DNA from: Natrinema versiforme JCM 10478
GTDB taxonomy: Archaea > Halobacteriota > Halobacteria > Halobacteriales > Natrialbaceae
Length of the DNA: 64,000 nucleotides
Direction: 5' to 3'
Assembly: GCF_000337195.1 (NCBI RefSeq)
Contig: NZ_AOID01000030.1
Location: forward strand, 1 to 64,000
Below, piece after piece: positions 1 to 64,000 of the stretch (positions are counted from its first letter, which is position 1; the number at the start of each line of letters is the position of its first letter). A model generated the notes under the pieces. That model worked only from the letters and a program-made list of their open reading frames with translations, did no database searches and was not told the DNA's origin. A program made the position numbers and the translations under genes.

Positions 1-7
1 CGCTCAG

Positions 8-26
8 AGATGTGTATAAGAGACAG
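8..26. other. Nextera/Tn5 mosaic-end adapter (contamination)
   Basis: The 19 bases AGATGTGTATAAGAGACAG are the Tn5 mosaic end used in tagmentation libraries. Bases 1-7 resemble the rest of a Nextera adapter with mismatches. Genomic sequence starts at about base 27. The adapter is read on the minus strand as the false protein tail PVSYTHL. Confidence 0.96.
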
Positions 27-210
27 GGATGACCCCGTGCTGGGGACAGACGTACTTGCAGTGGCGTTTGTACATCGGGGCTTCGCAGTGCGGACACCGC
101 GGCGCGCCAGCGGCTCGGTCGCTCGAGTCGTCCGTAGCCGTAGCGACGCTGCCGGTTGATCCGTCTCCGTTGGCACCGCCCGCGGCACCGTCCACACCGT
201 CGGCAGTCAT
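27..210 (-). CDS. Small zinc-ribbon protein, truncated by the contig end
   Basis: The gene starts at ATG 210 and runs off the genomic sequence after about 61 residues. An acidic, Gly/Ala/Ser/Asp-rich N-terminus of about 37 residues is followed by CPHC, a Lys/His-rich stretch and a second CPQH element. This looks like one of the small CPxCG-type zinc-ribbon proteins common in haloarchaea. The C-terminal residues PVSYTHL are adapter and must be removed. It is co-directional with nrdJ and 113 bases downstream of it. Its function is unknown. Confidence 0.6.
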
Positions 211-322
211 ACGAGGCCCTACTCGCCGACCGGTGCTAAGTGTGGCGTTTCAGGCGGAGCGGTAATGTAAAAGAGAAGAAAACTGTGACGATAGAAAAGC
301 CCAAAACCGGCTCAGTCAGCGC

Positions 323-3300
323 TCAGCACTCGCTCCAGCCACAAGATTCGCAGGTCTTGCAGCCTTCGGAGAAGTACAGCGACATCGACCCGCAGTCGGG
401 ACACTCCGGCGATTCGCCGGCGTCGATGAGGTCCTGGGTCGTGTCGTCGTCAGCGTCCGCGGCCGACCCGCTCTCGGCGGCGGCCGCGCCGCCGTCGGTC
501 TTCGGGCCGTCGTAGTCGGCGATCTCCGCGTCGGCGGACTCCTCGAGGGTCTGCTGTTTCGGGTACGGCTTGTCGATCTCGTTCTCGAGGTAGCGGCGCA
601 TCGCGGTGCCGATGGCGTCCGGGATGGACTGGATCTGCTCGCCCTTGTCCCACGCGACCTTCGGCGAGCGCGTGCCACAGAGTTCGTCGACGATCTCCTC
701 TGGGTCGACGCCCGAACGCAGCGAGGTCGAGATGACCTTCGCCAGGGCCTCGGTAAAGGAGTTCGTGAAGCCGCCGGAGTGGCCGATGTTGGCGAACAGC
801 TCGAACGGCTGGCCGGTCTCGGGGTCCTCGTTGATCGTCACGTAGATCTTCCCGTAGCCGGTGTCGATGCGCTGGCTGACGCCCTGCAGGGCGTCGGGTC
901 GCTCGCGCTTCTCGGTGAAGTCGACCTCGATCGGCTGGCCGTCCTCGCCGAGCAGCGCGTCGACGTCCTCCTCGAGGACGTCCGCGACTTCCTCGCTCTC
1001 GAGGAAGGCTTCGAGGCCGCCGAAGATCTCGTCGATCTGTTCGACCAGGGCCTGTGCGGCTTCGGTCTCGTCGGCGAAGTCGGCGTTGTCCGCACGCGTC
1101 GTCAGCACCTGCTTCGAGCGGGTGCCGTCGCGGTAGTAGGTGACGCCCTTGCCGCCGTTCTCGTAGACCCACTCGAAGACCTCCTTTGCGTCCTCGAGCG
1201 AGGAGTCGTTCGGCGCGTTGACCGTCTTCGAGATCGAGGAGTCGACGCCCTTCTGACAGGCACACTGGACCGCCGCGTGCTGTTTCGCGGAGAGGTCGCT
1301 GGTGATGACGAACAGTTCGCCGATGGCGTCGGGCACGGTCGAGAGCCCTTCGACGCCGTCGAACTGGTTCGTCGCCATCTGCTCCTGTGCCTCCTCTTTG
1401 ACGGCCTCGACGTCGATGTCGTTTGCCTCGAGGGTGCGCAGGAAGTAGTCGTCGAATTCGACGAGCATCTCGTCGCCCTGGACGTCGTCGGTGACGTTCT
1501 TGTAGTAAGCGACGTTGTAGATGGGCTCGCAGCCGCCGGTGGTGTTGCCGACCATGGAGGTCGTCCCGGTCGGGGCGATGGTCGTGACGTTGTGGTTGCG
1601 GATGGGGAAGCCGTCTTCCCAGTCGTCGGCGTCCTCGCCGGTCTGGTGTTCGAACCACTCGCGGTACTCGGTCGGGTTGGCGTACTTCGAGTCGCCCCAG
1701 TCGTTAAAGGAGCCGCGCTCGGTGGCGAGTTCGTGGCTCTTGGCCTTCGCGCCGTGGTTGATGTGGGTCATCAGCTGGCGGGCGACTTCGTTCCCTTCGT
1801 CGCTGCCGTACTTGATGCCGAGCTGGACGTACAGCTGGGCCAGCCCCATGATGCCGAGTCCGATCTTGCGCATATCCCGGACCTTCTCCTCGATCTCCTC
1901 GACCGGGAAGTCGGACATGGTGACGACGTTCTCGAGGAAGCGCGTGCCGTACTCGATGCGCTCGTCGAACTCCTCGAAGTCGATGGCCTCCTCGAGGAAG
2001 GCCTCGATAGCCGCCGCTTCGGAGTCGTACTCGTCGCTGTGTTCCTCGGACCAGACGCGCCAGTCGGGGGCGTCCAGATCGGCGAGTGTCGAGAGGTTGA
2101 TGTGGCCGAGGTTACAGGCCTCGTGTTCCTCCAGTGGCTGTTCGCCACAGGGGTTGGTCGCGAGGATCTGGTGGTCCTCCTGTTTCTCGACGTCGAAGGA
2201 GTGCTGGTTGTTCACTCGCTCGAGGTAGATGACGCCCGGTTCGCCGTTCTCGTGAGCGCCTTGGACGATGCGCTCCCAGACGAGTTCCGCGGGGATCGAG
2301 AGCGGTTCGCCGACCTCGACGTGCTCGCCGAGGTCGTACCGGCTGTACATCTCCTTGGTCTCCTCGCTCGCGATATGGGGCTCTTCGGTGCGCGGGTTGG
2401 TGAACGTGTACTCCTCGCCGTTCTGGACGGCCTCCATGAAGTCGTCCGTGACGCCGACGGAGATGTTGAAGTTCGAGAGGTGGCCCTCGACGGCGTTGCG
2501 CAGGTGCTTGGGCACGCGCCCGTCCTCGTCGATCAGTTCGCGGGCCTCCTCGAGCGCTTCCGAGAAGGTGGTGTAGGTGTAGTCGTCGGGGTCGTTCAGT
2601 CGCAGCGTGTGGGCCAGCGAGACGTCCTTGTTCTTGGCGTGGATGAACTCGATGACGTCCGGGTGGGAGACGCGCATGATGCCCATCTGGGCCCCGCGTC
2701 GAGTCCCGCCCTGCGCGATGGTCTCACAGAGCTGGTCGTAGGTCCGCATGAAGGTGATCGGGCCGGAGGCGATACCGCCCGTCGAGCCAACCGAGTCGCC
2801 GTAGGGTCGCAGTTGCCAGAAGCCGTAGCCGACGCCGCCGCCGGACTGGAAGACTTCGGCCGCCTTCTTGGCAGTCTCGTGGATATCCGAGAGGTCGTCG
2901 TCGGGCGACATGACGAAACAGGCCGAGAGCTGCTGGAGTTCGTCGCCGGCGTTCATCAGCGTCGGCGAGTTCGGCATAAAGGAAAGCGACTCCATTCCGT
3001 CAGTGAACGTCCCGGCGACGTCCTCGACGTGGCTTCGGACCTCGTCGGGAAGCTCGGGGACGACCGTCTCGTAGGCGAACTTGTTGACGTTGTGCTCGGC
3101 CAGTACGGTTTCCGCGTCGTCGTCGGCCGTCACGCCTTCACCGAAGACCTCCGCGGCGAGCTCGTCTCGGCGCGGGTGGTCGGGCTTTAGCTGGTCGGGC
3201 GTGACCGTGATCTCGAGGCCTCGCTTTTCGGCCTCGTAGACGGCTTCGGCCAGCGCGACGTTTTTGCCGACGCGGTCGAAGAGATCCTCTTGGGTCTCGA

Positions 3301-3448
3301 TTAGCTCGCCGTTCGAGTCCTTCCGGAGATAGCGGGCCGGGAGGATGTTCTGATAGGCGTTGTCGGTCAGTCGCTCCGCTAAGGTGTCACCGTCGGAGCG
3401 CTTGATCGGAAGCGTGAGATCTGCCGCGGAGAGGTCGACATCGCTCAC
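323..3448 (-). CDS. nrdJ: Adenosylcobalamin-dependent (class II) ribonucleoside-diphosphate reductase
   Basis: This enzyme reduces ribonucleotides to deoxyribonucleotides with a B12-generated radical, in the cytoplasm. At about 1041 residues it has the full class II layout: the first redox cysteine in LSACF near 177, the radical loop NPCGEQPL near 432-439 with its Asn/Cys/Glu triad, the partner cysteine in EACNL near 445, and PTGT near 626. A C-terminal zinc-ribbon tail (CPDCG, CKTC, ESCG) probably re-reduces the active-site disulfide. I chose GTG 3448 because the encoded product begins VSDVDLS; an in-frame GTG at 3472 adds 8 residues. No small subunit lies beside it, as expected for class II. 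The R2-like gene near 57.4 kb is unlikely to be a partner. Confidence 0.95.
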   Translation of the reverse strand: MSDVDLSAADLTLPIKRSDGDTLAERLTDNAYQNILPARYLRKDSNGELIETQEDLFDRVGKNVALAEAVYEAEKRGLEITVTPDQLKPDHPRRDELAAEVFGEGVTADDDAETVLAEHNVNKFAYETVVPELPDEVRSHVEDVAGTFTDGMESLSFMPNSPTLMNAGDELQQLSACFVMSPDDDLSDIHETAKKAAEVFQSGGGVGYGFWQLRPYGDSVGSTGGIASGPITFMRTYDQLCETIAQGGTRRGAQMGIMRVSHPDVIEFIHAKNKDVSLAHTLRLNDPDDYTYTTFSEALEEARELIDEDGRVPKHLRNAVEGHLSNFNISVGVTDDFMEAVQNGEEYTFTNPRTEEPHIASEETKEMYSRYDLGEHVEVGEPLSIPAELVWERIVQGAHENGEPGVIYLERVNNQHSFDVEKQEDHQILATNPCGEQPLEEHEACNLGHINLSTLADLDAPDWRVWSEEHSDEYDSEAAAIEAFLEEAIDFEEFDERIEYGTRFLENVVTMSDFPVEEIEEKVRDMRKIGLGIMGLAQLYVQLGIKYGSDEGNEVARQLMTHINHGAKAKSHELATERGSFNDWGDSKYANPTEYREWFEHQTGEDADDWEDGFPIRNHNVTTIAPTGTTSMVGNTTGGCEPIYNVAYYKNVTDDVQGDEMLVEFDDYFLRTLEANDIDVEAVKEEAQEQMATNQFDGVEGLSTVPDAIGELFVITSDLSAKQHAAVQCACQKGVDSSISKTVNAPNDSSLEDAKEVFEWVYENGGKGVTYYRDGTRSKQVLTTRADNADFADETEAAQALVEQIDEIFGGLEAFLESEEVADVLEEDVDALLGEDGQPIEVDFTEKRERPDALQGVSQRIDTGYGKIYVTINEDPETGQPFELFANIGHSGGFTNSFTEALAKVISTSLRSGVDPEEIVDELCGTRSPKVAWDKGEQIQSIPDAIGTAMRRYLENEIDKPYPKQQTLEESADAEIADYDGPKTDGGAAAAESGSAADADDDTTQDLIDAGESPECPDCGSMSLYFSEGCKTCESCGWSEC

Positions 3449-3522
3449 GCGTGGGTCACCTCGTCGGTACACCGCTTCCGCACGTCGATTCTGGCGTCGG
3501 TCCGGATCCTTGCTCGCATCAT
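3445..3522 (-). other. Possible 25-codon leader ORF overlapping the nrdJ start
   Basis: An Arg-rich reading frame from ATG 3522 (MMRARIRTD...) ends in a TGA that overlaps the chosen nrdJ GTG by four bases (GTGA). A minus-strand TATA-like TTTTAAGAG at 3554-3562 would place transcription start near 3530, just upstream of this ATG. This could be translational coupling or chance. Confidence 0.25.
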
Positions 3523-3884
3523 TCGTAACGAAGGTTCGATATTCATTGATACCTCTTAAAACGTGGTGTTGTTGTCCTACTTTTCTTGTAGTAATACAAA
3601 TATGGTTTCAGAGATGTCTCTGTAACCTTTCGTTTCTGTTCTGCCGGCGACCGGCGAGACGGCCGCCTGTGCGGTCAATAGACCCTACGCGGTCGACCGC
3701 CTTAACGATTTTCAGACCGAATTGACCGTGACTGTTTCCGACACGAGGCCGTCGCAATCGCGCGAATTTCCGGTTTCCCGGTGATCCGGTCCCACTGACC
3801 GATATACGCACTCGAGTCACTCACGCTCGCGAGTCAGTCACGATATCCAGAAAGATTACGTCCCTGGGGGACCGGGAGGTTCGT
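3473..3884. other. Intergenic region upstream of nrdJ and the small membrane gene
   Basis: This divergent region separates nrdJ (minus) from the small membrane gene (plus). It contains the candidate nrdJ TATA element at 3554-3562 and a T-rich stretch near 3578-3606. Reading frames on both strands here are basic and atypical, so I see no convincing gene apart from the short leader ORF. Confidence 0.5.
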
Positions 3885-4070
3885 ATGATCGATGCACTGC
3901 TGTCGGCACCCCCGATCCTGCTGGTGCTGGCCGCTCTCGCAGCCTTCGCAGTCGCGGTTATCGCCCTCCGAATCGCCATCAAACTGGCCGTCCGCGTCGG
4001 TATCGTCGCCGCGGTCGTCCTCGCGGCCCTCTACGCGGTCGGACAGCTCGAGTTGCTCCCCGGCGTCTAA
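3885..4070 (+). CDS. Small hydrophobic membrane protein
   Basis: The 61-residue product is almost entirely hydrophobic, with two likely membrane segments (about 8-28 and 30-52) made of Ala, Val, Ile and Leu. There is no recognisable catalytic motif. A Shine-Dalgarno-like GGGAGGT at 3874-3880 lies four bases before ATG 3885, which is unusual in this mostly leaderless genome and supports the start. It is convergent with trpG. The function is unknown. Confidence 0.7.
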   Translation: MIDALLSAPPILLVLAALAAFAVAVIALRIAIKLAVRVGIVAAVVLAALYAVGQLELLPGV

Positions 4071-4192
4071 GGAGCAGGCCGATAGCCAAACTGTAGAATC
4101 GTCCCTCTGACCCGCAAACTGCGTGCTGAGAAGTTGCCCTTTCTCCGTCGCTACGTGAACCGACACTCGCGGCGAGAAGCGCACACTGTCGC

Positions 4193-4825
4193 TTAGACGC
4201 TCGAGAGGAAGTTCTCGATCACGTCGTGGCCCGCCGCCGTCAGCACGCTCTCCGGGTGAAACTGCACGCACTCGAGGGGATACTCCTCGTGGCGGACGCC
4301 CATGACGAGCGTTTCCTCCCCATGTTCTGCGGTCGCCGAGACCGCGAGACAGTCCGGCACCTCGGTCGCGACGAGCGAGTGATACCGCCCCGCGCGAAAG
4401 CCCTGCTCGAGGCCCGCGAAGACGCCCTCGCCGTCGTGGTCGACCGCGGAGGCCTTGCCGTGGATCGGGTCGGGCGCGCGGCCGACGGTGCCGCCGTACT
4501 CGTAGACGGCGGCCTCGAGGCCGAGACAGACGCCGAGGGTCGGCACGTCGGGCGAAACCTCCCGGAGCACGTCCATCGTGACGCCGACATCGCGGTCGTT
4601 TTTCGGATGGCCTGGTCCCGGACTGACGATAATCGCGTCGGGGTCGACGGCGCGCACGTCCGCGAGCGACGCGGTGTTTTTCAGGACCTCGGTCTCGGTG
4701 CCGGCCTGCTGGCTGACGTATTCGACGAGGTTGTAGGTAAAGGAGTCGTAGTTGTCGACGAACAGGACCGTGAGCGGCTCCGTTTCCGCGTCGTTTCGGT
4801 CGCCTTGCGTTGCGGGCGCGCTCAT
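4193..4825 (-). CDS. trpG: Anthranilate synthase component II (glutamine amidotransferase)
   Basis: This subunit supplies ammonia from glutamine to TrpE for anthranilate synthesis, the first committed step to tryptophan. The 210-residue protein has the class I amidotransferase features: SPGPG, the nucleophile in GVCLG, and the His/Glu pair in FHPES near the C-terminus. Its ATG overlaps the trpE stop by four bases (ATGA), so the two are translationally coupled. It is the last gene of trpDFEG. Confidence 0.95.
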   Translation of the reverse strand: MSAPATQGDRNDAETEPLTVLFVDNYDSFTYNLVEYVSQQAGTETEVLKNTASLADVRAVDPDAIIVSPGPGHPKNDRDVGVTMDVLREVSPDVPTLGVCLGLEAAVYEYGGTVGRAPDPIHGKASAVDHDGEGVFAGLEQGFRAGRYHSLVATEVPDCLAVSATAEHGEETLVMGVRHEEYPLECVQFHPESVLTAAGHDVIENFLSSV

Positions 4826-6510
4826 CGGCTCACCTCCGCCGTCGCCTCGGACTCGTCGTCCGTCGTCGCCTCGTCGCCCGGCAGTTCGATCGCCTCGAGC
4901 GCGGCGAGGACACCGCCCATCTTCTGCTCGGTCTCCTCGTACTCGGCGGTGGGATCGCTGTCGGCGACCAGCCCCGCGCCGGCCTGGACCGTAATTCGAT
5001 CACGTTCTCCTTCGTCCTCCACCGTTGCGGTCCGAATCACGATCGCGAAGTCCGTGTCGCCGGTCCACGAGTAGTAGCCGACGCCGCCGCCGTAGAGGCC
5101 GCGGGGAGTGGACTCGAGGTTGTCGATGATCTCCATTGCCCGAATTTTCGGGGCTCCAGAGAGGGTGCCGGCGGGGAACGAGGCGCGAGTCGCGTCGAAC
5201 CCGTCCGAATCCGCGGCCAGCGTGCCGGTCACGGTCGACTCGATATGCTGGACGTGGCTGTACTTGAGGACGTTCATGAACTCGTCGACGCGGACCGAGC
5301 CCGGCTCGGAGACCCGGCGAACGTCGTTGCGCGCCAGATCGACCAGCATTGTATGCTCGGCGCGTTCCTTGCCGTCGGCCAGCATCTCGCCCGCGAGCCG
5401 GCGGTCCTCGACGGGGCTCGAGCCGCGGTCGCAGGTGCCGGCGATGGGGTTGGACATGACCTCGCGGCCGCGGACGGAGATCAGGGTCTCGGGGCTCGCC
5501 CCAACGACGGTCAGGTCGTCGTGGTCGAGCAGGTACATGTACGGCGACGGGTTCACGTCTCGCATGGCCTCGTAGAAACCGAGGGTATCCACGTCGCCGT
5601 AGAGCTCCCGGGTTCGGGAGATGACGCCCTGATAGATGTCTCCATCGAGGACGTGCTCTTTGGCCCGCCTGACGCTTTCCTCGTACTCGTCTTTGGGACC
5701 CGCGACCTCTTCTTCGTGGACGAACCCGCCCGTTTCGGGCCGTTCGGCCTCTCGGAGCGTCGCCGCGACATCGGCGGCCTCCGCCTGCAGTGCGTCGTAC
5801 ACTTCCCCGGGGTCGTCGTCGGCCTCGAGGACGGGCGTACAGACCAGCGAGACCGTCCCGTCGCGCTCGTCGAAGGCCAGTGTCTTCGTCGTCAGGAGGA
5901 ACTGCGCGTCGGGGAACCGCGAGTCGGGTCGCTCGCAGCCGACCTCCTCGAGCCAGAGGTCGTAGACCGCGTCGTAGGCCAGGAAGCCGACCAGTCCGCC
6001 CTCGAGGTGCTGGCGGTCGTGATCGGGCATGTTCTCGAGGCGGACGTCGGGCATCGCGGCCCGCAGCGCGTCGACGGTGTCGCCCTCGGCGTCGGTCTCG
6101 ATCGCATCGAGCGGCGCGTCCTCGGTCAACGCCTCGACGGTCGCTTCGCCGGACTCGACGGTCACGACGGCCTCGGGGTCATAGCCCACGTAGGAGTAAC
6201 GCGCGTGGCGCTCGGCGTCCGCGGCGCTCGGTCGGAACGCCCCGTCCGGGTCGCTCGAGGCCGTTTTCTCCGCGCTCTCGAGCAGGAAGGCGTACGGCGA
6301 GCGCTCGCGATCGACCGCGTCAGAGCGGCCGGTCAGCGCCGCGTAGGCGGCCAGCGGCGTCGTCTCGCACTCGAGGGTCGCGACGGTGTGGACGACGGCA
6401 GGTCGGTCCGCCCGCTCCTCGCTCGTGCCCGCGTGGTCGCAGAACGTCTCCCGGTCGATGTCGAAAACCGGTCGGTCGGTCGGCGTCGAATCGGAGTCAG
6501 CGTCGTGCAT
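4822..6510 (-). CDS. trpE: Anthranilate synthase component I
   Basis: TrpE converts chorismate and ammonia to anthranilate. The roughly 562-residue protein ends with the chorismate-binding signature: SNPIAGTCDRG, a VDLARND element, LSGAPKIRAMEII and GGGVGYY. I chose ATG 6510 (MHDADSD) because it lies nine bases after the trpF stop at 6519-6521; a GTG at 6516 in the same frame is the alternative. Longer reading of this frame runs inside trpF and is not coding. Within the operon it sits between trpF and trpG, with which it should form the heteromeric synthase. Confidence 0.95.
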   Translation of the reverse strand: MHDADSDSTPTDRPVFDIDRETFCDHAGTSEERADRPAVVHTVATLECETTPLAAYAALTGRSDAVDRERSPYAFLLESAEKTASSDPDGAFRPSAADAERHARYSYVGYDPEAVVTVESGEATVEALTEDAPLDAIETDAEGDTVDALRAAMPDVRLENMPDHDRQHLEGGLVGFLAYDAVYDLWLEEVGCERPDSRFPDAQFLLTTKTLAFDERDGTVSLVCTPVLEADDDPGEVYDALQAEAADVAATLREAERPETGGFVHEEEVAGPKDEYEESVRRAKEHVLDGDIYQGVISRTRELYGDVDTLGFYEAMRDVNPSPYMYLLDHDDLTVVGASPETLISVRGREVMSNPIAGTCDRGSSPVEDRRLAGEMLADGKERAEHTMLVDLARNDVRRVSEPGSVRVDEFMNVLKYSHVQHIESTVTGTLAADSDGFDATRASFPAGTLSGAPKIRAMEIIDNLESTPRGLYGGGVGYYSWTGDTDFAIVIRTATVEDEGERDRITVQAGAGLVADSDPTAEYEETEQKMGGVLAALEAIELPGDEATTDDESEATAEVSR

Positions 6511-6518
6511 GGTCACGG

Positions 6519-7169
6519 TTACGGCTCCGCCGGTTTGCGGGCGCTCTTGGCTCGGTCGACGAACGATCGCACGGCATCGGCGTCCTTGACGCCGCCCCGT
6601 TTCTCGACGCCGCTTGCCACGTCGACCGCGAAGGGATCGACGGTTCGGACCGCGTCGCCGACGTTGTCCGGCGTGAGCCCGCCCGCGAGGACCAGCGGCG
6701 ACTCGAGGTCCGCGGCCGCCATCCGCGTCTGATCCCAATCGTGGGTGCGGCCGGTGCCGCCGCCGCCGTCGTCGCCGGGCGTGTCGACGATGAGGGCATC
6801 GACGATGTCGTCGTAGGTCTCGGCGGTCGTCGCGTCGTCGGCGTCGACCGCCAGCAGGAGGTCCGTCTCGAGTTTCGCGCGCAGGTAGGCGAGATCGCCG
6901 ACCCGCATGTCGCTGTGGATCTGGAGCGCGTCGGGTTCGATCTCCTCGGCCAGTTCGATCGCCGCCTCGGGACTCTCCGGCATCGTCACGAGCACGCTCG
7001 TCACGAACGGCGGGGTCGCCGCCGCGAGCGTCGCGGCCCGCTCGACCGAGACCTCCCGCGGCGTGTCGACGGACACGTCGCAGATGATGCCGACCGCGTC
7101 CGCGCCCGCGTCGATCGCGGCCTCAAGGTCGGCTTCGGTGGTCAGTCCGCAGACCTTGACGCGGGTCAT
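6519..7169 (-). CDS. trpF: Phosphoribosylanthranilate isomerase
   Basis: TrpF isomerises N-(5-phosphoribosyl)anthranilate to the CdRP precursor of indole-glycerol phosphate. The product is 216 residues, normal for the family. It opens with the barrel strand MTRVKVCGLT (KVCG holds the catalytic cysteine) and ends with LAGGLTPDNV and FAVDVASGVE, the phosphate-binding loops, which include the catalytic Asp. Its ATG overlaps the trpD stop (ATGA). Confidence 0.94.
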   Translation of the reverse strand: MTRVKVCGLTTEADLEAAIDAGADAVGIICDVSVDTPREVSVERAATLAAATPPFVTSVLVTMPESPEAAIELAEEIEPDALQIHSDMRVGDLAYLRAKLETDLLLAVDADDATTAETYDDIVDALIVDTPGDDGGGGTGRTHDWDQTRMAAADLESPLVLAGGLTPDNVGDAVRTVDPFAVDVASGVEKRGGVKDADAVRSFVDRAKSARKPAEP

Positions 7170-8182
7170 TGGCCCTCCGCCCGCGCCGTCGCGCCGCAGA
7201 GTTGCTCGAGTTTCCGTGCTGCCTCGCCGTCCTCGATCGCCTCGCGGGCCACCTCGGCACCTGCCTCGAGGGAGCCGGCCTCGCCGGCGACGTAGATCGC
7301 CGCGCCGGCGTTCGCGAGGATCACGTCCCGTTTCGCGCCGGTCACGTCGCCCTCGACGATCCCGCGCATGTCGGCCGCGTTTTCCTCGGGCGAGCCGCCG
7401 GCGATGTCGCCGATGTCGTGCTCCGCGAGGCCGAGATCCGCCGGCTCGAGGGTGTACTCCTCGACCGAATCGCCGTCGACCTCTGCGACGACCGTCTCGC
7501 CGTGGATGGCGATCTCGTCGGTGCCCGCGCCGTGGACGACCAGTGCGCGGTCGATGTCCATCCGCGAGAGCGCCTCCGCGAGCACGGGGACGAGGTCGGG
7601 GTCGTAGACGCCGACGACCTGTGCGTCCGCGCCGGCGGGATTGGTCAGCGGCCCGAGCACGTTGAAGATCGTCCGCATTCCCAGTTCCTTGCGCGGGCCG
7701 ATGACGGCCTTCATCGCCGGGTGGAACACCGGTGCGAGCATGAAGCCGATCCCGTCGTCCTCGATCGCGTCCTCGACGGCCGGCGGTTCGGCCTCGACGT
7801 CGACGCCGACTTCCTCGAGCACGTCCGCGCTGCCCGACGAGGACGAAACCGAGTAGTTGCCGTGTTTGGCGATCGGAACGCCGGCCCCGGCGGCCACGAT
7901 CGCGCTCGTCGTCGAGACGTTGATCGTGTTGTAATCGTCGCCGCCGGTGCCGCAGGTGTCGACCAGCGGCTCCCGATCCGGCGAGATCGTTCTGGCCGCG
8001 TTGCGCATCCCCTCGGCGAAGCCGGCGATCTCGGCTTCGGTCTCTCCCTTCGAGCGCAGCGCCGCCAGCAGCGCGCCGATCTGCGCCTCCGTTGCATCCT
8101 CGAAAACGGCAGCCGAAGCCGCTCGAGCGTCCGATTGCGTGAGATCCTCCCCGTCCGTGACTCGTTCGACATACTCCTGCAT
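7166..8182 (-). CDS. trpD: Anthranilate phosphoribosyltransferase
   Basis: TrpD transfers phosphoribose from PRPP to anthranilate. The start MQEYVERVTDG at 8182 matches the usual N-terminus and gives 338 residues, the normal size. The PRPP/Mg site DTCGTGGDD, the NVSTTSA loop and KHGNYSVSSSSG follow in the expected order. It is the first gene of trpDFEG. The genes for TrpC and for TrpA/B are not in this window. Confidence 0.95.
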   Translation of the reverse strand: MQEYVERVTDGEDLTQSDARAASAAVFEDATEAQIGALLAALRSKGETEAEIAGFAEGMRNAARTISPDREPLVDTCGTGGDDYNTINVSTTSAIVAAGAGVPIAKHGNYSVSSSSGSADVLEEVGVDVEAEPPAVEDAIEDDGIGFMLAPVFHPAMKAVIGPRKELGMRTIFNVLGPLTNPAGADAQVVGVYDPDLVPVLAEALSRMDIDRALVVHGAGTDEIAIHGETVVAEVDGDSVEEYTLEPADLGLAEHDIGDIAGGSPEENAADMRGIVEGDVTGAKRDVILANAGAAIYVAGEAGSLEAGAEVAREAIEDGEAARKLEQLCGATARAEGQ

Positions 8183-8194
8183 AGTGGACACCAA

Positions 8195-8230
8195 TGTACG
8201 TAGTTGTCTTGTAATGACCAAATCCGTACA
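8195..8230. promoter_or_regulatory. Possible trp operator: inverted TGTACG / CGTACA
   Basis: TGTACG (8195-8200) and CGTACA (8225-8230) form an inverted pair with 24 bases between, 13 to 48 bases upstream of the trpD ATG. TGTACA-type boxes are the sites of the archaeal TrpY repressor in Methanothermobacter; a role here is inference. Confidence 0.35.
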
Positions 8231-8366
8231 TCGACTTAAGCGTGTCGGACGGGTGCGTGGTGGAGACTCGCGTACGGCAATCGATTCGAAACCTTCAATT
8301 GGTGTGGCGGGCAACGACTGAGTGCAGACAACGTGGCGACGCAGGCCACGGACGAAAGCCAAACCA

Positions 8367-8441
8367 GGGTTGGTGGTCTAGTCTGGTTACGACACCTCCT
8401 TGACATGGAGGAGGCCGGCAGTTCAAATCTGCTCCAACCCA
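8367..8441 (+). tRNA. tRNA-Val (anticodon GAC)
   Basis: Acceptor strands GGGTTGG and CCAACCC pair perfectly, followed by discriminator A. The anticodon arm is CCTCC-TTGACAT-GGAGG, giving anticodon GAC for valine GUC codons. The T arm is GCAG-TTCAAAT-CTGC. No CCA is encoded and no intron is present. Confidence 0.96.
8421..8436. repeat. 16-bp repeat, copy 1, inside tRNA-Val 3' end
   Basis: GTTCAAATCTGCTCCA lies in the T arm and 3' acceptor strand and is repeated exactly at 8555-8570. This is the part of a tRNA typically used as an integrase attachment site. Confidence 0.7.
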
Positions 8442-8442
8442 C

Positions 8443-8494
8443 TTTTCGAGCGACACTACGCGAGGAGCGACGCGACGAGCGCGTCGCTCGAAAA
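8443..8494. terminator. Large inverted repeat just after tRNA-Val
   Basis: TTTTCGAGCGAC (8443-8454) pairs perfectly with GTCGCTCGAAAA (8483-8494). A nested alternative is a tighter hairpin, GAGCGACGCG (8465-8474) with CGCGTCGCTC (8480-8489) and a five-base loop, followed by AAAATT. It could be a terminator or processing signal for the tRNA. Confidence 0.45.
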
Positions 8495-8554
8495 TTGGTA
8501 CCGCAGTTTGAACCAGACGAGGCGCGCGCAACGGAGTGAGAACGTCTCGGCGTG

Positions 8555-8570
8555 GTTCAAATCTGCTCCA
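8555..8570. repeat. 16-bp repeat, copy 2: tRNA-Val 3' remnant
   Basis: This is an exact second copy of GTTCAAATCTGCTCCA, 134 bases after the first, followed by CCC as in the tRNA. No D or anticodon arm precedes it, so it is a fragment and not a tRNA. It may be a decayed att site or a broken tandem tRNA. Confidence 0.65.
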
Positions 8571-8673
8571 CCCGGTTTCTGCCGCTCTCGCAAATCGAGT
8601 AGCAGTGAGTCGGTTTGCGAGCCCTTGAGCAGCTCCAGCGAGGGCCAGTGCTCCTAGACACCACGACACGAAG

Positions 8674-8883
8674 CTATTCGTACTTGAAGAGTCGTCCGAC
8701 GACGAGCGCGACGGCGACGGCCAAGACGAGCGTGAGTATTAGTTCCGAAAGCCACTGTATCGGCCGTGGACCGACGGATCCGAGGCGAACGAAGCCCGCG
8801 GCGAGCACCACGATATTCGTTCCGAGAAGGAGATTCGTCGTTTCTCGGCTGGCCGCCCAGTCTCGAGCGTCCTCCGATGACAT
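8674..8883 (-). CDS. Small two-helix membrane protein
   Basis: The 69-residue product has a short polar N-terminus (MSSEDARDWAAS) and two hydrophobic segments, about 16-36 and 44-63, ending RLFKYE. No family is recognised. It is divergent from the AEC transporter gene, with 85 bases between the starts. The haloarchaeal composition of the N-terminus favours a real gene. Confidence 0.5.
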   Translation of the reverse strand: MSSEDARDWAASRETTNLLLGTNIVVLAAGFVRLGSVGPRPIQWLSELILTLVLAVAVALVVGRLFKYE

Positions 8884-8968
8884 GGATCGCGTTTTTTCGG
8901 CCGCCTATTGTTACTGTTCCGATACGTTATCGGCCCTATAGCTTGCCCGGACCGAACAGTACAAGCCC

Positions 8969-9898
8969 GTGAGTCGATTCGGCCGGGACATGGAAGTCGT
9001 CGGTCGGCTGTTGGCGCTGCTCGTCGTGTTGCTGGTCGGGGCGGGATTGCGGACGATCGGCGTGCTCGACGCGGGTCGGACCGCAGTGTTGAACGACACC
9101 GCCTACTACGTCGCGCTCCCGGCGCTGGTCTTCGTCTCGACCTACGACCGATCGATCGGTGCCCTCCTCTCGCCGGCGCTGTTCGGCGGACTCCTCTTCG
9201 TGCTGTTCGCCACCGCGGGGTTCGCGTGGCTCGTCCATCGCCATCGGGACTCGAGTGCGCGCCGGAGCGTCGCGATCGTTCAGTCCTATCACTCGAATCT
9301 GGGCTATCTCGGACTGCCCCTGGTCGCCGCGACGTTCAACGACTCGGTGACGGCGATTGCAAGCGTCGTGCTGGGTGTCGTGTCGTTGGCCCAGGTGCCG
9401 CTGACGGTCGTCGTGCTCTCGATGCTCAACGGGACCGACGCCTCGATCGGGCAGGAACTCCGCGGGCTTGCGCGAAACCCCGTCTTGCTGGCGCTGCTCG
9501 CCGGGCTAACGATCGGCTCAGTCGGTGCCTCGATCCCGTCGCTTGCCGCGAGCGGCCTCGACACGGTCGGGTCGCTCGCCTTGCCGGTCGCGCTGCTCTG
9601 TGTCGGGGCCTCGCTGGAGGTCGATATGCCGTCGATCGACGTCGGTGCGACCGCCGCCGTCGTCGCGCTCAAGGTCGGCCTGATGCCGGTCCTCGCGTGG
9701 GCCGTCTTCTCGGCGCTCGCCGTCGATTCGGCGACGTTTACCGCCACCGTCGTGATGCTCGGCACGCCGACGGCCGTCTCGACGTTCGTCTTCGCGAGCG
9801 AACTCGGCGGCGACAGGAAATTCGCGTCCTTGAACGTCTTCGTCACGACGCTCGCCTCGATCGCGACGATGTTCGTCCTGATCTCGCTGGTCGGCTGA
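8969..9898 (+). CDS. AEC-family (auxin efflux carrier-like) transporter
   Basis: The product, about 309 residues, is a multi-pass membrane protein with roughly ten hydrophobic segments. It has a conserved-looking loop NDTAYYVALPALVF near 35-48 and a later GTPTAVSTFVFASELGGD, both as seen in AEC/permease proteins of bacteria and haloarchaea. Family members move organic acids or other small anions; the substrate here cannot be read from sequence. GTG 8969 gives MSRFGRD; ATG 8990 (MEVVGRL) is an equally good start immediately before the first helix. Confidence 0.8.
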   Translation: MSRFGRDMEVVGRLLALLVVLLVGAGLRTIGVLDAGRTAVLNDTAYYVALPALVFVSTYDRSIGALLSPALFGGLLFVLFATAGFAWLVHRHRDSSARRSVAIVQSYHSNLGYLGLPLVAATFNDSVTAIASVVLGVVSLAQVPLTVVVLSMLNGTDASIGQELRGLARNPVLLALLAGLTIGSVGASIPSLAASGLDTVGSLALPVALLCVGASLEVDMPSIDVGATAAVVALKVGLMPVLAWAVFSALAVDSATFTATVVMLGTPTAVSTFVFASELGGDRKFASLNVFVTTLASIATMFVLISLVG

Positions 9899-9988
9899 GC
9901 GGCCGTCGAGACCGCTCGAGTCCCCTCGAGCGAGCAAATAATCGAAGACGAGTATGTCCGTCAGAATCGCGACTCCTCGAGACCGGAA

Positions 9989-10714
9989 CTATCGCGAGAA
10001 GAAGCGCTTGATCCGGCCGAGCAGTCCGGGTGAATCGTCTTCGTCATCGCCCGTCGCGGGGCCGTCGTCAGGATCGACCGATCCAGCGAGCGGGTCGGCG
10101 TCGTCGGGCACGTTTGCGTCACCGGTGGGTCCGCCGGCCTGCGTCGTCTCGAGGTCGTCCATCGAAAGATCGACGTCGTCGATTTCGGGGGTCGACTCGC
10201 GGTCCTCACCGGCTTCGGCCGCGCGAACGTCAGCGCCGGTGACATCGCCCCGTTCGACGCGGGCGGCGAGGTCCTCGGGCGACTCGTCGGCGATATCGTC
10301 CGGGAGGGAGGCCGCAGCCGAGTCAACCGCGGACGGCTCGGGATCGCTCTCGTCGCTCTCAGTGCTTTCGTCGCTCGAGCCCGGTTCGTCGAAACTGGCC
10401 TCGGCACTGTCCGGCGATTCGTCGTCGCTCGAGTCCGGATCGGGGGATTCGTCGGCCCCGGTCTCGGACCCCGAATCGGCCTCGGCGGTGGTTGTGGTCA
10501 CCGTTTCGGACGTGCTCGAGTCGGCCGACGCCGCGTTCGCCGACGCGGATTTCGTCGCGTCCAGCGAGTCGAGGATGTCGTCGACGCTCTCCTCGGAGAC
10601 GACGCGCTGGGGGCCGCCGTTGGGCTCGAGGGCGTCGCCCGAATCGGCCTCGTCCGTCTCGTCCGCCGCGCCGGTTTCGTCGGCTGCGGCGGGGGTCGAT
10701 TGCTCGTCGCTCAT
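9989..10714 (-). CDS. Highly acidic, disordered protein with basic C-terminal tail
   Basis: The 241-residue product is dominated by Asp, Glu, Ser and Ala and probably lacks a fold over most of its length. Two more ordered segments, RVVSEESVDDILDSLDAT and a later DDIADESPEDLAARVE stretch, precede the tail GLLGRIKRFFSR, an amphipathic basic helix that could bind membrane or a partner. ATG 10714 was chosen; ATG 10741 adds nine residues. It follows the BrkB-like gene by 86 bases and may be co-transcribed. The function is unknown. Confidence 0.65.
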   Translation of the reverse strand: MSDEQSTPAAADETGAADETDEADSGDALEPNGGPQRVVSEESVDDILDSLDATKSASANAASADSSTSETVTTTTAEADSGSETGADESPDPDSSDDESPDSAEASFDEPGSSDESTESDESDPEPSAVDSAAASLPDDIADESPEDLAARVERGDVTGADVRAAEAGEDRESTPEIDDVDLSMDDLETTQAGGPTGDANVPDDADPLAGSVDPDDGPATGDDEDDSPGLLGRIKRFFSR

Positions 10715-10800
10715 GATGGTGGCTGTCGCTGCCGGGGACATAATCTTTCCCCTGTCGAGGGGGTTCAGGAAACGAGGAAGACGGCGGTCGCAACGGGAAG

Positions 10801-11583
10801 CTATTCCGCGATCGCGGGGCGCGCTCGGACGACGTTGAGCACGGCCCCGACGAGGATGATGATGCCGGCGAAGTAGAGCCACGTGACGAAGAGGAGGACG
10901 GCACCGACGGCCCCGTAGGCCTCGTACTGAGCGGCGTTGGCCGCGTAGAGCTGGAAGCCGAACTGGAGGACCGTCCAGCCGACGGCGGCGAAGATCGCTC
11001 CCGGGAGAATCTCGCCCAGATCGACCGGAATCGGCGGGAGGACGTAATAGATCGGGAGGAAGACGAGGACGAGCCCGGCGAGCAGGACGAGCCAGCCGAG
11101 CACGCCGGCGAACGGGACGGTGTCGGCGACGGTCCTGAGCGCGGCACCGATCCCGAGCATCAACACGAGCGCGCCCGCCCCCGCGACGATCACGGTGAGT
11201 CCGTCCCTGATCTGATCGACGAGCGAGTCCTCGGCAACCTCGTCGTAGACCTTGTCGAACGCGAGGCTCAGCCCGCGAAAGACCTTGAGCGCGCCCCACG
11301 TGGCGACGCCGAGTGCGACGACGGTCGCCTCAGCGCGCCCGGATTCGGTCGTCAGGGCATCGGTGACGAGGTCCTCGCCCGACGCCGGGAGGAAGTCGCC
11401 GGCGGCGGTGATGAGTCGCTGGGCGGCCTGCTCGCCGCCGAGCAGCGAGCCGACGACGAGCGCGAGCAAGACCAGCGGAATCAGCGAGACGAACGCGTAG
11501 TAGGCGAAGCCGGCCGCGAGAAAGGTCAGGTCGCGGTCGCTGGCCGTCCGATAGATCGCGGTGAGTGTCTGCGGGAGTTCCAT
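10801..11583 (-). CDS. YihY/BrkB-family membrane protein
   Basis: The 260-residue protein has about six membrane segments and the hallmarks of the YihY/BrkB family: an N-terminal AAGFAYYAFVSLIPLVL helix, a soluble stretch near 60-80, ATWGALKVFRGLSLAF, and a C-terminal YGAVGAVLLFVTWLYF helix. Despite an old annotation as ribonuclease BN, family members are integral membrane proteins of unsettled function. The start is ATG 11583. Confidence 0.85.
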   Translation of the reverse strand: MELPQTLTAIYRTASDRDLTFLAAGFAYYAFVSLIPLVLLALVVGSLLGGEQAAQRLITAAGDFLPASGEDLVTDALTTESGRAEATVVALGVATWGALKVFRGLSLAFDKVYDEVAEDSLVDQIRDGLTVIVAGAGALVLMLGIGAALRTVADTVPFAGVLGWLVLLAGLVLVFLPIYYVLPPIPVDLGEILPGAIFAAVGWTVLQFGFQLYAANAAQYEAYGAVGAVLLFVTWLYFAGIIILVGAVLNVVRARPAIAE

Positions 11584-11751
11584 ACGACGTGTACGACAAT
11601 CAGGACCAATAACGTGTAAGTCGTTCGCAGTTCCTGCGGCCGGCCCGGGCCGACGATTCCCGCTTCGTCTGTCACCGCTCGAGACCGACCGGTCGCCGAG
11701 CGGTCGCGGATCGCGATGACAACGGCGATGGCGAGTGCCGTGCGACGGCGG

Positions 11752-12501
11752 CTACCACTCGCGACAGAAGTTCTGGCCGGCGTACACCGAGCCGTCCTCG
11801 TCGATGTAGACGCCGACGCCCGCGCGGTCCCAGCGGGGCGTCTCGCCGTCCTCGAGGATCGCTTCCCGGTGGTCCGTCGAGTTCATCCACTGGTTGACCA
11901 GCCCGGTCGCGAGTCCCTCGGCGGTCTGATAGCGAACGGGACCGGCCTCTCCGGGTCGTTCGACGCGCCGATCGACCCACGTCATGGCGATGTTCTCGCC
12001 GTACCCCTGACAGTAGCTGTCGACGTCGTTGAACCGGTCGTACGGCCCTTCGCCGTCGGGATTCGTGTGCGCGAAGTAGTCACGCTGGGCCATGTCGTAC
12101 GTGTGTGCACGCGAGACGGACGCGATCGTGCCGTCCCACGCGAGGGGCTCGAGGCCGTGGTCGGCCCGCCGCTCGTTGATCTCGGCGTGGACGAAGGCCT
12201 CGACGGTGGGCGACCGGACCGTCTCGATGTCGGTCTCGTAGCTCGAGTTGCCGGGGTCGTCCGGATCGGTGACGCTGGGATCGCGTTCGCCCGCCGGCGG
12301 CGGGTCGGAGCTGGGCGAGGGTCGGTTATCGAGGCCGAGATCGAGGCCGTCGATGAGCTGGGGGGCAAACAGCGCGGTGCCGAGCGCGAGCGAGCAGATG
12401 AGGAGGAGCGAGACGACCACGTTGAGCAGCCCCCGAAGCAGCGCGCGGTCGCCGCTCCCGTCCGCGTCAGTCGCGGTCGTCTCGGATCGCCGGCCGTCCA
12501 T
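11752..12501 (-). CDS. CAP/SCP-domain protein anchored by one N-terminal helix
   Basis: A single membrane segment (about 25-47) follows a charged N-terminus. An acidic, Pro-rich linker leads to a CAP domain from about 95 to the end (249 residues). CAP motifs visible are HAEINERRADHGL, the metal-site His in HTYDMAQRDYFAHTNPDG, CQGYGENIAM and the final YAGQNFC. The domain should lie outside the cell. CAP proteins bind lipids or peptides, and some have protease-like roles. Two cysteines (in CQGYG and NFC) could form a disulfide. Confidence 0.82.
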   Translation of the reverse strand: MDGRRSETTATDADGSGDRALLRGLLNVVVSLLLICSLALGTALFAPQLIDGLDLGLDNRPSPSSDPPPAGERDPSVTDPDDPGNSSYETDIETVRSPTVEAFVHAEINERRADHGLEPLAWDGTIASVSRAHTYDMAQRDYFAHTNPDGEGPYDRFNDVDSYCQGYGENIAMTWVDRRVERPGEAGPVRYQTAEGLATGLVNQWMNSTDHREAILEDGETPRWDRAGVGVYIDEDGSVYAGQNFCREW

Positions 12502-12614
12502 CGAGTTGAGTGACCGGACGGCGACACAAGACTGTCGCGGTCAGTTACAGTCAGTGAGACGTGGGTGTCACGGCGGCGACCGGTGGCCGCCGTTACGGAG
12601 ACGGATCGGTGTCG

Positions 12615-12932
12615 TCATCGACGCCGTGACTCGTCGCGGTCGCCGAAAATGGTCTCGTGGAACCCGATGACGAGACCGGGGACGACCGCCATGAAGAGGT
12701 GTTCCTCGAGCGGGATGCCGGCCACGTCGATTCCGGTTCGGAGGTTGATGTCGAAGACGCCGACGGCGAGGGTGTACCGGTCCCAGACGTAGGCGACGGG
12801 GTACAGCGCGAGGATGGTTACTGCCGCTTTCCGAAGGGCGTTCGCGCGGGACAGCAACAGGGCGGCCACGATTCCCCAGACGACCTCCGTGACGAGGTAG
12901 GTGTAGCGACCGAAGACGCTGATATCGGGCAT
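12615..12932 (-). CDS. Lycopene-cyclase-domain membrane protein (single half-domain)
   Basis: The 105-residue protein has three likely membrane helices. The sequence from VWDRYTLAVGVF to IPLEEHLFMAVVPGLVIG matches the carotenoid lycopene-cyclase (CarR/CrtYc-d type) domain, including the acidic pair of the PxEExxF element. Full-length archaeal cyclases carry two such domains, so this is half-size and may work as a dimer, with a partner, or in another role. No other carotenoid gene is nearby. The start is ATG 12932. Confidence 0.7.
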   Translation of the reverse strand: MPDISVFGRYTYLVTEVVWGIVAALLLSRANALRKAAVTILALYPVAYVWDRYTLAVGVFDINLRTGIDVAGIPLEEHLFMAVVPGLVIGFHETIFGDRDESRRR

Positions 12933-13001
12933 CGAGTCAGATTCAACGGCCGATGCAAAAATCCCCCGGGCTGGTCCTCCTTGGATAAAACGGGCAGTAC
13001 G

Positions 13002-13008
13002 TTAAATA
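13002..13008 (+). promoter_or_regulatory. TATA-like box for the CBS-domain gene
   Basis: TTAAATA lies 30-36 bases before ATG 13038, consistent with a leaderless or near-leaderless transcript. Confidence 0.5.
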
Positions 13009-13037
13009 CCTCTGCGTCAGTATGTTCTCCTAGAAGG

Positions 13038-14195
13038 ATGAATATCGCTGATATCGCCACCACGGAGTTTATCGAAGTCGATGTTGGGACCCGCATGGGA
13101 AAAGTCCGTTCGATGTTCGAGGACGGCAATCCCAAGGGAATTATCGTCACGAACGACGGGGAGTACGAGGGCGTCATCAGCGAGCGGGAGGTCCTCCAGT
13201 CCCACGTCGAGGACGACGCCAAGGTGGCGGCGCTCACCAAACCCAGTCGGAACACGCCGTCGCCCAAGGTCGACCGCCACGAAGACGTCCGAGAGACCGC
13301 ACGCGTGCTCGTCGAGAGCAACGCTAAGGTCGCACCGGTCTTCGAAAACGGCGATCTTTGGGGCGTCATCACCGACGATGCCATCCTCGAGGCCGTCCTC
13401 GAGAACCTGGACGCGCTGACCGTCGAGGACGTCTACACCGACGATCCGGTCACGCTCACGGAGGACGATGGGATCGGCAAGGCGATCAACCTCTTGCGCG
13501 AGCACGGCATCTCCCGGCTGCCGATCCTCAACGAGAACGGCTACCTCTCGGGGGTCGTGACGACCCACGACATCGCCGACTTCGTCATCCGGGAGAACCA
13601 CACGACGACGACGGGCGATCGATCCGGCGACAGCGAGCGGCTGCTCGACGTGCCCGTCTACGACATCATGACCAGCCCCGTCGAGACGACGACGCTCGAC
13701 ACCTCCGTCGAAGAGGCCGTCGAAACGATGCTCGCGGACGATTACGCCGGACTGATGGTCACGCCGGCCGACGACGACCGCATCGTCATCGGCGTCATCA
13801 CCAAGACGGACGTGCTGCGCGCGCTGACGTTCACCGAGGAAGAGCACATGGACGTCCAGATCACCAACATCTCGATGCTCGACACTATCACTCGAGAGGG
13901 CATCGTCGAGAACATCGAGGAGGTCGTCGACAAGTACCAAGACATGCAGGTGATGCACGCACACGTCCGATTCAAGGAACACCGAGAGCGGCTCCGTGGC
14001 ACCCCGCTCGTGCAGTGTCAGATCCGCCTGCGGACGAACAAGGAGCAGGTCGCCGGCACCGGCGAGGGCTACGGCTCCGAGAACGCCTTCCGCGTCGCAC
14101 TGGACAAACTCGAGCGCAACGTCCTCGAACTCAAGGGCGTCACGAGCGACGAGGAGTACCGCGGTCAGCTCCTCCGGAAGCTGAACCAGCTCTAA
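13038..14195 (+). CDS. Four-CBS-domain protein with C-terminal HPF/S30AE-like domain
   Basis: The 385-residue protein carries four CBS modules (about 4-56, 74-121, 127-185, 206-264). These normally form Bateman pairs that bind adenine nucleotides. The remaining 271-366 reads like the ribosome hibernation fold (HPF/YfiA, S30AE): MDVQITNI strand, the helix GIVENIEEVVDKYQDM, two strands, then VAGTGEGYGSENAF and LDKLERNVLEL, which aligns with the HPF element ending in a DKLxRQL helix. Inference: a nucleotide-sensing ribosome-binding or hibernation factor. Reading further upstream in this frame enters a promoter, so ATG 13038 is preferred. It is convergent with the GH3 gene. Confidence 0.85.
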   Translation: MNIADIATTEFIEVDVGTRMGKVRSMFEDGNPKGIIVTNDGEYEGVISEREVLQSHVEDDAKVAALTKPSRNTPSPKVDRHEDVRETARVLVESNAKVAPVFENGDLWGVITDDAILEAVLENLDALTVEDVYTDDPVTLTEDDGIGKAINLLREHGISRLPILNENGYLSGVVTTHDIADFVIRENHTTTTGDRSGDSERLLDVPVYDIMTSPVETTTLDTSVEEAVETMLADDYAGLMVTPADDDRIVIGVITKTDVLRALTFTEEEHMDVQITNISMLDTITREGIVENIEEVVDKYQDMQVMHAHVRFKEHRERLRGTPLVQCQIRLRTNKEQVAGTGEGYGSENAFRVALDKLERNVLELKGVTSDEEYRGQLLRKLNQL

Positions 14196-14223
14196 AGCGC
14201 GCGGCCGCTCTGCGGACTGCGGG

Positions 14224-16482
14224 TTACAGTGTCGCGTCGTCCGCGAACTCGATATCGACTGTTTTTCGTCGGTCCCGCGCCGAGCGAGCCAGTTCGACGG
14301 TGTACGTCCCGGCATCGATAACCCAGCCGTCGTCCGCGTCGTACCGTCCGAGCGACCGGTCAGCGAGGTCGATCTCGACCGTCCGCGTCTCGCCGGCGGG
14401 GATTGCGACCGATTCGAAGCCGGCGAGTTCTCGAGTCGGCCGCTCGACTGCGCCCGATTCGGGGGGCCGGACGTACGCCTGCACTACCTCGCGGCCATCA
14501 CGGTCGGCGACGTTCTCGACGGTGACACGGACCGTCCGGTCATCGACGACCGCCGCGTCGCGGTACGCGAAGTCGGCGTAGGAGCGCCCGTGACCGAACG
14601 GGTACGTCGGCTCGGCGTCGACGGCGTCGCGGTCGAAGTGACGGTAGCCGACGAAGACGCCTTCCTCGTACTGCGCTTCCTCGTCGAGCCCGGGGTACCG
14701 ACGCTCGTCGGCCGTCGGGTACGTTCCTTCGGGGGCGAACGTGACCGGCAGTCGCCCCGACGGATCGCGGTCGCCGTACAGCACCGACGCGACCGCCGTG
14801 CCGTCGGCCTGTCCGGGATACCAGGCCTCGAGGATGGCGTCGACCCCGTCGCGCCACGGGAGTTCGACGGGGCCGCTCGACTGGACGACGACGACCGTCG
14901 CCGCGGCCGCGTCGGCGACCGCTTCGACGAGTTCGTCCTGTCGGCCGGGCAACCGTAAGGAGTCCCGATCCTTCCCCTCAGTCGTCCGGTCGCGGACGAA
15001 GACGACGGCGACGTCGGCGTCGCTGGCGGCCCCGACCGCGGCGTCGATATCGGGCTCGTCCGCGTCGATGCCGACCTCTGCGTCCGCGGCCGGCTCGTCG
15101 GGTTCCTCGCTCTCAACGAACGGCAGCGCGTCGAACAGCGAGAGGTCAGGAATCGGCTCGCAGCCGCGGGCGACCGTCACCGTGCCGTCGGCCCGCGACT
15201 CCAGGCCCGCCGCCGGACTCGTCGACTGGAACGGCGTCGTCTCCGAGGAGCCGCCGCCTCCGAGTTTCGCTTCGTGGACGTTCGGGCCGACGACGGCGAG
15301 GTCGGTCCCGTCCGCGAGCGGGAGAACGCCGTCGTTCTCGAGCAGGACGGTCCCCCGGACGGCGATCCGCTCGGCGAGGTCGCGGTGGGCGGGCGTATCG
15401 ATGGCTCCGACACTGTCGTCGCTATCGTCGTCATCACCGGCACTTCGATCGCCGGCATCGCTCTCGAGGCGACCGATCCGCTCGAGTTGCCCGAGAATCC
15501 GCCGGACCATGTCGTCCAGCCGTTCGGCCGGCACCTCGCCGGCGTCGATCGCGTCGCCCAGCGGCTCGCCGAACAGGTCCCCTTTCGTTCCGTCAGGGAG
15601 TCCGCCCATGATCTCGGCTGCCTCGCCATCGAGATCGGCCGCGTCGAACCAACCGTCTTCTTCGTCCCCATCCCCGTCCCCGTTGTCCGGCGGCTCGCCC
15701 TCGTCGTCGCCACCGAACCCGTCGTCGATCGCGACGCCGGGCATCTCGAGGTCTAACCCGGCAGTCGCAGCGCCGACGGTACTCTCCGTGCCGTACCAGT
15801 CCGAGACGACGTAGCCGTCGAACCCCCAGTCGCCTTTGAGCACGTCGCCGACGAGGCGTGTGTGGTCGCTCATGTACGTCCCGTTGACCCGGTTGTAGGC
15901 GGTCATCACGGAGCCGGTGCCGGCCTCGACGGCCGCCCGGAACGGTCGCAGATACAGCTCCCGGAGCGTCCGTTCGTCGACCTCGCTGCTGACGCGGACG
16001 CGGTCGGTCTCCTGGTTGTTCGCGACGTAGTGTTTGACCGTCGCGACGACGTTCTCGTCTTGGATCCCGTCGACCGCGCCCGCCGTCGTTTCGGCGGCCA
16101 GCAGCGGCTCCTCGGAGTAGTATTCGAAATTCCGTCCGCAGTGGGGGACCCTGATCAGGTTCGCGCCGGGCGCGAGCAGGGCGTCCTGCTCGAGCGCCCG
16201 TGCCTCGCGAGCCATCGCCGCACCCTTCTCGCGCGCGAGGTCGGGGTCGAACGTCGCCGCGACGGCGATCGACGCCGGGAACGCCGTCGCCTTTTCTCCC
16301 TCGGCGCGAACCCCAAGTGGACCGTCGACAAGTCGAAAGTCCGAGATACCGAGTCGGTCGATACCGGGCAGATAGCCCGTTGCCATCCCTGCGGGATCGC
16401 CGCGGCCGCTGACGAGACGCAGTTTCTCCTCGCGGGTCATCGATTCGAGTCGCGCCGCGACGCGGTCCGAACCGTCGCTCAT
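14224..16482 (-). CDS. Glycoside hydrolase family 3 beta-glucosidase-like enzyme
   Basis: The product, about 752 residues, removes terminal beta-linked sugars from oligosaccharides or glycosides. The N-terminal barrel contains the GH3 nucleophile motif GFDGYVVSDWYG followed by GLDLEMPG. A second alpha/beta domain and a C-terminal fibronectin III-like domain (YPFGHGRSYADF, EVVQAYVRPP) complete the usual layout. An Asp/Glu/Gly-rich insert (around residues 250-275) separates barrel and second domain. No signal peptide is present, so it should be cytoplasmic. ATG 16482 is preferred over GTG 16491. Confidence 0.9.
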   Translation of the reverse strand: MSDGSDRVAARLESMTREEKLRLVSGRGDPAGMATGYLPGIDRLGISDFRLVDGPLGVRAEGEKATAFPASIAVAATFDPDLAREKGAAMAREARALEQDALLAPGANLIRVPHCGRNFEYYSEEPLLAAETTAGAVDGIQDENVVATVKHYVANNQETDRVRVSSEVDERTLRELYLRPFRAAVEAGTGSVMTAYNRVNGTYMSDHTRLVGDVLKGDWGFDGYVVSDWYGTESTVGAATAGLDLEMPGVAIDDGFGGDDEGEPPDNGDGDGDEEDGWFDAADLDGEAAEIMGGLPDGTKGDLFGEPLGDAIDAGEVPAERLDDMVRRILGQLERIGRLESDAGDRSAGDDDDSDDSVGAIDTPAHRDLAERIAVRGTVLLENDGVLPLADGTDLAVVGPNVHEAKLGGGGSSETTPFQSTSPAAGLESRADGTVTVARGCEPIPDLSLFDALPFVESEEPDEPAADAEVGIDADEPDIDAAVGAASDADVAVVFVRDRTTEGKDRDSLRLPGRQDELVEAVADAAAATVVVVQSSGPVELPWRDGVDAILEAWYPGQADGTAVASVLYGDRDPSGRLPVTFAPEGTYPTADERRYPGLDEEAQYEEGVFVGYRHFDRDAVDAEPTYPFGHGRSYADFAYRDAAVVDDRTVRVTVENVADRDGREVVQAYVRPPESGAVERPTRELAGFESVAIPAGETRTVEIDLADRSLGRYDADDGWVIDAGTYTVELARSARDRRKTVDIEFADDATL

Positions 16483-16548
16483 AGTATCCACTCGGCTCGT
16501 CGATCCGGTAACTGTTCGGGACGCGGCTATCGTGACCGAAAACTCGCG

Positions 16549-17298
16549 TTACTGGCGCATCGATTCCTCGCCGCCCTCGAGGCCCCGATCCGTGATCCGG
16601 AACTGGGCCGATTGGCCGGCGGGCTTCGAGCGGTGTTTCTCGAGGGTCGCACGCCGTTTGCCGCCGCGAAATCGCTCGAGGCGGAGCACGGTCCCGGTCC
16701 AGTGCTCTAACGTGTTGCCGCCGAGTCCCTTGGTGCGATCCGAGTCGGGATCGGCGAAGACCTGATTCGTCAGGACGACCGCCAGATCGTGTTTCCGGGC
16801 CAGCGAGAGCAGGTGGGTCACCTGCCGGGTGACGCTGCGCAGCGCCTCGCCCTCGTCGCCGTCGGTGGTGCGCTCGAGCCGGTAAAAGCCGGTCGCGCTG
16901 TCTAAGACGATCAGTTCGGCGCGCTCGGCGAACTCCTCGGCGTCGCGGACGGCCTCGGATTGCTCCTCGAAGTCCAGTGCGTCCTCGATGACGATCCGCG
17001 AAGCGACGGCTTCGATGTCGTCGGCTGTGTCACCGTCCCGCTGGCCGTCGGGCCGCGGCGACTGCGTCTCGACGGTGGCCTCGAGCAGCTGCTGGAAGCG
17101 GTCGACCGAGACTCCCTCGGTATCGATGTAGACGGCGGTGCCGCCATCGACGGCCGTCTGGACGGCCGCCGACAGCGCCAGATTCGTCTTCCCGGCGGCC
17201 GGCGGCCCGTACAACTGCGTGACGGTGCCGCGTTCGAACCCCCCACCGAGCAACTCGTCGACCGGGCCACAGCCGGTTGGAATCGCCTCGTCGGTCAC
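16549..17298 (-). CDS. radB: DNA repair and recombination protein RadB
   Basis: RadB is the archaeal RadA/Rad51 paralogue and lacks the N-terminal DNA-binding domain. The product of about 249 residues starts with the RadB-type core PTGCGPVDELLGGGFERG, Walker A GPPAAGKT, and Walker B in AELIVLDSATGFYRLE. VVLTNQVFADPD and GLGGNTLEHW complete the RecA core. It probably modulates RadA or Hjc in recombination repair. The start codon is GTG 17298. Confidence 0.92.
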   Translation of the reverse strand: MTDEAIPTGCGPVDELLGGGFERGTVTQLYGPPAAGKTNLALSAAVQTAVDGGTAVYIDTEGVSVDRFQQLLEATVETQSPRPDGQRDGDTADDIEAVASRIVIEDALDFEEQSEAVRDAEEFAERAELIVLDSATGFYRLERTTDGDEGEALRSVTRQVTHLLSLARKHDLAVVLTNQVFADPDSDRTKGLGGNTLEHWTGTVLRLERFRGGKRRATLEKHRSKPAGQSAQFRITDRGLEGGEESMRQ

Positions 17299-17420
17299 GG
17301 TTTGAGTTGGCAGGGTACGCGCAAAAAGGCCCCGGAACGGGCCGACGAGGGATTCCCTCGACGGTTCGATGCGACTCCCTGGACATCCGTCGACGAACGA
17401 CCGTCACGACTCCTAAAGGG

Positions 17421-17427
17421 TTTAGTG
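17421..17427 (+). promoter_or_regulatory. TATA-like box for the DUF389 gene
   Basis: TTTAGTG is centred 27 bases before ATG 17451, fitting a leaderless transcript. Confidence 0.4.
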
Positions 17428-17450
17428 ACCCCGGTCCCAGATTCCGGGAG

Positions 17451-18785
17451 ATGCGCCTCCTGCAGATCGCCGTTCCCATCGGCAAGCGAGGGGCCGTCGA
17501 GTCGACCCTCGAGGACGCGGGCATCGACTACGCCCTCACCGACGAGACCTCGCGGCGGGACTACAGCGCCCTCGTGTTCGTTCCGACCGGCCCCGAGGAC
17601 GTCGAGGCGCTCGTCGACGACCTCCGGGAAATCGGCGTGCAGGAAGACGGCTACGTCCTGATCAGCGAACTCGAGGCGGTCCTGGCCGACGAGTTCGAAC
17701 GACAGCAACGGAACTCGCCGGCGTCCGCGGACGACGACGAGACGAACGGCCGGATCGCCCGCGAGGAACTCCGCGCCCGGGCCGCCGAGATCGCGCCGGC
17801 GACGCCCAACTATGTCCTCTTTACCGTCGTCAGCACCGTCATCGCGACGGCCGGGCTGTTGATGAACAGCGCGGCGGTGGTCGTCGGGTCGATGGTGATC
17901 GCGCCGCTGATCGGGCCGGCCATCGCGGCCAGCGTCGGCAGCATCCTCGACGACAATGACCTGTTTCGCACGAGCGTTAGGGCCCAGTTTCTCGGACTAC
18001 TCGTCGCGGTCGGCAGCGCCACCGTCTTCGCCGCCATCGTCCGATTGACGATGCTTCCGGACCTCGAGATTCAACTCGTCGAGCAGGTCGCCGAGCGGGT
18101 CAATCCCGGTGCGCTCGCGCTGGTGGTCGCGCTCGGTGCCGGCGTCGCCGGGACGGTGTCGCTGACCTCGACGACCAGCGTCGCGCTCGTGGGCGTCGCG
18201 ATCGCCGTCGCGTTGATCCCGCCCGCGGCGACGGTCGGCCTCGGAATCGCCTACGGGGACGCCACCGCCGCGATAAGCGCCGGAATCCTCGTCTGTCTCA
18301 ACGTGCTGTCGATCAACCTCGCGAGCCTCGGGACCCTGTGGATGCAGGGCTACCGGCCGGATCACTGGTTCGCGGAGCAGGCTGCCCGGCGCGCGGTCGT
18401 TCGACGGGCCGCGCTGCTCGGCATCGCCGTCCTCGTCCTCTCGTCGGCGCTGGCCGTGACGACGATCAACGTCTCGGGGAACGCCGAGTTCGACCGGACC
18501 GTTGCCGACGCCGCCTCAGAGACGGACGCCCGCGTTCTCTCGATCGATGTCGAGTACCGGACCGACCTCTTCCTCCGCCACCCGACGACGGTGACGGTCC
18601 GGACCGTCGGCGGCACGGGGAGCGCCGCCGAACTCCGGGAACGGATCGAGTCGAGAACCGATCGCGACATCACCGTGATCGTCCTTCGAGAGGACGGCGA
18701 CGTTTCGACGGCAGAGCGGCTTCAGTCGCCGACGGCCGAGCCGCGGTCGATGCGAAACGTTCGACCTCACCCGGTCGCAGCCTGA
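17451..18785 (+). CDS. DUF389 (TIGR00341-type) membrane protein
   Basis: The 444-residue protein has a soluble N-terminal ferredoxin-like domain (MRLLQIAVPIGKRG to about 90), then a hydrophobic core with conserved LLMNSAAVVVGSMVIAPLIGP and a Gly-rich TSTTSVALVGVAIAVALIPPAA segment. These are the DUF389 signatures. A C-terminal soluble domain of about 110 residues follows. The family is widespread and of unknown function, possibly transport. ATG 17451 is favoured by the TATA-like box and by the family N-terminus; the longer frame overlaps radB's upstream region. Confidence 0.85.
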   Translation: MRLLQIAVPIGKRGAVESTLEDAGIDYALTDETSRRDYSALVFVPTGPEDVEALVDDLREIGVQEDGYVLISELEAVLADEFERQQRNSPASADDDETNGRIAREELRARAAEIAPATPNYVLFTVVSTVIATAGLLMNSAAVVVGSMVIAPLIGPAIAASVGSILDDNDLFRTSVRAQFLGLLVAVGSATVFAAIVRLTMLPDLEIQLVEQVAERVNPGALALVVALGAGVAGTVSLTSTTSVALVGVAIAVALIPPAATVGLGIAYGDATAAISAGILVCLNVLSINLASLGTLWMQGYRPDHWFAEQAARRAVVRRAALLGIAVLVLSSALAVTTINVSGNAEFDRTVADAASETDARVLSIDVEYRTDLFLRHPTTVTVRTVGGTGSAAELRERIESRTDRDITVIVLREDGDVSTAERLQSPTAEPRSMRNVRPHPVAA

Positions 18786-18847
18786 CACAGCCGGTGCCCG
18801 CCGCTTCGACCAGTTGCCAGTCCCGACGACGGCTCCGTTCGCGTACG

Positions 18848-18853
18848 TTTATC
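18848..18853 (+). promoter_or_regulatory. TATA-like box for the RNase H-fold gene
   Basis: TTTATC is centred 27 bases before GTG 18878. Confidence 0.5.
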
Positions 18854-18877
18854 TTCGACGGGAGCGAAGCCCGGGCC

Positions 18878-19693
18878 GTGATCGTCGTCGCTACGGCGGA
18901 CTTCGAGGTATACCACGGCGTCGTCAACGAACTCCGGGATCGCGGGACGGTGTTTACGACCGTCGAGCCGGACGAGGAGCTGCCGGAACAGGCAACCGTC
19001 GTCGTTACGGGGGCGGAACACGCCGACGACTTCCCGGACGTGGCGACGATCGTCGCCGAGCCCGATCATCCCCGGCGAGCGGTCGATCAGGCGCTGGCCG
19101 CGGTTCGCGGCAACGGCGGCCGAACGGTCATCGGCGTCGATCCGGGGAAGAAACCCGGCATCGCCGTCCTCACCGGCGAGACCATCGTCGCCACCTTTCA
19201 GGTGCCCCTCGGGGACGCCGTCGACGTGATCCGGCGCGAGGCTGACGAAGCACCCTCTCCGGTCGTACGGATCGGCGACGGCTCCCGCCTCGAGAGCGCG
19301 AAACTTGTCAACGAACTCGACACCGTCCACGTCGAACTCGTCGACGAGACGGGGACGACGCCCTACCTCGGCACGGGCTCGAGAGGGATGGGCGACGTGC
19401 TCGCCGCGGTCAACATCGCCCGACTCGAGGGGGAGGTCGTCGACGCCCGCGAGATCGAGCCAACGGAGGGTGAGATCCAGGTGATCAAGGACCGCTCGCG
19501 CGAGCGGAGCGAGCACAACCGGGCGATTGACGAGGTCCTCGCTCGCCGCGTCGCGGCCGGGGAGTTGACCGTCGACGAGGCGCTCTCGGAGCACCGGAAC
19601 GACGCGGACGGAGCTGACGGCAGCGACGAAAACGGAAGCGACAGCGAACCGGGGGACGGCAACGACGACAGAGACAGCGGCGGAGACGAGTAA
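18878..19693 (+). CDS. RNase H-fold (RuvC/YqgF-like) protein, uncharacterised
   Basis: The 271-residue protein starts with an unassigned alpha/beta domain (1-75). The core (82-185) has VIGVDPGKKPGIAV, which matches the first strand of RuvC/YqgF nucleases, with catalytic-type Asp88. Further acids follow at Asp134 (RIGDGS), Glu153/Glu157, and Asp173 in GMGDVLAAVNIA, which mirrors the DAxxxA helix of RuvC. The C-terminus is a charged, disordered acidic tail. An endonuclease or resolvase activity is inference. The long upstream extension of this frame lies inside DUF389 and is not coding. Confidence 0.75.
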   Translation: MIVVATADFEVYHGVVNELRDRGTVFTTVEPDEELPEQATVVVTGAEHADDFPDVATIVAEPDHPRRAVDQALAAVRGNGGRTVIGVDPGKKPGIAVLTGETIVATFQVPLGDAVDVIRREADEAPSPVVRIGDGSRLESAKLVNELDTVHVELVDETGTTPYLGTGSRGMGDVLAAVNIARLEGEVVDAREIEPTEGEIQVIKDRSRERSEHNRAIDEVLARRVAAGELTVDEALSEHRNDADGADGSDENGSDSEPGDGNDDRDSGGDE

Positions 19694-19708
19694 CGCCGAT
19701 TCCGGCGG

Positions 19709-21505
19709 TCACTCGACCGTCACGCTCTTCGCGAGGTTTCTGGGCTTGTCGATCGACCGGCCGAGTTGATTCGCGACCCAGTACGACACCAGTTGGAGTT
19801 GGACGTTCGCCAGTATCGGCAGCAACTGCGGTCGGGTCTCGGGGATCCGAAGGAGGTCGTCGACGTGGTGTTCGACCGCCGCTGGCGAATCCGTCACCGC
19901 GATCACCGGCGCTTTGCGGGACGCAACTTCCTCGACGTTCCCGATCATCTTCTCCTGGTTGGATGCGCCGCTGATAATAGCGAAGACCGGTGTTCGCTCC
20001 GAGACCAGCGCCAGCGGCCCGTGTTTCAACTCCCCCGCGGGGAACCCCTCCGCGTGTTTGTACGTGATCTCTTTCATCTTCAGCGCCCCCTCGAGCGCCA
20101 CCGGTGCGCCGTACCCCCGGCCGATGAAGAAGTACGCGTCCGAATCGATGTAGTCGCGGGCGACCTCCTCGGCGCGCGATCGGTCCAAGATCGACTGGAT
20201 CTGGTCCGGCAGCGCCCGGAGGTCCTCGACGAACCCGCGAGAACACTCGCCGGTGAGCGCGCTCGAGAGCATCGCCAGCGCGGCCTGCTGGGAGGCGAAG
20301 GTCTTCGTCGCGGCGACGCTGATCTCCGGGCCGGCGCGGATGTACATCGCGTGGTCGGCCTCGCGCGATACCGAACTTCCGACGACGTTCGTCACCGCCA
20401 GCGTCTCGGCCCCCCAGCGGTTCGCGTCCCGGAGCGCCCCGAGCGTGTCGGCAGTTTCCCCGCTCTGGGTGACGGCGATCACCAGCGTCTCGTCGTCGAT
20501 GGGAATCGCGTCGGCGTCGTACTCGCTCGCGTGGAACGCCGACGCCGGGATCCCGCGGTCGCGAAAGAGCCGCGCGGCGTAGAGCGACGCGTGATACGAT
20601 GTCCCACAAGAGATGAGTTGAACCCGCTCCGGCCGCTCGAGGTCGTCGATTTCGTCGATCGAGACGGCGCGGTCGATCTCGCTGAGCCGCCCGCGGAGAC
20701 AGTTGCGGATCGCCCGCGGCTGTTCGTTGATCTCCTTTCGCATGTAGTGATCGTAGCCGCTCTTGCCGGCCTCCTCCGGGTCCCACTCGACGGTCTTCAC
20801 CGGCATGTCCACGACCGCCCCGGACTCGTCGGTGATCTCGATGCCCGACGGGCAGATCTTCGCGAACTGGCCGTCCTGCAGGTAGACGACGCGGTCCGTG
20901 TGGTCGAGAAACGCCGGCACGTCGCTCGCGAGGTGGTAGCCGTCGTCGCCGATGCCGAGGACGAGCGGCGACCGGTGGCGCGCGGCGAGGACGCCCTCGA
21001 TGTCGGAACAGACCGCCGCGACGGCGAAGTTACCCTCCAGCCGATCCACCGCGCGCCGGAACGCCGTCTCGGCGTCTGCACCCTGCTCGAGCGATGTCTC
21101 GATCAGGTGGGGGACGACCTCGGTGTCGGTTTCGCTCTCGAACTCGTGGCCCGCGGCCTCGAGTTCTTCGCGGAGGTCGCGGTAGTTCTCGATGATCCCG
21201 TTGTGAACGACGGCGACCGAGCCGTTGCAGTCGGTGTGGGGATGCGCGTTCTCGTCCGTCGGCGGCCCGTGCGTGCTCCACCGAGTGTGGCCGATCCCGG
21301 CCTGCCCGTTGACGGGGCGGTCCGGCACCGCGGCCTCGAGTTCGGATAGTTCGCCGTTTCGCTTGTATACGGAGAGCGACGAATCCGCGATCGCGACGCC
21401 CGCGGAATCGTACCCTCGGTACTCCAGCCCCGAGAGGCCGTCCAGCAACACGTCGAGGATGTTCGGATCCGTCTGTGCGGGCGTGTAGCCGATGATGCCA
21501 CACAT
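19709..21505 (-). CDS. glmS: Glutamine--fructose-6-phosphate transaminase (isomerizing)
   Basis: GlmS makes glucosamine-6-phosphate from fructose-6-phosphate and glutamine, the entry to UDP-GlcNAc and amino-sugar glycans. The product is 598 residues and starts MCGIIGYT, so Cys becomes the N-terminal nucleophile after Met removal; an upstream in-frame start would block this. Two SIS domains follow (SCGTSYHASLYAAR, TQSGETADTLGALR, EGFPAGELKHGPLALV), and the C-terminus AKSVTVE is typical. Its start overlaps the preceding nucleotidyltransferase stop (TGATG), so they form an operon. Confidence 0.95.
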   Translation of the reverse strand: MCGIIGYTPAQTDPNILDVLLDGLSGLEYRGYDSAGVAIADSSLSVYKRNGELSELEAAVPDRPVNGQAGIGHTRWSTHGPPTDENAHPHTDCNGSVAVVHNGIIENYRDLREELEAAGHEFESETDTEVVPHLIETSLEQGADAETAFRRAVDRLEGNFAVAAVCSDIEGVLAARHRSPLVLGIGDDGYHLASDVPAFLDHTDRVVYLQDGQFAKICPSGIEITDESGAVVDMPVKTVEWDPEEAGKSGYDHYMRKEINEQPRAIRNCLRGRLSEIDRAVSIDEIDDLERPERVQLISCGTSYHASLYAARLFRDRGIPASAFHASEYDADAIPIDDETLVIAVTQSGETADTLGALRDANRWGAETLAVTNVVGSSVSREADHAMYIRAGPEISVAATKTFASQQAALAMLSSALTGECSRGFVEDLRALPDQIQSILDRSRAEEVARDYIDSDAYFFIGRGYGAPVALEGALKMKEITYKHAEGFPAGELKHGPLALVSERTPVFAIISGASNQEKMIGNVEEVASRKAPVIAVTDSPAAVEHHVDDLLRIPETRPQLLPILANVQLQLVSYWVANQLGRSIDKPRNLAKSVTVE

Positions 21506-22689
21506 CAGGACCACACCTCCGTTCCCTCGGGGATCGTTCCGCGAACGGTCGTCCCCGGTTTGACCGCAACGTCAGGACCGACGATCGACCCGGGGACGTA
21601 CGTGACGCCGCCGTCGTCGTGGGCGCGATCCGCCAAGAGCGCGCCGAGGGATTCGTCCTCGAAGATGCGGTCCCGAACACGGACGTCGCCGGGGCCGCCG
21701 GAGACGGTCGAGCCCGCGCCGATCGTCACGCCGATACCGGTGACACACTCGATCGCCGTCGCGTTGGCACCGAGACGCGTATCGGCGTCGATGACGCTCT
21801 CCTCGACGACCGCGTTCGAGCCGACGGTCGCGTTCTCGCCGAGACAGACGTAGGGACCGACGACGGCACCGGGGCCGATCACGCAGTCGCGGTCGATGAC
21901 GACGGGTTCCCGGATCACCGCCGACGGGTGCACGTTCGAGTCGCGGTGATCCGCCGGCGGCCGGTCCCCGTCGACGATGCCCGCATCGAATAACTCGAAG
22001 GAGACATCGAGCAGATCCCACGGATAGGTCGCATCGGCCCAGATACCCTCGGAGACCACCCCGTTTACCGTCTCGCCGGTGTCGACGAGCGCTGACAGGC
22101 CGTCGACAAGATGGTGCTCGCCGGCGGTCGGTTCCGACGCGCGGACGGCATCGAACACCGCCGGTTCGATGATGTAGACGCCAGCGTTGAGGACGTAATC
22201 CTGGTCATCGTGGGGGTTTTCGACGATATTCGTCACATGCCCGTCCTCGAGGATGACGCCGCCGTAGGCTTCGACGGACGGGCGCTGTAACAGCGCGAGC
22301 GTTGCACTCGCGTCGGCTTCGTGTCCCGAAATCGTGTCCCGGATGATTCGCGTATCGACGATCTGATCGCCGTTGATCACGAGACAGGTCCCATCGACTG
22401 CGGATTCGGCCGCGAGGAGCGCGTGGCCGGTCCCGAGCTGTTTTTCCTGGGAGACGTACGTGATCGGGACGTTTCGGTAGGTCGGACCGAAGTGAGACTG
22501 GACGCGAGTAGACCGGTAGCCGACGACCGCGACGAGTTCGTCGATGCCGGCGTCGACGAGCGCATCGAAAACGTGCTCGAGAATCGGTTTCGTTCCCGCA
22601 GGAAGCATCGGTTTGGGACGATATCTGGTCAGGGGGCGGAGTCGGTTTCCTTCACCGGCGGCGAGAACGATCGCAGCATAGCTATCCAT
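21505..22689 (-). CDS. GlmU-like sugar-1-phosphate nucleotidylyltransferase / acyltransferase
   Basis: The N-terminal domain (1-230) has the nucleotidyltransferase signature LAAGEGNRLRPLT with KPMLP, then GTGHAL and the metal-binding VINGDQIVD. The C-terminal part (about 255-380) is a left-handed beta-helix of hexapeptide repeats (VIREPVVIDRDCVIGPGAVV). Archaeal proteins of this type make UDP-GlcNAc from glucosamine-1-phosphate, both acetylating and uridylylating. The direct operon link to glmS supports that reaction here, though another sugar is possible. 394 residues; start ATG 22689. Confidence 0.85.
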   Translation of the reverse strand: MDSYAAIVLAAGEGNRLRPLTRYRPKPMLPAGTKPILEHVFDALVDAGIDELVAVVGYRSTRVQSHFGPTYRNVPITYVSQEKQLGTGHALLAAESAVDGTCLVINGDQIVDTRIIRDTISGHEADASATLALLQRPSVEAYGGVILEDGHVTNIVENPHDDQDYVLNAGVYIIEPAVFDAVRASEPTAGEHHLVDGLSALVDTGETVNGVVSEGIWADATYPWDLLDVSFELFDAGIVDGDRPPADHRDSNVHPSAVIREPVVIDRDCVIGPGAVVGPYVCLGENATVGSNAVVEESVIDADTRLGANATAIECVTGIGVTIGAGSTVSGGPGDVRVRDRIFEDESLGALLADRAHDDGGVTYVPGSIVGPDVAVKPGTTVRGTIPEGTEVWS

Positions 22690-23196
22690 ATACTAGCCGT
22701 ATCAAACGGTGGTGCCTTTTGGGTCTGCGACAGTATCGTCGGACAATAACTGATATATTCGAACGCGACCCGCGATTCACTAATTCGACCGCCGAAATAG
22801 TGGCTTACCGGGCGATAAATTCGAGACTCCCCGTCGCTCGTTCCCAGCAGCGCGATTTCGAGCGAATTTCTATGATGGTCGTTAACAATTGATCAGGGTT
22901 CCCGACCGTGACGCCGATTGGATGACCCCATCCCGTCGCCCGAATCGACGGTCAGGAATCGGATTCGTCCGCCATCGTGATCCCGCGCGACCCGACTTCG
23001 AGCAGCCCGAGACCGACAGTCGAGCGGATTACGCTCCGTTTCGACTGTTTCACTCCATCGGAATCGGATCGACGAGTGATCGCCGCACAGGGGAGTGATG
23101 ATGCCGGGCGCGATCCGTTGAGTCGTTTCATTGCGGAAGACAGTCCCCAGCGGGTTGAATGGGGCACTTTACGACCGGCGGCGGACATCGTACACG
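22690..23196. other. Intergenic region between divergent sugar genes
   Basis: This 507-base divergent region separates the GlmU-like gene from the epimerase gene and should contain both promoters. It has AT-richer patches at about 22745-22760 and 22868-22890. Short frames on both strands have non-haloarchaeal composition, and I see no gene. Confidence 0.5.
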
Positions 23197-24123
23197 ATGG
23201 CTGATCCGGAGCTAGTCGATACGGATGTTCTCATCACGGGTGGTGCGGGATTCATCGGTGCCCGGCTTGCACACCAACTGGTCGATGACAACGACGTGAC
23301 CGTCTTGGACGATTGCTCGAGCGGGACGCCTCGAGCCGTCCCGGACGACGCGACATTGGTCCGCGGCGACGTTCGTGACGAGGCCGACGTCGTCGACGCG
23401 ATGGACTCGGCGGACATCGTGTTCCACGAGGCCGCCCTCGTGAGTATCTCGCAGTCCGTCGAGGACCCCCGCGCGAGCCACGACCGAAACGTCCGCGGGA
23501 CGCTCGAGGTACTGGAAGCCGCTCGACGGTGTGACGCGCGCGTCGTCCTCGCATCGAGCGCGGCGATCTACGGCCATCCTGACGCCGTTCCGATACCGGA
23601 AACGCATCCGGCGGACCCGACATCACCGTATGGCCTCGACAAACTCGCGCTCGACGAATACGCTCGCCTGTATCACGAGCTGTACGGGCTCGAGACCGTC
23701 GCGCTTCGCTATTTCAACGTCTACGGCCCTGGGCAACCGGTAAACGACTACAGCGGTGTGATCAATATCTTCCTCGAACGCGCACGGAACGACGACCCGC
23801 TTACGGTGTTCGGCGACGGTGAGCAAACGCGGGATTTCGTTCACGTCGACGATATCGTCAGGGCGAACGTCCTCGCGGCGACGGGCGACGTTGCGGGCGA
23901 GGCGTACAACGTCGGCACCGGTCGGCGGGTGACGATCAACGAACTCGCCGACATGATCGTGCGCCACAGCGAATCGGACGCCGCGGTCGTCCACGACGAG
24001 CCACGCGAGGGAGACATCCGTCATAGCTGTGCGGATATCTCGAAGATCAGCGAGCACCTCGGCTACGAACCCACGATCTCGCTCGAGGACGGGATCCGTG
24101 AATTGGTTGCCACCGAAGGCTGA
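23197..24123 (+). CDS. NAD-dependent sugar epimerase/dehydratase (GalE-like)
   Basis: This extended short-chain dehydrogenase has 308 residues. The Rossmann motif GGAGFIG lies at the N-terminus, the catalytic tyrosine and lysine in SPYGLDK, and RYFNVYGPGQ is typical of UDP-glucose 4-epimerase relatives. It probably interconverts nucleotide sugars for the neighbouring glycosyltransferases; the exact sugar is not readable. ATG 23197 (MADPEL) is chosen over an upstream in-frame start inside the promoter. Confidence 0.88.
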   Translation: MADPELVDTDVLITGGAGFIGARLAHQLVDDNDVTVLDDCSSGTPRAVPDDATLVRGDVRDEADVVDAMDSADIVFHEAALVSISQSVEDPRASHDRNVRGTLEVLEAARRCDARVVLASSAAIYGHPDAVPIPETHPADPTSPYGLDKLALDEYARLYHELYGLETVALRYFNVYGPGQPVNDYSGVINIFLERARNDDPLTVFGDGEQTRDFVHVDDIVRANVLAATGDVAGEAYNVGTGRRVTINELADMIVRHSESDAAVVHDEPREGDIRHSCADISKISEHLGYEPTISLEDGIRELVATEG

Positions 24124-24303
24124 CACGGGAATCCGACCCCGTTGCAGACTCCAGGTCCGATGTCTCGAACTGACACGGGAACCGGTCGCAGTCGGCAAAA
24201 CCGGACGGGGAGACGAAGAAGGCTCGAGCGGTAGTACCCGATCTCCTCGACGGCGCGTGGAAGCGTCGATACGCCTATCCGTTCGCTCGTGGACGGAGCG
24301 CCC

Positions 24304-24855
24304 ATGTGGCCATGGGGACACCTCGCCGTCGCCTACCTCCTGTATTCGCTCTTTGCTCGGGTCCGTTTCGGACGACCCCCGCGTGCGATGCCGGCACTCG
24401 CGGTCGCACTGGGTTCACAGTTTCCCGACCTGATCGACAAACCGCTCGCGTGGGAACTGGGACTTCTCGCGAGCGGTCGCTCGCTCGCCCACTCGATTGC
24501 CTTCACACTGCTGTTGATACCGATCGTCTCCGCACTCGCGGGACCCACCGGCCACCGCGAGAGTGCACCGGCGTTCGTCATCGGTCATGTAACGCATCTC
24601 GTAACCGATCTCCCGCGCATGACTATCGCGGGTGACTTCTCCGGGACGACGTATCTGTTCTGGCCGTTTCTCGGCCCCCCGGCGTACGACGAACCCAGCG
24701 GTATTCTCGTCGCGTTTTCCGGCTATTCGATCAGCGCGTACAGCAGCGTCCAGTTCGCACTGCTCGCTGCGGCGATTATCGTCTGGTATCGTGACGGACT
24801 CCCGGGACTGAAAGTTGCGTGGCGCTCGGTGAAACGACACGCCCCACTCGGTTGA
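24304..24855 (+). CDS. YdjM-type membrane-bound metal-dependent hydrolase
   Basis: The 183-residue product has about four hydrophobic segments. Conserved metal-site motifs are GSQFPDLIDKP, RSLAHSIAFTLLL and GHVTHLVTDL, as in YdjM/LexA-binding-type membrane hydrolases, whose substrates are unknown. ATG 24304 (MWPWGHLAVAYL) is favoured; an in-frame GTG at 24289 adds five residues. It is co-directional with the epimerase, 180 bases downstream. Confidence 0.75.
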   Translation: MWPWGHLAVAYLLYSLFARVRFGRPPRAMPALAVALGSQFPDLIDKPLAWELGLLASGRSLAHSIAFTLLLIPIVSALAGPTGHRESAPAFVIGHVTHLVTDLPRMTIAGDFSGTTYLFWPFLGPPAYDEPSGILVAFSGYSISAYSSVQFALLAAAIIVWYRDGLPGLKVAWRSVKRHAPLG

Positions 24856-25356
24856 TAGCGACCGACTCCGTTCGAGTGACAACGGCCTCGCGATCGCAGT
24901 CGGTACGCACCGATCGTTTGCACAAGACCGTTCCCCGCTGTTACTGGTTTAACGAAAACTTTGCTTTCGAACGGAACGCGGTAACCGGACCCAGGATGCG
25001 TCATTCGGCGTTTTGTCGGAACCATTCGAGCCCGCGTACCTCCTGGCGCTAATGGCCGTTTTCGGGAAATTCCGTGGCCGTAGCGAACACTGGTTCGTTC
25101 AATGACAATAGACAATATCCCGAAACGTCTTGTAACGATTATCTCCGCTTTTTTCGTATCAGGCCCTCAGCTGACTGTGAATGGGTCCTACCGAAGTTCG
25201 AGTGTATGCTGTTACTTCGACATATTTGCACACGACCAATAGAGATGGCTATTAGCTACAAATCGATCACCGAACGAGATCCGACGGACTGGCCGGTCGG
25301 AACGCACCGAGTGAAACGGGTACCGATCGCCGAATCGCGGGGGTGGATCGAGTCCG
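24856..25356. other. Intergenic region
   Basis: This 501-base stretch is AT-richer than its surroundings (about 24950-25260) with no acidic reading frame. A T-run near 25147-25153 could end transcription from the upstream gene, and the rest is likely the promoter of the glycosyltransferase. No gene seen. Confidence 0.45.
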
Positions 25357-26679
25357 ATGTCTGAGCGGAAACTGTTCCAGGCAGCGGATCTCGGCAGTCG
25401 AGTCGACCAGACCGACAAACCCGCGATCGGCATCATTACGAGCGATGACCGGGCGGACGAAACGGCCCGGACCGTCCTTCGGGCGAGGCGAAACGGGCAT
25501 TCAGTGCTCGTGACCCATCGGGCGAACGAAGGGGGCGAGGCGGTTTCGTTTGCCAGCCAGTTAGGAGCCCAAATCGTCACCCCGAGCACCGATCGAAACG
25601 ACGAGTCCCTCGTTCAAACGCTCACGAACGCGTCACAGCAACTCGGCTTTCCCGGACTGATCGTCCACTCCGACCTCGAGGAGTATATCGACTACGACAG
25701 GAGCGTACTCGAGCATACTCGAGAGGACGCGTACGCTGTGAGAGCACGGACGGAGCGAACGGGTGGGCTCGACGACGTTCTCGTCGCGATTCCCGCATAC
25801 AACGAGGCGGACTCGATCGGCGACGTCGTCGCGCAGGCGCGATCGCACGTAGATACCGTCCTCGTCATCGACGACGGAAGCGCAGATGAGACGGCCGAAC
25901 GGGCTCGCGACGCGGGTGCGACGGTCTTCGAACACAGAACGAATCGCGGCTACGGCGGTGCGCTCCGGACGGCGTTTCGGCAGGCTGACCGCCGCGGTGC
26001 CGACCACCTCATCGTTCTCGACGGGGACGGACAACACGACCCGGACGATATCCCGAAACTGCTCGCGGAGCAGCGCGAAACCGGCGCTGAAATCGTCATC
26101 GGGAGTCGGTTCGATCCGGACTCGGAGACGGATTTGCCGGTGTACCGTCGGTTCGGGCTGTGGGTCGTCAACACCATCGTAAATATCGGACTGAACACCG
26201 GCCGATCCGGATCGCGGATCAGCGATACCCAGAGCGGGTTCAGAGCGTACGACGCTCGAGCGATCCGCTCACTGGCGAACGAGGACCGTATCGGTGATCG
26301 GATGGACGCCAGCATCGACGTGATCTATCACGCCTATCGTAACGGCTATCGGATCGACGAAATCGGGACGACGATCGACTACGACGTCGAGAACGCGAGC
26401 AGTCACGACCCGATCAGTCACGGACTCGTGCTCGCCAGAAACGCGATTACGACGGCGGGCTTCGAGCGACCGCTGCCCGTTCTCGGCGCACCCGGGTTCC
26501 TCGTTTCACTGTTCGGTCTCGTCACGGTCTCCTTTCTTTTCATGGAGTACACTCCCGCCGTCCTTTCATCTCCGCTGGTAGTGTTCCTCTCCGTGGTCGC
26601 GTTCCTCACTGGGCTGGTGATCTGCGTCTGGGCGGTCGTCGTCGAAGCCGTTAGTATGGCGACGGACCGAGACACGTAG
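25357..26679 (+). CDS. Membrane-anchored GT2 glycosyltransferase (DPM1/AglJ-like) with extra N-terminal domain
   Basis: The 440-residue protein has an N-terminal domain (1-135: IGIITSDDRADETARTVLRA, HRANEGGEAVSF) of unknown role. A GT-A catalytic domain follows (about 145-335): VAIPAYNEADSIG, VLVIDDGSADET, and LVVxDGDGQHD-like LDGDGQHDPDDI, with GSRF after it. Two C-terminal membrane helices anchor it. Such enzymes charge dolichyl phosphate with a sugar, as AglJ does for S-layer N-glycosylation. Whether this feeds N-glycans or the nearby polysaccharide cannot be told. Confidence 0.85.
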   Translation: MSERKLFQAADLGSRVDQTDKPAIGIITSDDRADETARTVLRARRNGHSVLVTHRANEGGEAVSFASQLGAQIVTPSTDRNDESLVQTLTNASQQLGFPGLIVHSDLEEYIDYDRSVLEHTREDAYAVRARTERTGGLDDVLVAIPAYNEADSIGDVVAQARSHVDTVLVIDDGSADETAERARDAGATVFEHRTNRGYGGALRTAFRQADRRGADHLIVLDGDGQHDPDDIPKLLAEQRETGAEIVIGSRFDPDSETDLPVYRRFGLWVVNTIVNIGLNTGRSGSRISDTQSGFRAYDARAIRSLANEDRIGDRMDASIDVIYHAYRNGYRIDEIGTTIDYDVENASSHDPISHGLVLARNAITTAGFERPLPVLGAPGFLVSLFGLVTVSFLFMEYTPAVLSSPLVVFLSVVAFLTGLVICVWAVVVEAVSMATDRDT

Positions 26680-27071
26680 CGATCGGGGCCGAAACGAAAG
26701 CTATCGGAGTTGCTGAATGTGTGATGTCCGCGAGCGGCAGTAATACGATATTACGTCGGTAGCAGCGGCTCTCGGTCGACACGACTCCTGTTCTCTGATA
26801 CGGTGCTGATCCTCATATCTATCTGATGTATCATTTGTTTCCAACTTCTGTGACCACCGTACTCGGTCCCATTCGGGGCTTTCCGGTTCGATCATCGCTT
26901 CCGGGCAGCCGGGTCCACCGGAAACAGACATTCATAATTTCGATACTATAGTAAATCGATTAATTAACTATTTTTTCGCAAGACTTTATCGACATTGATT
27001 AAATATCAGTAGAAACTATTGTCTTACAAAAAAGACCTATATGGGGCCGTTGCTTTCAGGTGATCGGAACA
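26680..27071. other. AT-rich promoter region of the GH16 gene
   Basis: Bases 26930-27040 are strikingly AT-rich for this genome, with runs such as TTAATTAACTATTTTTTCG. CTATAT at 27037-27042 would place transcription start near 27066, just before ATG 27072. The 26680-26930 part holds no acidic frame, and no gene is seen. Confidence 0.5.
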
Positions 27072-28820
27072 ATGGCACGCGAACGAAGTTCCGGTCGGAG
27101 AGAGCGTACAGACGAGAAAGCGACTCGGATCGGCCGACGAGAGTGGCTAAAAACAACCACCGCAGGGGCGATTGCAGCGATCGGCGGGGTAGCGGTCGGC
27201 ACAAGTTCCGTTACGGCGGCCGACGAAGGGGGACCCGTGGACCCCGAGAACTGGCAGGTCACCTTCGAAGATCAGTTCGAGGGCACCTCCCTGAATTCGA
27301 ACAACTGGGGGGTCGGCTTCGGCTGGGGAAACACGGCGAACAACGACGATGCGACGGTCACATCGGACAACGTGATCGTCGACAACGGGACCCTTCGGTT
27401 GCGGACCACCCACGGCGGCGGTGGCTCGAACGATGTCTATCAGGGAGCGATCAACTCCAAAAATCGGCAGTATTTCGGCCCCGGTCACTACTTCGAGGCG
27501 AAGATTAAGATGCCCGGACGAACGGGTCTCCTGCCCGGCTTCTGGTCGAAACCGAACTCGGAGGCATGGCCGCCGGAACTCGACTTCATCGAACTGTTCC
27601 AGGACGGCAACGATGTCTACAGTGACCGCCACCACGCACACTGCAACGTTCACTGGTCGACCTCCGGGCAACCCGGAGACGGGTCGACGCACACGCACGA
27701 CCCGCTGACTCACGATACGGGCGTCGATCTCACCGAGTCGTACAACGTCTACGGCTGTGCCTGGCACGAGGACAGTATCGACTTCTACTTCAACGGCAAC
27801 TACATCGGCTCGCGCGACGGCTCGTCGATGATGAGCGCCGTCGAAGCCGGTGCCCCCTTCTACATGATGTTCACCACCCACGTGAACCGCATCGGCAACG
27901 CCGATCTCTCACAGGCCTGGGAAGAAGAGATGGCAGTCGATTGGTGTCGCGTCTGGGAGCACGCACCCGGTAGCGGGACGCCGTCCGATGGCGATACCAC
28001 TGACGAGACCGAGGAACAGCCCGAAGAGGAGACGTCCGATGACGCGGCCGCCGGCCGCTCCATCGAGATCAGTTCCGCGAACGGAGACGGCGTTCGGTAC
28101 GAATTCACCGCGTCGGACGGCGGCATCGAGATCGACTCGTCGACCGGATCGGGCCAGGAGTGGGTCTCCGACGACGGGATCTACGGCTGGGGGACGACGT
28201 CGACCAGCACGTCGCAGGTCGATGGCTTCACCTTCGACGGCAAAATCACCGGGTTCGGACAGGACGCACCGGTCACGGTCCGAATCGACGGCGAGGAAGT
28301 CGACCCGGACTCGTTCGGCCCGGTTGACCCGGCCGATACGCCCTGGGACGACGGAAGCAGCGACACTGAGGACGGGTCGGAGACGGACGGGGAGACCGAT
28401 TCGTCGACGGACGAAACGTCCGATCCCGAATCCGATGACAGCACCGACGGGACATCCGACAACGAGTCCGGTGATGGGACGGACGGAACCTCCGACAGCG
28501 GCTCCGACGGCACCACCGACGGAACCGAAGACGACCAATCGAGTTCCACCCCACCGAATCGCATCACGTTCGTCGGAACGGGCACTCACGGCGAGTACAC
28601 GTTCACCGCGAGCGGTCGCGTCACCGAGAACCCCGACCGCGGCACGCTCGAGGGGGACGAGATCAGCGGCTCGACGGCGACCGGGACCCTGGCGTGGTAC
28701 GGCGACATCGATAGCTACCGATTCGACGGCCGACTTCGCGACCTCTCGCTCGAGGGGAACGCGATCCTCCTCATTAACGGAGTCATGGTCGACGCCGAGG
28801 AGATCGAAAACCAGCTCTGA
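27072..28820 (+). CDS. Tat-exported GH16 endo-beta-glucanase-like protein with two C-terminal repeat domains
   Basis: This is a secreted polysaccharide hydrolase of 582 residues. A Tat signal (GRREWLK at 21-27, hydrophobic segment to about 50) exports it folded. The GH16 domain (56-300) has the catalytic ELDFIE (nucleophile Glu169, acid/base Glu174), in the beta-bulge ExDxxE form of laminarinase-like enzymes. A Thr/Glu-rich linker leads to one beta-rich domain (about 330-418), then an Asp/Ser/Thr/Gly-rich linker, then a related domain to the end. ATG 27072 fits the TATA-like element better than GTG 27060. It is convergent with another GH16 gene. Confidence 0.9.
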   Translation: MARERSSGRRERTDEKATRIGRREWLKTTTAGAIAAIGGVAVGTSSVTAADEGGPVDPENWQVTFEDQFEGTSLNSNNWGVGFGWGNTANNDDATVTSDNVIVDNGTLRLRTTHGGGGSNDVYQGAINSKNRQYFGPGHYFEAKIKMPGRTGLLPGFWSKPNSEAWPPELDFIELFQDGNDVYSDRHHAHCNVHWSTSGQPGDGSTHTHDPLTHDTGVDLTESYNVYGCAWHEDSIDFYFNGNYIGSRDGSSMMSAVEAGAPFYMMFTTHVNRIGNADLSQAWEEEMAVDWCRVWEHAPGSGTPSDGDTTDETEEQPEEETSDDAAAGRSIEISSANGDGVRYEFTASDGGIEIDSSTGSGQEWVSDDGIYGWGTTSTSTSQVDGFTFDGKITGFGQDAPVTVRIDGEEVDPDSFGPVDPADTPWDDGSSDTEDGSETDGETDSSTDETSDPESDDSTDGTSDNESGDGTDGTSDSGSDGTTDGTEDDQSSSTPPNRITFVGTGTHGEYTFTASGRVTENPDRGTLEGDEISGSTATGTLAWYGDIDSYRFDGRLRDLSLEGNAILLINGVMVDAEEIENQL

Positions 28821-28949
28821 ACGGTCGCTGACGACAGCGGGTAACGGAGAGCCGACCGCGGCGACCGCAGGTGATGACACCGTCGAACGCGGCCGTCACG
28901 ATGAGTGCAATGGTCGGGGCCGGGACCACTATCACACCCGCCGATCGCC

Positions 28950-30047
28950 CTACCGCTCCCAGACCCGTACCCGGTCGATTTCCATGTAGGCGGGGAGATC
29001 GGCCGAGTTCGGCGTCTCGAGAAACGGGGCATCGAGACCGAAGTTGAGGATCAGTCGCATCTCGTCCGTCGAGATCTGTGCCTCGTCCTCGAAGCGGAAC
29101 CGCTCTTCGCCGTCGATGTACCAGACGATTCGGTCCTCGCGCCAGTCGACCGCGTAGTTGTGGAAGTCGCCGCTGAAATCCGGGCCGCAGTAGGTCTCCT
29201 CCTCGGTCTGAATGTTCCCGTCCGAATCTCGGTAGTAGTAGGTCATGTGGGGGCAGGGATCCGTCCCGAAAAACTCGAAGATATCTATCTCCGGCGGCCA
29301 CTGATCGTCCGGCGTCAGCCAGAACGCGGGCCAGAATCCCTTGACCGTCGGCGGAATTCGGATCCGTCCCTCGATGTATCCGGGGCCGAACGAGCGATAG
29401 GGTGTGGCCACGCCCGTCGTGTACGGAACGGTATCGCGGTCGTCCGTCTCCGACGACTGCGATCCCTCGTTCGCTGGCTCTCGAACCCCCGTTTCTCCCG
29501 CTTCGCTGTCCGTCGTTTCGTTGGATGCTGTTTCGTTGGCCGCCGTTCCGTTGGACGCTGTTGCGTTCGGCGCAGTCTCGTTACCGTCGGTCCCGGTCGC
29601 CGTCTCGTTCCCCTCGACTTGCGCGATCTCGCCGTCGGTTTCGTTCGCATCCGTGTCGCTTTGATCGTCACCACGGGCTCCATCCGGGACCTCCCAGCGC
29701 TGTTCGATGGCCTTGAGGACGAGCTTGTCCTCGTAGACGTAGGCGTTGTCGGGGGGCGCATAGGCGTTGAAGTTGTGTATTCGCTCGCCCCACGGAAACT
29801 CGGTCTCCCAGACGCCCGCGTCGACGGTGTTCTCCTCGAACCAGTCTTCGAAAACGAGTTCGAGTTCGTCGTCGTCCGCCGGCGAGATATCGGGGACGGT
29901 CTCGTTGGCCGGAGTTTCGTTTGCCGACTCGTTCTGTCTCGCTCCCGGCGGTTCGACGCTGAAACAGCCGGCTCCGAGCGCGGCGAGCGCGCCGGCACTA
30001 GTTCGGAGGATCGTTCGCCTGTCGGCCCTGCTGGGTTCGTTTGGCAT
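28950..30047 (-). CDS. Tat-exported GH16 lipoprotein with sequon-rich insertion
   Basis: The 365-residue product has a Tat motif (DRRTILRT at 9-16) and a lipobox LGAGC with Cys28, so it is probably lipid-anchored on the outside. The GH16 domain carries EIDIFE (Glu253, Asp255, Glu258). An acidic, Asn/Glu/Thr-rich segment of about 90 residues (123-212) interrupts the catalytic domain before YRSFGPGY, at a loop that is only about 20 residues in the neighbouring GH16 enzyme. It contains seven N-x-T sequons. Substrate is likely a beta-glucan or similar matrix glycan. It is convergent with the other GH16 gene. Confidence 0.88.
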   Translation of the reverse strand: MPNEPSRADRRTILRTSAGALAALGAGCFSVEPPGARQNESANETPANETVPDISPADDDELELVFEDWFEENTVDAGVWETEFPWGERIHNFNAYAPPDNAYVYEDKLVLKAIEQRWEVPDGARGDDQSDTDANETDGEIAQVEGNETATGTDGNETAPNATASNGTAANETASNETTDSEAGETGVREPANEGSQSSETDDRDTVPYTTGVATPYRSFGPGYIEGRIRIPPTVKGFWPAFWLTPDDQWPPEIDIFEFFGTDPCPHMTYYYRDSDGNIQTEEETYCGPDFSGDFHNYAVDWREDRIVWYIDGEERFRFEDEAQISTDEMRLILNFGLDAPFLETPNSADLPAYMEIDRVRVWER

Positions 30048-30104
30048 TGTCTGATTCTGGGAAGTTCGCTTCTCGCTACGCAGGTTTCGTGTGTCCGGGA
30101 TCGA

Positions 30105-31016
30105 CTACCGTCGACACTCCTCTTCGATCCAGATGTCTTTCCACTGCTCGGGGTGTTCTTCCTGCAAGCGGTGGATGTCTTGGACCTTCACGTAGGCCGC
30201 AATCATCTGGTAGAACTCCAGAAACGCGACGAAAAAGCCCCGATAGCCGTCGAGCGCCGCGCCACTGATGATGAGCCGATCCAGACCGACGGCGATGCCG
30301 CGGAGCAGAAACGACAGGAATCCGTTTCGGTTCCCGCTCTCGACGGCTTGGACCGCCTCGAGCGCGCTATACTGCATGATCTTCGACTCGATCTCGGACG
30401 CGCGCTCGAACCGATAGTGATCGATGCGGTTCGAGAGGGTTTTCGTCCGCTCGCGGTAGGGCTGCTGAACCGAGAGCCGTTCCCAGATGTACTCGTGCTC
30501 GAAGTAGAGGATGTCTTTTCGCGCGAGATACGGTCGCTTGTAGTGATACTGGTTCGTGCGAGCACCCATCATGTGCTCTTGTTTTTCCATGTAGAAGGCG
30601 ACGACACCCACCGTCCCGAACGCGTCGATGATCTCGTCTCGCAGCTCCGGCGGGACCTCCTCGTCGGCGTCGAGGACGAACACCCAGTCGTTGTCCGCGT
30701 GTTCCATCGCCTGTGTCTTGATCTGGGCGAAGCTCTCGAACTCGTGTTGATAGACGTTCGCCCCGTACTCCTCGCAGATCTCGACGGTCCCGTCTTGACT
30801 GTCGCTGTCGACGACGACGATCTCGTCGGTCCACCGGACGACGCTCTCGAGACAATCACGAATGGTGTCGGCGTTGTTCTTCGTCGTGAGACAGACCGAG
30901 ACCGGGAGCGTCTCGAGGTCCTCCGGAGATCGGTGTCTCGTCGGTTGGTTTGACGCCTCGCGGTTCGAAAGTGTGGTTTTGACGTGATCTAATAGATGAT
31001 CGTAGACGTACTTCAT
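30105..31016 (-). CDS. GT2 glycosyltransferase (KdtX/WaaE-like)
   Basis: The 303-residue protein has a GT-A domain from about 37: VSVCLTTKNNADTI, EIVVVDSDSQDGT, and the metal-binding VFVLDADEEVPPEL. A region after 150 (YLARKDILYF, RIDHYRFER) resembles the LPS-core-type WaaE/KdtX family. A hydrophobic stretch near 225-265 may sit at the membrane. It probably extends a surface glycan. Start ATG 31016. It lies downstream of the FemAB/ATP-grasp pair on the same strand, 88 bases away. Confidence 0.85.
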   Translation of the reverse strand: MKYVYDHLLDHVKTTLSNREASNQPTRHRSPEDLETLPVSVCLTTKNNADTIRDCLESVVRWTDEIVVVDSDSQDGTVEICEEYGANVYQHEFESFAQIKTQAMEHADNDWVFVLDADEEVPPELRDEIIDAFGTVGVVAFYMEKQEHMMGARTNQYHYKRPYLARKDILYFEHEYIWERLSVQQPYRERTKTLSNRIDHYRFERASEIESKIMQYSALEAVQAVESGNRNGFLSFLLRGIAVGLDRLIISGAALDGYRGFFVAFLEFYQMIAAYVKVQDIHRLQEEHPEQWKDIWIEEECRR

Positions 31017-31104
31017 GATCGGATGTCTCCGGCTCCCGAGTGCTGTCGTCTCAGCTCGCGATCCAACGAGTCATCACTATGCGGATGGGTAGTGTGCATT
31101 GCCA

Positions 31105-32181
31105 TCAAAGGCTGATATCCTTTCGAACGAAAGGCCCAATTAGACGCGTGAGCGGGATCGGTAGTTTCCGCCATACGCGCTTTATCGGCTCGTATTTTTC
31201 GTCTTCGGGATGTGGGAGACTTCCCGTGCCGGATGGGAAGTAATGGTAGTCATCGTACCACGTTTTCGCCCCGCCGAAGCTCTTTTTAAACATGTAGACG
31301 CCCGATCCCTCGCGGGTCCGGCCCATCTCGTAGGAGTCGTACCCCGCCGCGGCCGCCCGCTCGAGTGACTTCCACAGCAGGAGACTCCCGCCATTGAGGT
31401 CCCGGTACTCGTAGTCGGTGACGACGCCCCACTGGTAGACGGTCGACCCGAGCGAGAGGTCCATGATCCCGTTGATCGGTGCGCCGTCTTTCCGAATCAG
31501 TCCGAGGTGGAGGTCGCCGGGACCGGGACCGGTCAGCCGGTCCCAGAGGGTTCGGAAGAACCGAAACGAGTGCGGCGGCGTCCCGTGCCCGCGCATCGAC
31601 GCCAAGTAGAGATCGTAGTATTCGCGGAGGTCGTCAACCGTCGTTCCTATCTCGTATTCGACCCCCGCTTCGTCGGCCGCCTGTCTGATCTGGCGGCGGC
31701 GGCTCTCTTTGATGTTCTCCCACGTCGCGTCGGGGCCGCCACTCAGATCGATATCGAACGTGACGAACCGGTCCCGTTTTTCGAACCCGTCGGCCGCTCC
31801 GAGGTCCCTGCCGCGGAGACTGACGAAGTCGACGTCGAGGTCGTCCGCGAGCGTTCTGGTCCGCTCGAGCAACAGCGACCTGACGGTCGCGGCTCGGCCG
31901 TCGTCCGTGACGATCGACCCGCGAGCGGCGTACGGCGGCGAGACCAGTTTGGAACCGAACACCCTGCTTTGGATGTGCGTAAGCGGGAGCGCGCCGAGGA
32001 TGCCGTCTGCCGTGCGGACGACGAGGTGGTAGCGATCGTGGCCGTATCCGGCGGTCGCGTCGCCCCACGCCGATACCCCGTAGACCGGCCCGTCGGCTCG
32101 CTCGAGGTAGGCGTCCCAGTCGGCCGAATCGCGACACTGCGTCACCGTGAGCTGGCTCTCGAGTTGTGAGTGTTCGTCCAT
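31105..32181 (-). CDS. FemAB-like GNAT acyltransferase, copy 1
   Basis: The 358-residue protein has the tandem-GNAT look of the FemX/FemAB family: an N-terminal acceptor half (ADWDAYLERADGPVYGVSAW), the basic NIKESRRRQIRQA helix, and the C-terminal GNAT half (GDLHLGLIRKDGAPINGIMDL, GGSLLLWKSLERAAAAGYDSYEMG). Bacterial members add amino acids from aminoacyl-tRNA to peptidoglycan or act in exopolysaccharide loci. Archaea lack murein, so the acceptor here is unknown. ATG 32181 is separated by two bases from the ATP-grasp stop, giving an operon. Confidence 0.8.
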   Translation of the reverse strand: MDEHSQLESQLTVTQCRDSADWDAYLERADGPVYGVSAWGDATAGYGHDRYHLVVRTADGILGALPLTHIQSRVFGSKLVSPPYAARGSIVTDDGRAATVRSLLLERTRTLADDLDVDFVSLRGRDLGAADGFEKRDRFVTFDIDLSGGPDATWENIKESRRRQIRQAADEAGVEYEIGTTVDDLREYYDLYLASMRGHGTPPHSFRFFRTLWDRLTGPGPGDLHLGLIRKDGAPINGIMDLSLGSTVYQWGVVTDYEYRDLNGGSLLLWKSLERAAAAGYDSYEMGRTREGSGVYMFKKSFGGAKTWYDDYHYFPSGTGSLPHPEDEKYEPIKRVWRKLPIPLTRLIGPFVRKDISL

Positions 32182-32183
32182 CG

Positions 32184-33440
32184 TTAGTTCGGTGCGGAAA
32201 TCGGCTCCTCGACGGATCGATCGGGAGCGATGCCGAGCGTTTCGGAGTACAGCACGGCGTTGTAGAGGCCCTTGACGAACGGCTTCAAGTCCGTCCGATC
32301 GACGTAATCGAACTGCGGCCGGTCGATACAGGACGCGAGGACGCTCGCGCAGGCAGCGGGAACTGACGGTCGTTCCGTAGACGGATAGTCTTCGGAGAGA
32401 ACGCTCTTGAGATACGAGAGTTCGCCGTAAAGCGAGTGGGTCGCGACACCGAGTTCGTAGCCCGGGTCGATACGCTCGCGCGCGCCCATCGCGAGCAGCC
32501 AGTGATAGTACGGAAAGTCCGCACCCGCACGGATCGCACACGGAACGGAGAGCCAGAGGCGGGGATTGATCTCGGTCAGTTTGAACTCGCCCGTGTTCGC
32601 GTCCTTCATGAATTCGATACACGCCGTCCCGTGCCAGTCGAGGTGATCGAGAATCTTCCGCCCGGCGTCGGCGAGTTCCGGTTCGAAGACCGCTTCGCGG
32701 TAGACGCTGCCGCCCTCGCCGTAGGTCTTCCGTCGAAGGTAGCGTTGTTGCCACGAGGCGACTTCCTCACCGTGGTCGTAGAGCCCGCTGTACATGTACT
32801 CGTGTTCGATCGGCACGGCCTCCTGGACGATCGGCGTGTGGCCCTCCATATCGCGGTCGATCGCGTCTAGATCCGGCTTCTGACCGGGCTCGACGAAGGT
32901 GGTCTCTCCCCGCATGTTGTCGATCCGCGATGTGAGATGCGAGTCGACGTAGTCGCTGGTGAGAATCGAGAACCGCGGTTTGACGATGAGGTCGTCGTCC
33001 CACTCGTCGACTTCGTCGAGCAGTCGCGTCTCGGGAACCGAGACGCCGAGCTCGTCGGCGATCTCGACTAACCGATACCGATCGTGAACCGACCGCAACG
33101 CGCCGTACGACGGTGCGATGACGGAGACGTGTTCTTCGAATTCGGATCGGAACTTCGAGAGGACGTAGATGTCTTCCTCCCGAACGGGGATTATCGTCCG
33201 GATGTCGGGGCGCTCGGCGAGCGAGAGCAACGACGCTTTGTAGGCCGTGAGATCGTCATTCGGTGACGGAACGAGCCGCGATTCGGTACAGTATCGGGAC
33301 GAACAGGCCGGAACGTTTCGATCGTCGGTCGCGACGACGGTCGGGACGCCGCGTTTTCCGAGCGAACGGATACACGCGAGCGGGATAACTGACGCGTTTG
33401 CCGGGACGAGAACTGCGATGTCGTCTGCGCGAGCATTCAT
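32184..33440 (-). CDS. ATP-grasp ligase, copy 1
   Basis: The product, about 418 residues, has an N-terminal Rossmann-like domain (VLVPANASVIPLACIRSLG, VPTVVATDDRN), then ATP-grasp features: DDLIVKPRFSI, IVQEAVPIEHEYMYSG, and the metal-binding ACIEFMKDANTGEFKLTEIN with NPRLWLS. Such ligases form peptide or amide bonds with ATP through an acyl-phosphate. The tight link to a FemAB-like gene suggests that one makes or activates the group that the other transfers. ATG 33440 (MNARADD) is preferred over the upstream in-frame start at 33449. Confidence 0.85.
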   Translation of the reverse strand: MNARADDIAVLVPANASVIPLACIRSLGKRGVPTVVATDDRNVPACSSRYCTESRLVPSPNDDLTAYKASLLSLAERPDIRTIIPVREEDIYVLSKFRSEFEEHVSVIAPSYGALRSVHDRYRLVEIADELGVSVPETRLLDEVDEWDDDLIVKPRFSILTSDYVDSHLTSRIDNMRGETTFVEPGQKPDLDAIDRDMEGHTPIVQEAVPIEHEYMYSGLYDHGEEVASWQQRYLRRKTYGEGGSVYREAVFEPELADAGRKILDHLDWHGTACIEFMKDANTGEFKLTEINPRLWLSVPCAIRAGADFPYYHWLLAMGARERIDPGYELGVATHSLYGELSYLKSVLSEDYPSTERPSVPAACASVLASCIDRPQFDYVDRTDLKPFVKGLYNAVLYSETLGIAPDRSVEEPISAPN

Positions 33441-33655
33441 CGTTCCCACGCTCAGTACGAGGGGTTATGAAATGAGTTTGCCAGTAGCTGACCAGTACGT
33501 TCCACCGACACTAACGAAGTCCGTCCGTTCGGGGAACAGTGGATCGTTTCAGTCCTGGCCGTGGTCGCGCTTGCTGCGAAAGGCCACGTTTCCCGTACTG
33601 GTGAAGGGAGGGTTTAACTGCGATCCGCCTCGCAATCGTCTGCCCTAGGGTATCC

Positions 33656-35071
33656 ATGGATCTCGGACGCTCGAGTGTGAAACTCTTCCTCATGCAAGCC
33701 GGGAGATCGATCCTCCTGTTTCTCGCCGTCATCTACTTCGCTCGCCAGCTCGGTGCGAGCGAACTCGGGTCGCTGTTCCTCTTTCAGGCGCTGCTGGGAC
33801 TGCTGACGATTCCCGCGGATCTGGGGGTTCGCGGCGCACTCGAGAAGCGGCTGAGCGAGGGCGACCATCGCGAAGGGATGCTCGGCTCCGCGCTGGCGCT
33901 CAAACTCGTCTTACTCGGTGTCGTCGCGGTCTCGATCGTACTCGCGCGGTCGTACGTGAACCGATACATCGGCTTCGAACTGGCGTTCATACTGGTGGTC
34001 GCGCTCATCACGTTCGAGCTCTCGTCGTTTTTCGTCCAGGCGTTACGCGGGGAACTTCGCGTCGGCGAAACGGCCGTTATTCGGTTCGCCATTCGATTCA
34101 TCTGGGTCGGCCTCGGCGTCGTCCTCGTCACGTTCGGCTACGGCGTGATCGAAATCGCCGCCGGATTCGCGCTCGCCGGCGCGATCACGGCCGTCTGGGG
34201 CTACGCGCGATGTAACACGGCGATCGGTCGTCCCTCCCTCGAGCACGCGCGGTCGCTGCTCGAATACGCGAAATTTCACGCCGTCTCGTCGACGGGCGGA
34301 CGGATATACCAGTGGATGGACGTCGCGATCATCGGGTTCTTCCTGTCTCAAGAGTACGTAAGCACGTACGAGGTGGCCTGGCAGGTCACCCTGCTCGTCT
34401 TGCTCGTCAGCAAGTCCATCGGCTGGTCGATCTTTCCGCAGGTCAGCCAGTGGGACGCCGAGGGCGAACTCGACAAGGTCGAATGGGCGGTCTCGAAGGC
34501 GATCGCATTCGCCCTCTTCTTCTCGCTTCCGGCCTTGATCGGGGGGACGCTGTTCGCGTCCGAGATCCTGGGGTTTCTCTTCGGCCCGGAGTACGTCTTC
34601 GGCGCTGCAGTGCTCGTGATCCTCCTCGTCGAGAAGGTGTTCCAGTCGTTCGACGATATCATCGAGAGCGCGCTTCGCGGACTCGATCGGCCGGATCTCG
34701 CCGCGATTACGACGGTCATTACGGCTGGACTCAATCTCGTGCTCAATCCGGTGCTGGTCGTCACGGTCGGATTCGTGGGGGCAGCGATCGCGACGACAGT
34801 GGTCGGACTCATCAGCGTCGCGCTTCACACACACTACCTCAGTCGGCTCATGACGATCGAGTTCCCCTATCGGATCGTCGGGTGGTACGCCCTCTCGTCG
34901 CTCGTCATGGGCGCGATCCTCGTCGGTATCAGGTCGGCCGTTCCCATCACGAGCGTCGGCTCCCTGCTCGCCGTGATCGGCGTTGGCGCTGCGATCTATG
35001 GCGTCCTGGCCGTGTCGATCCCCCGAATTCGGAACGAGGTAATTGTCCCGGCGATACGGGTGCTCGTCTGA
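33656..35071 (+). CDS. Polysaccharide flippase (Wzx/MATE-like)
   Basis: The 471-residue protein has 12 to 14 hydrophobic segments and no signal peptide. It starts MDLGRSSVKLFLMQAGRSI, and the early RQLGASELGSLFLFQALLGLL is typical of oligosaccharide flippases. A mid-protein GRIYQWMDVAIIGFFLSQ element is also usual. It probably flips lipid-linked oligosaccharide to the outside. A TATA-like GGTTTAAC lies about 40 bases upstream. It is divergent from the ATP-grasp gene. Confidence 0.88.
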   Translation: MDLGRSSVKLFLMQAGRSILLFLAVIYFARQLGASELGSLFLFQALLGLLTIPADLGVRGALEKRLSEGDHREGMLGSALALKLVLLGVVAVSIVLARSYVNRYIGFELAFILVVALITFELSSFFVQALRGELRVGETAVIRFAIRFIWVGLGVVLVTFGYGVIEIAAGFALAGAITAVWGYARCNTAIGRPSLEHARSLLEYAKFHAVSSTGGRIYQWMDVAIIGFFLSQEYVSTYEVAWQVTLLVLLVSKSIGWSIFPQVSQWDAEGELDKVEWAVSKAIAFALFFSLPALIGGTLFASEILGFLFGPEYVFGAAVLVILLVEKVFQSFDDIIESALRGLDRPDLAAITTVITAGLNLVLNPVLVVTVGFVGAAIATTVVGLISVALHTHYLSRLMTIEFPYRIVGWYALSSLVMGAILVGIRSAVPITSVGSLLAVIGVGAAIYGVLAVSIPRIRNEVIVPAIRVLV

Positions 35072-35361
35072 GAATGGAGGCGGACAGCGGAGCGGCTCCG
35101 TCGGCCGTAAGACTGTGTTAGACGGTCCGTGTTCTGGCCCGCTCTTGGCCCTCCCAACCCGTTTGCGTCGCTCGAGACCGGACCTCCGTCGACCCTGTTA
35201 AACGGTCACAGCGATCGGAGCCGCCCGCATCCGCCACTAATCGGGCCACGGAGAGCGAATAAATCGGCTATTATCGGGCGAACGATCGTGAACACAACTA
35301 CCGTTTTAATTCGAGTGATGGTCTCGTCAGATCCACTTCGATTTCCACATTCGTATTCCTT

Positions 35362-37566
35362 ATGACGTATGCCCCTCAGACGTCGGGGGTCTCCTTCGAC
35401 TGGGGACCAACGACAGTTACGACGGTCGTGTTCGCCCTGTTGATCGGCTTCTGGTCGAGCGTCGGGCTCGAGTCGATCGGCGTGGAACTCCCGGCCGCCC
35501 AAGCGGTCTTCGGCGTCGTGTTGCTGACGGTCGTTCCGGGCGGGTTGCTCACGCAACTGCTCGGGCTCAGAACGACCAGCGTCGGTGAGTTCGGCACGAT
35601 CGCTCTCGGGTTGAGTCTCGTCGTGCTCTCGATTACGACCGTCCTCGCGAGCGTGTTGCTTCCCGTTTTCGGCGTCCCCGAGCCGCTCTCGTTTCTCCCG
35701 CTGGCGGTCATCGTGACGGCCTTGATTGCGGTATTGACGCTCCTCATACTGGTCACGGACGGAAACTCGTTTCACGTTCGGGTTCCGTTCTCGAATTCGC
35801 TCCCGATCTACGCCGTTCTCGGGTTCCTCCCGGTATTCGCCGTTCTCGGGGCCCTCCTCATGAACCGGTACGGGAACAACGTCGGGCTGGGGCTGTTCGT
35901 CCTCAGCGTGGCAGTCGTCACCCTCCTCTCGGCGACGCGGGTGATCCAACCCTCTCAGTATCCAGTGGTGGTGTTTTCCGTCGCTCTCTCGACGCTCTTG
36001 CACCGCAGCCTCGCGTCGGGACACGTCGTCGGGGCCGACATCCAGTTTACGTATTACCTCTCCGAACTGTTCGCGAGCAACCACCAGTGGGCTCCCGCGC
36101 TCGGCGGCTCGATGTCGTCGGTGCCGATCGTCACTGCGGTCCCCGTCGCGTACTCGATGGTAACGGGACTCGAGCTCGTGACGATCTTCACCGTCGTCTA
36201 TCCGATCATCTTCGCAGTCGTTCCGCTGGGAATCTACTCTCTCGCAGCCGACGTGTTCGATGGCACCGTCGGCCTCTACGCCAGCCTGTTTTTCGTCTTC
36301 TATCACGGGACGTTCTATCTGACTCCCGGCAAACAGCGGCTCTCGGAGCTATTCATCGTCGGCGCACTGTTGCTGTATTTCCGCCACGAGAGCCGGGATC
36401 GCGGGTGGACGATCGGCATGGTGCTGTTGGCGACCGGGCTCGTTCACTCTCACTACGGCTCGACCTACGTGTTCGGCCTCTCGTTGCTCGCCGCCTCGAT
36501 CGGCCTCGTCCTCACCGAGCGACTCGTCGGCGAGTTCCGACACGGCCTCTCGCCGATCTACCCGCTCGCGTTCCTCGTCGGTGCGACGTCGTGGTACGCC
36601 TACGCCTCGAGCGAGTTGACCGCGTCGCTCGCGTCGATTCCGATCGCGATCCTCGACCAGCTCGCGTCCCTTCCCGGGGGGACGGCCGCGGGCTCGGGCT
36701 CGAGCTACGTCCAGACCCAGCAGACGATCTTTCAACAGGTGAGCCTCGGCCTGTATCTCCTGTTGTCGCTGCTGATCTGTCTCGGGCTCGTCTGGCAGAC
36801 GGTCAGTATCCTCAACCGGCTCCGGCAGGGCATCGATACCCGGTACGTCGAGTTCACTGCGCTCGCTCTCCCGCTGTGTGCGTTCCTCGGGATGTCTTAC
36901 TTCCTCGTCCTGGATCTCTGGGCCGACAGAGTCTACCAGATGGTGTTGCCGGTCCTGGCGGTCTTCGCGGCCGTCGGCTACCTCCGTCTCGGAACGACCG
37001 CCGAACGCATCCCCGGAATCTCGAGCGTGAATTGGACCCCCCTTGCAGTCGTGTTGGCGGCGCTGTTCGTCATCAACTCCGGGTTTGCGGGTGCGGCCGC
37101 CGGCGTCTCCGCGGACTACACGTTCAACGACGAGGCACACGATTACGCCTTTAGCGACGAGGAACGCGAGGCGGCCCAGTGGCTGGCGGACCAACCCGAG
37201 ATCGAGCGGACTGCCGCCGACGGCGGGGCCGAAGAGGAAGCAGTGGTGCCGATCTATACCGACCGAATCTCCTCGCAACTGTTCCGTTCTATCGTGCCGA
37301 TGAGCCACTACAACGTCGAGGTGATCATGGTGAAAAACCAGTGGGACCCGACGTTCGAACCCGCGGACACGAGGGGCGGGTACGTTTTCATCCGGCATAA
37401 CGCGGTCGACGACTCCGCGCCGGATGACACGCCGCTGTCGTCGCTGAGCGCGGACCACGTAAACGAGATCACCGAGAACAGGACGATCGTCTACGAAAAC
37501 GAGGACGTCACCATCGTCGAACCGGTCGGCGGAGGGGCGGCTAACGCGACTGCCGACGAGTCATAA
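35362..37566 (+). CDS. Large multi-pass membrane protein (DUF2206-like), possible lipid-linked glycosyltransferase
   Basis: The 734-residue protein has about 14 membrane segments. Around 215-250 a large extracellular loop and NHQWAPALGGSMSSVPI resemble archaeal GT-C and DUF2206-type proteins. The C-terminal 150 residues (from about 585) are soluble, contain an FSDEEREAAQWLADQPE segment and are probably external. Archaeal relatives sit in surface-glycan clusters. A role as polymerase or glycosyltransferase is inference. TTTTAA near 35304 may be its promoter. Confidence 0.75.
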   Translation: MTYAPQTSGVSFDWGPTTVTTVVFALLIGFWSSVGLESIGVELPAAQAVFGVVLLTVVPGGLLTQLLGLRTTSVGEFGTIALGLSLVVLSITTVLASVLLPVFGVPEPLSFLPLAVIVTALIAVLTLLILVTDGNSFHVRVPFSNSLPIYAVLGFLPVFAVLGALLMNRYGNNVGLGLFVLSVAVVTLLSATRVIQPSQYPVVVFSVALSTLLHRSLASGHVVGADIQFTYYLSELFASNHQWAPALGGSMSSVPIVTAVPVAYSMVTGLELVTIFTVVYPIIFAVVPLGIYSLAADVFDGTVGLYASLFFVFYHGTFYLTPGKQRLSELFIVGALLLYFRHESRDRGWTIGMVLLATGLVHSHYGSTYVFGLSLLAASIGLVLTERLVGEFRHGLSPIYPLAFLVGATSWYAYASSELTASLASIPIAILDQLASLPGGTAAGSGSSYVQTQQTIFQQVSLGLYLLLSLLICLGLVWQTVSILNRLRQGIDTRYVEFTALALPLCAFLGMSYFLVLDLWADRVYQMVLPVLAVFAAVGYLRLGTTAERIPGISSVNWTPLAVVLAALFVINSGFAGAAAGVSADYTFNDEAHDYAFSDEEREAAQWLADQPEIERTAADGGAEEEAVVPIYTDRISSQLFRSIVPMSHYNVEVIMVKNQWDPTFEPADTRGGYVFIRHNAVDDSAPDDTPLSSLSADHVNEITENRTIVYENEDVTIVEPVGGGAANATADES

Positions 37567-37643
37567 TGCGGGGAGTTGTTCGACTCCGAAACGGTATGTT
37601 TCCGGCCGCTATCAGCGGTTAACAGCCTGTTCTCTCCTCAACC

Positions 37644-37649
37644 TTTATC
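37644..37649 (+). promoter_or_regulatory. TATA-like box for the GT2 gene at 37.7 kb
   Basis: TTTATC lies 28-33 bases before ATG 37677, again fitting a leaderless transcript. Confidence 0.45.
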
Positions 37650-37676
37650 CCTCTCGTCAGCGGCCCCCTTCTCTAG

Positions 37677-38666
37677 ATGGTACCTGCGGCCACCGACGCC
37701 GACGAAGGGAATCCACTCGTCTCGTACGTCATTCCGACGTACAATCGCCCCGACGACCTCGCCGACGCCGTCGCGTCCGTCCTCGAGCAGACCTACGAGC
37801 CGATCGAGGTGATCGTCGTCAGCGGTTCGACGGACGAGACGGCGGCGATGTTCGAAGACGGGGGACGGTTCGACCGAGACGAGGTCAGCTTCTATGACTT
37901 CCCCCGACGATTGAGCCCGCCCGAGGCGCGGAACATCGGCTACGAACGGGCGTCCGGTGAGATCCTGGTCACGACTGACGACGACGCGGTGTATGCGGAT
38001 CCGAACGCGACGGACATTATCGTCTCACGGTTTCGCGAACACCAGGACGTCGGCGTGCTCGCGTTTCAGAGCCGGGACTACTACTCCGGAGAGATACTGC
38101 GAAAGGAGATCCCCGATCCGCCCGACTTCGAGACGCCGCCGACCGAGGAGTACAGGACGACGAGTTTCATCGGCGTCGGGACCGCGATCCGTCGATCGAC
38201 GCTCGAGCGCACTGACGCCTTTCCCGAGGCCTTCGAGTACGGGTTCGAGGAGATGGATCTCTCGATCCAGGCGCTCGACGCGGGGTACGACATCCTCTAC
38301 GTTCCGTCGGTCGTCGTTCGGCACAAGAAGTCGCCGGCCGCTCGCAGACCCGATCACGTGGTACTCGAGTTGCTGGTCGGCAATCGGATCAGACTCGCCG
38401 TTCGAAACCTCCCGTGGCGCTACGTGGTGGTCTCAGCGATCGTCTGGGCCGCGTACGCCTTTGTCCGGACCGGGTTTCGGATCTCGCCGATGAAACGAGT
38501 CCTGACGAGCCTCTGGCAGCAGCGCCACGATCTCCTCTCACAGCGGGACGTGATCGACGGGAAAACGATCGCGCTCGTCAAATCAAGAGACTCCATGCTG
38601 TTCCTGTGGCTGTACGGGCCGCATCCGCGACGGATCCTGGGCAACCTCAAACGGCTCACGTGGTAG
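37677..38666 (+). CDS. GT2 glycosyltransferase
   Basis: The 329-residue product has a GT-A domain: VSYVIPTYNRPDDLADAVAS, IEVIVVSGSTDET and VTTDDDAVYADP, then GFEEMDLSIQALDAGYDI with the acidic residues that often act as catalytic base. A hydrophobic helix near 245-262 is followed by a basic C-terminus, which should tether it to the membrane. It probably adds a sugar to the glycan built by this locus. Confidence 0.88.
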   Translation: MVPAATDADEGNPLVSYVIPTYNRPDDLADAVASVLEQTYEPIEVIVVSGSTDETAAMFEDGGRFDRDEVSFYDFPRRLSPPEARNIGYERASGEILVTTDDDAVYADPNATDIIVSRFREHQDVGVLAFQSRDYYSGEILRKEIPDPPDFETPPTEEYRTTSFIGVGTAIRRSTLERTDAFPEAFEYGFEEMDLSIQALDAGYDILYVPSVVVRHKKSPAARRPDHVVLELLVGNRIRLAVRNLPWRYVVVSAIVWAAYAFVRTGFRISPMKRVLTSLWQQRHDLLSQRDVIDGKTIALVKSRDSMLFLWLYGPHPRRILGNLKRLTW

Positions 38667-38704
38667 CCGGCGTTCGATTCAGGCGGACCCCGTTCCCCTT
38701 GTGC

Positions 38705-39577
38705 CTATTCCCTTACCGAACTCGACATCGTGTCCGCGGTTGTCTCTCCGAACGTCGCGTACAGTTCGCTCATCGTCGTAAACCGATAGCCGCGTCGCTG
38801 GAGCCCTTCGATCAACTGACGGAGAATCGGAATCCCCTGTTGCCGATTTCGGTTGTACACCACCCGGTATGGAAGCGGCAGCGACTCGATCGCCGACGTC
38901 GTGACGAGATCGTGCATGTGTATATCCAAGACGATCACGTTCGGCGGACGCCGGTTCACGAGTTCGCGATACGGCCGGCCGAGAAACTTCAGGTACGAAA
39001 TCGACACGGGAATCCGAATCGTCGACGAAAACGGCGTGATCGGGAGCTCGAGCAGGCCGGGAACCGGTTCGTGCGGTGTGATCGGCTGCCCCGAGTTATC
39101 GAACCGGCCGGGTCGCCACGTCGGGAAGAGGCTCGAACTGAAATCGACGTCGTGGTCCGCGAGCAACTGATAGCCGTCGGCCGGAATCGCCCCGTCCGGA
39201 AACCGATAGCCGACGACGTCGCTCGAGAAGCGGTCCGCGACGCGCTCGAGGCTCGTTTCGATTTCGGACGCGAAATCCGCACGCTTCGGATGCGGGTGGG
39301 TATGCGAGTGCGCGTGGAAATCGACCGGGACCGCTGCTCGTTCGAGCGCCTCGGCCGCTTCGGGAGCTGCCTCGAGCAGTTCCGTCTGGAGGAAACACGT
39401 GAGCGGAACGTCGTACTCCTCGAGGAGCGAACAAAACGCCGGCGTCTTCGATGCCGCCTCGTACGTGTTCTCCCGAATCGCCGTTCCGTAGTCACACTCG
39501 AGATCCAGTGACAGGACGACCGTCTTCTCGATCGGCCACTCGGAGCCATCGCTCCCGTTTTCGTGTCTCATCCGCAT
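38705..39577 (-). CDS. Polysaccharide deacetylase-like (NodB fold) protein
   Basis: The 290-residue product has the NodB barrel elements: LSLDLECDYGT (catalytic/metal Asp region), VDFHAHSHTHPHP with the HxxxH metal site, and YRFPDGAIPADG. It may remove N-acetyl groups from a surface polysaccharide. No signal peptide is visible, so it could act inside on lipid-linked precursor or be exported unconventionally. Start ATG 39577; an alternative ATG lies two codons later. Confidence 0.82.
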   Translation of the reverse strand: MRMRHENGSDGSEWPIEKTVVLSLDLECDYGTAIRENTYEAASKTPAFCSLLEEYDVPLTCFLQTELLEAAPEAAEALERAAVPVDFHAHSHTHPHPKRADFASEIETSLERVADRFSSDVVGYRFPDGAIPADGYQLLADHDVDFSSSLFPTWRPGRFDNSGQPITPHEPVPGLLELPITPFSSTIRIPVSISYLKFLGRPYRELVNRRPPNVIVLDIHMHDLVTTSAIESLPLPYRVVYNRNRQQGIPILRQLIEGLQRRGYRFTTMSELYATFGETTADTMSSSVRE

Positions 39578-40446
39578 TGCTGGTCGCCGCGTGGCAGTTC
39601 GCCTTGCTCAGGTCCGATTCGGCCGCCCGGGATGCCGCCGTCCGTGCCGAGAGAGGCACTCCTGTCGATGGCGAGGGCGTCCCGTGACGCGGGCTCGAGC
39701 GACAACTGGGGAGCGCCGTGTGCGGCCATCCGTTCGTCGATGGACCGGTTGACTCCGCCCGCCGAACGCGTGTCCGGCGGGACGACCGTCGATCGCCGAC
39801 TGTCGCCCGCTCCAGAACGCGAATCGCTACCTGAAACGACCGCGGCTCGAACGGAGTCGTCGATACCGGGGCAAACGGTTTGCTCGGCCGATAGCGAGGC
39901 GTATTTCCCGACCGAGTAAACGGACCCTACGTCTCCGAGCGTATCCGTGGTCCGGGACGATGACCGGTGCACATCACGTTCTTCGCACTATCGGGTATTG
40001 TTATGGACGGTATACAGGGATTGCAGTGATCGCAGTTTCCGATTGGGAAGGAAGGCGACGCAGGTCAATCGATGCGACGCCGCTGGTCCGTTCGAACTGA
40101 CCGAAACAGTGTCACAATACTGGTGGCGTGCAGTCACCACTACTCAGTCGCCTCTCGAGGAACCGAGCACTGTGTCCGAAGCGAACGATCGCGGACACGC
40201 GCGCTCTCGAGACGAAACGGTGATCCGCTGTTCGCAGTGTTCGGAACGAAGTCGCCACGGAACCCCCGATTCCTGTCTGTGTCCAGAACGGCCGGCTGCC
40301 ACTCCGGTGCAGCGGGATTCGCTCGAACTGTCGGTGGAACTGGTACGTTGCAAGGGCGGTTTTGATATTCGTCGGTATCACATCCCGTTCACGCCGAAGC
40401 AGTCGAGCGGAGCGGACGACGCGGCCTTCGGCCGAGGAACACTGAA
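39578..40446. other. 869-base region without a confident gene
   Basis: Frames exist on both strands (for example 39568-39972 minus and 39947-40450 plus). They are Arg/Ser/Cys-rich and not acidic, unlike every secure gene around, so I do not call them. The plus frame ends in a TGA that overlaps the next ATG, which may be chance. The region could be a degraded gene or a long regulatory region. Confidence 0.4.
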
Positions 40447-41637
40447 ATGAGGAACAACGTCTTGGTCACCGACGGTCAGACCCTGTCAGCGCTAGCTATC
40501 AGCCGATCACTGGGGCGAAAGGGATTCGACGTTCACGTCGGCGAGTACTTCTCGTACAATCTGACGCGCTTTTCGAAACACGTGAGCGATACGATACAGT
40601 ATCCCATCCCCGACGAAAAACCCGAGGCATTTCTCGACGTGCTGCTCGGACACCTCCGAAAGGGAGACTACGAGTTTCTCGTTCCGGTCCGCGACGAGAC
40701 GACGCTTCTGGTGTCGAAACACAGAGACGAAATCTCGAGGCACGTCAACCTCTATATCGCCGATCAACGGAAGATCGAACGGCTGAACGACAAAGGCGAG
40801 ACGATACAGATCGCACAACGGGCCGGCGTTCCGACGCCGACCACCTATTTTCCGGAACGACGGGACCAGGCGGAGATCAAACGGAGTGCCGACTATCCGC
40901 TCCTGATCAGACCCCGCGTGAGTTCGGGCTCGAGGGGGATCACGCGCGTCGAATCACCGTCGGACTTCGACCGAGCCTTCGAACGGGTTTCGAAGCAGTA
41001 CGGAACCCCGATCGTTCAGGAGTACGTCGAGAAGACGGGGTACACGACCGCCTGTCTGCTCTTCGACGACGAGGGGGACCCTGTGGCGTCTTTCTCCTAC
41101 GAGCGGCAGAAGGAATATCCCCTGAGCGGCGGGCCCACCGTCGTCGGCGTAAGCCACGACGACCGGATCGCGAAACGCTACGGTGCGGCGGTATTGGAGG
41201 CGGTCGATTGGAAGGGACCGGCCGAAGTCGAGTTCATCCTCGACGAAGCCGGCGAGCCACTGTTACTCGAAGTCAATCCGCGCTTCTGGACGCCGGTCGG
41301 GTTGGCGATCCGATCGGGAGTGGACTTTCCGTCCCTCCTCTACCGGTTGTCCGTGGGTGACGAGGTTGACCCGGTAACGGAGTACGAGGTCGGCGTGACA
41401 TACCGGTCCGTTCTGCCGAACGAGATCCTCTGGTTGCTTCAGACACCGAACAAAATCGAGGGGCTCGCGGACTTCCTGAAGTTCGATATCGGCAACACGT
41501 GTTACGGGACGCTCTCGCGCCGAGACCCGCTGCCGGCGGTCGGAACCGTTGTGCAGGCGGCCAACATCCTCTCGAGTCCCGACGCCCGGAAATTCGTCTT
41601 CGACAGAGGGTGGGAAAGCGAAGAAGCGAAGCAATAG
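40447..41637 (+). CDS. ATP-grasp ligase, copy 2
   Basis: The 396-residue protein parallels the ligase at 32-33 kb: VLVTDGQTLSALAISRSLGRKGFDV, then EFLVPVRDET, ADYPLLIRPRVSSGSRGI, IVQEYVEKTGYTT and the metal/ATP site AEVEFILDEAGEPLLLEVN with NPRFWTPVGLAIRSG. It should join a carboxylate and an amine. The second FemAB-like gene follows on the same strand. Substrate unknown. Start ATG 40447. Confidence 0.85.
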   Translation: MRNNVLVTDGQTLSALAISRSLGRKGFDVHVGEYFSYNLTRFSKHVSDTIQYPIPDEKPEAFLDVLLGHLRKGDYEFLVPVRDETTLLVSKHRDEISRHVNLYIADQRKIERLNDKGETIQIAQRAGVPTPTTYFPERRDQAEIKRSADYPLLIRPRVSSGSRGITRVESPSDFDRAFERVSKQYGTPIVQEYVEKTGYTTACLLFDDEGDPVASFSYERQKEYPLSGGPTVVGVSHDDRIAKRYGAAVLEAVDWKGPAEVEFILDEAGEPLLLEVNPRFWTPVGLAIRSGVDFPSLLYRLSVGDEVDPVTEYEVGVTYRSVLPNEILWLLQTPNKIEGLADFLKFDIGNTCYGTLSRRDPLPAVGTVVQAANILSSPDARKFVFDRGWESEEAKQ

Positions 41638-41908
41638 TCTACGCGATACGCTCGGCCGAAATCGCCCGCTGAATCGAATCTCCGCCGGCTGATCGTCTCG
41701 TTTCTAGAACCACGGATAGCCCATGGCTCGCTCGGTGATCGCTCACCCGACCGACCGAGCGGTGCCGACGGCTTGGTGGCGGTTCGGTTGTCCGCTTTCG
41801 CGAGATCAGACGTAACTCACCACCGATTAAGATACCGATCGATCCAGCGCCCGACGGCGGGTGTAAGAACACTATTACAATGAAAACCAATCCGTATCGG
41901 TCAGAGAA

Positions 41909-42913
41909 ATGCACCTCACAGACCTCACGTTCTCCGAGTGGGACGATACCCTTCCGGAGACCGGTTTCGGCCCGTTTCACACGTCTGACTCGCTGCGAGT
42001 CATCGACGAGCATACCGCAGGTGACCTCTACCTGTTCGGCGGCTATCGGGGCGAGCAACCGGTCGGACTGATGCCGCTTTTTCTCAGAGACCAACCGTTC
42101 GTGACGGGTGCCCTCTCGCCGCCCCCCGGGTTCGGCATCCACAGAATGGGACCGATTCTGATGCCGACGAGTCCGAAGCGACGCAAACAGGAGAAGATCA
42201 ATCGGACGTTCATCGAGGGGATCCTCTCGGTGCTGGACATCGATCGCTCTCTCCTCCTGTTCCGGCTTTCCTGCGATACGACCTACGCCGATCCCCGGCC
42301 GTTTCGCTGGGCAGGGTTCGACGTTGACTTCCGCTTTACGTACCGTCTCGATCTCGAGTCGACGACGCCGGACACCGTCCTCAAGTCCTTCAGTAAGAGC
42401 CTCCGTCGGGAGATCCAAGACGGAGAGGACCTCGATCATTCTATCACGATCCAGGGGGTTGACGGCCTCCGGAAGGTCTACGACGCGACGCGGGAGCGAT
42501 ACGAGGAGCAGGGGATCGGCTTCCCCATGTCCTGGGAGTTCATGCGCGATCTCATCGGGAGTCTCGACGACCGCGCCCGCGTGTACGTCGCGGAAACCCC
42601 CGACGGTGAGTTCCTGAGCGGAATCATCGCACTGTACTCGAACGATACCTGTTACTTCTGGAAGGGCGGAACGACTGCGAGCTACGAAAACGTGAGCGTG
42701 AACAGCCTGCTCCACTGGCGGGTTATCGAAGACATCCTCACCGATCCCGAACTCGACGACATCACGCAGTACGATATGTACAGTGCGAACAACGAGCGGA
42801 TCACGAAGTACAAGAGCAAGTACGGTGGCGACCTCGTGCCCTACTACATCGTCGAGTCCGCGAGTCCGACGATGTCGCTCGCGAAGAAGGCATACGCGAA
42901 ACTTACGTATTAG
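41909..42913 (+). CDS. FemAB-like GNAT acyltransferase, copy 2
   Basis: The 334-residue product is a divergent paralogue of the FemAB-like protein at 31-32 kb: VLKSFSKSLRREIQDGE parallels the basic helix, and ARVYVAETPDGEFLSGIIALY with a C-terminal YDMYSANNERITKYKSKYGGD parallels the GNAT half. It lies 271 bases after ATP-grasp copy 2. It may transfer an amino acid or peptide to a glycan. Start ATG 41909. Confidence 0.78.
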   Translation: MHLTDLTFSEWDDTLPETGFGPFHTSDSLRVIDEHTAGDLYLFGGYRGEQPVGLMPLFLRDQPFVTGALSPPPGFGIHRMGPILMPTSPKRRKQEKINRTFIEGILSVLDIDRSLLLFRLSCDTTYADPRPFRWAGFDVDFRFTYRLDLESTTPDTVLKSFSKSLRREIQDGEDLDHSITIQGVDGLRKVYDATRERYEEQGIGFPMSWEFMRDLIGSLDDRARVYVAETPDGEFLSGIIALYSNDTCYFWKGGTTASYENVSVNSLLHWRVIEDILTDPELDDITQYDMYSANNERITKYKSKYGGDLVPYYIVESASPTMSLAKKAYAKLTY

Positions 42914-43117
42914 TATCACTGTGGCCGTCGAATCGTCATCACGATTCTTCGATCGGAGTCCGTTTCCTCGTTCCGGATAGATCCATTCTCGAGCGCTCTC
43001 GGTTTCGTCGACACCCGGTCGGTCGAGAAGCGAGTTCGATAGCGACCGCGTGATCGAACGGAAATTTCTGCTCTATCGGTAGTGTACTCGGCCAAAGAAG
43101 AAACGAAAACAGTCAGT

Positions 43118-43143
43118 CACACCGGTCGAAAGTCGACCGTGTG
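43118..43143 (-). terminator. Hairpin plus T-rich tract after the repeat protein
   Basis: On the minus strand CACACGGTCGA pairs with TCGACCGGTGTG (one bulge, three-base loop), followed by a T-rich tract covering about 43093-43110. It starts 16 bases after the stop of the secreted repeat protein and looks like its terminator. Confidence 0.55.
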
Positions 43144-43158
43144 GCGGCCGTCGCGATA

Positions 43159-44727
43159 TTACGCTTCAACCCACGTGTTCGTCGCGGAGACGGACGTGAG
43201 CTGAACGTTCTCGTTCTCCTGCAGACTGATCTGGGAGCTGCCGGCGCTGCCGCCGTCTTCGGCGACTGCGACGGAGGTGTGCTGTTCGTTCAGGTTCTCC
43301 TGGGTGACGATCTGGGTCTGCTCGATCGCCGTGCTGGCGGTCTGTTCCGCGTCGTTCGTCTGCGTGGCGTTGCCGGCGTAGTCGTACGACGTACCGGGGG
43401 CGGCCGTGCCCGCGTTCCCGTCGACCGTGACGGTGGTACTCGAGGTCCGCGTCACGTCGTCGGAGACGTAGCCCGGACTCGCGTAGACGTTGATCGCGTC
43501 GGCGTACGCGACCTGGGCGTTGTAGTTCTGCTGGTAGGCCAGCTGGATCGCGGTGGACTCGCTGTCGTTCTGTGCGATGGCCATCGCGGTGTTCTGGAGG
43601 TTGATGTTCCGCTGTTCGACCTCTTGGCCCTGTGCCACGCCGGCGGTCGCGGTCTGCTCGCCGTCGACGTCGTCTTGCTTGTCCTTCTTGTCGGGTTCCT
43701 GGACTTCGGTTTCCGAGGAGAGGACATCGCCGCTGACGTTACCCGCGGTCGCGACGTCCATCCCGGCGGCCGACGCCATCAGGTTCGAGGCGGAGGCGCT
43801 ACCGATCTGTTCGTTGAGGTTGCTCTGGTCGGTGAACTGGATCGCCGTGGCGGTGCTGCCCTCGCCGATCGCGATGGCGACCGCACCGTCCTGTTCGTTG
43901 ACGTTTGCCTGCTCGACGTCCTGTGACTGCTCGAGCAGCGCGTCGGCGCTCTGGCCCGTACTCGAGCCGGCGCTGTGATCGCCTGTCTTGTCCTTCTTGT
44001 GACCGAATTCGCCGTCACCGAGGTAGACGTTCGAAGCGTTGGCCATGCCCTCCTGGAGGTTCTCGTTTCGCTGGTAGGACTGCTGGAGCGCGGTCGCGTC
44101 GCTGTCGTTGACCGCGAGCGCGAACGCGGTGCTCTGGTTGTTGTAGTTGACCTGTCCGACCGATTGGGACTGGCTCACACCGGCGACGGCTTCCTGCGTG
44201 ACCGTCTTGTCGCCTTTCTTGTCTTTGACAGCCCAGCCGTCGAACTGCTGGTCGCCGCCGTCGCCGACGATGATGTTGACGTCGCCGACGTTCTCGAATT
44301 GGGTCTCCGCGCTTCGCACGTCGCGGCTTTCGGCGGTGACCTCACCGCTCTGGACGTTGTCGTTCTCCTGATTCGATTCCTGAATGGCGGTCGCGTCGCC
44401 GCCGTCGATCGCGATCGACACCGCAGTTCCCTGCTCGTTGATGTTGACCTGATCGACGTCCTGGTGCTGGATGATCTCGGCGGAGGTGCCGTTCGAATCG
44501 TCGGCGTGTTCGTCGACGTACTCTTCGAGCGACTGCCCGTCGAGGTCGGCACCGAAGACGAGATACAGTTCTTCCCCGTCCTCGAGTGCGTGTATGGTTC
44601 CGGCGTCTAGTTCTCCGTCCCCACCCGCGGTGGCTGCCGGCACGCCGGCCGCGATCATCGACAGGGCAACCATACAGGCCATAAGGAGTGTCGTAGTTCG
44701 TGAGCGTCTCGTTGTATTGGAATTCAT
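43159..44727 (-). CDS. Secreted Q/N-patterned repeat protein, curli-like amyloid candidate
   Basis: The 522-residue product has a Sec signal peptide (basic MNSNTTRRSR, hydrophobic 13-30, AATA before residue 35). Five imperfect repeats (about 83-131, 179-233, 261-316, 359-413, 462-516) share the pattern QxQxVxQxNxNxQxxAxAxA, then a short acidic turn, then ATAxQxxxQxNxNxQ. Alternating Q/N/A at every second residue predicts stacked beta strands, as in curlin subunits, though the spacing differs from the curlin consensus. All ten lysines sit in three linkers (168-174, 244-247, 347-350). There is no anchor or C-terminal helix, so it is probably released. ATG 44727 is preferred over an upstream in-frame GTG. 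Confidence 0.8.
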   Translation of the reverse strand: MNSNTTRRSRTTTLLMACMVALSMIAAGVPAATAGGDGELDAGTIHALEDGEELYLVFGADLDGQSLEEYVDEHADDSNGTSAEIIQHQDVDQVNINEQGTAVSIAIDGGDATAIQESNQENDNVQSGEVTAESRDVRSAETQFENVGDVNIIVGDGGDQQFDGWAVKDKKGDKTVTQEAVAGVSQSQSVGQVNYNNQSTAFALAVNDSDATALQQSYQRNENLQEGMANASNVYLGDGEFGHKKDKTGDHSAGSSTGQSADALLEQSQDVEQANVNEQDGAVAIAIGEGSTATAIQFTDQSNLNEQIGSASASNLMASAAGMDVATAGNVSGDVLSSETEVQEPDKKDKQDDVDGEQTATAGVAQGQEVEQRNINLQNTAMAIAQNDSESTAIQLAYQQNYNAQVAYADAINVYASPGYVSDDVTRTSSTTVTVDGNAGTAAPGTSYDYAGNATQTNDAEQTASTAIEQTQIVTQENLNEQHTSVAVAEDGGSAGSSQISLQENENVQLTSVSATNTWVEA

Positions 44728-45418
44728 TGAGCGTTTGATCTGTGTCGTGATGGTCTTTCGTTTCTGAGTCTCTGCGACGCAAACCATCCTATCCCCAAGA
44801 GTACCTTTGTTATCGACAGATTGGAACGCGTATGAACCGGCCTATGGAACCGAAGGCGGCTGCTTATCGATCGAAACCGGAGGCTTCGCCGGGCCGTTAC
44901 GGAAGTACAAGCCGCGACCAAAATCGTCTTATATTTGATCCGTCCATATCCTGACGACAAATTATCAAAAGGCTCCGAACGGTCTCGATCCGATGACCGT
45001 TTCGGTAATCGAAGTCGGATATTAGCGGTTCCTAGCCGATCGGCAACCGTTTCACGGTCGATATTTCCGGGACGGTGTAGGGGAGCGGGTGGGCCTGAAA
45101 CCGCAGGCCACGCCCTCAATAGGGGCAGCGAAACGGCGACAGGTTCTGCTGACAGTCGGTGAACGATCCGCTTGCAACGGTAATCCGCCCGATCAGCCCC
45201 ACTAATGCCGTGATTCGCCTCGAAACCGTTTGCCGGGTTCAAATGGGATACTGGTATGAGTAGCGACTGGGCAACGCGCCACAGCGGGAGACCGGGAGGA
45301 GACAGCCAGTTTCGTGCCAAGCGACAGCGCTGTCGAACGAGGAGGTTCCCTCCTCGAGGAGGTCTCGTTGTGGTTGACACGCGTGGTGCCCGACTGCAAC
45401 ACGGTGACCGAATTCAAC
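44728..45418. other. Divergent region between the two secreted repeat genes
   Basis: This 691-base region separates two oppositely oriented secreted-protein genes. It holds an AT-rich patch at 44925-44970 and a GC hairpin at 45091-45109. Frames here are rich in Arg, Leu and Pro and not acidic, so I call no gene. Both promoters and possible shared control are expected inside. Confidence 0.5.
45091..45109. other. GGCCTG / CAGGCC hairpin
   Basis: GGCCTG and CAGGCC form a perfect stem with an AAACCG-type loop, in the stretch GGGCCTGAAACCGCAGGCC. Flanking GGGAGCGGG and ACGCCC may extend it imperfectly. It could be an RNA structure or a protein site. Confidence 0.3.
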
Positions 45419-45937
45419 ATGAAACGCGCACTCACGCTCGCACTGACGGTAGCACTAATCGGCGGCCTCGCATTTATGGGGGCTGCAGGAACAGCGGCGG
45501 CACATGCAGACTCTGACGCAGACTCCGACGCAGACTCCGATGTTGACGTTGATGACATCGATCAGGAGTCCTCTGCGGAGACGACCATCGGTGTCGAGCA
45601 GAGCAACAACAACGAACAGACGCAGGCCGCATCGTCCTACAGCAGCTCGGACGAGAGCTACGCTGAGACGACCGCGGTCCAGAGCCAAGAGGTCACGCAG
45701 GGCAACGACGCGAACGTCGAGGACACGACCACGACCTCGACCAACGTCGGAGTCGACTCCGATACGAGTGCTGACGCGGACTCCGATGCCAGCGACGATT
45801 ATACCGACAACTCCGAGACCGACAACTCCGAGACCGACAACTCCGGTATCACTGACGACAACCTAGCCGGAATCATCAGCGACTTCCTCGACTCCCTTGA
45901 CGACGACGGCGACGACGAGGACGATTCCACGGAGTAA
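45419..45937 (+). CDS. Small secreted acidic protein sharing the Q/N pattern
   Basis: The 172-residue product has a Sec signal peptide (MKRALTLALTVALIGGLAF..., AAA before HADSD). Mature sequence starts with a DADSDADSD repeat, then two short segments, GVEQSNNNEQTQAAS and AVQSQEVTQGNDANVE, that echo the QxQxVxQxN pattern of the divergent 522-residue protein. A Thr/Ser/Asp-rich middle with a TDNSE triplet repeat leads to a hydrophobic LAGIISDFLDSLDD helix and acidic end. It could be a minor subunit, nucleator or chaperone for that protein; this is inference. A T-rich CTTTTATTTTTCG follows at 45954-45966. Confidence 0.7.
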   Translation: MKRALTLALTVALIGGLAFMGAAGTAAAHADSDADSDADSDVDVDDIDQESSAETTIGVEQSNNNEQTQAASSYSSSDESYAETTAVQSQEVTQGNDANVEDTTTTSTNVGVDSDTSADADSDASDDYTDNSETDNSETDNSGITDDNLAGIISDFLDSLDDDGDDEDDSTE

Positions 45938-46113
45938 TCGCCTTCGATAACCCGCTTTTATTTTTCGTACGCGTTCAGTACCAGACTGACGAGAACGGCC
46001 GCGAGAACTGCCATCGGTCAGATCAAACGGTACGTCTGAAGCCAGTTCCTCACTAGACTTGACCTCATAGCGTAGCTGTGAGCACGCCGATATCGAAACT
46101 GACCGAGAAACTA

Positions 46114-47442
46114 TTAGGTACCCTGCGGGTCGGCCGCTCGTTCCGCTCGTCGAAGCACGTCTCGAGTCGTCACTCCTGTCTCTCGAGCGACCGCCTTTGC
46201 CTCGTCGTATTCCGCGCTCACGTCGTAGACCTCGCCGTCGGCATCGCTCGCGATTTTCACGGTGACCTCGTACTCGTCGCCGTCGATCTCGAGTGTCACG
46301 GTCTCGAATTCACGGTTCGCGATCCAGCGGTGAGTGACCCCCGCGTCGCGAACGCCCAGCGTCCCGGTTTCCTCGGCCAGCGCTCGAGCAACTCGTTCCC
46401 GATCCGCGGGCTTGCAGATGACCTTCACGAGGTGGCCCGGACGGGACTTCTTCATCGTTGCGGGCAGAATCGAAACGTCGCGCGCGCCCGCGCTCGCGAG
46501 CGACTCTTGGAGCCCGCCCAGCACTTCGGGGGTCGCATCGTCGAGGTTCGTCTCGAGGACGGCGATGTCGTCCTCGACCAGTTCCCTGCCACTTTCGCCG
46601 TCCCCTACCAAGACGCGAAGCACGTTCGGGTGGGGATCGAGGTCGTAGCCGCCCGCGCCGTTGCCCGCGGCCTCGAGATCCAGCGCGGGCAGCGAGTCGA
46701 TGCCGTCGGCGACGTGCCCCAGAATCGCGGCACCGGTCGGCGTCAGGAGTTCCGCGTCGACCGGGCCACCCTGCAGCGACCAGTCGGCCCGTTGTGCGAT
46801 CTCGACGACCGCCGGCGTCGGCACGGGGTACTCGCCGTGGCTCATCGTCACCGTTCCGCCGCCGGTCGACAGCGGCGTGGTGACGACGCGGTCGGGTTCG
46901 AGGTCGTGGAGTAAGGCAACGGCACCGACCACGTCCGCGATCGCGTCGTCGGCCCCGACCTCGTGGAAGTGAATGTCCTCGAGGTCCTCGCCGTGGACGC
47001 TGGCTTCGGCCTCCCCGAGCAGTTCGAAGATCTCGAGCGCGTCGCGTTCGACCGCCGGGGCGAGGCCCATCTCCGTGACGATGTCGCGGACCTCGAGGTA
47101 GCTGCGGTGGGGACCGTGGCCTTCGGCTGGGACCTCGTCGCCGTGATCGGGCGTATCGTGACCGTGGTCATGATCGTGGTCGTGGCTGTGATCGTGGCCG
47201 TTCTCGGATTCCCCGTGATCGTGCTCGCCGTCGGCGTCAGCGTCTCCGTCCGTGTCCGTCAGAACCACATCGACTGTCGTCGCGGCGATCCCGCTCTTGT
47301 CGGCCGTATCGATTCGATACGCCACCTCGAGAGCGTCGGTGACGGGCTCGAGGGAGTCGGGGTCGGCACCGGCGTCGAGGAGGGTGGCGAGGATCATATC
47401 ACCGCTCGCACCCATTCGGCCGTCGAAGGCGAGGACTCGCAT
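46114..47442 (-). CDS. larC: LarC-type nickel insertion protein
   Basis: LarC inserts nickel into the pincer cofactor of lactate racemase and related enzymes. The 442-residue product starts MRVLAFDGRMGASGDM, which is the LarC/DUF111 N-terminus, and has the family motifs VHFHEVGADDAIAD-like IHFHEVGADDAIADV, TGGGTVTMSHGEYPVPTPA and LLTPTGAAIL. A His/Asp-rich segment (about 68-105, with HDHSHDHDHDHGHD) is likely a nickel store. LarA, LarB and LarE are not in the window. ATG 47442 is chosen because it matches the family; 47469 adds nine residues. Confidence 0.9.
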   Translation of the reverse strand: MRVLAFDGRMGASGDMILATLLDAGADPDSLEPVTDALEVAYRIDTADKSGIAATTVDVVLTDTDGDADADGEHDHGESENGHDHSHDHDHDHGHDTPDHGDEVPAEGHGPHRSYLEVRDIVTEMGLAPAVERDALEIFELLGEAEASVHGEDLEDIHFHEVGADDAIADVVGAVALLHDLEPDRVVTTPLSTGGGTVTMSHGEYPVPTPAVVEIAQRADWSLQGGPVDAELLTPTGAAILGHVADGIDSLPALDLEAAGNGAGGYDLDPHPNVLRVLVGDGESGRELVEDDIAVLETNLDDATPEVLGGLQESLASAGARDVSILPATMKKSRPGHLVKVICKPADRERVARALAEETGTLGVRDAGVTHRWIANREFETVTLEIDGDEYEVTVKIASDADGEVYDVSAEYDEAKAVARETGVTTRDVLRRAERAADPQGT

Positions 47443-47658
47443 ACCTCCGTTCCGGGGCGGAAGACGCAAAAAGCCATCTGTCCTCGTTTCCGCGCACGGG
47501 GTGTCGATAGGGCCAAAACCAACCGATGCCGGTACATCTTTGTAGCGTCCGGTCCTACCTGTGTGTGATAGCTACTAGCACAGGAAATGACTCACCCTAG
47601 CAAAAAACCTATCCGCGCACGTATCGGAGTCATTGACATCGCGGTCCATCCCTAAATC

Positions 47659-49890
47659 ATGAACGAAGTCCAACTGGAGGTTGCGAAGGCATACCCGAAC
47701 GACTCGGGTCGTGGTATCGCCCGACTCGACCCGGACACGCTGTTGCATTTGAAGCTGAGTCCGGGCGACATCATCGAGATCGAGGGTGCAGATACGACTG
47801 CCGCGAAGGTCTGGCGTGCAGACCGGCAGGACTGGAACACCGACACCGTCCGCATCGACGGCTTCACCCGCCAGAACGCTGACGTCGGTATCGGCGAGCG
47901 GGTCACGATCCGCAAGGCCGAAGCGACGAAAGCCGACAAGCTCACGCTTGCGCCGCCGGAAGAGGCGTCGGTTCAGTTCGGTTCCGACGCCGCCGGTATG
48001 GTGAAACGACAGATCCTCAAGCGACCGGTCGTCGGCCGCGACATCGTTCCCGTGATGTCCTCGACGAACCACCCGTTCATGCGGTCGCCGGGCCAAGCGA
48101 TTCCCCTGATCGCCGTCGAGACCGAACCCGAAGGCGTCGTCCTCATCACGGAAGACACCGACGTCGAACTCCGCGAGGAACCCATCTCGGGCTTCGAGAA
48201 GACCGGCGGCGGGATCACATACGAGGACATCGGCGGCCTGCAAAACGAGATCCAGCGGGTCCGGGAGATGGTCGAGCTCCCGATGAAGCACCCGCAGATC
48301 TTCAAGAAACTCGGCATCGAGCCCCCACAGGGCGTGCTCCTGCACGGCCCGCCGGGCACCGGGAAAACCCTGCTCGCCAAGGCCGTCGCCAACGAGACCT
48401 CCGCCAGTTTCTTCTCTATCGCCGGGCCGGAGATCATCTCGAAGTACTACGGCGAGTCCGAACAGCAGCTCCGGGAAATCTTCGAGGACGCCACCGAGGA
48501 GTCGCCGTCGATCATCTTCATCGACGAACTCGACTCCATCGCGCCTAAACGCGAAGACGTCACCGGCGAGGTCGAACGACGTGTCGTCGCCCAGCTGCTG
48601 ACGATGATGGACGGCCTCGAGTCCCGGGGACAGGTTATCGTCATCGCCGCGACGAACCGCGTCGATTCGGTCGATCCCGCACTGCGCCGCCCCGGCCGCT
48701 TCGACCGCGAGATCGAGATCGGCGTGCCGGACGAGACCGGCCGTGAGGAAATCCTGCAGATCCACACCCGAGGGATGCCCCTTTCCGACGACGTCAGCCT
48801 CGGGCATCTGGCCGACGAGACCCACGGCTTCGTCGGTGCCGACATCGAGAGCCTGACCAAGGAAGCCGCGATGAAGGCACTGCGCCGCTACCTCCCCGAG
48901 ATCGATCTCGACGAGGAGGACATCCCGCCGAGTCTGATCGATCGGATGATCGTCAAGCGCCAGGACTTCAGCGGCGCGTTAAACGAAGTCGAGCCCTCGG
49001 CGATGCGGGAGGTGCTCGTCGAACTCCCGAAGATCTCGTGGGACGACGTCGGCGGCCTCCACGACGCCAAAGAACAGGTCCAAGAATCCGTCGAGTGGCC
49101 GCTCTCGAACCCCGAGCGGTTCGAGCGGCTGGGCGTCGATCCGCCGGCCGGCGTGTTGCTCTACGGCCCGCCGGGGACCGGGAAGACGCTGATGGCGAAG
49201 GCCGTCGCCAACGAGACGAACGCGAACTTCATCTCGGTGCGCGGCCCGCAACTACTCAGCAAGTGGGTCGGGGAGTCGGAGAAGGCCATCCGCCAGACCT
49301 TCCGCAAGGCCCGGCAGGTCTCGCCGACGGTCATCTTCTTCGACGAGCTCGACGCGCTCGCACCGGGCCGGGGCGGTGAAACCGGCTCGAACGTCTCCGA
49401 GCGCGTCGTCAACCAGCTCCTGACCGAACTCGACGGCCTCGAGGAGATGGGCAACGTGATGGTCATCGGCGCGACCAACCGACCGGACATGATCGACCCC
49501 GCACTGCTGCGCTCAGGTCGGTTCGACCGACTGGTCATGATCGGCGAACCCGACGTCGACGGCCGCGAGCGCATCCTCGATATCCACACGGAGGACACGC
49601 CACTCGCGGCGGACGTGACGCTACGAGAAATCGCCGAGATCACGGACGGCTACGTCGGTAGCGACCTCGAGTCGATCGCCCGCGAGGCGGCCATCGAGGC
49701 GCTGCGCGAGGACGAGGAGGCCGACATCGTCGAGATGCGTCACTTCCGGCAGGCCATGGAGAACGTCCGGCCGACGATCACCGACGACATCCTCGACTAC
49801 TACGAGCAGATCGAAGAGGAGTTCCAGGGCGGCACGAGCGGCGGGCCGGACCCGTCGGGTCGCCGCGGCAGTCGCATCGGCTTCCAGTAG
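47659..49890 (+). CDS. Cdc48/VCP-type AAA ATPase
   Basis: The 743-residue protein is the archaeal p97/VAT orthologue, which unfolds proteins for the proteasome. It has an N-domain (1-185: double-psi barrel [20 protein letters not shown]), D1 with [14 protein letters not shown] and [11 protein letters not shown], and D2 with a second GPPGTGKT and [16 protein letters not shown]. Both arginine-finger regions and a C-terminal [12 protein letters not shown] are present, so it looks intact. Confidence 0.93.
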
Positions 49891-50048
49891 TCGCAGTTAT
49901 AGCCGCACTCGTCCGTCGCTGGACCGATTTTCCGTTTTCAGCGTTCCATTTTCACCGCCGAGTCTCGCTTGAGGGACGATTCGGAGTCAGACTCGAGGCC
50001 CGCGATCGGAGGTACCGCTATTCGTCTCGTCGGAGTCGTTCGTCCGTG

Positions 50049-51113
50049 TCATCCGCCACCGGGCGCGCTGTCGCTTGCGTTCGGACTGTCGCCCCCGTGT
50101 GGCGTGTCGCGGTCTCGAACCCGCGCCGCGTGAACCGTCTCCGTCGCGTCGTCGATCACGACGACATCACCCGGAGACTCGGGCAAGCGGTCCGCATCGG
50201 CCAGCGAGCCGTTCATGTACGTCGGCTGGGCGCTCTCGAGGGCCGCCAGATCCGATCGAGCAGTCAGCCGATGGGAAACGAGGATGTCCGACTGGGAGAT
50301 ACCGACTTCGGGGACGGCACTCGGGCGCTGTGTCGCGGCGACGAGACTGACGCCAGGGGCGCGCCCGCGCGTGAGAATCATCTCGAGGGCGGGTTCGGCG
50401 ACGCCGTCGAAGAAGGTGTGGGCCTCGTCGAGCAGGAGCCACGGCAACCGATCGATCGATCGGCGGATCCGGGCGCGGTACAGCGTCTCCGCGATCCCGC
50501 GACAGACGGCGTTCATCGGTGCATCCGCGAGCCCCGAGACATCGACGACCGTCGCTTCCGCGGTCGCGAGATCGGTAGCCGCGAGTCCGTCGGCGTCGAA
50601 GACGCCCCACGACTCGGCGAGGCGGAGATGGTTTTCGGCGGCGCGCGTCGCGGCGCTCGCGGCGTCGGCCGACTCGAGGTGTGTCCGCATGCCGTCGATC
50701 GTCGATTCGACCTGTGCGGCCTGCCAGAGCAGCCCGCCAGCACCGCTCTCCGGCGAGAGCCCGAGCAGTGCACACCAGGATCGGGGGTCGAGCGAGTCGG
50801 GTGCGACGGCCGGCTCGTCGATCACGCGTGCGGGGACCGCGTCGCCGGTCGCGGGCCGCGACAGCGTGTCGAACGCACCCATCGGATCGACGATCACGGG
50901 AGCGACGCCCCGCGACCGCGCGAGCCCTTCGGCGATGACGCCCATCGTGTAGGATTTCCCGTAGCCGCGCTTGCCGACGAGCAACACCGCGTGGGGGGAG
51001 TCCAGATCGAGGTGGACGGCCGCGCCGTCGCTCCCGTCGAGCGCGCGGTAGGAGCCGAGGCGACAGACCGGCCCGTCCGCGAGGGCGGCGTCGCGACCGA
51101 GTACGAAACTCAC
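50049..51113 (-). CDS. HerA-like P-loop ATPase
   Basis: The product, about 354 residues, has Walker A GKRGYGKSYTMG, Walker B LPWLLLDEAHTFFDG, a sensor-like SLVAATQRPSAVPEV and an arginine-containing DILVSHRLTARSDLAALES, the core of HerA/FtsK-related ATPases (DUF87). The DEAH and glutamine-rich switch are typical of archaeal HerA. No NurA is adjacent. GTG 51113 (VSFVLGRDA) is preferred; a TTG further upstream is possible. It is divergent from the small surface-like gene at 51188. Confidence 0.82.
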   Translation of the reverse strand: MSFVLGRDAALADGPVCRLGSYRALDGSDGAAVHLDLDSPHAVLLVGKRGYGKSYTMGVIAEGLARSRGVAPVIVDPMGAFDTLSRPATGDAVPARVIDEPAVAPDSLDPRSWCALLGLSPESGAGGLLWQAAQVESTIDGMRTHLESADAASAATRAAENHLRLAESWGVFDADGLAATDLATAEATVVDVSGLADAPMNAVCRGIAETLYRARIRRSIDRLPWLLLDEAHTFFDGVAEPALEMILTRGRAPGVSLVAATQRPSAVPEVGISQSDILVSHRLTARSDLAALESAQPTYMNGSLADADRLPESPGDVVVIDDATETVHAARVRDRDTPHGGDSPNASDSAPGGG

Positions 51114-51187
51114 GGGCAGACTTCCCGCGGCTTCGTATTTGAACCCGCGATCCAACGTTTAAGGCGGAAGGCGGGGCCAAGCGGGGC

Positions 51188-51700
51188 GTGACTTCGAAAC
51201 GGACCGACTCGGATTCGACGGATCGGATGAACGGCTCGCGGTCGTTCGCTCGAGACGACCGCGCGATCGAGGGGTTGCCGATTCGACTGGTGATCGCGCT
51301 GGTCGTCGGCGTCGCGGCGCTGGCGATCATGCTGAACATGCTCGGCGGTATCGGCAGCGTCGGCGATACGGAGGTGACCGTGAAAATTGCCGACGACGAT
51401 CAGGTGATCGAAGCGGACGCCACCGGATCGAGCGCGGAAGTCAATGCGTACGCGATCGACGAAAACGGTAACAACGTCTCGGACGCGACGATCGTTGCCA
51501 CTGCCGATTCCGCACAACTCGATGGGGTGCTCGACGAGTCCACCGGAGACGATAATCACGCGACGCTGGATTTCGACGGCAGCCAGAGCCTCCGCGCGGA
51601 TCAGGATATGGGATCGATCCAGTTAGAGGTCATCCCGCCGTCGGACAGCAACTACATCGACGAACAACCGAATCCGACCATCCGCGTCGTCTCCCGCTGA
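51188..51700 (+). CDS. Single-helix membrane protein with external beta domain
   Basis: The 170-residue product has a charged N-terminus, then DRAIEGLPIRLVIALVVGVAALAIML, a helix like those of archaeal type IV pilin-like proteins but without a clear prepilin cleavage motif. The remainder (60-170) is a beta-rich, acidic domain with NAYAIDENGNNVSDATI, reminiscent of the carboxypeptidase-regulatory or Ig-like folds in surface proteins. The start is GTG 51188; ATG codons lie further in. Function is unknown. Confidence 0.7.
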   Translation: MTSKRTDSDSTDRMNGSRSFARDDRAIEGLPIRLVIALVVGVAALAIMLNMLGGIGSVGDTEVTVKIADDDQVIEADATGSSAEVNAYAIDENGNNVSDATIVATADSAQLDGVLDESTGDDNHATLDFDGSQSLRADQDMGSIQLEVIPPSDSNYIDEQPNPTIRVVSR

Positions 51701-51775
51701 GACCGTGACGCCACGCTATTCAGCCGTGACCGCGGTCGGATCTCCCGAACCGGGCCGACACCGAACGACGAATCG

Positions 51776-53122
51776 ATGCAGAACGCACCATCACCGTGGG
51801 CTCGAGCGACCATGATCGGGACGACGACCGAACTCATCACCGGACTGGCGTTCGGGCTGGTCTTCGGCATCGGCCCCGCGATCGTCGTCGGTCTCCTCGG
51901 GGCCGCATTTCACCATCGCGGATCGACGCTTCCGTGGCCCGGCACCGTCGCGATCGCGCTGTCGCTGACTGGACTCAACGCCGCCGCCGCGGGTGTACTC
52001 GAGACCGGCACACGATCACCAGCGCGACTGGCGATCGGGGCTGCCGCGGTCTGTCTCCTCGCAGTGTACGCCGTCAGTCAAGGCGAACGCGCCGCAGCGG
52101 AGTTGCCGATCGGGATCGAACGGCCGGTCCTCCGACGACGGGCCCTCGCTGCCGAAGCTATCGATTCGATCGATGCGACGGGGCAAGTGACGATCCAAAC
52201 GACGGGGGAGATTCGCGATATCGATGGCTACCCGTCGCTCTCGCCCGACCTTCAAGCGACGCTCGAGGCGGATTCGTGGCGGCTGCCCGCCGACCTCCCG
52301 CTCTCGGCACTCGAGACCCGACTCGAGACGCGGCTTCGAACCAAGTACGGACTGGCCGCGGTCTCGGTGTCGATCGACGGCCGCGGTCGGGCAACCGTCG
52401 CCGCGGCACCGCCCTCGGGTGGCGATTCGACGGCGGTTCCCGACGGGTGGCGGGCCGTCTCGGTCGGCGCTCTCCTGCCCGCGGGACTGGCACCCGGCGA
52501 CGACGTCGCGGTTCACGTTTCGGACGACGTAGTTCGGGGAACGGTTCTGAGCACCGATCGAAGTGACTCGGCCCGTCCCTCCGGCCGAACCGAGGCCGAA
52601 CCGGAAGTCGATCTCGGCACGCGGTTCGCCGGGAGAACGCGACCGACCGCCGAAACGGCCGGTGGCGACGGGCGTGTTACCGTCGCGGTTCCGTCGGGCC
52701 GCGCCGACGCGTTGCTCGCCGCCGATCGCGCTCGAATCGTCGTTCCCGCCGGCGGGACGGACGCCGACCGCGAGGCGATCTCCCGACTCGAGCGGGCCGA
52801 CTACTCGATTCGGCGCGCTCCCGTCGGAGCGATCGAGGCCGCCCTCGAGTCGGGAGCGGGTGTGAACGATGACGATCTCCACATCCTCGCTGCGACCCGT
52901 CGCAACGAGATTGAGACCGATACTGACGGAACTGCCGCGACGAGTGCGGAGACCATTGCCGACCGCGAAACGTGGACCGTCGACCCCGACGGGGAGGATC
53001 TCGAGGACGGGGACGACGCGTTCGTCGTCGGCAAGCGGACGACGGTGAAACGAGCGCTCGACGCGACCCGCGACTCGGAACTGGACTCGAACACGATCGC
53101 GGAGACGGAGGTGAGGTCGTGA
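51776..53122 (+). CDS. Membrane protein with TrkA-C-like domains, first of a pair
   Basis: The 448-residue protein starts with about three membrane segments (18-45, 60-75, 82-100), then two soluble repeats: DIDGYPSLSPDLQATLEADSW-type helices, a GWRAVSVGALLPAGLAPGDDVAVHV domain, and a C-terminal DLHILAATRRNE segment. It resembles haloarchaeal proteins annotated as potassium-transporter TrkA C-terminal (RCK_C). It shares the DIDGYP signature and helix pattern with the next gene, so the pair arose by duplication. Its TGA overlaps the next GTG (GTGA). Confidence 0.75.
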   Translation: MQNAPSPWARATMIGTTTELITGLAFGLVFGIGPAIVVGLLGAAFHHRGSTLPWPGTVAIALSLTGLNAAAAGVLETGTRSPARLAIGAAAVCLLAVYAVSQGERAAAELPIGIERPVLRRRALAAEAIDSIDATGQVTIQTTGEIRDIDGYPSLSPDLQATLEADSWRLPADLPLSALETRLETRLRTKYGLAAVSVSIDGRGRATVAAAPPSGGDSTAVPDGWRAVSVGALLPAGLAPGDDVAVHVSDDVVRGTVLSTDRSDSARPSGRTEAEPEVDLGTRFAGRTRPTAETAGGDGRVTVAVPSGRADALLAADRARIVVPAGGTDADREAISRLERADYSIRRAPVGAIEAALESGAGVNDDDLHILAATRRNEIETDTDGTAATSAETIADRETWTVDPDGEDLEDGDDAFVVGKRTTVKRALDATRDSELDSNTIAETEVRS

Positions 53123-54300
53123 CGGGAGTCGTCGTTTTGCAGGCGGTCGTGACCGAGTGGACCGAAACGGCACTGATCAACGTTCTCGGGTTCGCCTTGC
53201 TCGCCGGCATCACGGCGACGATCGTCGCGTTCGGCTACCGCGCCGCCAGCGCTCGAGTCGCCCCGGTCGGCGTCGGCGTCTTCGCCGGCCTCGCCGTCGT
53301 CGCGGGCTGGCTCAACGCGGTCGGTCTCGGGCACGCGACGATCATCGACGGGACGCCGCTGGCCCATCACGCGACCGCCGCGTACTTCCTCAGTGCGGTC
53401 GCTATCAGCGCGGGAACCGCCGAGGGCGGGCGTCGGATCGGCGACCGGTTCGCCCGCGACGCCTTCGATATCGATCGACTGGCGGCCGCCGGCGAGGGCG
53501 CGTCACTCGTCCGGTCGGCCCGGCGACCGACGCCGGTCGAGTTACCCGAGCGAGTCGACGATATCGACGGCTATCCGGCCGCCGACGCGGCGACCAAACG
53601 CGACCTCGCCGGGCGGACGGTGCTAGTTCCGCAGTACCGCGACGTATCGGCGCTCCGATCGCGGCTTGCGAGACGTCTCGAGCGGGATTACGATATCGAC
53701 CACGTCTCGATCACGGTCGGAGACGACGAGGGTATCGATCGCCTCGCGGTCGGTCGACGGCGGACCGGGCTCGGGTCGACCCTGCCGGACGGCACCGCCG
53801 CCACCGCGATCCGCGCCAACCCGTCGCCGACCGCCAGCGCCGGTGATCCGATCGAGGTGTGGACGGTCGAGGACGAGGGAGACTCGAGCCAGCTCGTCTC
53901 GACTGGAACGCTGCGAGCCGCAACAGGGGATGTCGCGACGATCACCGTCGACGCCGACGCCGTCGACGGGTTCGAGTTCGAGCCCGACTCGAGGTATCGG
54001 CTGACGACGCGATCTGAGCCGCCGGACGACGGCTACGGGTTCGTCTCCGTGCTCCGTGCCGCCGACGAGACGGTGTGCTCGGTGACAGTTGCGGACGGCG
54101 ACCCGGTCGACAACGAGTTCGTCGGCTGGCTCTCGGGCACCGTCCTCGTCGCGGTGCATGACGACGACGTGATCCCGTTTCCGGACGAGAACGAGACGGT
54201 ACAAGACGGGGATCAGCTCTTCGTCATGGGAATTCCCACCGAACTGGAACCGCTATCGGCGAATAAAGGGAATCAAGCGGCGGACCGGATCGAGAATTGA
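53119..54300 (+). CDS. Membrane protein with TrkA-C-like domain, second of a pair
   Basis: The 393-residue product has about three membrane segments in its first 105 residues and DDIDGYPAADAATKRDLAG in the middle, similar to the preceding protein. The C-terminal 60 residues (TVADGDPVDNEFVGWLSG..., VQDGDQLFVMGIPTEL) match the TrkA-C domain, which binds ligands such as nucleotides and gates ion channels. No K+ channel or transporter gene is adjacent. The start is GTG 53119, overlapping the upstream stop. Confidence 0.75.
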   Translation: MTGVVVLQAVVTEWTETALINVLGFALLAGITATIVAFGYRAASARVAPVGVGVFAGLAVVAGWLNAVGLGHATIIDGTPLAHHATAAYFLSAVAISAGTAEGGRRIGDRFARDAFDIDRLAAAGEGASLVRSARRPTPVELPERVDDIDGYPAADAATKRDLAGRTVLVPQYRDVSALRSRLARRLERDYDIDHVSITVGDDEGIDRLAVGRRRTGLGSTLPDGTAATAIRANPSPTASAGDPIEVWTVEDEGDSSQLVSTGTLRAATGDVATITVDADAVDGFEFEPDSRYRLTTRSEPPDDGYGFVSVLRAADETVCSVTVADGDPVDNEFVGWLSGTVLVAVHDDDVIPFPDENETVQDGDQLFVMGIPTELEPLSANKGNQAADRIEN

Positions 54301-54345
54301 GCGGCGGCGGAGCGACGGGTGTCGAACCACGGTGTTAGCTCCGAT

Positions 54346-56592
54346 TCACGCTACATCCGTCTCGTCTCGAGCGGCCTCGATATGGTGGCGTTCGATGCGG
54401 ACCGTCGACGCCTTCTCGTTTGCCGTCTCGGGATCGTATTCGTTCGCGACCTCGCGGATCGCCCGCATCGAGGCGTTCCTGATCAGGGCCTTGAGGTCGG
54501 CCCCGGTGTAGCCCTCGAGTTCGGCCGCGAGGTCGGTGATCTCGAGATCGTCACTGAGTGGTTTCCCCTGTGCGTGGACCGCGAGGATCTTCTCGCGGGC
54601 CTCGAGATCCGGCTCGCCGACGAAGACGTGGGTGTCGAGCCGGCCGGGGCGGAGCAGTGCGGGATCGATCTGGTCCTTGCGGTTGGTCGCGGCCAACACG
54701 ACGAGGTTGGGATTTTCGCGCATCCCGTCGAGTTCGGTCAGGAGCTGCGAGACGACGCGCTCGGTGACCTCGTGGCCGTCGCCTCGAGCGGCCGCGATGG
54801 CATCGATCTCGTCGAAGAAGACGATCGACGGGGCCGACTGCCGGGCGCGTTCGAACACCTCGCGGATCGCCTTCTCGCTCTCGCCGACGTAGCGATCGAC
54901 GATTTCGGGGCCGTCGACGCGGACGAAATTAACGTCGGTTTCGCCCGCGAGCGCGCGTGCGAGCAGCGTTTTTCCGGTTCCGGGCGGGCCGTACAGGAGG
55001 ACGCCCGACGGCGGATCGGTGTTCGTCTCCTCGAAGAGCCGGTCGTAGGTCAGCGGCCACTCGACCGACTCGCGGAGCGTCTGTTTGGCCGCCTCTAATC
55101 CGCCGACGTCGGAGAAATCGGTGGTCGGTGACTCGGCGACGTATTCGCGCATGGCCGAGGGTTCGACGGACGCGAGCGCGGTATCGAAGTGTGTCTTCCG
55201 CACTGTCGGGTTCCGGTTCCACACTCGCTGCTCGTCGGTATCGGTCGGCCGATCGCGGATCGCAGCCATCGCGGCCTCGCTCGCGACAGCGTCTAGATCC
55301 GCCCCGACGAAACCGTGGGTTCGCCGCGCGATCGCGTCGATATCTACGTCGTCAGAAAGCGGCATGCCGCGGGTGTGTACCTCGAGGATCTCCCGGCGAC
55401 CCTCCTCGTCGGGGACGCCGATCTGGATCTCGCGGTCGAAGCGGCCGCCCCGGCGGAGCGCGGGATCGATCGCGTCGACGCGGTTGGTCGCGCCGATGAC
55501 GATGACCTCGCCGCGGGCGTCGAGGCCGTCCATCAGAGTCAACAGTTGGCCGACGATCCGGTTTTCGGCATCGCCCTCGTCGTCGCGGGTGCCGGCGATC
55601 GAGTCGATTTCGTCGAAGAAGATGATCGTCGGCGCGTTCGCTTCCGCCGTTTCGAACACGTCGCGGAGCCGCTCCTCGCTCTCTCCTTTGTACTTCGACA
55701 TGATCTCCGGCCCGGAGATCGTCTCGAAACGGGCGTCGACCTCGTTGGCGACTGCACGGGCGATCAGCGTTTTTCCTGTGCCCGGCGGGCCGTACAGCAG
55801 GACACCCGACGGCGGTTCGACGCCGAGCCGCCGGAACAGTTCTGGCTCCGACAGCGGGAGTTCGATCATCTCGCGGACCTGCTCGAGTTCCTCGTCTAAC
55901 CCGCCGATATCCTCGTAGGTGACCCCGGAACTCGGACTGGGTTCGGGCTCGTCGGCCGCGACCTCGGAGCCGGAGTCGGTCTCGGTCAATGTTCCCGTCG
56001 ATTCGCCCGATTGCCGGTCGCGGCTGCGGCCGCCGGCTCCGGAGCCGCTTGCGGTCGCGGTATCGCCCGCTCCGACTTCGGCGTCGACGATCTGGATCGT
56101 CGTCGCGTCGGTAATGCGAACGTCGCCGTCCGGGTCCGTGTCGGTCACCCTGAACGGCTGCTGGTCGATCCCTTCGATCCGGACCTGTTCGCCGGCGCGA
56201 ACCGGCCGGTTGCGCAACTTTTCCGTCGCTTCGCTCTCGGCGGCTCGCCGCTGGCGATCGGGGAGTCCCGGCGGCGCGACCAGCGTGACCCGATCTGCAT
56301 CGGTGATGGTCGACTTGTCTTTCGCCCTGACAGAGACGGTGTCGCCGACGTGGACACCGGCGTTGGCCCGCGTATCGCCGTCGATCTGGACCGCGTTCTC
56401 GGAGACCGACTGGTCTGCGGGCCACATCTTGGCGACGGTCGTCTCGTCGCCCTCGATCACGACGGTATCGCCGCTGAGAATACCGAGCTGTCGCCGCGCC
56501 GGTTCGGGGATCCGCGCGACGCCCCGGCCGGCGTCTCCCTTCTCCGCGGCCCGAACCGACAGCGTCACGCCGTCCGATTCCGACGAACTCAT
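54346..56592 (-). CDS. Second Cdc48-type AAA ATPase
   Basis: The 748-residue product has an N-domain (1-105: double-psi barrel, [20 protein letters not shown]), an acidic, disordered linker (about 180-230), then D1 ([26 protein letters not shown]) and D2 ([30 protein letters not shown]). It is a divergent paralogue of the Cdc48 gene at 47.7 kb. ATG 56592 (MSSSESDG) is favoured over the longer frame upstream. It is convergent with the TrkA-C pair. Confidence 0.92.
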
Positions 56593-56704
56593 ACGCGTTC
56601 CTTTCGCGTCAGTCGCCTTGAGAATTGTCCCGTCGCTGGCGGTCGAAACCATCGGGAGCCTGGTTCGACTACCGAGACAGATCTCGAGTCCAGTCTCTCA
56701 CGGC

Positions 56705-57337
56705 TCAGAGAGCGTTCTCGAGGAGCCGATCAATGCCGCGTCGCAGCCGTTCGGAGGCCGAAGGGGCTGAAATCCCCAACCGGTCGCCGATATCCTCGGT
56801 TGACGCCGCCCGCGGAACCTCGAAGTAGCCCGCCTCGCGAGCCGCGACCAGCGCCTCGTACTGCTCGCTGGTGAGGCCGAACGGTGGGTCGTCCGATGAC
56901 GACTCCCGGGTGAGCTGCTCGAGTTTGAAGGTACCGCCTCGGTCCGTACAGAACGCCCGGTACTCCGCGAGCGCTTCCCGGTCCGGAAACCGCGCCCGCG
57001 CCCACCAGCCGTCGACGGTCACGATCCCGCCCAGCGGCGTCGTTCCGAGTTCGATGTACTTCCGATAGATCGGGAGCGGCGGGTCCCGGAGCCTGATCCG
57101 ATACATCGCGCCCTCGGCTCGCTCGTCTATTCGTCGAGAGGTCTCGACCGTCGGATCGGACGCGAGTGCCGCGGCAAAGCCCTCGGCGGCTCCCGTGGTC
57201 CTGCAGAGAACGACCGGCCGGTCGGGGTCGACGACGAGGATCCGTTCGATGTAGAGCGTCACGTCCGGAGCGGCCGCTACCGCGTCCGTCAACGGCAGAT
57301 CCGGGGAGTTGAGCTGGAACTCCGCGATGAGGCCCAT
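56705..57337 (-). CDS. HTH-10 (bacterio-opsin activator type) transcriptional regulator
   Basis: The 210-residue protein starts MGLIAEFQL and has an N-terminal sensor-like domain with conserved IVTVDGWWARARFPDREAL. A C-terminal HTH-10 domain (about 152-207: FGLTSEQYEALVAAREAGYF, DIGDRLGISAPSASERLRRG) binds DNA. Such regulators are abundant in haloarchaea; the ligand is unknown. It is divergent from the R2lox-like gene, with 86 bases between starts, and may control that gene. Confidence 0.88.
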   Translation of the reverse strand: MGLIAEFQLNSPDLPLTDAVAAAPDVTLYIERILVVDPDRPVVLCRTTGAAEGFAAALASDPTVETSRRIDERAEGAMYRIRLRDPPLPIYRKYIELGTTPLGGIVTVDGWWARARFPDREALAEYRAFCTDRGGTFKLEQLTRESSSDDPPFGLTSEQYEALVAAREAGYFEVPRAASTEDIGDRLGISAPSASERLRRGIDRLLENAL

Positions 57338-57423
57338 ATGTTCCCTTTCGTGCGACCGCAGTTAAGCACCCTTATGAGTTAGATACAGGTTGATCGGCGA
57401 TCGGCGCATATGTTCGGGTACGA

Positions 57424-58326
57424 ATGGGATCCGACGACCAGCCACCACTGCAACTCGAGACGACGGTTCGATCGTACAACTACTACCGCAACGCGGTCGA
57501 AAAACACTGGGACCCACACGAGGTCGATCTCGAGGCGGACCGCGAGGGAGTCGCCGACCTCCCCGAGCCCGCCTTTCGGGGGCTCAAGCAGTCGCTTGCG
57601 CTGTTCGGCGCGGGCGAAGAATCGGTGACCGAGGACCTCGCGCCGCTTGCGGTCGTCCTCGAGGACATCGGCGATCAGATGTTCATCACGACGCAGCTTT
57701 ACGAGGAGTCCAAACACACCGACTTCTTCGACCGCTACTGGCGCGACGTGGTCCGTCCCGAAGAGCAGCGGCGCGGGCAGGATCTCACGTCGCCGACCGA
57801 CGAGGCGTGGTTCAACGAGCCCTACGACGAACTGTTCGAGCGCAACGAGCAGGCGATGGCACGACTCCTCGAGGAGGACACGCCGGACAACCGCGCGAGG
57901 GCCTACTGTCACTACCACCTGACCATCGAGGGGATCCTGGCCCAGACCGGTTACTACGGACTCACCCTCGCCTACGGTGAGAACGAACCCGACCTGCCCG
58001 ACCTCCCGGGACTGGTCGAAGGACTCAAACTGGTCCGCAGCGACGAGGGACGCCACGTCGGCTTCGGGATGGCGAAACTCAAGTCGCTCGTCAGCGAGGG
58101 CGAGGTCGACCCCGACCTGCTCCGCGAGACGATCGACGAACTGGTGCCGCTCGTCCAAGAGAGCCTGGCCGGCGATGAGGGGGCCAGCACCGAGGCGGGG
58201 CCCGGGCCGAGCCCGTCCGATCTGGCCGACTATGCGTACACGAAACACGAACAGCGCATGCAACAGATCACCAGCGCGAGCGAGGCGATTCCGGACGTCG
58301 AAGAGTTGACCGAACTCGACGCCTGA
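57424..58326 (+). CDS. Ferritin-fold R2lox-like (RNR beta-related) protein
   Basis: The 300-residue protein has the carboxylate-bridged di-metal site of the R2 family: Glu66 or Glu67, Glu95xxHis98, Glu169 and Glu208xxHis211. At the R2 radical-tyrosine position (four residues after His98) it has Phe102, and Tyr164 lies five before Glu169, as in R2-like ligand-binding oxidases. I therefore favour R2lox-type oxidase over ribonucleotide reductase; the window's only reductase is the class II NrdJ, which needs no R2. The TTATGAG near 57371 may be its promoter. Confidence 0.78.
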   Translation: MGSDDQPPLQLETTVRSYNYYRNAVEKHWDPHEVDLEADREGVADLPEPAFRGLKQSLALFGAGEESVTEDLAPLAVVLEDIGDQMFITTQLYEESKHTDFFDRYWRDVVRPEEQRRGQDLTSPTDEAWFNEPYDELFERNEQAMARLLEEDTPDNRARAYCHYHLTIEGILAQTGYYGLTLAYGENEPDLPDLPGLVEGLKLVRSDEGRHVGFGMAKLKSLVSEGEVDPDLLRETIDELVPLVQESLAGDEGASTEAGPGPSPSDLADYAYTKHEQRMQQITSASEAIPDVEELTELDA

Positions 58327-58379
58327 GGACCGGTTCAAGGGAGTTCGTCGGGTTCGGCTGCAGGGACCGGAGAAACGCC

Positions 58380-58386
58380 TTTTATC
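58380..58386 (+). promoter_or_regulatory. TATA-like box for the 44-residue zinc-finger gene
   Basis: TTTTATC is centred about 25 bases before ATG 58408. Confidence 0.5.
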
Positions 58387-58407
58387 GTCCGTGTTCCACC
58401 GTCTAGC

Positions 58408-58542
58408 ATGGTCGTCCAGACAGAACGCGACGACACGACCTGGTACGAGTGCGAGAGCTGCGGGCTCCTCTTCGACGAGCAGTCGGACGCGACGGAACAC
58501 GAGCAGCGGTGTGACGGCTCCGATCCGACCTACATTCAGTAA
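58408..58542 (+). CDS. 44-residue zinc-finger protein
   Basis: A short reading frame with clear haloarchaeal character: MVVQTERDDTTWYECESCGL, then a LFDEQSDATEHEQRC element. Two cysteines (CESC) with His/Cys from HEQRC form a likely C2HC zinc site. Small proteins of this kind are numerous in haloarchaea and mostly uncharacterised. It is supported by the TATA-like box just upstream. Confidence 0.72.
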   Translation: MVVQTERDDTTWYECESCGLLFDEQSDATEHEQRCDGSDPTYIQ

Positions 58543-58590
58543 GTCGATCGCCTGATCGGCTCCGACCCCGCTCTCACCCCCGCGAGCCGC

Positions 58591-58836
58591 TCACTCGAGT
58601 CGCTCGCGGTGTTCGGCCGCGAGTTCGCGCGCTCCCTCGAGCGTGTGGGTCTCCGTCCAGCGGACGCGGTCGCCGTCGCCGTAGGCCAGCGCAGTCTTGA
58701 GTTCGTCCCGGAGGACGCCGTGGTCGACCGCGAGCACCGTCCCCGATCCGTCGCCGAGTTCGTAGACGCCGGGTCGGTCCGGTGCGGCGGCGACAGTCTC
58801 TCGCTCGAGGTCCCGCCAGGGTTTTTGCAGCGGCAT
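58591..58836 (-). CDS. Small protein with GIY-YIG-like N-terminal pattern
   Basis: The 81-residue product starts MPLQKPWRDLERETVAAAPD and continues PGVYELGDGSGTVLAVDHG, similar to the opening of the GIY-YIG/URI fold, though no nuclease motif is complete. A family of haloarchaeal small proteins resembles it. Its ATG overlaps the stop of the next gene upstream (TGATG), so both are likely translated together. Function is unknown. Confidence 0.68.
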   Translation of the reverse strand: MPLQKPWRDLERETVAAAPDRPGVYELGDGSGTVLAVDHGVLRDELKTALAYGDGDRVRWTETHTLEGARELAAEHRERLE

Positions 58837-59267
58837 CAGTCGGCGCTCTCGACGAGTTCGTAGGCGTGTTCGCTCATCTCGTCCTCGGCGAAGACGAAGA
58901 CGCGACCGTCGACGAGCGAGAGGTCGGCGTCGACGCGGATCGAATAGGCCTCCGTCGCGACGGTCACGCCCGGAAACAGTTCCTCCTCGTCGTCGCGATC
59001 GAGCATCACGCGGCCGACGCCGGTCGTCTCGAGGATGTCGTCGTGGGTGTTCCGGTCGTTGACGTAGGTCATGACGCCCTCGACGCCGTCGGGGTCGGTG
59101 ACGAGAACGTGGACCTCCTTGCCTGGCGGGGTCGAGAGGGGCCCCTCGACGGGTTCGGGCGGCCCGTGGTAGAATACCTCCCGGCCGTCGTGGTACTCGA
59201 CGACCACGCCACCGTCGACGAAATCGACGCCGATCGTGCTGGGGGCGACGTTGTTGCGCGCGCTCAT
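58836..59267 (-). CDS. DUF5796-like haloarchaeal protein
   Basis: The 143-residue acidic product starts MSARNNVAPSTIGVDFVDGG and continues with VEYHDGREVFYHGPPEPV, then EELFPGVTVATEAYSIRVDADL. I recognise it as a haloarchaea-restricted domain of unknown function (DUF5796 by memory). There is no signal peptide or membrane helix. It is the upstream partner of the 81-residue gene in a two-gene unit. Confidence 0.75.
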   Translation of the reverse strand: MSARNNVAPSTIGVDFVDGGVVVEYHDGREVFYHGPPEPVEGPLSTPPGKEVHVLVTDPDGVEGVMTYVNDRNTHDDILETTGVGRVMLDRDDEEELFPGVTVATEAYSIRVDADLSLVDGRVFVFAEDEMSEHAYELVESAD

Positions 59268-59400
59268 GTGCGTTCGTTCGGTCGGATCGGGGAAAAGCGG
59301 TGTGTTCCAGTCGCCGGTTCGTCTGCCGTCCGCTCGGCACGGTTGCCGTCGCCCGCGGACCGAAACGCCCGATCGCCCGATTCGCCGAGACCGTCAGCCG

Positions 59401-59407
59401 TAAATAC
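59401..59407 (+). promoter_or_regulatory. TATA-like box for the shikimate kinase gene
   Basis: TAAATAC is centred 25 bases before ATG 59429. Confidence 0.5.
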
Positions 59408-59428
59408 GCGCTCTGAGTCGCTTGTGGT

Positions 59429-60301
59429 ATGGATGGCCGTGCTGTCGCCCCCGCAGCCGGGACGGTACTCAACGCACTTGCGACCGGTACGGGGTCGGCC
59501 TTTGCGATCGACCTCGAGACGACGGCAACCGTCGAACTCACGAGCGACAGTGAGATCGTCGGCGACATCGCCGGCCGGCCCGACGCCGACGCGACGCTCA
59601 TCGAGCGCTGTGTCGAACTGACGGTCTCGGAGTACGCCGACGCGGCCGGATTGGACGAGACGGATGTGGGCGCTCGCGTCCGCACCGAAAGCGAGATCCC
59701 GATGGCCGCCGGCCTGAAGAGTTCCAGCGCCGCGGCCAACGCGACGGTGCTCGCGACGCTCGATGCCCTCGAGGTCGCCGATTCGGTCGAGCGGATCGAG
59801 GCCTGCCGACTCGGCGTCCGGGCCGCTCGCGACGCCGGCGTCACCGCCACCGGCGCGTTCGACGATGCCAGCGCGAGTATGCTCGGCGGCGTGACGGTGA
59901 CCGACAACGCGACCGACGCGTTGCTCGCTCGCGAGGAGATCGACTGGACGGCGTTGGTCTACACCCCGCCGGAACAGTCCTACAGCGCCGATGCGGACGT
60001 GTCGGCCTGCGAGCGGATCGCGCCGATGGCCCGACTCGTCGAGGAACTCGCACTCGACGGCCGCTACGCCGAGGCGATGACCGTCAACGGCTTCGCCTTC
60101 GCGGCCGCACTCGAGTTCCCGACCGGGCCGATGGTCGACGCCATGCCCGACGTCGCCGGCGTCTCGCTGTCCGGAACCGGGCCGAGCTACGTCGCCGTCG
60201 GGGAGCAAGAGACACTCGAGGCGGTCGAGCAACGCTGGGCCGAGCGCGACGGAACGACACGATTACTGCAAACGCGGACGGACGGTACCCAAACGACATG
60301 A
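59429..60301 (+). CDS. aroK: Shikimate kinase (archaeal GHMP type)
   Basis: This enzyme phosphorylates shikimate on the way to chorismate. The 290-residue protein is of the GHMP kinase superfamily, unrelated to bacterial AroK: MDGRAVAPAAGTVLNAL, the ATP-binding PMAAGLKSSSAAANA and the C-terminal VSLSGTGPSYVAV loop. It overlaps the following chorismate mutase gene by four bases (ATGA). The pair should act together in aromatic amino acid synthesis. Confidence 0.93.
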   Translation: MDGRAVAPAAGTVLNALATGTGSAFAIDLETTATVELTSDSEIVGDIAGRPDADATLIERCVELTVSEYADAAGLDETDVGARVRTESEIPMAAGLKSSSAAANATVLATLDALEVADSVERIEACRLGVRAARDAGVTATGAFDDASASMLGGVTVTDNATDALLAREEIDWTALVYTPPEQSYSADADVSACERIAPMARLVEELALDGRYAEAMTVNGFAFAAALEFPTGPMVDAMPDVAGVSLSGTGPSYVAVGEQETLEAVEQRWAERDGTTRLLQTRTDGTQTT

Positions 60302-60633
60302 CTCGAGAGCCAACGGACGCGGCGACCGACGGTGGAATCGACGAGGAGGAACGCACGCCGGAGGAGATGAACCTCGACGAACTGCGCGAGGAGATTCGGA
60401 CGATCGATCAGGAGATCGTCGAACTGATCGCCCAGCGAACGTACGTCGCGGATACGATCGCGGCGGTCAAAGACGAACAGGGACTGCCAACGACCGACGA
60501 GAAACAGGAACAGCAGGTCATGGACCGGGCGGGCGACAACGCCGAACAGTTCGATGTCGACGCGAATCTGGTCAAGGCGATCTTCCGGCTGTTGATCGAA
60601 CTGAACAAGGTCGAACAAAGAGAGAGTCGGTGA
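60298..60633 (+). CDS. Chorismate mutase (AroQ type)
   Basis: This enzyme turns chorismate into prephenate, the branch to phenylalanine and tyrosine. The 111-residue all-helical domain has LDELREEIRTIDQEIVELIA, RTYVADTIAAVK and LFRLLIELNKVEQRE-like QAIFRLLIELNKVEQ. It has an acidic N-terminal extension of about 22 residues. The last nine codons (ending in ESR) are copied with two synonymous changes at 61691-61717. Stop at 60631-60633. Confidence 0.9.
   Translation: MTREPTDAATDGGIDEEERTPEEMNLDELREEIRTIDQEIVELIAQRTYVADTIAAVKDEQGLPTTDEKQEQQVMDRAGDNAEQFDVDANLVKAIFRLLIELNKVEQRESR
60601..60627. repeat. 27-bp direct repeat, copy 1 (3' end of chorismate mutase gene)
   Basis: This is the in-frame codons for LNKVEQRES of the mutase gene. 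A near copy lies at 61691-61717, with differences only at 60609 and 60612, both third-codon positions, so the encoded peptide is identical. Confidence 0.85.
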
Positions 60634-60862
60634 GGCTCAAGACGCACTCCTTAGGCGTTCTATCCCTCAAGTAGCAATTTAAAATTCGTTTTTGAGGTAT
60701 CCTTCGCGTTCGATTGGAGTCGGTGAGCAGCCGGAAGACCGGATACGCATCCGTATTGAAGACGTTCCAACAACACCGCCAGAGCCCCCGCTCAGTATCG
60801 ATGAGAGGAGCACCACGAAGCTAGCGATCTGTTCTTGCTGCTGTGTCCCAACCCAAAGGCAC

Positions 60863-60868
60863 AATATT
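60863..60868 (+). promoter_or_regulatory. TATA-like box for vapB
   Basis: AATATT lies 23-28 bases before ATG 60891, consistent with a leaderless vapBC transcript. Confidence 0.4.
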
Positions 60869-60890
60869 CCGTGTACACATAGTTTCCTGT

Positions 60891-61121
60891 ATGCCCAGTA
60901 TCACCGTCAACGTCGACGACGACCTCAAAGACCGGATGGAGAGACACCCGGAAATCAACTGGAGTGAGGTTACCCGACAGGCCATCCAGGAAAAAATAGA
61001 GACACTTGAAGTGATGGACGAACTCACGTCCGGGAGTGAACTCACTGAGAGCGACGTCGCCGATATCGCCGACAAAATCAACGATAGCGCACGCGAGCGC
61101 GTCGAAGAGGAGTCAGAGTAG
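60891..61121 (+). CDS. vapB: Antitoxin of a VapBC-type pair
   Basis: The 76-residue product starts MPSITVNVDDDLKDRMERHP, typical of ribbon-helix-helix DNA-binding antitoxins, then INWSEVTRQAIQEKIE and a long charged C-terminal helix that should wrap the toxin. It precedes the PIN-domain gene by nine bases. It would repress its own operon together with the toxin. ATG 60891 is preferred to a longer frame upstream. Confidence 0.85.
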   Translation: MPSITVNVDDDLKDRMERHPEINWSEVTRQAIQEKIETLEVMDELTSGSELTESDVADIADKINDSARERVEEESE

Positions 61122-61130
61122 CCTCAACGA

Positions 61131-61547
61131 ATGAAGCTGGTCGTCGATGCCAACGTCGTCATCTCCGCGCTCATCGCTGACTCGAAAACCCGTAAACTCA
61201 TCGTCACACTCGAACCCGACCTCCTGACGCCCGAATTCGTCTACGACGAGATCGAGAACTACACGGATTTGATCGTCGAGAAGTCCGGTATGAGTCCAGA
61301 GCGAGTCGCCCAGTTCGTCGACCTCCTGTTTCAGTACATCGAGGTCGTCCCCGCCGACGAGTTCTATCCGCACATCGAAGAGGCCGAAGCAGCGATCGGT
61401 GAAACTGATCCGGACGACGTGCTGTACGCCGCCTGTGCTCTCGCCAGTGATGCAGCCATCTGGAGCGATGATACCGACTTCGACAAACAAAATCTCGTCG
61501 AGACACATTCGACAAGCGACGTGATCGACTCATTCGACACACTCTAG
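61131..61547 (+). CDS. vapC: PIN-domain toxin of a VapBC-type pair
   Basis: VapC toxins are ribonucleases, often cutting tRNA. The 138-residue protein starts MKLVVDANVVISALI with catalytic Asp6. Further acidic residues follow: Glu40 (VYDEIENY), Asp95/Asp96 (ETDPDDVLYAA) and the SDDTDF motif (about 112-117). This is a complete PIN active-site set. It is translated with the antitoxin upstream. Confidence 0.9.
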   Translation: MKLVVDANVVISALIADSKTRKLIVTLEPDLLTPEFVYDEIENYTDLIVEKSGMSPERVAQFVDLLFQYIEVVPADEFYPHIEEAEAAIGETDPDDVLYAACALASDAAIWSDDTDFDKQNLVETHSTSDVIDSFDTL

Positions 61548-61861
61548 TCGATCGGAACGACCGCCTGTAGAGCGGGAGTATCTCTATTTATATATAGTGT
61601 CTACAGACGCCCTCTCCATCTCGAATTTAGGGGAATAAGTCTGTGATACGGCTTTACTTTCACGAGATTACAGCATAGATTTAAGATATCTGAACAAAGT
61701 TGAACAAAGAGAGAGTGGTAACAAAACAAAGTATACAGAGTCTGTCTCGTAGGGTTAGGTTGTAGATCTCTTTCTGATTGTTGCTCAACTGGTCTCGGGT
61801 AGACGCATAACATACTACGAACATCCCAGATGTCTTGCTGCGCGGTCACAAACAACACGAT
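61548..61861. other. AT-rich region with a strong TATA-like box and no gene
   Basis: A short stem (CCGC/GCGG, 61561-61576) after vapC may be a terminator. TATTTATATATAG at 61585-61597 is a strong promoter-like sequence on the plus strand, but no reading frame follows it directly. The second mutase-end repeat lies at 61691-61717. No gene is seen. Confidence 0.5.
61691..61717. repeat. 27-bp direct repeat, copy 2
   Basis: CTGAACAAAGTTGAACAAAG (61691-61710) plus AGAGAGT. This matches 25 of 27 bases of the mutase gene end and keeps the peptide LNKVEQRES. No in-frame mutase sequence precedes it, so it is a displaced gene end. Confidence 0.85.
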
Positions 61862-63655
61862 ATGATAGATGAGTCGTACATGAGTGACTGGCGGCAGTTC
61901 GACGGTCGCCCAGCCCCCGACGGGGAGGCCGACCTGACGCTTGCGCATCTCACAGACCTGCACGGGCAACTCGGGCCGTCCCATCAGGTGTACTACGACA
62001 ATCCTCACTCTCGACCTGATATCGAGTTTGACGGCGACCAAACGGTTCGCCCAGTCCGTGGAATCGCGACCCACGTCGCGAAGCTATCAGAACTTCAGTC
62101 GGGTGGCGACAGCGACCTCCTGACGCTCGCAAGCGGTGACACCTTCCATGGGACTGCCGAGACGACGTACACGAACGGGCAAGTGATGCTCGACCCGCTC
62201 AACGAACACGTCGAACCGGACGTCTACGTCCCCGGAAACTGGGATTTCGGACACGAAGCGGCTGCTGATGGAAGCGCCTGCGAACTGTTCGATGCGATCG
62301 ATGCGCCGGTTCTTGCGTGTAATCTCCGCAACGACGACGGGGAACTGCTCTACGATGGGACGATCTGCTTCGAGCGGGCCGGCATCAGCGTCGGTGTCGT
62401 CGGTATGACGAACGTCTACATCGATCAGATGGCCCCTGCGTTCCACGAGGGGAAGTACCAGTTCGACAAGGCACCGAAGCTCCTCGACGACGCTGCGAAG
62501 GCTCTCCGCAACAAGGGCGCAGACTTCGTCGTCGCGGTGACCGAAATCGGTCTGCCCTGGATGGTACAGGCTGCCAAAGACTTCGAGAGCATCGACCTGA
62601 TGCTCAGTGCCCATACCCACGAGTATACGCACGACCCGATCGTCATCGAGCAGACCGGTACTGTCGTCGTCGAATCAGGCATGGGGGAGGCGCTGGGACG
62701 AATCGACGTTCGGTTCGACCCGGAGGGCGCGGCATTCCGGCACGTTCTCTACTGCTTCGTCGAGGGCCACGAGTACACACCCGATCCCGACCTGGAAACA
62801 CGCGAGACGATCAAACAGGTTCGTGCTCCTTTCTTTGGTGACGATACCGTACACGAACGCGGGGACGTGACGCTCGACCGGCCACTCGATACAGTCGTCG
62901 GCGAGACTGATCGCCCGCTTTCCCGGCAGTCGTTCCTCGAGAGTGCGTGGAACACATTGTTCAACGACGCACTCCGGGAATACTTCGAGACCGATCTTGC
63001 GGTGGCACATGGGTTCAGATACGGACAGGCGATTCCCGCCGGCGAGATCACGCTCGGAGACCTCTACACCGTCTTCCCGATGACGGCACCGGTCGCCATC
63101 GGTGACGCGTGGGGACAACAGCTTCAGACACACATGGAGCGGTATCTTTTCAACAACTTCACACCCCACGTCTATGGCCAGGAGGATGGCCGCGTCCGCA
63201 GCTATTCTTCGAACGTTGAGTGCGTCCTCGACCCGACTGCCAAGCGCGGGCGACGACTGGTCGAGATGCGTGTGGATGGCGATCCGATCGAGGCTGGCGA
63301 GACGTATCGTGTTGCGACGTTCCGGCGACCGGGCGATCCCGACCGGGATCTCGGTGGCTGTGGGTTCCCGTTCCGTAACGTTCGGGTCGAGTCTGGAACG
63401 ATTCCTGTAGATATCATCGAAGAATATCTTGCCGCCCATTCGCCAGTCGAGTACGACGTAATGGGCCTCGTGGAAACGGTCGGTGATGGCGCACAGAACA
63501 CCCCTGCGGATGGGCCGTATCCCTATATCCAGCCTGGCGTTGATTACGCCGACGGGACGGAATATATCCAGACCAGTATGATACCACGACGATTCGACCA
63601 CGCAGTAACCTGTCGAACCGAGGAGCACCAATTCGGTACTGAAACACGTGAATAG
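61862..63655 (+). CDS. Metallophosphatase / 5'-nucleotidase family protein
   Basis: The product, about 597 residues, has the metallophosphatase motifs LAHLTDLHGQ, ASGDTFHGTAE, VPGNWDFGHEA (GNxDxG) and a metal-site SAHTHEYTHDP, followed by the 5'-nucleotidase C-terminal domain (from about 350), including YGQAIPAGEITLGDLYTVFP. It hydrolyses a nucleotide or related phosphate. No signal peptide is visible, unusual for the family. The variant GNWDF is also seen in SoxB-type relatives, so substrate is uncertain. Start ATG 61862; ATG 61880 is possible. Confidence 0.85.
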   Translation: MIDESYMSDWRQFDGRPAPDGEADLTLAHLTDLHGQLGPSHQVYYDNPHSRPDIEFDGDQTVRPVRGIATHVAKLSELQSGGDSDLLTLASGDTFHGTAETTYTNGQVMLDPLNEHVEPDVYVPGNWDFGHEAAADGSACELFDAIDAPVLACNLRNDDGELLYDGTICFERAGISVGVVGMTNVYIDQMAPAFHEGKYQFDKAPKLLDDAAKALRNKGADFVVAVTEIGLPWMVQAAKDFESIDLMLSAHTHEYTHDPIVIEQTGTVVVESGMGEALGRIDVRFDPEGAAFRHVLYCFVEGHEYTPDPDLETRETIKQVRAPFFGDDTVHERGDVTLDRPLDTVVGETDRPLSRQSFLESAWNTLFNDALREYFETDLAVAHGFRYGQAIPAGEITLGDLYTVFPMTAPVAIGDAWGQQLQTHMERYLFNNFTPHVYGQEDGRVRSYSSNVECVLDPTAKRGRRLVEMRVDGDPIEAGETYRVATFRRPGDPDRDLGGCGFPFRNVRVESGTIPVDIIEEYLAAHSPVEYDVMGLVETVGDGAQNTPADGPYPYIQPGVDYADGTEYIQTSMIPRRFDHAVTCRTEEHQFGTETRE

Positions 63656-64000
63656 TGCCCATCGATGGTCTCAAACTCGGTGATGTACTCTCGGGGTGAC
63701 TAGCAGATATCGATTTGACGTACCAGAGATTAGCGACCCGATTTCCGCGTACAGTCTTCACGCCAGGCTGCTGTACACACTGATTACGATTCGCCTTGAT
63801 CTGGCTGACGACCTCGACACTACGATGCCTATGTTCGACGGCGAACTACTCGATCACGGAACCGGAACCAAGTGACCTTATCGCGTAGAATTGCGGCTGC
63901 TGTTTTCACAAGAACAGTGACGGGTGTGCATTCTGGTCACGCTCGGCACGATTGATCGGTAGTTCGGTTCTCCACTCTATATGGTGAATCTCATCCATTT
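63656..64000. other. 3' flank with a possible gene fragment
   Basis: A 59-codon frame from GTG 63696 to 63875 gives an acidic product (SRYRFDVPEISD, LLYTLITIRLDLADDLDTT) with haloarchaeal character, preceded out of frame by a similar-looking PIDGLKLGDVLSG stretch. This suggests a broken or degraded gene. The last 120 bases hold nothing recognisable. Confidence 0.35.

Follow-up and report, generated by a model that had tools for sequence, protein, structure and literature searches.

The locus considered here lies in a window of 64,000 nucleotides from Natrinema versiforme JCM 10478 (NZ_AOID01000030.1, positions 1 to 64,000), where a large gene on the minus strand, termed QN5 below, stands divergently to a small gene on the plus strand. 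Their features are as follows, with the basis of each assignment in brackets:

43159..44727, minus strand: QN5, 522 aa, candidate main fibre subunit (ORF and orthologs)
44623..44727, minus strand: signal peptide-like N-terminus of QN5, residues 1-35 (hydrophobicity peak from residue 14, AxA-type site)
44326..44484, minus strand: repeat 1, residues 82-134 (repeat profile)
44026..44190, minus strand: repeat 2, residues 180-234 (repeat profile)
43780..43950, minus strand: repeat 3, residues 260-316 (repeat profile)
43486..43650, minus strand: repeat 4, residues 360-414 (repeat profile)
43174..43338, minus strand: repeat 5, residues 464-518 (repeat profile)
44728..45418, no strand: divergent intergenic region of 691 bases from QN5 to the small partner (gene positions; same layout in relatives)
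45419..45937, plus strand: small secreted-looking partner, candidate minor subunit (half-repeat pair QSNNNEQ and QSQEVTQGN, acidic tail)

The QN5 gene starts with the ATG at 44727 and stops at 43159-43161, and its orthologs support this start over an alternative upstream ATG at 44787. An AxA-type site follows the hydrophobic stretch near residue 34 and, judged solely by this signal-like N-terminus, QN5 looks secreted. Past residue 36 there is no second hydrophobic segment (the highest 19-residue Kyte-Doolittle mean is 0.97), and a PGF-CTERM C-terminus is absent from this protein and from the rest of its clade, in agreement with an earlier reading of the sequence alone, which had proposed a signal without an anchor. 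The mature protein contains 17.7% Q+N, 17.0% D+E and 3.1% K+R, an acidity that is expected for a haloarchaeal protein. Searches against Pfam, NCBIfam and PDB sequences returned nothing meaningful, and a literature search found no description of the family. Repeat 1 has a short conserved element on either side, at residues ~52-75 and ~148-169 (44503-44574 and 44221-44286, minus strand); the two are somewhat alike and read ELYLVFGADL..SLEEYVDEH and DVNIIVGDGGDQQFDGWAVKD, with F58, G59, G164 and W165 invariant, and match no family.

The defining feature of QN5 is a ladder of regularly spaced glutamines and asparagines. The pattern QxQxVxQxNxNxQ occurs exactly five times, at residues 87, 186, 267, 366 and 470, just as the sequence-only reading had it; what that reading had missed is a second half-ladder in each repeat. 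The shorter pattern QxxxQxNxNxQ accordingly occurs ten times (residues 89, 116, 188, 215, 269, 297, 368, 395, 472 and 499), each repeat of ~55 residues comprising two half-units with one ladder apiece, 27-28 residues apart. When the mature protein was shuffled 20,000 times, the mean counts were 0.00005 for the longer and 0.0023 for the shorter pattern, and neither ever exceeded one. Across 221 distinct repeats, Q8, Q10, Q14, N16, N18, Q20, A23, A34, Q38, Q42, N44, N46 and Q48 are 90-100% conserved, such that every second residue is conserved within a half-unit, with a shift of phase between Q20 and A23, where AlphaFold models predict a strand break in several repeats. The ladder is the same in the terminal repeats as in those between them, the number of repeats is fixed at five in the aligned orthologs, and the linkers between them vary in sequence and length. 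At the 55 ladder codons, their positions taken from the window protein alone, eight of eleven ortholog comparisons showed no amino-acid change and the remaining three showed 1, 3 and 4, alongside 3-17 synonymous changes in the same codons; the 215 interleaved core codons carried 35-128 amino-acid changes in these comparisons. It is the ladder that selection preserves in QN5, which has a trait of functional amyloids, namely imperfect, strongly constrained Q/N repeats in a secreted-looking protein.

Orthologs are present in all 29 Natrinema genomes considered (28 relatives and the window's own) and in four of eight genomes from other Natrialbaceae genera in the same draw. In an even draw from the phylum, 15 of 393 archaeal genomes match, every one of them from Natrialbaceae, and the family was not found in any other archaeal family among those sampled. 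A scan with conserved peptides across 84,980 species, one genome per species, recovered 48 Natrialbaceae loci and one bacterial locus. This distribution bears on the amyloid staining of haloarchaeal biofilms that had been invoked in connection with the gene. Biofilms of Haloferax volcanii are indeed reported to stain with amyloid dyes, but the staining is not without a suggested gene, HVO_1403 having been put forward (PMC4180959); since the QN5 family was not found outside Natrialbaceae in the sample, QN5 leaves the Haloferax staining unexplained. A 2012 survey (PMC3521004) pointed to a single archaeal protein, not named there, that has curli-like repeats and may belong to this family. In one ortholog (G010, L021/L039) the matched region contains a TGA in frame, and the ORF begins at the residue equivalent to position 16 of the window protein; this may be a matter of start assignment or may mark a disabled copy.

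The large gene is typically accompanied by one to four small ladder proteins, encoded divergently beside it and usually 0.5-0.7 kb away. By a simple filter, such proteins were found in 41 of the 54 loci with enough upstream sequence, the other 13 having none that passed; applied elsewhere, the same filter returned 0/54 upstream on the same strand, and 1/55 and 0/55 downstream. The small genes number three or four at some loci (L044, L054). The signal peptides of the small proteins resemble MKRALTLALTVALIGGLAFMGAAGTAAA and vary very little; after them comes either a single repeat or its halves. Several of these proteins are recognised as having a full repeat (E 1e-13 to 1e-6), and the two that were tested against shuffles scored well above them. 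The window's partner belongs to a group with the order of the halves swapped, in which the invariant columns are those of the ladder, Q.N.N.Q and Q.Q.V.Q.N. The profile of this group matches the window at 45557-45736, and 23 of its 24 matching genomes, among 391 searched, are from Natrialbaceae. The small partner encoded in the window gives no match to the 55-residue repeat model, and against the half-unit models only half A exceeds shuffles. Its acidic tail contains a perfect 15-base tandem repeat encoding TDNSE units (45803-45845). At another locus a secreted-looking small protein, roughly at the small-partner position (L041, 11749-12243), has GEDGEDASAI-type repeats, a different low-complexity repeat and not the ladder.

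The side of the neighbourhood conserved in relatives consists of the small partner, LarC and CDC48. The window does contain polysaccharide-type genes (GT2, polysaccharide deacetylase, ATP-grasp, acetyltransferase/FemAB), as had been pointed out, but synteny shows that they are not kept beside the large gene in relatives, and the functional link drawn from them is not supported. In the search for a conserved gene downstream, nothing but housekeeping-type genes emerged, and these at some of the loci only; near QN5 neither an assembly gene nor a chaperone gene was identified, and there is no conserved S-layer gene among its neighbours.

Certain relatives differ in how they would be exported or retained. 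Among 46 aligned orthologs, seven have an acidic linker and then a PGF-CTERM-like tail at the C-terminus, and all five tails scanned (L081, L086, L087, L090, L098) exceed the TIGR04126 cut-off; archaeosortase A is encoded in five of five genomes tested, the window's own among them. In genome G029 two copies coexist: L044, which has no anchor and three small partners, and L045, which has the anchor-type tail. Four other orthologs, forming one well-supported group, bear a twin-arginine motif at the N-terminus and look Tat-exported. Natrinema gelatinilyticum (L054/L097) has two forms of the large protein, one unanchored and one Tat-type.

The bacterial locus belongs to a metagenome-assembled genome of Thermincola ferriacetica (JAENZX010000008.1; L099, 7989-10301), where three adjacent proteins have two 55-residue repeats each, no obvious signal peptide and an extra C-terminal region. 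A repeat model built from archaeal sequences only matches them with E values of 9e-33 to 4e-19; the real sequences reach 67-111 bits against 0 for reversed and at most 13 for shuffled ones, which rules out an artefact of composition. No other match was obtained among 398 genomes of the same phylum (Bacillota) or 10 of the class. The same stretch contains two YheC/D ATP-grasp genes and one PGA_cap gene. As YheC/D proteins are linked to spore coats, the Thermincola repeat proteins might possibly act in a spore layer.

The proposal that the repeats are built for stacked strands agrees with structure prediction, which returned strand-turn-strand layers with modest confidence. AlphaFold was given full QN5 with 46 orthologs and, separately, repeats 2-4 alone. 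In the full model (mean pLDDT 56, pTM 0.49; repeats ~60-83, linkers <50) ten long strand segments are arranged in strand-turn-strand pairs with disordered linkers, each repeat being predicted, at that modest confidence, as a strand, a tight turn and a strand in segments of up to 28 residues. The model of repeats 2-4 (mean pLDDT 65, pTM 0.46, core ~70-87) leaves the layout unchanged. In Foldseek searches with the full model CsgA and two FapC entries took the top three places among 350,542 PDB chains, though not significantly, the match to CsgA (8c50) being weak at E 0.28; with repeats 2-4, FapC ranked first, again as a weak match (E 1.0e-3, probability 0.21), and no amyloid entry exceeded probability 0.21 or TM 0.17. 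VIA, in a listing that comprises only SufB/SufD, CsgA and FapC entries and so excludes no fold, gave FapC Z 3.4 (6.8 A, 86 residues) versus Z 3.8 for the SufB/SufD beta-helix with repeats 2-4, and SufB/SufD Z 4.8 versus CsgA Z 2.6 with the full model. A viral structure library yielded no match to the QN5 model at E 0.001 or better. Weak as they are, these structural matches cannot tell an amyloid-type stack apart from an ordinary beta-helix.

The best reading of these observations is that the QN5 family represents a new, non-curlin, amyloid-like fibre subunit with minor subunits. We consider it somewhat probable that QN5 stacks into an amyloid-like fibre outside the cell, to which the small proteins contribute as minor subunits; the polymerisation itself is what we infer. 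QN5 would be exported, and each of its repeats would fold into a strand-turn-strand layer; the layers would stack in register, with like Q and N side chains forming hydrogen-bonded ladders within and between molecules. Molecules joined end to end would give a fibre, on whose exterior the linkers would form a coat compatible with salt. The one-repeat small proteins could start, cap or anchor the fibre as minor subunits, comparable to the role of CsgB and FapB, while the PGF-CTERM relatives could be cell-bound versions or fibre bases. As archaea have one membrane, an outer-membrane exporter such as CsgG would not be needed. The fibre would likely serve in a biofilm matrix or in adhesion. The divergent small ladder proteins and the anchored relatives are the strongest support for this reading, and neither figured in the sequence-only reading. 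A wider proposal, which we advance tentatively as a possibility clearly less probable than the fibre itself, is a dedicated archaeal amyloid-fibre system independent of curli and Fap, with a five-layer main subunit, divergent one-layer minor subunits and archaeosortase-anchored bases, whose module would have been reused in Thermincola.

The main rival to the fibre reading is a secreted beta-solenoid or beta-helix that would act as a monomer or in a small assembly, as a rigid-rod matrix protein or adhesin that does not polymerise. The VIA scores, in which SufB/SufD equals or exceeds FapC and CsgA, favour such a fold; the fixed number of repeats would give a rod of defined length (FapC is likewise fixed, at three), and anchored relatives would suit a rod on the cell surface. 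However, no element was recognised that would cap the protein, its ends appear available for stacking given the ladder shared by the terminal and inner repeats, and adjoining one-repeat ladder proteins are hard to reconcile with a monomeric rod; we consider the solenoid rather unlikely, if by no means negligible. An S-layer-associated or sheath-like component, whose ladders would assemble it into a two-dimensional array anchored by the PGF-CTERM forms, could draw on those forms, on the presence of archaeosortase A and on the archaeal beta-arch sheath protein of Methanospirillum (PMC10593813), but most family members, including that of the window, are without an anchor, and neighbours without a conserved S-layer gene also make it an unlikely account.

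Lower still stands the idea that QN5 is a matrix protein and uses flat Q/N faces to bind polysaccharide or mineral surfaces, acting with the polysaccharide locus as its partner and not as a fibre: the window copy does adjoin GT2, polysaccharide deacetylase and FemAB-type genes, but the lack of conservation of that locus in relatives, and ladder residues that are non-aromatic and placed on both halves of every repeat, render it quite improbable. The likeness to curli to which the sequence-only reading had pointed could also mean a true member of that family, transferred to archaea; this would be in line with five predicted strand-turn-strand Q/N repeats as in CsgA and with the curli-like archaeal protein of the 2012 survey mentioned above. 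Against it, the curlin repeat PF07012 has no match in QN5 or in its own genome (with a positive E. coli control), CsgG (PF03783) is absent from that genome (controls positive), and hhalign of QN5 with CsgA and CsgB gives a probability of 0.1. Membership in the curli family is largely refuted by these negative results, leaving only the slightest chance for it; the same reading had also remarked that the repeat departs from the curlin consensus and may be a new class, and this fits the want of a match to the curlin model.

A 2025 review lists MspA as the only archaeal functional amyloid and HVO_1403 as an unconfirmed haloarchaeal candidate (PMC12520557). Genome editing exists in Natrinema gari J7-2 (PMC10433800); a conserved gene family with partners in an editable genus makes haloarchaeal amyloid matrix fibres directly testable. 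If the fibre reading is true, QN5 would be among the first haloarchaeal amyloid-type fibre systems with a known gene, and a cross-beta material working at near-saturated salt.

Among known systems, the amyloid-like, beta-arch protein MspA/SH of methanogens (PMC10593813, PMC12520557) resembles QN5 in being archaeal and, as QN5 would be, extracellular, but it forms a cell sheath in another lineage. With the PGF-CTERM surface proteins processed by archaeosortase A, the TIGR04126 tail is common to some QN5 orthologs, though not to the window clade. Curli share with QN5 five Q/N strand-turn-strand repeats (predicted in QN5), the lack of an anchor and the combination of major and minor ladder proteins; they differ in that the QN5 repeat is much longer and its minor proteins are encoded divergently. 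FapC, from the FapC/FapB functional amyloid of Pseudomonas, has imperfect repeats of one layer each, a conserved Asn/Gln network and variable linkers (PMC12392863). It did not appear in profile searches of PDB sequences with QN5 at E up to 10, and by sequence QN5 is neither curlin nor Fap. Furthermore, FapC has three repeats, as opposed to the five 55-residue repeats with two ladders each of the archaeal protein, and no Fap accessory genes were recognised near QN5, where the conserved neighbours are instead the small ladder proteins, LarC and CDC48. Both FapC/FapB and QN5 nevertheless combine secretion (apparent in QN5), imperfect one-layer repeats (the layers of QN5 being predicted), an Asn/Gln network, flexible linkers of variable length and a paralogous partner encoded nearby; thus, by layout, and as far as the models go, FapC is the protein that QN5 is most like.
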